A stretch of DNA of 33,061 bases, taken from positions 1 to 33,061 of the forward strand of contig JASJDH010000033.1 of NCBI GenBank assembly GCA_030065175.1, given 5' to 3'. Below, in pieces: positions 1 to 33,061 of the stretch. The stretch comes from Leptolyngbyaceae cyanobacterium MO_188.B28. Its GTDB lineage: Bacteria > Cyanobacteriota > Cyanobacteriia > Phormidesmidales > Phormidesmidaceae. The notes below the pieces were generated by a model that worked only from the letters and a program-made list of their open reading frames with translations, was not told the origin of the DNA and did no database searches. The stretch's first letter is position 1. Every line of letters starts with the position of its first letter. The position numbers and the translations under genes were made by a program.

Positions 1-1
1 C

Positions 2-3000
2 ATTTCCTATTCCCTAAGCGACTCTGAATTTGCTCGTAAGCTCAACAACGCTCTGCAAACACAGGGTAAAAAGACCTGGTTTGATCAAGAAAGTATTGCA
101 GCAGGCACTGCGGACTTTGAGCAGGAAATTTATGCAGGTATTGAGAGGTCAGACAATTTTTTGTTTGTCCTCTCGCCCCAGGCCGTTGCTTCACCCTATT
201 GCGATCGTGAAGTTGAACACGCCGCCCGTCTCAATAAGCGATTCATCACCGTGTTGCATCGGCAGGTTAACCCGAAGGCGCTACCCCCGGCGCTGGCCAA
301 AGTCCAATGGGTTAATTTCAGCCAGATCAGCGATCAGTTTTATACCGGGTTTAACCAGGTAATTCGCATTCTGGAGACTGATCGCGACCACGTACAGCGC
401 CACACCCAGATATCCCTTCAGGCGCTACAGTGGCTAGAGAAAAATCAGAGTCCAGACTTACTCTTGCGAGGCGGAGAACTCGAGGCCGACCAAGCCTGGT
501 TCACGGAGGCCAAGCGAAGCCAAAAACATCCCCCGCCTACAGATTTACAAAAAACCTATATGCAGGCGAGTGAGGCGGCCCACCAAGCGGCGATTCGAGA
601 AGATCAAAGGCGGCGACGACTGCTGCAGTCCTTACTCGGTTTGATGACCGTCGCCTTTGTGGGCGCCTTGGGGGTGAGTATTTATGCAGTCTCACAAAAA
701 CAACTCGCAGACAAATTTCTGCGCGGACAAATTGGCTTATTAAGCGACCAGACCCATTCATTGGTGCAGAACGGACACGACTTCGACGCCTTGCTACAGG
801 CTACCCATGCGGGCCATTTGCTGCATAATTCAGGGAATATGGAGCTTGAAACCGTAACCAGGGTAGTGAATGCACTGCAGGAATCTCTGATTTGGGTAAA
901 GGCGCGCAATCGCGTCAAGGCCCATACCCACGAAATTCAGGCCATGTCCCTCAGCCCAGACGGGCAGCTCATCGCCACGGCGAGTCAGGATAAAACAGTC
1001 AAAATTTGGGGACAGGATGGGCGATTAATTCAAACCCTGCCCCATGGAAACATAGTGGAGGGAGTCAGATTTACCCCTGACGGTCAACATATTGTGACCC
1101 ACAGTCGCGATAGCACTGTCAGGCTGTGGACCCGTCAAGGAGAACTCAAGCTTGAAAGCCCCTACGAAGCAGATATTTGGAGCCTAGATATCAGTCCCGA
1201 TAGCCAGTGGGCGGCGGTGGGCGGTAAACGCGGACAGGTGCAAATCCTGCGGCTTGAAGATGGCCGCTCCGTGCAAACCTTCTCCTATAATCGGCCGGTA
1301 GAAGGCATTCGATTCAGTCCAGACGGCGCCTATTTAGCAAGTTGGGACAGCCAAGGCAATACCTTTAAGCTTTGGAATCGGGATGGAACGCTACAGCATA
1401 CTCTGGAGCACCCATTGGTGTGGGAGGTGATCTTTAGCCCTAACGGTCAAACCATAGCGACCCGTAGCAAGGATGGCGTGGTGAAAGTATGGTCCATCAC
1501 GGGTGAGGAAAGGTACACCCTAGATTTAGAATCCACCGTCTTTGAATTTATCTTTAGCCCAGACAGTCAGCAGTTGGCCACAGCGACTAGCAGCGGGGAA
1601 GTGCAACTGTGGCGCGTGGAGACTGGACAAGCACTGAAGGCGTTTAAGAAAAATTCGGGAGGATTTACCGACAGCGCCCACGGGGGAAAGATTAACAGCA
1701 TCTACTTTGGCCCCAACGGTCAAACCTTGGTGACCGCTAGCAGCGACTACACCGTTAAAGTCTGGAGCCTCACCGGCCAAGAGCTGCATCGTTTTCAACA
1801 TCAGTCGGAGGTATGGGAGGCGATCCCCTCTCCAGATGGCCGCTGGATTGTCAGCTATGACAACCAGTCCCTACTCAGGATATGGGATCTGGAGCGCCAA
1901 CCAGCTGTTCCCTTGAAGGGACATACCTTAGTGGTGACGAGAAGCTACTTTAGCCCTGATGGGCAATCGCTCGGCACCACGAGTCAGGATGGTCAGTTAA
2001 TTCTCTGGAGCCGGGAAGGTCATCAGCTTAAAACCTTAACCAACGAAGGGATACCCCTCAGAGATTTTAAATTTAGCGGCGACAGACAGCTGATCGCGAC
2101 TGGCGGGGGCAATGGGTTAGCAAAGCTGTACCAACTGGATGGAAACTTACTGCAAGCGCTCAGGCACGATAGCAGCGTTGTCAAGATCCAGATCAGCCCA
2201 GACGCCCAGCTCATCGCCACTTACCAAGACAATTCGATGGTTAAGCTGTGGTCAGTTGAGGGACAGCTTTTGAGGACCCTGGAAGAACAATATAGCCCCA
2301 TGTTCAGTTCAGATGGACAGCTGTTAATTACAGTTCAAGCAGGGAACGTCCATTTGTGGCGGGTCGAAGATAAAGCGCCTTACCTCAATGAAAAATGCTT
2401 GCTCAAGGGGCCGCCGGAACTCAAAGTCATTAGGCAGGTCACCCTCAGCCCCAATGGCCGCACGTTGTTTACGGCCAATACCGACGGAACGGCCCGAGTG
2501 TGGAGCTTAGGCTGTGAGCAACGGTTGGTGCTCAAGCATGGGGGCAACGATGTGAAGGTTCTGGCGGTAGCGTCTAGTCAGGACGGGCAGATAATCGTGA
2601 CCGTGGGCAGCGACAACACCGCCAAACTCTGGTCACTAAACGGAGACCTGCGCAAAACGCTTAAAGGACACAAGGCTACAGTCTTTAAGGTGATGTTTAA
2701 TCCCAATGGCCAATCTTTTGCGACCGCCGCTAATGACCAAACTGTCAAAATCTGGAGTCTCCAGGGAGACCTGCTGAGAACTCTCCAGCATCCAAATGAA
2801 ATCCAACGGATTCAATATAGCGCTGACGGACGACAGTTGGTGGTCGCCCACGGCCAGACACCGACCCTTTGGAATCTAGACTCGGAGGTGCTGAAGCCGC
2901 TCTCAGAGCTGCAATCAGCTCGGAAGGAAAGACATCGTCGGTCAGCGCCGCTAACTCGATGGTCGCCGCAGGAGGAGAAAAAAGGGATAGCTGAGCATCC

Positions 3001-3118
3001 TGTATACCCTCTAATTCGACTAGAGAGTCTGATGCTGCAGGCGTGCGAATGGCTAAACCCCTATTTGGAACAGTTGGAGGAAGACAATCAGGATCAAGCG
3101 CTATGCAAAATCGAGTAG
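2..3118 (+). CDS. TIR domain - transmembrane segment - WD40 repeat protein (5' end truncated by window edge)
   Basis: The frame is open to the window edge; upstream of the listed Met it reads ISYSLSDSEFARKLNNALQTQGKKTWFDQESIAAGTADFEQEIYAGIERSDNFLFVLSPQAVASPYCDREVEHA, a TIR_2-type domain. A hydrophobic span (LLGLMTVAFVGALGVSIYAV) follows, then about 16 WD40 units ending in VKIW/VKVW/AKLW. Confidence 0.93.
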   Translation: MSYSLSDSEFARKLNNALQTQGKKTWFDQESIAAGTADFEQEIYAGIERSDNFLFVLSPQAVASPYCDREVEHAARLNKRFITVLHRQVNPKALPPALAKVQWVNFSQISDQFYTGFNQVIRILETDRDHVQRHTQISLQALQWLEKNQSPDLLLRGGELEADQAWFTEAKRSQKHPPPTDLQKTYMQASEAAHQAAIREDQRRRRLLQSLLGLMTVAFVGALGVSIYAVSQKQLADKFLRGQIGLLSDQTHSLVQNGHDFDALLQATHAGHLLHNSGNMELETVTRVVNALQESLIWVKARNRVKAHTHEIQAMSLSPDGQLIATASQDKTVKIWGQDGRLIQTLPHGNIVEGVRFTPDGQHIVTHSRDSTVRLWTRQGELKLESPYEADIWSLDISPDSQWAAVGGKRGQVQILRLEDGRSVQTFSYNRPVEGIRFSPDGAYLASWDSQGNTFKLWNRDGTLQHTLEHPLVWEVIFSPNGQTIATRSKDGVVKVWSITGEERYTLDLESTVFEFIFSPDSQQLATATSSGEVQLWRVETGQALKAFKKNSGGFTDSAHGGKINSIYFGPNGQTLVTASSDYTVKVWSLTGQELHRFQHQSEVWEAIPSPDGRWIVSYDNQSLLRIWDLERQPAVPLKGHTLVVTRSYFSPDGQSLGTTSQDGQLILWSREGHQLKTLTNEGIPLRDFKFSGDRQLIATGGGNGLAKLYQLDGNLLQALRHDSSVVKIQISPDAQLIATYQDNSMVKLWSVEGQLLRTLEEQYSPMFSSDGQLLITVQAGNVHLWRVEDKAPYLNEKCLLKGPPELKVIRQVTLSPNGRTLFTANTDGTARVWSLGCEQRLVLKHGGNDVKVLAVASSQDGQIIVTVGSDNTAKLWSLNGDLRKTLKGHKATVFKVMFNPNGQSFATAANDQTVKIWSLQGDLLRTLQHPNEIQRIQYSADGRQLVVAHGQTPTLWNLDSEVLKPLSELQSARKERHRRSAPLTRWSPQEEKKGIAEHPVYPLIRLESLMLQACEWLNPYLEQLEEDNQDQALCKIE

Positions 3119-3123
3119 CCGCA

Positions 3124-3492
3124 TTAATGCTGCAATTGACTGCGGGTGATTTGGACCGAAATTTCGCCGCCAAAGTCGGGAATGGGAGCGGCTAATTTTG
3201 AGAGGGTGACTTGGATCTGGCTAAGTCGTGGGTCGGTGTGCAGACAGGCTTGGGCGATCGCACTAGCCAATTTCTCAATCAGTGCAAATTTTTCGGTTTT
3301 GATAATCTGCTGGGTGATGCGAATGATGTTGCGGTAGTCGCAGGTATCGGCGAGGCGATCGCTCTCTCCAGCTTTGGCAAGGTCCAGCCATAGGATGAGG
3401 TCTACTTCAAACCATTGACCGAGTACTTGTTCTTCAGGTAGGGCTCCCGTGTAGCCGTAGGCTCGAATGCCTTTAAGTTGAATGGTGTCCAT
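3124..3492 (-). CDS. folB: Dihydroneopterin aldolase
   Basis: MDTIQLKGIRAYGYTGALPEEQVLGQWFEVDL...DTCDYRNI...FALIEKLASAIAQ is typical FolB. Confidence 0.93.
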   Translation of the reverse strand: MDTIQLKGIRAYGYTGALPEEQVLGQWFEVDLILWLDLAKAGESDRLADTCDYRNIIRITQQIIKTEKFALIEKLASAIAQACLHTDPRLSQIQVTLSKLAAPIPDFGGEISVQITRSQLQH

Positions 3493-3543
3493 GTTTGTCT
3501 AAGCGACTCCTATCGTTCTGGCCCTTTGGCCCTCTCCCTAAAT

Positions 3544-3566
3544 CCCTCTCCCAGTTTGGGAGAGGG
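3544..3566. repeat. Palindromic CCCTCTCCCA-GTT-TGGGAGAGGG hairpin within a dispersed cyanobacterial-type repeat
   Basis: Perfect 10-bp inverted repeat with 3-nt loop, intergenic, inside a CCCTCTCC-rich stretch. Confidence 0.75.
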
Positions 3567-3671
3567 ACTTTGAAGTAAGTGGAGAGGGATTTTAATTGGG
3601 CAGAGAAGGATTGTGGACTAACAAGAATAGGCAAAGGGCAAGCTCGCGCCCATCGCACCCACCCCACCCAA

Positions 3672-3971
3672 CTAGTTTGTTCTATCAACTTCAATTTCGG
3701 CATGATAACTAAACCCGTCGTCCCAGAATTTTGATTCCTGTCCCAGTGGAATATTGAATTTATCTGAGCCTGGTTGGCATAAGAGTTTTACAGAAGTAAC
3801 CTTCAAATCTATGTCTTCTGTTTCATCGGCATCTGGGTCTGGCAGGTAAAAATAGAGAAGGATATCCCCAACTCTTGGTATGACGGGAAGGAGGATACTA
3901 TCTTCTTTTTTATTAATTTGCTGCTTCAGCGTTCCAAAGTCTCGAATCCAGATTCTGTAGATGGAAGACAT
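3672..3971 (-). CDS. Hypothetical protein (~99 aa), downstream partner of the Trypco1-like gene
   Basis: Listed ORF 3672..4010; the internal ATG giving MSSIYRIWIRDFGTLKQQ... begins at 3971, 14 bp after the upstream stop. Family not recognised. Confidence 0.6.
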   Translation of the reverse strand: MSSIYRIWIRDFGTLKQQINKKEDSILLPVIPRVGDILLYFYLPDPDADETEDIDLKVTSVKLLCQPGSDKFNIPLGQESKFWDDGFSYHAEIEVDRTN

Positions 3972-3984
3972 ATTGTTTTGCCTG

Positions 3985-4368
3985 CTACGGCCTGTTTTGA
4001 GGACGAACAAATTTTAGGGTGATTCCGCCAGTATTGCCTAACTTGCCTCCGTTACCTACTAAACTTACTTGGCCTTCGGCGTTGATTTCTACTGAGAGTT
4101 CTACTTCGTTGAGTTGCAGGCCAGTTTGGGTGGTGGCTTGGTCGAAGAGGTCGTTGACGATCGCAAGCATGCCTTGCATTTGGGTTTTGAGGGCTTGGGC
4201 GTCGAGGGGAACGCGCTGGCGCTTGGCGATTTTTTTGACGGCTTCGATGCCTCGGCTGGGACCGAAGCCGCCGCCGCGATCGCTGCTGGATCGACGGCCT
4301 TCGATTTCAATAGGTTCTTCTGCGTCTTCGGTTTCAGTAACGATCCAGAGGGTGTTTTCGTCGGCCAT
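3985..4368 (-). CDS. Trypco1 (trypsin-co-occurring domain 1) / CU044_2847-like family protein
   Basis: MADENTLWIVTETEDAEEPIEIEGRRSS...IEAVKKIAKRQ...LKTQMQGMLAIVNDLFDQATTQTGLQLNEVELSVEINAEGQVSLVGNGGKLGNTGGITLKFVR. ATG at 4368 chosen because a GAGGAG Shine-Dalgarno lies just upstream; the longer ORF to 4548 runs into repeat sequence. Confidence 0.75.
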   Translation of the reverse strand: MADENTLWIVTETEDAEEPIEIEGRRSSSDRGGGFGPSRGIEAVKKIAKRQRVPLDAQALKTQMQGMLAIVNDLFDQATTQTGLQLNEVELSVEINAEGQVSLVGNGGKLGNTGGITLKFVRPQNRP

Positions 4369-4420
4369 TGGAACAGGGCTCCTCTCGTTGGGGAAATGGG
4401 GTGGCGTAGATTGACAATCA

Positions 4421-4487
4421 ATAGAGGCAGAGCCTCTTGCAAATTTCTGGGTTCCAGGGAATAGAGGCAGAGCCTGAGGCTCTGCCT
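4421..4487. repeat. Dispersed palindromic AGGCAGAGCCT repeat
   Basis: ATAGAGGCAGAGCCT at 4421 and 4461; AGGCAGAGCCT-G-AGGCTCTGCCT is a perfect inverted repeat at 4465-4487. Confidence 0.75.
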
Positions 4488-4547
4488 GCGCGCCAGGGAC
4501 GGCGTAGTTGAGGGGCTTAGCATCCATTCGGCGAAGACACTCGCCCA

Positions 4548-4748
4548 TCAGACGATTACCTCACAGGTAATTGCGCCAGATTGCAATTCGATGGGAGCAG
4601 GTTCAAGATAAAGCGAGATCGCTTCCTGAATATTTGAGATCGCTTCGGCTTGGCTTTCACCACAAGAAGTGCAGCCAGGAAGCTCAGGACACCAAACTGC
4701 CCAGTCATTTGTCTCTGGATCTGGCTCAAGAATTACACGCCACTTCAT
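4548..4748 (-). CDS. HicB-like antitoxin / HicB_lk domain protein without adjacent HicA
   Basis: MKWRVILEPDPETNDWAVWCPELPGCTSCGESQAEAISNIQEAISLYLEP has the HicB signature (CPELPGC...GES..EA..NI.EAI..YLE). ATG at 4748 preferred over GTG at 4760. Confidence 0.85.
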   Translation of the reverse strand: MKWRVILEPDPETNDWAVWCPELPGCTSCGESQAEAISNIQEAISLYLEPAPIELQSGAITCEVIV

Positions 4749-4759
4749 ACTAAAAGTCA

Positions 4760-5338
4760 CTAGCCTCCAAGAACATTTGCGTAGAGGTCCCTTAGTTCAA
4801 GGGTAACTGGCATAGACGATAGCGTCACCTTGGAGTCCACACCACTATATTCTGTGAACAGCCATTGATATTCAGACTGCTTTACAAATTGCTCTACATG
4901 GTATCTGTCTTGGGCAATCAGCAAATATTCTTGCAGCGTGGGAATTGTGCGATAGGCCTCGAACTTGTCGCCTCGGTCGTAGCTTGCCGTGGAATCAGAC
5001 AACACCTCTGCAATCATCAGTGGATTGGTCACGGTATCTTTGCGGCCTGGTTTAAGTTCGACTGGATCTGCGATCGCCATCACATCTGGATAGGTATACA
5101 GATCTACTGCCGGAATCCAAAGTCGCTGATCGGTGACAAAGACGCTGTAGGGCTTGCCCCGTAAGCCAAACCACAACACTGCATTCAACGCAGTCGCAAT
5201 TTTATTGTGCTCAGGCGCTCCACCAGTCCTGGGGACAATTTCTCCGTTGCGATATTCGTTGCGAATGTCAGACTGAATTTCCAGCACCAGATAGTCTTCG
5301 GCAGTGTGGGTTGTGAGTTGGTTAGCTGCGATCGCCAT
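4760..5338 (-). CDS. Uma2 family endonuclease-like protein (DUF820)
   Basis: TAEDYLVLEIQSDIRNEYRNGEIVPRTGGAPEHNKIATALNAVL...YTYPDVMAIAD...NPLMIAEVLSDSTASYDRGDKFEAYRTIPTLQEYLLI. Confidence 0.92.
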   Translation of the reverse strand: MAIAANQLTTHTAEDYLVLEIQSDIRNEYRNGEIVPRTGGAPEHNKIATALNAVLWFGLRGKPYSVFVTDQRLWIPAVDLYTYPDVMAIADPVELKPGRKDTVTNPLMIAEVLSDSTASYDRGDKFEAYRTIPTLQEYLLIAQDRYHVEQFVKQSEYQWLFTEYSGVDSKVTLSSMPVTLELRDLYANVLGG

Positions 5339-5385
5339 AATCTACGTTACCTTCAGCACATCAAAGACGCTTACTTTCCTAGGAT

Positions 5386-6077
5386 TATTCAAGTTGGAGC
5401 GTCTGAATGTAGGCGATGTGTTCTGGCGTGTTTAGGGTTGTTTGCAATCGGTTGAAGACAGTCGCCAGATCCCAATTCTGCATTGCATCGACATCCAGGG
5501 ATAGCCCTGGAAAAATCCAACTGTGGATCAGCCTGTTTGCGTCTGGCTATCCCCGGATGTACTCGCTATCCTCCAAGCGATACCAGACAATTTCATTTTC
5601 ATAAATCTGCCAAACTACATATCTCTTGGACGCCATTGCGACGATACACGTTGAGTTTAGCGTTCAGATCATAATCAGATCATAAGAGGCGCTGCTGGCG
5701 GCAATCTCGACGATTAGCTCAGGAGCGCCCTCGATGTAGTCATCTTCGGTAATGTGCGATCGCCCGCCCACTTCGGGCTCAATCCGCAGGAGCGCATCGG
5801 GCTGGGTCTCATCATCCAGATCTAATCGCACTGTCGTGTTATCGGCTAAGTTCGTGCCTGGGGCGGCTGCATGGTAAACCGCTAGCCAGCCGATAATCAG
5901 GGCGTGGGGATTGCCGTGCTGCTGAGCGCAAACCGCAGGAGCCAGGTAGACAACCCCTTCAATTAATTCTGCTTTCTTCAAACGCGGCATCGTGGCGTAG
6001 CGGCGTTCAAATTCTGCGCGGGTGAGGCGATCGCCGTTTTCTAACAGAGGTGCTTTGTCAGGATGGAGGGCAACCAT
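5386..6077 (-). pseudogene. Uma2 family protein (DUF820), frameshifted and interrupted
   Basis: N-terminal ORF 5664..6077 (PRLKKAELIEGVVYLAP...APELIVEIAASSASYDL) breaks at an 11-bp-period tandem duplication. Homologous coding continues in shifted frames (NAKLNVYRRNGVQE / YVVWQIYENEIVWYRLEDSEYIRG* / PDANRLIHSWIFPGLSLDVDAM). Left boundary approximate. Confidence 0.85.
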
Positions 6078-6250
6078 TGACAGTCAAATCAAGGAGGGTG
6101 TCTAAATTGTGTCATGGGGGATTTCTAAGGGGTAGTGTAATCCAGGTTCCCTTCTCCAATTCTGATGTCTACTCTTGTAGTAGGAATTTTCCTAGAAGCT
6201 ATACTCAATGTTTTGCAGCAAAACTCATCTTAAGTGGAGGTATCGCTGCT

Positions 6251-6553
6251 ATGAACTCAGAAAAGCAGAGCATTCAACCCTCAATTGAGACTAGGCTTGA
6301 GGATAAAACGGTTTCAGCAGGGCGGCCTGTGGCGGAAATTTTCATACAGGCATTGATAGGCGCTGGTGTGGGATTGCTAATGAGTGCGCTGCTCATTGCT
6401 ATCTATCGGTGGGTTTGGCATGTAGAGGTGTCTTTGAAAGACGCAATGCTTTTGAGTGGAGGATTTTGCCTTTATTGTGGAATTCTGTCTGCTTGGCTAG
6501 TGAAGAGATTCTGGCGATTGCTTGTGGCTTTGTTGGAAAGTCTTTCAGCTTAA
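6251..6553 (+). CDS. Small membrane protein (100 aa, two predicted TM segments), hypothetical
   Basis: MNSEKQSIQPSIETRLEDK... with hydrophobic spans IFIQALIGAGVGLLMSALLIAIY and AMLLSGGFCLYCGILSAWLV; internal ATG chosen. Confidence 0.55.
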   Translation: MNSEKQSIQPSIETRLEDKTVSAGRPVAEIFIQALIGAGVGLLMSALLIAIYRWVWHVEVSLKDAMLLSGGFCLYCGILSAWLVKRFWRLLVALLESLSA

Positions 6554-6589
6554 TGGGCCTAATCCAACTCCCTTTAGTCTTTTCTTGTT

Positions 6590-6705
6590 CCTAAGCTGGA
6601 GCTTAGGAATACTCACAGGCTTGAAGCTCTAGCTTTCGGCGGAAAGGAAGCTGGAGCTTCAAACTGGCGTTCCCAAACTGGAGCTTGGAAACGAGGAGCG
6701 AAATC
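6590..6705. repeat. Dispersed (A)AGCTGGAGCTT / AACTGGAGCTTGG repeat cluster
   Basis: Repeated CTGGAGCTT / CTTGAAGCTCTAGCTT / GGAAGCTGGAGCTTCAAACTGGCGTTCCCAAACTGGAGCTTGGAAACGAGG units in intergenic DNA. Confidence 0.6.
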
Positions 6706-6907
6706 CGACGGAACCGGATGTAAGGAGTTATGAGCAACTGTAACATGGGCAAAGGGCAAGCCCGTACCCATCACATCCATATAGCCAAATTAGATGGGCT
6801 CCTTCTACTTTGAGCATCCTACAGACCGTGTAAGCTTCCAAATCTCAGTTCTTTTACCCCCCTTTTTGGCAAAAGAATTTTGATCGCGCAAAGTGCGAGG
6901 GAAATAT

Positions 6908-6927
6908 TTTTCTCTTTAAAGAGAAAA
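6908..6927. terminator. Candidate hairpin (TTTTCTCTTTAAAGAGAAAA) downstream of caspase-FGE gene
   Basis: Perfect 20-bp palindrome about 20 bp beyond the minus-strand stop at 6946. AT-rich, so only a candidate. Confidence 0.4.
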
Positions 6928-6945
6928 GTAGAGGAGAGCAAAGGG

Positions 6946-8834
6946 TTACAAAGTCCAAGAGGAGGCGCAGACAACACGAAAACCGATGTCGTTGACCCCG
7001 AAGGTGCGCGCGCCCCTAAAGCGATTGGCCGAGCGGCAGACGGACGGATAGGCGATCCAAGAACCACCCCGCAACAGCCTCGCTGCCTGGTTATCTGAAG
7101 ATAACCAGGCGCTGCCATCTATTGGGGCTCCTGCATAATTCTCATGCCAGTGGTCTAAGCACCATTCCCAAACATTGCCATGCATGTCGCACAGACCAAA
7201 GGCATTTTCAGGAAAGCTGCCTACGTTCGTCGTCTGCTCCCGATATTTTCCTTTAGGGCCAGAACCATAGGGAAAAGTTGCACGGTAATTAGCCAAGTCT
7301 GAAGTTAGAGTTTCACCAAAATGGAAGGGGGTTGTCGTCCCTGCGCGACAGGCATATTCCCATTCGGCTTCACTGGGCAAGCAATACTCTCGGCCTGTTT
7401 TTTGAGAGAGGCGCTGACAAAACTCCACTGCTTCATCCCAGGAAACTTGCTCAACCGGGCGATTCGACCCCTTAAAATAAGATGGTGCATGATTTAGTTC
7501 CTGTTCGACTTTAGGAAGGGCTGCAACTGCCTTCCACTGAGCCTGGGTAACCGAGTATTTCCCCATCAGAAATGATTGTATAGACACCTCGTGCTGGGGT
7601 ATTTCTCGATCATAAACCTGACCATCAGATGAACCCATCTTAAACGTACCGCCTGGAATCACCATCAATTCAAGATTAGCGCCATCACCCAATTTCTCAG
7701 TCCGAAATTCTGCTTGTTTGCGCTCTACGGTAATCTTTTTGTCCTGAATATTTACAGTAGCGACATTAAACTCTGCCATCTCCCCACTCGTGCTTGGCGG
7801 CTCAAGAGGAGGTAATTTCCAATCATTCAACTTGAGTATTCCTCTACCCAGCAGAACCGCACCAATACCACCACCAGTAAATCCCAGAATTTGAATCGCC
7901 CGACGGCGACTTATCCGCTTCCCTAAAGAATCAGGCGTTTTTTTCCTCGAAGAGGAAGGAAATATAGAGCGCCGTGCGGGTGAAGTCGACTTTTGAGGTT
8001 TTCTCGTATTGTTTGAAGTTTTCTCTGCAGGAGTATCCGGGACTGGAGACTGCTTCGCCTGAGGCGCGCTCTTTTTCGGCGCAATAGAATCATCCCCCTT
8101 AGAATGGGAAGAAGGAGACGGGGACGGGGGAGTCGCTGCGCGGGGCGTCACTTGAGCTGTCGTTGGCTTAGACTCTGGATGTTCTGGCAAGCTCCCCGGC
8201 GATGATGCCGGCGGCGCTCCACCTCCCCGAGACAATCGCTCAATCCCCTCAATGGCCGCCGGGTCCCCCGGAGACACCATCAAAACCCGAATCCAAAGCT
8301 GCCTCGCCGCCTTACTCTGACGCTTAACCTCAGCCGCAAGCGCATCATTTTTCAGCGCCATCACATCCGTCAGCGTCGCCTGCTGAGGCAGCAAAATCAG
8401 ATGGTTTTTGCTGGGCGGCTCGATCACCCCATAGGGCGTTTGCACAACCCGCTTATATTCCCGGGTGAGCTGAGGCACGTAATAGCGCAGCCGCTGATAA
8501 AGCCGCTCCACCGTGGCGCAATTGCCCTCCCCCTGCAGCCGCAAACTTTCAATCAACACATGGGTAAACGCCCCGTGTTGCAATTCCTGAATTTCATAAG
8601 ACGACTCCTCCGGGCTGCAGGAGAACAGCGTAATCACCCCCTGCTGCCTTTCTTGGCCAATGCCCAGCCCATCACGACGACCTCCATAACTGCGGCAGGC
8701 GTCAATTAAGAGGATGATATTATCTGCGCCGCTCCGACGCAGGCGCTCACTGATGTCGTGGATCGGAATCGCTGACCTTTCCAGATCGCCGCGATCGCCA
8801 TCAATCGGCATCAGATAATCGCGGTTCTGTATAA
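6946..8834 (-). pseudogene. Caspase-like (peptidase C14) + FGE-sulfatase domain protein, 5' truncated at an IS element
   Basis: Caspase part: QNRDYLMPIDGDRGDLERSAIPIHDISERLRRSGADNIILLIDACRS (catalytic Cys). TM/linker: IQILGFTGGGIGAVLLG. FGE part: MVIPGGTFKMGSSDGQVYDREIPQHEV...LPSEAEWEYACRAGTT...FGLCDMHGNVWEWCLDHWH...LLRGGSW...GFRVVC. The N-terminus with the catalytic His is missing; the ORF's ATG at 8844 lies inside the IS terminal sequence. Confidence 0.88.
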
Positions 8835-8891
8835 TGGTCCCCAAAAACTGGACAGGGAGCTAAGCTCTGAACACTCGAAAAATAATAGGAG

Positions 8892-9215
8892 TTGTTCATG
8901 GGTAAAAAACGCAAACAGTATAGTCCCCAATTCAAAGCTAAAGTAGCGATAGAAGCGCTTCAGGGGATGAAAACTGTAGCTGAGCTATCTAGCCATTATG
9001 ATATCCATCCCACTATGATCAATAGCTGGAAGCGTCAGCTGACAGAAGGGGCCAGCGACCTGTTTGATGCGACTCAAGGCAAGCACAAACAGCAATCGGA
9101 TCCACAAGCAGAGATCAACGAACTGTATCGTCAGATTGGTCAACTCAAGGTAGAACGAGATTTTTTAGCCGAGCGCTCAGCCAAATTGGGCTTAACGAAC
9201 GAAAAGCCTTGGTAG
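8892..9215 (+). CDS. IS3-family transposase OrfA (HTH)
   Basis: MFMGKKRKQYSPQFKAKVAIEALQGMKTVAELSSHYDIHPTMINSWKRQL. Confidence 0.93.
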   Translation: MFMGKKRKQYSPQFKAKVAIEALQGMKTVAELSSHYDIHPTMINSWKRQLTEGASDLFDATQGKHKQQSDPQAEINELYRQIGQLKVERDFLAERSAKLGLTNEKPW

Positions 9216-10021
9216 ATGAGGCCCATCCTCATTTGAGTCTGGTGCGACAATGCCAGTTGCTGCGGATCAATCGTTCCAGTCTCTACTACCGGCCAGTAGC
9301 GCCGTCAGAGGAGGAATTGGCCTTACTTCGATTGCTTGACCAACAGTACCTGCAAACCCCTTTTTATGGCAGTCGGCGGATGACGGAACACTTGCGTCAG
9401 CAAGGCTATCAAGTCAATCGCAAGCGGGTGCGACGCTTGATGCATCAACTGGGTTTGCAAGCGATTTATCCTAAGCCCAAGTTGAGTACAGCGCATCCAG
9501 AGCACAAGATATATCCCTACTTGTTACGTGAGGTTGAAATTGTCTGTGTCAATCAGGTTTGGAGCACCGATATCACCTATCTGCCGGTGCTCAAGGGCCA
9601 TTTCTATTTGGTGGCGATTATGGACTGGTATAGCCGTAAGGTGCTCAGTTGGCGAGTGTCGAATACGATGGATGTTTATTTCTGTATTGCGGCTTTAGAG
9701 GAGGCGCTCTCAATCTATTCCCCTCCCCAGATCTTCAACTCTGACCAAGGCGCCCAGTTCACAGCGAACGCCTTCACAGAACGGCTTAAACACTCAGAGA
9801 TAGAGATCAGTATGGATGGTCGAGGTCGCTGTCATGACAATATTTTCATTGAACGGCTATGGCGTTCTGTGAAATGGGAATTAATTTATCTCAAGGCATT
9901 TGAGGATGGTCAACACTTAATGGAGGAACTGAAAGCTTGGTTTAATTGGTACAACCGGTTGAGACCCCATCAATCACTGAATTATCGAACACCAGATGAA
10001 ATCTATTACGAATGTGATTGA
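9209..10021 (+). CDS. IS3-family transposase OrfB (rve integrase core, DDE)
   Basis: WSTDITYLPVLKGHFYLVAIMDWYSRKVLSW...NSDQGAQFTANAF...GRCHDNIFIERLWRSVKWELIY. Overlaps orfA in the -1 frame, so likely made by frameshift fusion. Confidence 0.95.
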   Translation: MVDEAHPHLSLVRQCQLLRINRSSLYYRPVAPSEEELALLRLLDQQYLQTPFYGSRRMTEHLRQQGYQVNRKRVRRLMHQLGLQAIYPKPKLSTAHPEHKIYPYLLREVEIVCVNQVWSTDITYLPVLKGHFYLVAIMDWYSRKVLSWRVSNTMDVYFCIAALEEALSIYSPPQIFNSDQGAQFTANAFTERLKHSEIEISMDGRGRCHDNIFIERLWRSVKWELIYLKAFEDGQHLMEELKAWFNWYNRLRPHQSLNYRTPDEIYYECD

Positions 10022-10154
10022 GTGTGGTACTCTCTGAAAAAGAGAAGAACTTGTTTAGGATTTTCAGAGCTTATTAGCCCTTTCAAGTTGTCTAAGCATT
10101 GGGGTCCACTTCAGTTCAACAACGGAGCTTCGCGACGTTCCGACTGACAAATTG

Positions 10155-10246
10155 ACATAACCAGTCGCTGGACCGGAGCCTCGGGGCCAGCGGGAATCAA
10201 GTGGCAAACGCTGACTGCCGCAGCTCGGTCAGCTTGATCGTTATGT
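10155..10246 (+). other. Candidate integron attC recombination site (attC1)
   Basis: R'' ACATAAC (10155-10161) and R' GTTATGT (10240-10246) are exactly complementary. Inner arms GCTGGACCGGAGC (10167-10179) and GCTCGGTCAGC (10223-10233) pair over 11 bp with two extra G on the left arm. Total 92 bp. Confidence 0.8.
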
Positions 10247-10450
10247 GGCGTGAGTTATCGGCTAGGGAAGTGCACAACCTCTCACCACAGGTTAATTCGA
10301 AATGTGGCTCGGTCTGTGGCCGCTTAATAATCCGGACGCAGTAAAGCGGAATTCACTTAACGAAAGCTTGAGAGCTATGGAGGCAGGTGCGATCGCATTA
10401 GCTTGATCTGAACTTTTGCTAATATCGAAGCAAATAGCCTGACTACTTCT

Positions 10451-10789
10451 ATGCCATTTACAATTTCTGCCGACTCCCCTCCCTTAGAAATTAATGCTGA
10501 TAACGTAGTGCTGGTCGGCAAAACCCGTGTCACACTCGATACTGTGGTGAGTGTTTTCAAACAAGGTACGACCGCTGAGGAAATCGTTTATCGCTATCCT
10601 GCACTGAAGCTAGCGGACGTTTACGCCACGATTGCTTTCTACCTCAACCATCAGCAAATGGTTGAGAAGTATCTGAATGACCGACAAGCCCAGGCCCAGG
10701 AGGTGCAACAGCTCAATGAAGCTCGGTTAGACCCTCATGGTATCCGCGATAGACTTCTATCTCGCAAACATGAACAAGAGGCATGTTGA
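10451..10789 (+). CDS. DUF433 domain protein (putative antitoxin)
   Basis: NADNVVLVGKTRVTLDTVVSVFKQGTTAEEIVYRYPALKLADVYATIAFYLNHQQMVEKYL is typical DUF433. Confidence 0.9.
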   Translation: MPFTISADSPPLEINADNVVLVGKTRVTLDTVVSVFKQGTTAEEIVYRYPALKLADVYATIAFYLNHQQMVEKYLNDRQAQAQEVQQLNEARLDPHGIRDRLLSRKHEQEAC

Positions 10790-11133
10790 AGCTGCTTGCA
10801 GATGAAAACTTTGACAATACAATTATCAGGGGACTACTAAGACGCAATCCAAGGATTGATATTGTCAGGGTTCAAGATGTTGAATTATCAGGCCAGGATG
10901 ATCCAGCCGTTCTTGCCGGGGCAGCAAAAGAAAATCGGGTGTTGGTAACTCATGATGTTGCTACGATTACCAAATATGCCTATGAGAGAGTGGCAAAAGG
11001 GTATCCGATGCCGGGAGTGATTGAAGTTCGCACAGATGTACCTATAGGCCAGATAATTGAAGATATTTTACTCATCCTAGAATGTATTTCTACAGGAGAA
11101 TTAGAAGGTCAAATTTTATATCTGCCCTTGTAG
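10783..11133 (+). CDS. DUF5615 PIN-like protein (putative toxin)
   Basis: MLKLLADENFDNTIIRGLLRRNPRIDIVRVQDVELSGQDDPAVLAGAAKENRVLVTHDVATI is a PIN-like DUF5615 signature; overlaps the DUF433 ORF by 7 bp. Confidence 0.9.
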   Translation: MLKLLADENFDNTIIRGLLRRNPRIDIVRVQDVELSGQDDPAVLAGAAKENRVLVTHDVATITKYAYERVAKGYPMPGVIEVRTDVPIGQIIEDILLILECISTGELEGQILYLPL

Positions 11134-11175
11134 GAGCAATCTCAACTTCTCTTTATAAAATATGATTGTGACGCC

Positions 11176-11264
11176 ACATAACAACCTTGGTGCAGCGGGC
11201 TGACCTAAGCTATTTGGCGCCGATTTACAAGGATGCTGGCAGCCGCTGACCAGGAACGTTAGCT
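11176..11264 (+). other. Candidate integron attC recombination site (attC2)
   Basis: R'' ACATAAC (11176-11182) and R' GTTAGCT (11258-11264). Inner arms TGGTGCAGCGGGCTG (11188-11202) and CAGCCGCTGACCA (11240-11252) pair over 13 bp with two extra G on the left arm. Total 89 bp. Confidence 0.8.
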
Positions 11265-11425
11265 GGCAAAGCACTGCGTCGAAGAAAGTTTTTGGTTAAG
11301 CGGTTTCCAGGAGCAAAAATACCAGCATTAATATTGTTATGCAACAATTCAAGACTCCCCCCCCCTATTGATAAGCTCCTTCCAATCAGTACAAATTAGA
11401 AACGAATGCCTAATGCAGACATAAA

Positions 11426-11453
11426 TGGGCAGATGCGATGTCGCATCTGCCCA
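11426..11453 (-). terminator. Strong hairpin TGGGCAGATGCGA-TG-TCGCATCTGCCCA, likely terminator of the sigma factor gene
   Basis: Perfect 13-bp inverted repeat about 40 bp beyond the minus-strand stop at 11491. Confidence 0.75.
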
Positions 11454-11490
11454 GACTGTTGGACGAATTTGCGAATGTTTGGGGCTGAAA

Positions 11491-12762
11491 TTAGGTTAGA
11501 GACTCCAGATAATCGCGAATGCGATTCCGACGCTTGGGTTGTCTCAGCTTCTGCAACGCCTTGGACTCGATTTGCCGCACCCGCTCCCGGGATAGCTCAA
11601 GGGCTCGACCGATTTCCGCAAGGGAATAGGGATTGCCGTCGCCTAACCCAAACCGCATGCGAATGACATCGCGTTCGCGGGTTGTCAGGTCAGCCAAGAG
11701 TTGATGTAAATCGCGTCGAAGCGCTTCACGCATCAGGCTTTCTTCGGGAGAAACATCGTCAGTTTCCAGCAGATCGCCCAGTTCCGTATCCCGCTCCTTA
11801 CCCACCTTGGTTTCCAAGGACACCGCCCGAGGCACCCTGAGCAAAACCTCTCGCACCTGAGGCCCCGTCATATTTAACTCTTTGGCGATATCCTCAACGG
11901 TGGCGGTGTGGCCTTTTTCCTGAGAGATCTTCCGTTGAGCCTTCTTGATCTTGTTGAGTTTCTCGGTGATATGGACAGGCAGGCGAATGGTGCGGCTTTG
12001 GGTGGCGATCGCTCGGGTAATGCCTTGCCGAATCCACCAATAGGCATAGGTGCTAAAGCGATACCCTTTAGTCGGGTCAAATTTCTCAACTGCTCTTTCT
12101 AATCCAAGGGTGCCTTCTTGAATCAAATCAAGTAATTCTAATCCTCGGTTCTGATATTTTTTAGCAACCGACACCACCAATCTGAGGTTGGCTTTAATCA
12201 TGTGCTCCTTAGCTCGGAGCCCTTCAGACTGAAGCTGTTCCAGTTCCTTAACCGATAGTTCGGCAAGTTCGGCCCAAAGCCGCTTGCCTTCCGTCAGGAT
12301 TGGCTTTAGCTCAGAGCTGTCAACGCCGCCCTCTTGCGCCCACCGCTCCAGTGAGGGGCGATGCCCCAAATGGGAGGTCAAGCGATCGCGAGCATCCATC
12401 AAGCGAACATAGGTTTGTAGCGCCCCTTCCTCCTGTTCCGCAGCTTGGTTCCGCAGCTCTAAAAGCTGGATATATCGCTGAACGGTCTGGGCCTCTGAAA
12501 CTTCTTCATCTCGTCTGAGCAGTTGAACCCGACCAATTTCCTGCAGATACAAGCGAACTAAATCTGTGGTACGACGTTTGCCGTTATTCTGAAGACTTTC
12601 AGACTCGAGAGGATCAGCATCTGAATCAATTCCAGGCTCAACCAATTGCTCGATCTCAAAGTCAGCGGGTTCATCGCCGCCACTCTGTATCAAGTCGCTA
12701 GCAGAGGGGCCTCCGTCGTATTCCATATCGGCTGAATCAGGGTAGTAGGGTGTAGCAATCAT
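11491..12762 (-). CDS. sigC: RpoD/SigA-family RNA polymerase sigma factor, group 2 (SigC-like)
   Basis: [28 protein letters not shown]...[66 protein letters not shown]...[20 protein letters not shown]. The [15 protein letters not shown] region resembles SigC. Family is certain; the subgroup symbol is tentative. Confidence 0.9.
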
Positions 12763-13136
12763 AACGACCGTCTTCAGTTGCTCAAGTAATTAGGTACTGC
12801 TCATCGTCCGCTTGAACCTAGTATTCCCAAAGTTTTAGGACCAACAAACAGGGGGCAAGGTTTCAACTGGGGCATGGATGAAACCCATGGGAAAATTGGA
12901 ACTTAGACATTCACCCCGCCAAGGGAAGCAAAGATCTGGACTGGATTCAGTGCAGAAGTCGTTACCCTTAAGTTCGCCCATCGGCATAATGAGCGAGTCT
13001 GATAAGTCATCAAAGTGACCTATATCAAGCATTAGGTATCAAGCCTTACGATGATCTACGTCGCCATCGATTCGGATTCCTGATTATTTTTCAGATTTAT
13101 CGCAGGAGTTTGATGGATTACAGCTAATTACCGTTA

Positions 13137-13187
13137 ATACAGTCAGATAGTTTATACAGTCAGACAGGGAATACAGTCAGCGGAATA
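13137..13187. repeat. Three direct copies of ATACAGTCAG at exact 17-bp spacing
   Basis: ATACAGTCAG starts at 13137, 13154 and 13171, in the noncoding gap upstream of the sigma factor gene. Confidence 0.9.
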
Positions 13188-13343
13188 CGTATATTCCCCT
13201 AAGCCTGACGGCGTATAGCTGCTTGGGGGATAACTTTACGCATGAGCATGGGGTATTGTTAAAGAAGCTTAACGCACCCATGACTATAGAGCGGGCGATA
13301 CCCCACGCACCTATTTCAGCGTCATTCCGCTTAAAGTTGACAG

Positions 13344-16300
13344 CTAGTCGATCACAGCGTTGCGGTCGAGGAAGAGGAGATCTCGCAATTGATCGGTGTC
13401 TAGCTCTGTTAGCCATTGTTCGCCAGAACCTACAACTTGTTCAGATAAGGCTTTTTTGCTTTCGATTAGCTCATGTATCCGGTCTTCCAAGGTGCCCGTG
13501 CAGACGAATTTATGGACCTGTACGTTACGGGTTTGGCCAATCCGAAATACTCGGTCTGTGGCTTGGTTTTCGACCGCAGGATTCCACCAACGGTCAAAGT
13601 GGAACACATGGTTAGCGCGGGTTAGGTTGAGGCCGACGCCGCCCGCCTTTAGGGATAGGATAAAGAGTTTGGGGCCGTTGGGATCCAATTGAAAGCGATC
13701 CACCATCTCCTCTCGATCTTTTTGGGAAGACCCGCCATAAAGGAAAAGAGTTTCCTGCCGAAAAAGTCTTTCCAGATGAGGCTTCAACAATTTTCCCCAC
13801 TCAGCGAATTGGGTGAAGATGAGGGCGCGATCGCCTTCGGCGATCACTTCCTCTAGCATTTCATCGAGTCGCTGGAGCTTACCAGACCGATTGCGAACGC
13901 CCAAGGTTTTCTGCTGCAAAAATTGAGCAGGATGATTGCACACTTGCTTAAGCTTAGTCAGCAAGGCCAGAATTAACCCCCGTCGTTTTACCCCTTCTGC
14001 GTCATCAATAGCGGCTAGAGACTCGTCCACTAGCTTTTGATAAAGGCTGGCTTGCTCGGCGGAAAGGGCGCAGAAAACCGCCATTTCTTGCTTCTCAGGC
14101 AAATCTTGGATGATACTGCGGTCTGTTTTGAGCCGACGCAAGATGAAGGGTTGAACCAGCCCCCGCAACATTTTTAAGGAGGCGGTATCGCCATACCGTT
14201 CAATCGGAGTGCCAAAACGCCGCTGAAAAAAGTTTTGCGCCCCTAAATAACCGGGATTCAGAAAATCTAAAATTGACCACAATTCAGACAGACGGTTTTC
14301 AACGGGCGTACCCGTTAGAACAATGCGAAACTGACTATCCAGCTGCCGCACCGCCTGAGATTGTTTTGCCGATGCATTTTTAATATTCTGAGCTTCATCT
14401 AGGACAAGGCCCTGCCATTCAATCCGCTTAAGATCTTTCAAGTCCCGATGAACCAGGGAATAACTGGTGATCACCAAGTCAACTTGCTCCGCCTTTCGGA
14501 TAAACGAGCTGCCGTGAGGTCGTTTATCCCCGTGATAAACCATCGTTTTAAGGGGAGGCGCAAATCGGCGAACTTCCCGCTCCCAGTTGCCAATAACCGA
14601 CGTGGGGCAAACCAACAAAGTGGGCTGGTCTAAAAGGCTTTGCTGACGCAGGTGCATCAGAAATGCAATTAGCTGGATGGTTTTGCCCAACCCCATATCA
14701 TCCGCTAGACAAGCCCCCAATCCCCACTGCTCCAAAAAGGCTAACCAGGACACGCCGCGAGCTTGATAGGGCCTTAACTGACCTTGGAATCCTTCGGGTT
14801 CTGTAACCGGTTTAAGGGTTTGGTTGCCGGTGGTTAGGGTGGCGATTAAATCTTTCAATGCGCCGGTGGCCTCAAAACTGACAACCGGCAGTTTGTCGAT
14901 GGTTTGCGTATCACCGGTGCTGATGCGCAAGGCGTCTTCCACCGAAAGGGCCGATGCTTGCTGAGGACGATCAAAAAAAGACTGGGCGGCCTTGACATCC
15001 TGAGGTCTTAGCTCAACCCATTCGCCATTGATTTCCACTAAAGGAGTATGGCGATTAATCAGTTGCTCAAAGTCCGCTTTAGAAATTTCCTGTCCGCCGA
15101 TAGTTAAATCCCAAGTGAAATTCAGGAGGCTTTTCAGGCCCAGGCGCTGACGCTGTTTACGGGAGGGCGCCTTAGCGGCGATTTTCAATCCCAGGCGGCT
15201 GGTTAACCCGCCCTCTTCTTGATTGGCTAAATTACCGGGTAAGACAATGCCAAAGCCGCTGTCTTGTAAACGCCAGGCGGTGGATTTAATAAATTCATAC
15301 GCTTGGATCGGATCCAATTGGCAGGAATGAGGCTGCCGCTGTTTCAAGCTCTCTTTGATGGGATTGTAGAGACGGGCGGCTCGACCGAGCCCAGCCAACA
15401 AGCTTTCTTGGGGATGTTCGAGGAGTCGCCCCTGATGGTGTAGCTGGTCCACCGGGTTCTGCCAAATGATGTCGGACTCGATCAAGAACTGCGGATCATC
15501 CGCCGCCTGCAAGCAATAGGTAAGCGTCCAATTTAATTCCCCTTTGGGCGGCGGCTGTAACACCAGGCAGGTGCGGAACATCGCCGACTGATCGGGCTTG
15601 AGGTTCTGTAGCGGGGCGGTCCAGGTGGCTAACGCTTCCTGGAGACGTGAGACAATCGCCGGACTCGTTCTCACCTGGCGATCTGAACCAATCATGGCTT
15701 GGAGCCATTCTCGAATGGGGATGTCTTGGTCGACTGATGAGTTGGGTAAGGGTTGACTGTGGGCGATCGCGCGCACCTGAACATCCACCAAGACGCCCAA
15801 GAAACTGAACAGTAAGTTTTGAGATGAGGGAGGCGTCTCCACCCTTGGCGCAGGTTGGGATAAATCTGCTGAACTTTCTGAGGCGGCCTGATAGGTGCGA
15901 CAAGCCAGGGGCATTTGCTGAGCAAAGCGGCTTAATCGGCCCTGGTCCACTGCGCTATCTAGTAGGAGTTGCCAATGGGCGGTGGTGGTTTCCTCCGATT
16001 GGGTCAAGGCCGGAACAAATTTGGTTCTGGCTAATAAATCTAATCCCCACCGACCAACATGGGACCAATAGCGCAAATCAGAGCCCAGGGTAGAGGACTC
16101 CCCTAACTCGGCGCCCAAAGGCACACTTTTCAGGAATGTTAAGGTTTCTGTTGGGGTTAGCCAGAGCCCCTGCACCGCCCAGGGATACAAACAGAGTCCT
16201 TCCGCCATAGCAGCGGCGGGATTGGCGGAGTGAACCGGAATCGAGCCATCCGGCTGCATCTGAGTCGGGAAAGAAATGATTTGCGATCGCCATCTAGAGG

Positions 16301-16658
16301 GCGAGGACTTTGCTTGGGTTCGAGGCGCAGGGACGCTTTCTCCCGTAGCGCCCTCCTCAGGATCGTTGCGTTTTTTCCGCTTACGCCCGCCAGTCGCCGA
16401 CTTTGAAGGGGAATCAGGCAAGTTTAGAGCGGCTTCGGGCAGAGTCAAACTAGACTCATTGCTTGAAGCGAGTTCCTTGCCGGTTCGTTGGGTCTGAGAA
16501 GCGATAAATGAGACCAATTCAGCGGGGGTCATGCCAAACGGATGAGCCAATATCTGATCGGACTGAGGAAACGCTTGAGCATCGATCCGACGCCAAGTTT
16601 CCCCCCAAATGAAAAATTCCTTCTCTTCAGGTATCCAACTACCGTGTAAAATCGCCAT
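13344..16658 (-). CDS. SNF2-family DEAD/DEAH-box helicase (HepA/RapA-like)
   Basis: LRPYQARGVSWLAFLEQWGLGACLADDMGLGKTIQLIAFL; DEAQNIKN; LTGTPVENRLSELWSILDFLNPG; SLKAGGVGLNLTRANHVFHFDRWWNPAVENQATDRVFRIGQ. Confidence 0.96.
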   Translation of the reverse strand: MAILHGSWIPEEKEFFIWGETWRRIDAQAFPQSDQILAHPFGMTPAELVSFIASQTQRTGKELASSNESSLTLPEAALNLPDSPSKSATGGRKRKKRNDPEEGATGESVPAPRTQAKSSPSRWRSQIISFPTQMQPDGSIPVHSANPAAAMAEGLCLYPWAVQGLWLTPTETLTFLKSVPLGAELGESSTLGSDLRYWSHVGRWGLDLLARTKFVPALTQSEETTTAHWQLLLDSAVDQGRLSRFAQQMPLACRTYQAASESSADLSQPAPRVETPPSSQNLLFSFLGVLVDVQVRAIAHSQPLPNSSVDQDIPIREWLQAMIGSDRQVRTSPAIVSRLQEALATWTAPLQNLKPDQSAMFRTCLVLQPPPKGELNWTLTYCLQAADDPQFLIESDIIWQNPVDQLHHQGRLLEHPQESLLAGLGRAARLYNPIKESLKQRQPHSCQLDPIQAYEFIKSTAWRLQDSGFGIVLPGNLANQEEGGLTSRLGLKIAAKAPSRKQRQRLGLKSLLNFTWDLTIGGQEISKADFEQLINRHTPLVEINGEWVELRPQDVKAAQSFFDRPQQASALSVEDALRISTGDTQTIDKLPVVSFEATGALKDLIATLTTGNQTLKPVTEPEGFQGQLRPYQARGVSWLAFLEQWGLGACLADDMGLGKTIQLIAFLMHLRQQSLLDQPTLLVCPTSVIGNWEREVRRFAPPLKTMVYHGDKRPHGSSFIRKAEQVDLVITSYSLVHRDLKDLKRIEWQGLVLDEAQNIKNASAKQSQAVRQLDSQFRIVLTGTPVENRLSELWSILDFLNPGYLGAQNFFQRRFGTPIERYGDTASLKMLRGLVQPFILRRLKTDRSIIQDLPEKQEMAVFCALSAEQASLYQKLVDESLAAIDDAEGVKRRGLILALLTKLKQVCNHPAQFLQQKTLGVRNRSGKLQRLDEMLEEVIAEGDRALIFTQFAEWGKLLKPHLERLFRQETLFLYGGSSQKDREEMVDRFQLDPNGPKLFILSLKAGGVGLNLTRANHVFHFDRWWNPAVENQATDRVFRIGQTRNVQVHKFVCTGTLEDRIHELIESKKALSEQVVGSGEQWLTELDTDQLRDLLFLDRNAVID

Positions 16659-16859
16659 TCGAGACAGAACTCTTGATGATAAACACCTTGACTATAACGG
16701 AGATGTTTGAGTAAAAAGACATCCGCAGTCGCTGAGACAGCGAAGCATCCAGCCGACCCATTGCCGGAACATTGCTGGAAACTTGCGTCCAAGCCCTCCT
16801 AGAAGCCCTCTGGCCCCCGCCCACAATCGAGAATCCGGGTAAGGGCGATAGGCAAATGT

Positions 16860-18410
16860 CTAATCATCTCCCTGCACACCTTGAACAATTCGTGAAAGTT
16901 CACTTTTCTCATCAACTGAAATCCGAGTCGGGGCGCCGCTAATGATCCGCTCCAGGTTGCGGAAGGAGTCTTTAATTTCGGGACCATGGGCGCTAATGGT
17001 ATACTCTCGAATTCCTTTATCGTGCCAAGATCCCCTCATCTTAAAGACGTTAATGGCGCGAGACATCTGCCCTCGAATCTCAACGTATTGGAGCATTAAG
17101 ATAGTATCGGTAATGGTCGAAATGTGGGAGTCAGTAATGGAGTGAGAGCCCATGAACTGTTCAGTTGTATTGGTGAAAAAGCCCGTTATTTCTTCCTGCT
17201 TAGCATAGCCGGTCACCCCGATCACAAATTGCCGGAAGGAATTGTTGCTAACCCCTCGATCCAAGGCTGAAAGGGAATCAATCGCGATTCGAGCTGGCTT
17301 AAAGTCGGCAATTTCAGATTTGATGATCTGTAAATGATCCTCCAAACCCGCTGATTCAGGATAGGCGCAAATGATTTTGAGCAGCCCCTTCCGCTCTAAT
17401 TCCTCAAAGTTAATTCCCCAGGAAGACGCATTTCGAAAAAGCTGAGCCCTGGATTCCTCATAAGCGAATAGAATGGCCCGCTCTCCCGCCTTGCAAGCAT
17501 CTTCCAAAAACTTACTGACCAGTAGGGTTTTACCAGTTCCGGTAGCGCCAGTGGCCAAGATAATTGAATCTTTGAAAAAGCCGCCGCCGCACATTTCATC
17601 CAGTGTTTTAACTCCAGATGAAACCCGAACATTAGAAGACCTTTGAGTTAACCGCATCGCCCCAAGTGGGAAAATATTGATGCCCTGATCTGTGATTGTA
17701 AAGGGATATTCCCCTTTCATATGGGTGGTTCCCCGCAGCTTAAGAATTTCGATGGTGCGTCGCCGCCGTTCTCCCTCTAAGACATTTCGCACAATCACCA
17801 CATTGTCCGAAACAAACTCCTCCACGCCATAACGGGCGACCGGGCCATATTCTTCTACCCGCTCTGTGGTCATTAAAGTGGTTGCGCCCATTTGCTTTAA
17901 TCGAGCCACTAGGCGAAAGATTTCCCGGCGGACGACGGAAGCCGCGTCATATTGTTGGAAAACAGCGGTGACTGAATCAATTGAAACTCGCTTAGCTTTA
18001 TATTTACGGATTGCGTACTGGATACGTTCAATTAATGCTGACAGATCAAAGTTGCCAATTACATCCTGACCTTCAGGATCGGGTGAAGCGTCCAGAATAA
18101 ACAGCTTGCCATCCTCCACTAGCTGCTGAAGATTCCACCCAAAACTAAAGGCATTCTTAATAATGTCATCTGGAGATTCTTCGAAGGTGACAAAAATCCC
18201 CGGCTCCTCGAAGTGAATGATGCCATTGTAGAGGAATTGGACCGTCATCATGGTCTTGCCCGTGCCGGAGGTGCCGCTGACCAGAGTCGTTCTGCCAACT
18301 GGCAGGCCGCCATGGCTAATGTCATCAAACCCTTCGATCATGGTTCGAATCTTTTGAACGCCCGTTAGCTTTACCTTGTCTTTTTGCCCATCTACAGAAG
18401 AATGATACAT
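16860..18410 (-). CDS. kaiC: Circadian clock ATPase/autokinase KaiC
   Basis: Two RecA-like domains with Walker A GTSGTGKTMM and GATGTGKTLL; MGSHSITDSHISTITDTILMLQYVEIRGQMSRAINVFKMRGSWHDKGIREYTIS; ISVDEKSELSRIVQGVQ. Confidence 0.98.
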   Translation of the reverse strand: MYHSSVDGQKDKVKLTGVQKIRTMIEGFDDISHGGLPVGRTTLVSGTSGTGKTMMTVQFLYNGIIHFEEPGIFVTFEESPDDIIKNAFSFGWNLQQLVEDGKLFILDASPDPEGQDVIGNFDLSALIERIQYAIRKYKAKRVSIDSVTAVFQQYDAASVVRREIFRLVARLKQMGATTLMTTERVEEYGPVARYGVEEFVSDNVVIVRNVLEGERRRRTIEILKLRGTTHMKGEYPFTITDQGINIFPLGAMRLTQRSSNVRVSSGVKTLDEMCGGGFFKDSIILATGATGTGKTLLVSKFLEDACKAGERAILFAYEESRAQLFRNASSWGINFEELERKGLLKIICAYPESAGLEDHLQIIKSEIADFKPARIAIDSLSALDRGVSNNSFRQFVIGVTGYAKQEEITGFFTNTTEQFMGSHSITDSHISTITDTILMLQYVEIRGQMSRAINVFKMRGSWHDKGIREYTISAHGPEIKDSFRNLERIISGAPTRISVDEKSELSRIVQGVQGDD

Positions 18411-18566
18411 AGCCTCATATATAGATTTACTTTAGTCAAAACAGATTCGCACAAGACCTAGATTTCTAATTGAAAGGAATTGATAGGTTAAACGAAAAAA
18501 TAAAAATTGCCCGCTAGTTTTTTACTTAATGACTACTTTGAAAAAGCCCAAGCTGAGAAATTAACA

Positions 18567-18875
18567 TCAAATTTCATCTTCGTGTAATTCATCGTAGAGT
18601 AAATCTAGCCCAATCAGCACCTTCTCACGATCGGATAAATCCCCAATAATTTTCCGAACAGGCGGCGGCAAAATTTTTGCTAAGGTAGGCGTCGCCAATA
18701 TTTTGTCCTCCTCGGCTAATTGAGGATTTTTCAATACATCGATCACCTTCAATGCATAGACTCCTTGAAATTCCCGTTCCAAAATATTGTTAAGAGTCTT
18801 GAGCGCTCGAAGCGAGTTTGGAGTGTTTCCAGCAACATAGAGTTTGAGGATATAGGTTTCTTTAGAGGAACTCAT
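18567..18875 (-). CDS. kaiB: Circadian clock protein KaiB
   Basis: [92 protein letters not shown]. Confidence 0.98.
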
Positions 18876-18949
18876 GATTATTAAAGATCAGCTTTAGTAT
18901 ATTGACAGATGGGCGAGTCCAGTGATGATGGAAAATCCTCATGCTAGAT

Positions 18950-19870
18950 TCACATCTCCCGAGGAATTGAGCGACGGTACATCTCACACAGATGGGCAAT
19001 GACATCAATCAGAGTTAATCGATAATCCAGTAAAATTTCCTCGCTGCGGCCTTCTAACTGAAGTTGCTTGGAAAACTCATCCATCAGGTCCATGTGAATT
19101 CCAACCAGTTGAGAAACTGAAATATCGGCAAAAAAAGCGACATTGACATAGTCATCAATTTTTTGATTGAGGTTACTATCCTTAGCAAAATATTTAAGGA
19201 CAATGATGCGATAATCTGTCCTGAGCTTTTCCAATAATTCTTGCCGCTCAGGCTTAGTCATATTCCGCAAAAAGTTTTGCGGGTTTCGCTTGTAGTAGAC
19301 GCCCAAATAACCTAATCGTTCTTTTAATTTTTCTGCCAAACGCTGCTGCTGGAGACTTAGGAGAAGATGCGGAGAGGCCTCGTCTCCCCTTAATTGAGAA
19401 TCAGACTCATCTCTAGAAGCCGGTAGCTTGAGGAACTGATCGATCGCCTGATGGACTTGGCGCTCCAGCTGATCCAAATTAGTGAGCGCCAGACGGATGA
19501 CTGCGCCATGATAGGTGGGAATCGCCCCTTTAGCGGCGGCCACCCTTTTTTCGGGGGAGGGGTCCGTATCTGCTGGAGCCAGTATTGTCTCCGCTTCAGT
19601 TTGAATGGGCTTCTCTCCGTCATCACTAATCAATAGAGTGGGTAATAGAATGTCTTGATCCTGTAGCCGCTGAAATAGAGAGTTAACCTCTGGTCCATCC
19701 TGGATCAACAAACAGTCGATTTTCTGGCGGTTGTCAATTACCCAAGTCAGAAAACCCACATCGGATACAGCCCAGTTAACGGTATATGAATTACCTTCTA
19801 GACATCGTCTCAAACTGTGGGTGATCTCGTCGGAAGTTACAAAGATACCAATCAAGAAGTTAGCTGGCAA
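18950..19870 (-). CDS. kaiA: Circadian clock protein KaiA (likely TTG start)
   Basis: N-terminal pseudo-receiver and C-terminal LKERLGYLGVYYKRNPQNFLRNMTKPERQELLEKLRTDYRIIVLKYFAKDSNLNQKIDDYVNVAFFADISVSQLVGIHMDLMDEFSKQLQLEGRSEEILLDYRLTLIDVIAHLCEMYRRSIPRE; upstream of kaiBC. Confidence 0.97.
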   Translation of the reverse strand: MPANFLIGIFVTSDEITHSLRRCLEGNSYTVNWAVSDVGFLTWVIDNRQKIDCLLIQDGPEVNSLFQRLQDQDILLPTLLISDDGEKPIQTEAETILAPADTDPSPEKRVAAAKGAIPTYHGAVIRLALTNLDQLERQVHQAIDQFLKLPASRDESDSQLRGDEASPHLLLSLQQQRLAEKLKERLGYLGVYYKRNPQNFLRNMTKPERQELLEKLRTDYRIIVLKYFAKDSNLNQKIDDYVNVAFFADISVSQLVGIHMDLMDEFSKQLQLEGRSEEILLDYRLTLIDVIAHLCEMYRRSIPREM

Positions 19871-20347
19871 AGCCCTAAGTTAAATAGAGTTCACAACTAT
19901 AAAAGGTTATGGTGAGGTTGCCCGACAAAAAGTCAATGCTAGCCTAGTGAACAACCTCTTTCAGGAGATAATCGCGATTCAGAGTTGAACAAGATTACAA
20001 TCCCTATCGGCAGGCGCTCCTACTTAGTCTATCCATGGAAGACAAACTCAACCAACCATTAAAATGGTTAACAAACTTTATTGTAGTTGTAAACGTTTCC
20101 CATATCTCGAGGTATGCCTCCATAATTGAGTTAACACCCGCGAGTATGAGTCCCCCATTGGTTTTACCCTGTTTCCCCTAAGTCCCCCATATGTAAGTCT
20201 CCTATGTAAACGGAGACATTTCTAACGTCTTAGCCGCTGGTTCCACCAGTAGGCTTTGGTTTTGGCCGTCGGCTGGTTGCGTAAATAACTTTCCCAACCG
20301 GGCTTGGGGGGTATTTGCAGTAAGAGGCCGCCCACCTTCGCTGAATC

Positions 20348-23167
20348 ATGGTTATCCCTCCTCTCAACCAATTTTTAGTTCCATCCCTCAGCTGTCGACA
20401 AACAGCGAGTTTAGCCTCCGTGCTGCAGTTAAGTTGGAAAGACCCCCATGAGCGACTGGTGGTTTTAGACGCCGAGCAGCGTCCAATAGGCGTTATTCGT
20501 CTGGCGAATCTGTTTGCCGATGTACTTCAGACTTCGTCAGAGCCCTCTGCTGCGATCGCACTCTCCCCAGCGGGCTTTTCAGATCGCCTTTCAACACTAC
20601 TAAACACCAGGGCTGGACCGAATCTGGGTCAGCGCCTTCTCACCCAATGCTCCCAACTGATTGAGCCAGTGGTTTCCGTGTCTGATCAAACGTCTCTTCT
20701 CCAACTTTGGTCTACCATAGCGAGCGCTAACCAATCTCATTGGAGTCTAGTCAACGCGAATAATCAATACCTAGGACTACTGGATAGCTCAAAAATTCTC
20801 CAGTTCCTGGCGGCGAATCCTAAGCGCGCAGCTGCGCTTTTTCAGTCAGGCGCAGATCTTGACAAGGGACAACCTCAAGTTGAAACGGAAACCGTATCGG
20901 AGGCGACCACCCCAATTGCTTCGATTTCATGGTCTTCTCTAATTAAGCTTTTAGACCAGATTCCATTGCCGATCGCACTACAGAATCAAAATGGGCGGTT
21001 GCTGCATCAAAATCAAGCCTGGCAGACCCAATTTGGCGGACTAGATTATCTCAACTGTTTATTTCAATCCGCCCCAGGCCTGCTGAATATGAACGCCGCT
21101 GGTTCACCAATGGAGAAACAAGCGATTGAAGCCGCTCGTCTGAACCTCGGCGGGAATGTCGCTATAGGCGCAACGGCGGGATCGCCCCACTGTTCGCAAA
21201 TCGCCACAGACACGGATATTTGTACTTATATCTGTAAAATCAGGGACGGCCAAAACCAGATCTGGCGGCATGTCAAACTGCCCCTCATTATTAATGATGC
21301 TCTGACCCGATCTTCTCCCGTTTCAAATTCCCAGTCTTCTTTAGATGGCCTTGCTAGTCCGCCTTCCGGATTGTCCAGCCCCCTTCTAACTCAACATCTG
21401 CCTTTTTTAGAGAAATGGTTCCACACAGTTGGGCTAGCGTCAGCAGAAGAGGCCGCGGATATGGTGTGGCTGGTTATAGCCCAGAGCATTGGGGAGGCGT
21501 CGCAAGCTCCAGAATTAGACAGTTCGCTCATAGACGCTAAGTCGGCGCATCTGCCTAAAAATGAATTCTTGACTTATCTGGGCCATGAGTTAAAAACACC
21601 CCTAAATGCCCTATTGGGATTATCTGGTCTGCTCAAAGATGAACGGTTGGGGACTTTAAACGATCGGCAGACACGTTACACTCAACTGATTCACCAGAAT
21701 GTCCGGTATTTGATGACGACGGTGAATGATGTTCTGGATTTAACCCGGCTCGAGGCGGGACAACTGGATTTAAACCGAGTCCCTCTTAACCTTGATCAGA
21801 TTTGTCGTCAGGCCTTAGACCAGGCTGAAGCTCAAAATCTGAAGCAGATTGGCGACTCTGAATCGGAGGTCAGTCCCCACTTCGCTCAACGTCCCATATT
21901 TGATCTTGCCCCAAGCTTGGAGACGGTGTACGCCGATCAGTTGAGATTGCGGCAGATGCTATCTCATTTACTGAATAACGCCTTGAAATATACGCCCGCT
22001 GATGGAGTTGTGGGTCTGAAGGTGGAAAAATGGAGTCAGTGGGCGGCGTTCACAGTTTGGGACACGGGCGTTGGGATCGCTGAAGATCAGCAACACTTGC
22101 TTTTCCAAAAGTTTCAACGGTTAGAGAATCCGCTCAATCGGAATTTCTCAGGGGCGGGCTTGGGGTTGGTGCTAACGCGCCAACTCAGCCGACTGCATGG
22201 CGGCGAGGTAACGTTTATTTCCAAACCGGGCGGAGGCAGTCAATTTACTCTCTTGCTGCCATTGCATCCCAACCTACCCGACTCTCAGGCTACTGCTGAG
22301 AGTGAGTTGACGCCGTTGGTGGGGGAGGTGAATCGGCTGATTGTTTTAATCGATACTCTGCCCCGGCGGATTGAAGTATTGGCAAACCAGTTAATCAGTC
22401 TTAACTATCAGGTTGCGATCGCCCGCTCCCACTTAGAAGCTATTGACAAAGTCAGTCGGCTACAGCCCTGTGCAACGCTCCTTAATCCCATTCCATTTTT
22501 AGAAGCAGGGTGCGATCTGATGGCGATCCTGAAATCCAGCCCTGAAACCGCTTCCATTCCGGTGATTGTCACCGCCTTTCCCCATGCCGTTCAGCAAGAC
22601 TACCCAATTCGAGCTGATTATTTTCTGCCATTGCCGATTCATACTAAATCCCTACAGCAAGTCCTCACCTCTCTCGAGCAAGAAATCAGTTCTCAAAAAC
22701 CGCCCTCTTCCTTGAAAGGGGTGACGGTTTTGCATCTCAGACCGGGGGATGCATTTTTAACGCCGATCAAGTCTGTGGGCGCATCGGCAAACCCACCGGA
22801 ATCACAACTCCATGCAATACTCCAGAGTTATCAATGCAGAGTACTCGAGGTAGACGATATCGATCAGGCGGATTTACTCACCCGGGTATGGCGTCCCCAT
22901 GTGGTGTTGCTCGATCCCGCCATTGAAGATCCTGTTTCTTACCTACGACAATTAAGCCGTCAAGCGAGTCTTGCGGCGCTCCCCCTCGTGACATTAACAG
23001 GGGAAGCGACCCAGGCGGCTAACAGCATCCCAAACCTAGCCGTGTTTCCCTGCCTTGCGCCGCTACCCTCCTTGTTAAGCGGCGATTTAGAAGCCGCCGG
23101 TTCTTTAACTTTGCTTCAGGTGATTCAAGTGGCGGCTAGAGGGGTAGGGGTTGAGAATTCAGAATAG
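20348..23167 (+). CDS. Hybrid sensor histidine kinase: two CBS-like motifs, PAS-like region, HisKA/HATPase_c, two degenerate receiver-like domains
   Basis: FLTYLGHELKTPLNALLGLSGLL (H-box); QMLSHLLNNALKYTPADG (N); VWDTGVGI (G1); GAGLGLVLTRQLSRLHGG (G2). Receiver-like C-terminus LIVLIDTLPRRIEVLANQL...QPCATLLNP and VTVLHLRPGD...RPHVVLLDPAIEDP. Confidence 0.9.
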   Translation: MVIPPLNQFLVPSLSCRQTASLASVLQLSWKDPHERLVVLDAEQRPIGVIRLANLFADVLQTSSEPSAAIALSPAGFSDRLSTLLNTRAGPNLGQRLLTQCSQLIEPVVSVSDQTSLLQLWSTIASANQSHWSLVNANNQYLGLLDSSKILQFLAANPKRAAALFQSGADLDKGQPQVETETVSEATTPIASISWSSLIKLLDQIPLPIALQNQNGRLLHQNQAWQTQFGGLDYLNCLFQSAPGLLNMNAAGSPMEKQAIEAARLNLGGNVAIGATAGSPHCSQIATDTDICTYICKIRDGQNQIWRHVKLPLIINDALTRSSPVSNSQSSLDGLASPPSGLSSPLLTQHLPFLEKWFHTVGLASAEEAADMVWLVIAQSIGEASQAPELDSSLIDAKSAHLPKNEFLTYLGHELKTPLNALLGLSGLLKDERLGTLNDRQTRYTQLIHQNVRYLMTTVNDVLDLTRLEAGQLDLNRVPLNLDQICRQALDQAEAQNLKQIGDSESEVSPHFAQRPIFDLAPSLETVYADQLRLRQMLSHLLNNALKYTPADGVVGLKVEKWSQWAAFTVWDTGVGIAEDQQHLLFQKFQRLENPLNRNFSGAGLGLVLTRQLSRLHGGEVTFISKPGGGSQFTLLLPLHPNLPDSQATAESELTPLVGEVNRLIVLIDTLPRRIEVLANQLISLNYQVAIARSHLEAIDKVSRLQPCATLLNPIPFLEAGCDLMAILKSSPETASIPVIVTAFPHAVQQDYPIRADYFLPLPIHTKSLQQVLTSLEQEISSQKPPSSLKGVTVLHLRPGDAFLTPIKSVGASANPPESQLHAILQSYQCRVLEVDDIDQADLLTRVWRPHVVLLDPAIEDPVSYLRQLSRQASLAALPLVTLTGEATQAANSIPNLAVFPCLAPLPSLLSGDLEAAGSLTLLQVIQVAARGVGVENSE

Positions 23168-23168
23168 A

Positions 23169-23534
23169 ATGAACAAGATGAAGCATTTTTTTCTAGCCAC
23201 GCTGATTATCTTCAGCGGGTTGTTTTGTCCGGCTGTGGCGATCGCGGGGGGTGAAACCCCATCGAACAGCTCCAATACGATCAATGCCGCTCACCTCTTC
23301 GATATCCACTGTGCTGGGTGTCACCCCCAGGGCGGCAATATCATTCGTCGGGGTAAAACGCTTAAAACTCGGGCGCTGAAGCGATATGGAGCAGACAACA
23401 TAGCGGCGATCTCTGACCTCATCGCCAACGGCAAAAACACCATGTCAGCTTTCCGCGATCGTCTCACGGACAATGAAATTCAAGCGCTCTCCGCCTATGT
23501 GCTGCAGCGGGCGGAGGAAAATTGGCGGGCCTAG
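23169..23534 (+). CDS. Cytochrome c6-like protein (exported, single CXXCH)
   Basis: MNKMKHFFLATLIIFSGLFCPAVAIA signal peptide; NAAHLFDIHCAGCHPQGGNIIRRGKTLKTRALKRYG...ISDLIANGKNTMSAFRDRLTDNEIQALSAYVLQRAEENW. Confidence 0.92.
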   Translation: MNKMKHFFLATLIIFSGLFCPAVAIAGGETPSNSSNTINAAHLFDIHCAGCHPQGGNIIRRGKTLKTRALKRYGADNIAAISDLIANGKNTMSAFRDRLTDNEIQALSAYVLQRAEENWRA

Positions 23535-23603
23535 ACTTTTTTTTCGCTGACGCCCTTAAAATAACTAGGGTTACATCTGATAATTCTGATTACAGCTTGG
23601 GGA

Positions 23604-23631
23604 AGTAGACAGTAGTTAGTAGGCAGTAGAC
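23604..23631. repeat. Heptameric STRR-type repeat (AGTAGAC AGTAGTT AGTAGGC AGTAGAC)
   Basis: Four consecutive 7-nt units beginning AGTAG in intergenic DNA. Confidence 0.8.
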
Positions 23632-23711
23632 AGGGCAATCTTCCTATTTACCGCATGCCCCCTACCGTCTATTAGAATTACCAATCCCATTGCAAAACAT
23701 AACTTGCTTAA

Positions 23712-24068
<357 letters not shown>

Positions 24069-24086
24069 AATGCTTCGAGCTGTTCT

Positions 24087-24977
24087 TTATATAGAATCCG
24101 GATTATCAGGGCGCACCTTAGTCTCAGGGGGCGCAGCCACAATCCTTACTGGAGGAACTGCTCCGACAAGGGGATCTGGGGTTGTTCTAGAAATCGGTTG
24201 GGAATGACTCGCAGTCGGTTTGCGATCGCTGCCAGACTCAAACTGTTGTTTGGAACCCCCATTTCCGATCGACGAAGTGGGTGATAAAGGCGGCGGCAAA
24301 GGGATTTCCGGGTCAGGAAATTCAAGGCCTTCTTCAGCCATCGCCAGGGCAATTTCCTCGTATCCCGCAGTGGGATCATGGGGATCATTGGCGGGAAAAG
24401 GGTCGTCATACGCCCTCTGGACAGGAGAAGGATAGGAGTTTCCACTGGTAGCCGCTTTATCCTTAAAAACTTCAGCCGTAAAGATCTCTACATCCCGCTT
24501 AATAATCAGTTCCACCCGAGTTGAAAAAGCGGGATACGCCTCTTGATAATTGGGAGCTTGTTGATACGAACCCGCCAACTGCAAAAACTGCCACCCTTCA
24601 CTCTTCAGATTTTCGACCATGTGACGAAACTGTCGTCCACTTTCACCGAAGCTGCCGATACCCTCCAACGTCGCGCTTAAAGTAACGAGGAAGCTGAGGC
24701 CAATCAACCCAGCCGGGGACCACTGCCGAACAATTCCTTTGACCTTCTCATTGCCGATATCGCTGACATTCAGAGTCACGACAACTATCAGGAGTAGGCT
24801 ACTGACAATATTGACAATCTTTGAGTAATAGTAGTTCTTCTCAGCTCTGCTGGCTTTGCGGTCCAGCTTCACAACCTGATCTAGCCATCGAGATTTAATC
24901 GCCTGCTTCTGCAAATCTGGCAGATCTAGCCCGTCAATTAGCGTCGCCAGTTCTTCCTTCCGCTTCCTCAACACCAT
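24087..24977 (-). CDS. DUF4231 (SLATT-like 2TM) domain protein with long Pro/Ser-rich C-terminal tail
   Basis: KSRWLDQVVKLDRKASRAEKNYYYSKIVNIVSSLLLIVVVTLNV...PAGLIGLSFLVTLSATLEGIGSFGESGRQFRHMVENLKSEGWQFLQLAGSYQ; low-complexity tail from about PLPPPLSPTSS. Confidence 0.78.
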   Translation of the reverse strand: MVLRKRKEELATLIDGLDLPDLQKQAIKSRWLDQVVKLDRKASRAEKNYYYSKIVNIVSSLLLIVVVTLNVSDIGNEKVKGIVRQWSPAGLIGLSFLVTLSATLEGIGSFGESGRQFRHMVENLKSEGWQFLQLAGSYQQAPNYQEAYPAFSTRVELIIKRDVEIFTAEVFKDKAATSGNSYPSPVQRAYDDPFPANDPHDPTAGYEEIALAMAEEGLEFPDPEIPLPPPLSPTSSIGNGGSKQQFESGSDRKPTASHSQPISRTTPDPLVGAVPPVRIVAAPPETKVRPDNPDSI

Positions 24978-25157
24978 GCACTCCTTTGCTGTTATCGGCA
25001 GAGTCTTTTTGGTAATCCCCGTTATAGCGCTAACTTCCTAATAACGTGGATTAAAGGTGTTTTTTCTGGCGAAATTAACGTTTTGTAATGTCTACTCCGT
25101 CAAAAGGACCGAAAAATATGATTTTTTATTAAGTCTGCTTGACTCTCTCTTATCTGA

Positions 25158-26111
25158 TCACTCAATTCGCTCCAGTTGCCACAAAATCTGGTTTCCCTCT
25201 CGCTGAACCCGCGATACCGTCCAGTTTCGCCAAGTCCAGTATTCTCCTCGGCTGGTGACGGCATTAGCGCTAACGCCCATCAGGTCAGCTAATTCTGTAC
25301 TACTAATTAAATAGCCCTTTACAGCGATTTCATCGGCCATGTGCAAGGTTTCCAACACCTGACGAAGTTGGGCGACTTTGTTGTCGTGGGAAGCGTCGCG
25401 GGATAAGTCTGCCATGGTGCCTCGGGATTGGGGCGACTCAAGATCAACCTTCTGAGGGTCAGGATCCACTAAACCGGCTTTTTGGGAAGAGTCTAGGGTG
25501 AGTGTGAGACTAGTGTCTTTGAGTGAAGCCGCAAAAGTATTAACGCCTTTGGAGGGATTGTCCGGTAATTCATCCGGTTTTTCCTTGACCGATTTTCCCT
25601 TTTCCTGGCGCTCCTTGACCCCTTGCTTGAGGGAGATTCGCCGCCCGAGAGAAAACGCCCGGGCGATTTCATCGCAGCGTTCATTGCCAACATCGCCCGA
25701 ATGTCCTCGGACATACAGCCATTGTACGGGTGTTCCAAGCTGCTGAGCAGCCTGGTAATTCAAGGTGTCCAACGTTTCCCACAAATCCTGATTTAGCACC
25801 GGTTTGCCAGTGGAGGTTTTCCAGCCTTTTTTCCGCCAGCCCTTGATCCACTTGGTGATGCCATTTTTGACGTATTCACTGTCGGTGTAGAGGGAAATCG
25901 GCTCACTTTGGCCAGCGCTGAGAAGAAATTCTAAACCGGCGATCGCGGCTTGCATTTCCATCCGATTATTCGTACTTTCAGGGGCGGCTCCCCCGAGTTC
26001 GTGACTGGCTCCATTGGTGAAATAAATGACAGTCCCCCAGCCGCCAGGGCCAGGGTTCCCTGAGCAAGCGCCATCAGTGTAAATACTTTTGATTACAGGG
26101 ATCTTGGCCAT
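25158..26111 (-). CDS. rnhA: Ribonuclease HI with C-terminal accessory domain
   Basis: SIYTDGACSGNPGPGGWGTVIYF...ESTNNRMEMQAAIAGLEFL...LYTDSEYVKNGITKWIKGWRKKGWKTSTGKPVLNQDLWE...YVRGHSGDVGNERCDEIAR, then linker and LISSTELADLMGVSANAVTSRGEYWTWRNWTVSRVQREGNQILWQLERIE. Confidence 0.95.
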   Translation of the reverse strand: MAKIPVIKSIYTDGACSGNPGPGGWGTVIYFTNGASHELGGAAPESTNNRMEMQAAIAGLEFLLSAGQSEPISLYTDSEYVKNGITKWIKGWRKKGWKTSTGKPVLNQDLWETLDTLNYQAAQQLGTPVQWLYVRGHSGDVGNERCDEIARAFSLGRRISLKQGVKERQEKGKSVKEKPDELPDNPSKGVNTFAASLKDTSLTLTLDSSQKAGLVDPDPQKVDLESPQSRGTMADLSRDASHDNKVAQLRQVLETLHMADEIAVKGYLISSTELADLMGVSANAVTSRGEYWTWRNWTVSRVQREGNQILWQLERIE

Positions 26112-26186
26112 AGGTAACCGACGGTATCCTCAGCAGAAAACATGTGTATCATACCCTGGGATACTGGAGTTTAGATGAAGCTGGAA

Positions 26187-27275
26187 TCAGTTGAAAATCC
26201 TAATGACATTCAACACATCACCCAGAAATCTACCGATTGGCCCTAAGAATAAAGAAGCGTTATCGCTAAAAGATGCTAATCCGGAACGACGCACCAGAAT
26301 CACATCTTGGTTATGCAGGGCGGGATTGTTCTCATCATTGATATTTTGACTGATATCAACGGAGATTTCTCGCCGCGAAACTGTGCCATCGGGGTTCAAC
26401 CGCACCAGGTCAACGGAACGGGTCGCCGCTCGTTTATTGAATCCGCCTGCAGATAGCAGAGCTTGATTCAGCGGTGTATTGGGCGGCACCTCGAGCGCCC
26501 CCGGCCTGCCGACTTCTCCTGAAACGTACACTCGAATCGTGTCTGGGGAGAAATTTGCAGTTGCAATTTGACTGGCTTCCGCCGGATCCATCGTCACAGC
26601 CGTGGGAATAAAAACGGAATCCCCTCCACGCAGCGTGATATCTTTGCTCAAATCCCCCGTCATCAGGAGATCCCAAAGATTCACCGTCAGGGTTTTGTTT
26701 TCTCCGGAGCTTTGGGGACGGCTAACTTGCACCTGGCGCAGATTTGCTTTGGGGGTAATCCCGCCAGCTAATTGAATAGCGGCTGTTAGGGTTGGAGGCT
26801 CACTCTCTCTATTCCCAGCTTCTGGAGCAATGGCGTATGAGCCAGGACGATTGACCTCGCCTGAAACAGCCACTCTGACTGTTCGTAGAGATACGGGGGT
26901 GACCGTCACCCAACTCCGCCTTAAGTAAGGCGCATAGCGAGCACTGATTAGCTCAGTCGTCTGCTGAAAGGTAAGGCCCTGAACCGACAGCCGCCCCACT
27001 CTCGGCAAATTCACTGCGCCGTCGGGAAGCACCAGCACTTCACCACTATATTCTTCAGCGCCATAAATATCGATGTTGATGCGATCGCCTGGCCCTAAAG
27101 TGTAGCCGGAATCCCAGGTATTGTTGTTGTTATTGAGAAGCGACGGCCTCGATGGCAAGGGGTTTGTTTGGGCGCCTACGGGAGCTGCATAGGGTAAAGC
27201 GCCTAACAAAGACACCAGAATGCCGGCGCCCATAGGTATTGTCCGGAGCCAGACAGCATGAATTGGATTTGACAT
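26187..27275 (-). CDS. Polysaccharide export protein (Wza/SLBB family)
   Basis: YTLGPGDRINIDIYGAEEYSGEVLVLPDGAVNLPRVGRLSVQGLTFQQTTELISARYAPYLRRSWVTVTPV, followed by two SLBB-like repeats. Confidence 0.93.
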   Translation of the reverse strand: MSNPIHAVWLRTIPMGAGILVSLLGALPYAAPVGAQTNPLPSRPSLLNNNNNTWDSGYTLGPGDRINIDIYGAEEYSGEVLVLPDGAVNLPRVGRLSVQGLTFQQTTELISARYAPYLRRSWVTVTPVSLRTVRVAVSGEVNRPGSYAIAPEAGNRESEPPTLTAAIQLAGGITPKANLRQVQVSRPQSSGENKTLTVNLWDLLMTGDLSKDITLRGGDSVFIPTAVTMDPAEASQIATANFSPDTIRVYVSGEVGRPGALEVPPNTPLNQALLSAGGFNKRAATRSVDLVRLNPDGTVSRREISVDISQNINDENNPALHNQDVILVRRSGLASFSDNASLFLGPIGRFLGDVLNVIRIFN

Positions 27276-27536
27276 ACCTCAGGATGATAAATATTGCCTT
27301 TACCTCACATCTATCTCTAATCCATGGACCTACTGCCCCAATCAGGCGAGTAATTTCCATCTTTAACGAAATTTAATACAAATACAATCTGTGTTGTGCT
27401 TGGTACTTATTGAATCCCGTTTTTTCCGGAAGGTTAAGCGGACAGTTGAGAAGACTTATAGGGAAGTCGAAAAAGCTATTCGAAGATAGGTATCTACCGA
27501 TGATCTGTTCACCTGTCTAGATTTTGATATTAAGCT

Positions 27537-29804
27537 GTGACTGAAAGTACCCTCAGTCCTATAGCCGAAGAAGACATTGGCTATGGGCATCTACTTAAAA
27601 TTCTGGTGCGTCGAGGTTTTTGGTTCATCGGAACTTTTGGCGTTACGTTAGCAGCGTCTGCTTTCATGGCGGTGAATACTAAACCTGCCTACGAAAGCTC
27701 AATGCAGCTCCTTGTCGAACCTAACTTCGATGAAGAACGAAACTTACCCGAGTTAGCGGGATCTGCCGATCCTTCAAGGTCGACATCGCGGTCTAGTCAA
27801 ACGGCTTTGGTCACTCAGCTTAATCTAATGCGCAGCCATGAATTTATTCAGGATGCTGTGAATTTATTGATTTCTGATTATCCTGGGCTGACCGCCGAGA
27901 CGGTTAAGCATGGATTCAAGCTGACCCAGGTTTCCGAAGGAAAGGTAGAAACTCGGATCTTTAAGGCGGTCTATGTTGACACTGATCCGGTTAAAACCCA
28001 GAAGGTAATCGAGGCGTTGCAAGAGGTTTACCTGGACTATAACCTTGATCAGCAAGAACAGCGCCTAACGCGAGGATTGGCATTTATTAACGAGCAACTT
28101 AAAAATGCCCGCCAAAATTTGCAGGTCTCTCAGGATGCGTTAGAACAATTTCGAGAACTGCAAAACTTAATTGATCCAAACAAACAAGCTGAAGCCGTCA
28201 CGAATGCATTAAACCGGATAATGCAGGAGCAGCAGGACGTTGAAGCCCAATATGAAGATGCAGAAGCGCTCTACGCCACCCTACAAGAACAGCTATCCCT
28301 TTCCCCTGAAATCGCGCTGACTGAATCGCGATTAAGTCAATCTGCCCGGTATCAAACACTGCTAAATGAACTTCAGCAGACTGAGCTGGCTTTAGCGGAA
28401 CGGCGTGTTGTCTTTTCTGACACCGATCCCAGCGTTCAAACCCTATTTGCCCAACGCCAAAATCAAATCCTATTGCTGCGCCAAGAGATTGAGCGCGTAT
28501 TAGGTCAGTCCCAGGCTGAGGCCGTACTGCCGCCAGAGGGTCTGTTAAATGTTGGGCAAATGAGCACCGTAGACTTAGGTTTGGTGCGCAACCTGGCGGA
28601 AGTTCAAGCCAACCTCGCCAGTTTGGAAGCCCGCTACCAGAGTCTAGTGGAAACAGAACAATCCCTAAGGGAAGAACTGAACTACTTTCCGGGGTTGATT
28701 GCAGAATATGATCGCTTACAGCCTGAAGTTGATATTGATCGTTCAGTTCTCCAGAAACTCTTAGAAGAAAAGGAAATCGTCAGCGCCAAATTGGCCCGAG
28801 GGGGCTTTAACTGGCAGGTGGTGGAATCTCCTCAACTGGGTAAGAAAGTCGGTCCAAGCGCCGTTCATACCCTAATGTTGGGGGGAGTAGTCGGTATATT
28901 TTTAGGGGGAATTGTCGCCTTTATCCGGGAGGCGATCGACAATGCGGTGCACAGCCCAGAAGATTTGGAAAAACAAACCGCCTTGCCTCTATTGGGCAGC
29001 CTGCCCTCTGTTCCATTGATTGCAACGGATGGTTTATCCAGTCCGCTGCGGCTCAACCAAACTAGCCTCAATGCTGGGTTTGGCCTGGAACTGATGCAGC
29101 AACCGCTGTTTCGAGAGGCTCTTGACTTAATTTACAAAAATATTCAGTTGCTGGGGGGTTCACCGAAATCTGAATCCATCACAATTACCTCAGCCTTACC
29201 CGGTGAAGGTAAATCAACCCTGATTTTGGGCTTAGCCTTAAGCGCAGCTCGCCAGGGTCGACGGGTATTGGTGATTGATGCTGACCTCCGCCGCCCTAGT
29301 CTGCATGAGCGATTGAATCTACCCAATGATCGGGGATTGACCTCCCTGCTGAAGCATGGACCGGGCGCCGCGAAGCCCATCCAATTATCATTAATGGACG
29401 TCAAAATCAATGTCTTACCGGCTGGCTTGGAATCCACTGATCCGGTCAGATTATTGGCTTCGCAACGAATGGGACGGTTGATGGCGGCCCTCAAAGAGGC
29501 GTACGACCTGGTGCTGCTAGATACCCCTCCGCTGCTGGAAGTGGTGGATGCGCTGCAGGTGGGAACATTCTGCAATAGCACAATCCTTATTTCACGGCTT
29601 GAGCAGGTGACTCAGACTGAACTGCGAAAGGCAATCACCCAACTTAGCCGTCTGAAGGTATTGGGGATTGTGGCCAATGGGTCCAAAAGCAAACCCATGC
29701 GCTATGTCGGATGGATTGAGCAAACGCCTGAGGAATTAAATCATATGGAGTCACTCAATTCAGAACCGGCTGCGCCTAATGCAGTCAGCTCAAGAAGATA
29801 TTGA
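27537..29804 (+). CDS. Polysaccharide biosynthesis tyrosine autokinase / Wzc-GumC-like chain-length protein (GTG start)
   Basis: Wzz domain plus coiled coil; ITSALPGEGKSTLILGLALSAARQGRRVLVIDADLRRPSLHE and YDLVLLDTPPLLEVVDALQ (BY-kinase Walker motifs). Confidence 0.93.
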   Translation: MTESTLSPIAEEDIGYGHLLKILVRRGFWFIGTFGVTLAASAFMAVNTKPAYESSMQLLVEPNFDEERNLPELAGSADPSRSTSRSSQTALVTQLNLMRSHEFIQDAVNLLISDYPGLTAETVKHGFKLTQVSEGKVETRIFKAVYVDTDPVKTQKVIEALQEVYLDYNLDQQEQRLTRGLAFINEQLKNARQNLQVSQDALEQFRELQNLIDPNKQAEAVTNALNRIMQEQQDVEAQYEDAEALYATLQEQLSLSPEIALTESRLSQSARYQTLLNELQQTELALAERRVVFSDTDPSVQTLFAQRQNQILLLRQEIERVLGQSQAEAVLPPEGLLNVGQMSTVDLGLVRNLAEVQANLASLEARYQSLVETEQSLREELNYFPGLIAEYDRLQPEVDIDRSVLQKLLEEKEIVSAKLARGGFNWQVVESPQLGKKVGPSAVHTLMLGGVVGIFLGGIVAFIREAIDNAVHSPEDLEKQTALPLLGSLPSVPLIATDGLSSPLRLNQTSLNAGFGLELMQQPLFREALDLIYKNIQLLGGSPKSESITITSALPGEGKSTLILGLALSAARQGRRVLVIDADLRRPSLHERLNLPNDRGLTSLLKHGPGAAKPIQLSLMDVKINVLPAGLESTDPVRLLASQRMGRLMAALKEAYDLVLLDTPPLLEVVDALQVGTFCNSTILISRLEQVTQTELRKAITQLSRLKVLGIVANGSKSKPMRYVGWIEQTPEELNHMESLNSEPAAPNAVSSRRY

Positions 29805-29901
29805 GTTTGAAGGAGTCAAAACTTCAACGTTTTGAATGACGTCCGTCAGAAGATAGATCATTCACAATATTGGTGAAATCCTGTACACAGGACTATTCAT
29901 C

Positions 29902-30714
29902 TTGTATTGCGGGGGCGTCTTCAAACCAATGCTTATAGCTTTACCTATTCATGTTTGGACTCCAGTGAAACTGGGAATTTTGCAGTGGTTTTCATCTCCC
30001 CTGCGAGTTCTTTTACCCCTTTTAGGGATTATCGGCATTACTGGATTGTTCAGGAGCCGATCGTGGGCCCGGTTAGTACTTAAATCAGCCAGTGGTTTAG
30101 CGATTGCCTACCTAATTCTGATTTCACCAGTCGGAGCCTTTATGGCCGTTAACGGCTTGGAACATTTTCTACCCACTGACGATGGGCAACGGGCTGATGC
30201 AATTGTAATTTTGGGAAGAGGCGATTTAGCCGAAAAGGAGCGATCTCAAATAGCGACTCGCCTTCTGCGGTCTGGGCGGGCTCCGTTCATTTTCACTACA
30301 GGTAAAGATGAAGCGCCCAAAATGTTAGAGCTGTTGGCTTCCAACGGTATACCCAGCGAGTTTATCCTGGGGGAAAACTGCGCCCGCACGACGGAAGAAA
30401 ATGCTATTTTCACTTCAGTTATTCTGAAATCTCAATCTGTACACCAGATTATTTTGGTGACGGACACTCCTCATATGTTGAGATCGCTTTTAACCTTTCG
30501 CAGCTTTGGATTTGATGTAACGCCGAAATCTGTCCCCGTTCCCTCAACCCTCACTTCAATGCAAGTTAGTATATTGGCGATCAGAGAATATTTGGGTCTC
30601 CTTAGCTATAGCATATTAGGACGCTTTCAGCCCCGGACCGCTCCTGAACTACAGAGCTCAAACCTAGCCTCTGAATGCTTGCTCAATGGCGGAAAAATAT
30701 TGGCTGAACTATAG
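29902..30714 (+). CDS. YdcF/SanA/ElyC family protein (DUF218)
   Basis: DAIVILGRGDLAEKERSQIATRLLRSGRAPFIFTTGKDE...LLASNGIPSEFILGENCARTTEENAIFTSVILKSQSVHQIILVTDTPHMLRSLLTF. Confidence 0.9.
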   Translation: MYCGGVFKPMLIALPIHVWTPVKLGILQWFSSPLRVLLPLLGIIGITGLFRSRSWARLVLKSASGLAIAYLILISPVGAFMAVNGLEHFLPTDDGQRADAIVILGRGDLAEKERSQIATRLLRSGRAPFIFTTGKDEAPKMLELLASNGIPSEFILGENCARTTEENAIFTSVILKSQSVHQIILVTDTPHMLRSLLTFRSFGFDVTPKSVPVPSTLTSMQVSILAIREYLGLLSYSILGRFQPRTAPELQSSNLASECLLNGGKILAEL

Positions 30715-30772
30715 CAACTGGTTGCAACAGCCCACTGATGTATTAATACCCATAGTCAGTTTAAGCATACCT

Positions 30773-31078
30773 TCACAAAGGTCCGTCGATTTTGGCGTTC
30801 AGGCCGTAAACTTCACGGCTGCCAGACAGGGTCACCAGATTGACGGTTCGCTCATCGCCGGGTTCAAACCGAACCGCTGTGCCCGCGGGAATGTCTAATC
30901 GCATCCCCCGGGCTTGGGCGCGGTTAAAGGAAAGGGCTTCATTGACCTCAAAAAAATGGAAGTGGGAGCCGACTTGAATAGGGCGATCGCCAGTGTTGGC
31001 CACCGCTAACGTAACGGTTTCGCGCCCTTCATTGAGTTCAATTTCCCCTGCTTCTGTGATTAATTCACCGGGTATCAT
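30773..31078 (-). CDS. ureB: Urease subunit beta
   Basis: [94 protein letters not shown]. Confidence 0.98.
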
Positions 31079-32142
31079 GACCGTCCTCCCAATTTGCTAA
31101 TTAATTCTTGTCGCAGGTTGACCAATTCCCGTTCAATTCGCTGCTGGGATTCTTCTAACTCCCGCCGGAGTCCAGCCTCCGTATTGTCTTCAATTAAGGT
31201 CTTTAGGGCCATCAGGTGAGCCGTCTTCAAGGCCAACTCAGCTGGGACTTTTACATCCGGAAGGACGCCATTCCCTTCCCAGTTGCCGCCGGTAATCGGA
31301 TTAATCGCCCGTCCGGTGGGGATAAAAATCCAGAAATGATCGTTAATGCGGTATCCAGACCCAGGATTGGCGCCGCCGCGAGTGGTCTCCCCCACCAAGA
31401 CGGCCCGTTTGAGGTGTTTCAGATTGTATGCAAACTCTTCCGCTGCTGAAAAGGTGTCCTGACTAATAAGGACATAAACGGGTTTGTCTAAATATCGGCA
31501 GCCTGGCACGAACGGTAATGTCCACCATTGCTGCGTTCGGTCTTCGGCACGCCAGTAGAGATCGTTCAGATGGATGGGGGGATGGGCGGGAAACAAATAG
31601 CTGCAGAGTAGGGCCACCATGCCGGGGGAGCCACCGCTGTTATGGCGCAAGTCAATGATCAGGGCGCTGGTGTGGGCTAAGAAATTCATCGCTGCGATCG
31701 CAGTTTCCCCAGCAAAAGCAGGCGATTCAAACCCAAAGAGTTCCAAATAACCGACATTCCCACACAGCCGCTCAACTCGATTAAAGTCATAGTTTCGCAG
31801 ACTGCTGCTATGGCGTTGCTGAGCCAGTTCCTCTGGCGTCGGCGCGCTTTGAGCGTCTAATTGAGGTAAGGGGACAGCGCTAAAAAACACCCGCAAATTC
31901 CGGTCCTGACTCAATTCCTGGAGTTGCGCCGTCAGGGTTTGAGCCAGCTGCGCCCCACTGGTAATGTCAACATATCCACCGGTCTTGAGACGCTGATGAA
32001 TGTCCTGCTGAATCGCATCAGCCGCCTCCGGGAAAACATACTCATTCAGCTTTTCAATGATCTCATCTAAGACTTCTCGACATTGAGCCTGATCAATTGC
32101 CATATCAGGCTGTTCCGGCAGCTCTGGCAGAGAATTTGGCAT
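31075..32142 (-). CDS. S41 family peptidase (C-terminal processing protease / IRBP-like), no obvious signal peptide
   Basis: [57 protein letters not shown]...[41 protein letters not shown]...[10 protein letters not shown]. Overlaps ureB by 4 bp. Confidence 0.93.
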
Positions 32143-32151
32143 AGTTCAAAC

Positions 32152-32454
32152 TCATTGAATGGGATTATGCACCGTCACCAATTTGGTTCCGTCTGGGAAG
32201 GTGGCTTCTACTTGGACTTCGTGAATCATGTCCGCCACCCCTTCCATCACCTCATCCCGACTCAGAAGCGTTGCGCCGTAGCTCATTAATTCAGCCACAG
32301 AACGCCCTTCCCGCGCTCCTTCGAGGATGGCGGCTGAAATGTAAGCAACCGATTCAGGATGATTTAATTTTAATCCCCTCTCTTTTCGCCGTTCCGCCAA
32401 CAAAGCGGCTGTAAAGATGAGCAGTTTGTCTTTCTCTTGCGGTGTCAGTTGCAT
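32152..32454 (-). CDS. ureA: Urease subunit gamma
   Basis: [99 protein letters not shown]. Confidence 0.98.
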
Positions 32455-32465
32455 GAACCCTTCAA

Positions 32466-32488
32466 ATTTTAGATTTTGGATTTTAGAT
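32466..32488. repeat. Heptameric STRR-type repeat (ATTTTAG ATTTTGG ATTTTAG AT)
   Basis: Three consecutive 7-nt ATTTT(A/G)G units just upstream of ureA. Confidence 0.75.
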
Positions 32489-32572
32489 TAGCAGCAGACA
32501 ATGGGTAATTTCGAACTTAGTTATTAAACCATGTCCAACTCGCCAAGGACATTTGAACCTGGGCAAAAATAA

Positions 32573-32626
32573 AGTCTCACCGATATCTGCTAGAGCAATG
32601 TAAATTCGCCCTAGTTCAGTGAGACT
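32573..32626 (-). terminator. Candidate long-loop terminator of porin gene
   Basis: AGTCTCAC (32573) and GTGAGACT (32619) are inverted copies. On the minus strand the distal arm runs into TTTATTTTT, about 65 bp after the porin stop. Confidence 0.5.
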
Positions 32627-32692
32627 CAGTTTGATCTAGAAGGGTTACCTTTGTATGCCCAAAGCCAAGTGATAGATCATGCCAACCTATCG

Positions 32693-33061
32693 TTAAAATT
32701 TGAAAACAGCTCGAACCACTCCATAAACTGAAGCACTGTCAACCCGGGAATCGTTAATGGCGTTCTCTTCGGCGTAAAGGATAGCGGGGGTAATTGACAA
32801 GTACTCATTGAGTTCCATTTCGTAATAGGCTTCGGCAAAGAAGGGCTCATCTTCGGTATAGGTAGGCGCTTCCCCCACATAGACGCCAAATGTATTGCCC
32901 TCCCAAAACAAATCGGGAATCGAAATTCCAGCTTGCCAAGAGAAAGATTCTTCATCTGTGCCGTCTTGGTCATGGAAAGCGCCGTATCCGCCCAATTCAA
33001 ATCCGCCTAAATCAAAGTTGACTAACCCAGCAAAGGTATTGGTGGCTCTGTCTCCGGCATC
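32693..33061 (-). CDS. Carbohydrate-selective / iron-uptake type outer membrane porin (OprB-like), C-terminal fragment cut by window edge
   Basis: Frame open to the window end (DAGDRATNTFAGLVNFDLGGFELGGYGAFHDQDG...); SWQAGISIPDLFWEGNTFGVYVGEAPTY...FFAEAYYEMELNEYLSITPAILYAEE...VYGVVRAVFKF ends in an aromatic residue. Confidence 0.82.
   Translation of the reverse strand, partial: DAGDRATNTFAGLVNFDLGGFELGGYGAFHDQDGTDEESFSWQAGISIPDLFWEGNTFGVYVGEAPTYTEDEPFFAEAYYEMELNEYLSITPAILYAEENAINDSRVDSASVYGVVRAVFKF

Follow-up and report, generated by a model that had tools for sequence, protein, structure and literature searches.

Structure of the two palindromes

Two imperfect palindromes flank a short gene pair in the window analysed here, which comprises a whole contig (C100; 33,061 bp) of a cyanobacterial genome assembly of 8.48 Mb (650 contigs, 83% complete). 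This raises the question whether they are attC sites of an integron and whether the pair between them forms a gene cassette. Based on its sequence features, the region very probably represents a cyanobacterial integron cassette, in which a DUF433-DUF5615 pair is followed by its own attC and which was inserted at the attC of another cassette. The features are as follows, with attC scores given for R1, a covariance model built from eleven attC sites of the same genome, including both window sites.

8835–10108, + strand: IS3-family element, a neighbour outside the cassette (NF033516 transpos_IS3, 283.5 bits)
10155–10246, + strand: attC site 1, R'' box ACATAAC at 10155–10161 and R' box GTTATGT at 10240–10246, both read directly (R1 58.4 bits, E 3.7e-9)
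10241–11258, + strand: gene cassette, 1,018 bp (12-bp complementarity of its ends; reconstituted attC z −6.16)
10451–10789, + strand: DUF433 (COG2442) protein, 112 aa, probable antitoxin (PF04255, 40.9 bits, E 1.8e-10)
10783–11133, + strand: DUF5615 protein, 116 aa, probable toxin (PF18480, 39.4 bits, E 5.8e-10)
11176–11264, + strand: attC site 2, R'' box ACATAAC at 11176–11182 and R' box GTTAGCT at 11258–11264, both read directly (R1 78.4 bits, E 7e-14)

Direct reading placed both palindromes, their outer boxes and their bulged stems where the initial annotation had located them. Compared to the consensus RYYYAAC...GTTRRRY, the AAC...GTT part is exact, and the R'' box of both sites deviates at one of the four variable positions. 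In the inner stem, the left arm GCTG-G-ACCG-G-AGC of site 1 lies opposite GCTCGGTCAGC, and the left arm TGGT-G-CAGCGG-G-CTG of site 2 opposite CAGCCGCTGACCA. Alignment and pair counts revealed paired L'' and L' boxes with unpaired spacers of 5–6 nt, and the bulge columns of 107 sites revealed that the R''-L'' arm carries two extrahelical bases at a distance of about 6 nt (4 nt in site 1). The two window sites are spaced by 1,021 bp, and the cassette starts with TTATGTGGCG, past the G|TT crossover in site 1, and ends on the G of the site 2 GTT. Site 1 is the left boundary of the cassette and itself the end of an upstream cassette that was lost or interrupted by an IS element, and site 2 is the attC belonging to the toxin-antitoxin cassette.

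Folding of the bottom strand, which had been proposed as a check, gave better structures than shuffled sequences for both sites, but only modestly so (z −2.75 for site 1 and −1.37 for site 2), and hairpin folding of chromosomal attC sites is weak when these are taken one by one. Since single-strand folding alone beats shuffled sequences only modestly, the case beyond chance rests on comparison.

Recurrence and covariation of the sites

Searching the own genome (8.5 Mb) with R1 resulted in 57 matches at E<=10, with 40 at E<=0.01 distributed over 26 contigs; two or more sites are present on 11 of these. Covariance scores below background had been named in advance as evidence against attC sites; those of the two window sites, both part of the training set, are instead far above it, and together with the recurrence of the structure with compensatory changes this upholds the interpretation of the palindromes as attC sites. 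The model also recovered the class 1 attC sites of aadA1, aadA2, cmlA1, and estX (L222), while 150 kb of E. coli K-12, a small control, yielded no sites, and Rfam gave no match at the gathering threshold. A plain DNA search of the genome with the cassette revealed weak full-length matches of site 2 on contigs C623 and C65 (69–72% similarity), which on inspection displayed the same boxes, stems, and bulges as site 2.

The alignment of the eleven sites was good enough to put the bulge in one column. Within it, both partners had changed in 12 of 20 base pairs, and covariation scored 0.427, compared to 0.146 for shuffled sequences and at most 0.081 for slid partners. The structure had been drawn from these same sequences, and the count was therefore repeated on 32 sites of a relative (G007), resulting in 0.432 compared to 0.125 for shuffled sequences, in a model-based alignment that leans toward the model.

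Cassette ends and boundaries

If crossover takes place at G|TT, the R'' box of a site should match the R' box of the preceding site better than its own R' box. Among 41 adjacent pairs, R'' agreed with the preceding R' at 2.93 of four variable positions, with its own R' at 2.12, and with shuffled partners at 2.23 (p<5e-5). For the six flanking bases, the corresponding values were 2.71, 1.85, and 2.02 (41 adjacent pairs; p<5e-5). The window cassette is among the clearest cases, matching at all four variable positions and at five of the six flanking bases. When its ends are rejoined at G|TT into one attC, they form a perfect 12-bp outer stem with a z of −6.16, compared to −1.37 for site 2 as it stands. 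Because the ends match and rejoin into one better hairpin, the cassette is delimited as the 1,018 bp given above. In the 41 adjacent attC pairs, cassette ends match for a few bases past the 7-nt R box more than by chance. To our knowledge, matching beyond this box has not been stated for other integrons.

These data bear on whether the palindromes might be terminators or hairpins that arose by chance, unrelated to each other and only accidentally placed around a gene pair. The weak bottom-strand fold of site 2 would fit such hairpins, but dozens of sites display this geometry with compensatory changes, and the two cassette ends fit one another better than site 2 fits itself. This reading, to which we assign virtually no probability, is thus refuted by covariation and by end matching.

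Integrase genes

Consistent with the initial annotation, which had reported no integrase gene in the window, none was found on contig C100. It had also called for a search for further attC sites and an intI elsewhere in the genome; besides the roughly 40 sites, an intI is indeed present, though frameshifted. It lies at C623:2700–3642, where a single frameshift near 3,197 splits it into two overlapping frames (224 and 247 bits). An attC (371–456) is located upstream on the opposite strand, 2.2 kb away. Direct repeats of the type ttatNcgtcactNttgacagttaag were seen just upstream of the gene (C623 2400–2700) and are a candidate attI region. An intact intI was not found in this 83%-complete assembly. 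Fragments or decayed copies of intI were observed on contigs C274, C242, C637, C441, C115, and C594, with the N-terminal piece on C441 lying 309 bp from an attC (2449–2536). From these fragments, and from the C441 piece beside an attC, it follows that this genome harbors the remains of at least two decayed integrons.

At this locus, two attC sites occur within 4 kb without intI, in line with the definition of a CALIN (at least two attC sites within this distance), and with no intI beside the array on contig C100 it does not represent a complete integron. The locus had initially been regarded as either a CALIN or a piece of a sedentary integron. The former designation fits, whereas the latter is less apt, as the sites are dispersed and do not form one large array.

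In the relatives, intI above the curated cut-off was detected in 26 of 59 genomes and an R1 match at E<=0.01 in 55 of 59, many of them without an intact integrase. Near the examined intact intI loci, attC was located upstream and on the opposite strand in all 26 cases, corresponding to the classical layout. Plasmid pB of Kovacikia minuta carries an annotated integron integrase together with five attC sites. When nine cyanobacterial IntI proteins were aligned to the solved VchIntIA, the six catalytic residues were kept in all nine, and seven of them kept every bulge-contact residue of IntI1.

Bulged hairpins of another element, such as IS200/IS605 ends, REP/RAYT repeats, or a MITE family, also had to be considered, as dispersed bulged single-stranded hairpins are typical of those families too and most of the sites are singletons. 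However, intact intI genes are accompanied by these sites in the classical arrangement, R1 recognises class 1 attC, the crossover is at GTT, and each site closes a different gene instead of belonging to one repeated sequence. We therefore consider such an origin very unlikely.

Proposed mobility of the cassette

In the integron mechanism, the bottom strand folds and IntI recombines at G|TT (PMC2727003, PMC3053210). Applied to this locus, the folded bottom strand would offer the tyrosine recombinase IntI its paired R and L boxes together with an unpaired spacer and two bulged bases, and IntI would cut G|TT in the R' box. Recombination of site 1 with site 2 would then release a circle of 1,018 bp with a complete and better-matched attC hairpin, which could re-insert at attI, at another attC, or at a chromosomal GTT-like site. 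IntI would presumably have been supplied by the now frameshifted gene on C623, by a copy missing from the 83%-complete assembly, or by a donor. By analogy with other integron toxin-antitoxin cassettes, the pair is probably self-maintained by addiction.

Whether the cassette is still mobile is a separate matter. It might be a real cassette but a fossil, immobile now that intI is broken, with the pair persisting by addiction alone, and we regard the chances of this as evenly balanced. The frameshift on C623 and the fragmentary state of the remaining intI pieces speak for it, as does the relative G007, which keeps its sites without a recognisable integrase (see below). On the other side, assembly completeness is 83%, the frameshift may stem from an error in the assembly, and a plasmid of the pB kind could bring in IntI. 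Moreover, the 12 bp over which the cassette ends match have stayed intact, so that the last recombination was probably recent. In any case, a fossil state bears on present activity and not on the identity of the cassette.

Probable toxin-antitoxin pair

Pfam matches to PF04255 and PF18480 identified the two genes as DUF433 and DUF5615 members, as the initial annotation had proposed. They overlap by 7 nt, and the DUF5615 gene, oriented toward its attC, stops at 11133, 42 bp ahead of site 2 (11176). The expectation that cassette genes point toward their attC thus holds for the window pair, and also for the upstream gene in 76 of 92 cases from three sets of sites. Scanning the cassette for promoters revealed none upstream on its own strand.

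Judged by family membership, the two proteins form a probable toxin-antitoxin pair. Antitoxin function of DUF433/COG2442 has been established experimentally for vapBC10 of Synechocystis (PMC3834315), and the DUF5615 protein may be toxic, as the pairing of the families suggests. Neither protein matched an entry in NCBIfam or PADLOC. A fold search with the predicted model of the DUF5615 protein (pLDDT 91.9) gave no significant match in the PDB and thus did not confirm a PIN fold. As in the PIN-COG2442 loci, e.g., vapBC10 of Synechocystis PCC 6803 (PMC3834315), a DUF433 antitoxin gene precedes the toxin gene in a short cyanobacterial operon. In contrast to vapBC10, the partner is here a DUF5615 protein, for which searches by sequence and by fold revealed no relative of solved structure, so that a PIN-type nuclease activity is putative at most.

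DUF5615 homologues were present in 18 of the 34 genomes searched, including the own genome, mostly with an adjoining DUF433 gene. Occurrence of the pair without palindromes elsewhere had been regarded as evidence against a cassette, and in this respect the outcome was divided: the closest homologous pair (L191, 84%) and the next (L192, 72%) are without detectable attC, while seven more distant loci (L193, L194, L196, L199, L205, L208, and L209) harbor an attC downstream of the pair, mostly within about 30 bp. Since its closest homologues lack attC, the pair is not tied to cassettes. Together with the IS3 element 46 bp upstream of site 1, these two homologues might indicate that the pair moves mainly by plasmid, homologous recombination, or IS, with attC being incidental, but in view of the seven loci with attC downstream we consider this improbable.

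Genomic neighbourhood

The IS3-family element upstream of the cassette contains two open reading frames (8892–9215 and 9209–10021). Its ends, TGGTCCCC.../...GGGGTCCA, were read by eye, so that the boundary is approximate; they are imperfect, and no obvious target duplication was seen at 8835–10108. The element may have removed the upstream cassette.

Downstream of site 2 lies a gene for a sigma-70-family factor, and 7.7 kb further on kaiA (18950–19870) was identified by Pfam, in agreement with the proximity to the kai clock region noted at the outset. Two open reading frames (16860–18410 and 18567–18875) stand where kaiC and kaiB would be expected, and the former is 86–88% identical in relatives. 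A 15-bp repeat shared by the right end of site 2 (11258) and the start of kaiA (19859) was discarded, as it is at about chance level in 33 kb and no attC is found there.

The comparison of kaiA synteny in named genomes stopped short of the sigma-factor side. The orthologous sigma-factor gene itself was compared in 29 relatives; beside it, neither the cassette nor an attC was detected, save one weak 24-bit match. The insertion at this place is therefore restricted to the present lineage. In G001, a sibling species, similarity ends 155 bp past site 2.

Relation to known integrons

In common with integron cassettes and CALINs in the sense of IntegronFinder (PMC9024848), the sites described here have the R''-L''-L'-R' layout, the GTT crossover, two bulges on the R''-L'' arm, a single co-oriented gene unit, and related intI genes within both the genome and the family. 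They differ in that mostly single dispersed sites occur, that C is found at the L'' bulge, and that the assembly contains no intact intI. Class 1 attC sites (aadA1, aadA2, cmlA1, and estX in L222) are recognised by R1 and mostly share the bulge spacing (N6), but measure 60–71 bp compared to 84–92 bp for the cyanobacterial sites.

Integrons are listed in Cyanobacteria (PMC8618304, PMC9668308), and the attC of this phylum, the same as here, is distinct enough to have its own model (PMC8352920). Our searches of these three papers revealed no description of this locus, the dispersal, or the bulge base. Cyanobacterial integrons as such are thus already on record (also in PMC2426708), and what is less expected here are the mostly dispersed singletons and the C at the bulge. 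Our analysis adds a well-bounded toxin-antitoxin cassette to a phylum in which integrons are listed but, in the literature searched here, little described.

Bulged base at L''

On the bottom strand, T and C are bulged (A and G on the top strand) in most of the 107 sites, with C at L'' in 98 of them. Both window sites likewise have C, and not G, at the L'' bulge of the bottom strand. Since the model could bias this count, it is of note that a scan ignoring the bulge base agrees with it, revealing a top-strand G in 25 of 29 sites. G is described as usual but not obligatory at this position (PMC3053210, PMC2727003), and Larouche and Roy, according to whom most attC sites carry G at the bulge, gave blaVIM-2 as the only C-type cassette (PMC3053210). 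In our class 1 control (L222), aadA-type sites have G at the L'' bulge, whereas the cmlA1 and estX sites (1784–1853 and 4862–4932) read C like the cyanobacterial ones, so that the C type also exists outside cyanobacteria. When G was exchanged for C by engineering, excision by some integrases increased in one study (PMC3053210), and integration dropped slightly in another (PMC2727003). A C-type bulge across a whole lineage therefore provides a natural test of the role of this base.

Dispersal of single cassettes

Of the 92 sites in three nearly closed genomes, 52 have no other site within 4 kb. In the relative G007, 28 attC-like sites lie dispersed, and intI was not detected above E 1e-30. Because the default threshold of IntegronFinder 2 is two attC sites (PMC9024848), below which single sites fall, such dispersed cassettes are easily missed.

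In a search for the chromosomal points at which single cassettes begin, upstream sequence agreed with the complement of R'' and its flank at 8.04 of 12 positions, compared to 7.74 and 7.67 in controls. We hypothesise that the single cassettes could have been inserted at chromosomal attG-type sites, for which PMC11023631 refers to Loot et al. (2024). Tentatively, cyanobacterial integrons might even follow a distinct mode, with C at the L'' bulge as a rule, longer matching ends (the R box and a few bases of its flank), and cassettes scattered singly on the chromosome, perhaps because they inserted again and again at GTT-like sites of the chromosome before intI was lost, though we see this as rather doubtful.

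Finally, a subfamily of near-identical attC sites (AACGCCCATGCACACCGACCG...CGGCGGGTGATGGGCAACG) was observed in three genomes (L119:7079, L120:162, L129:21, L257:7026, L262:10479, and L111:3345), which suggests cassette exchange between species.
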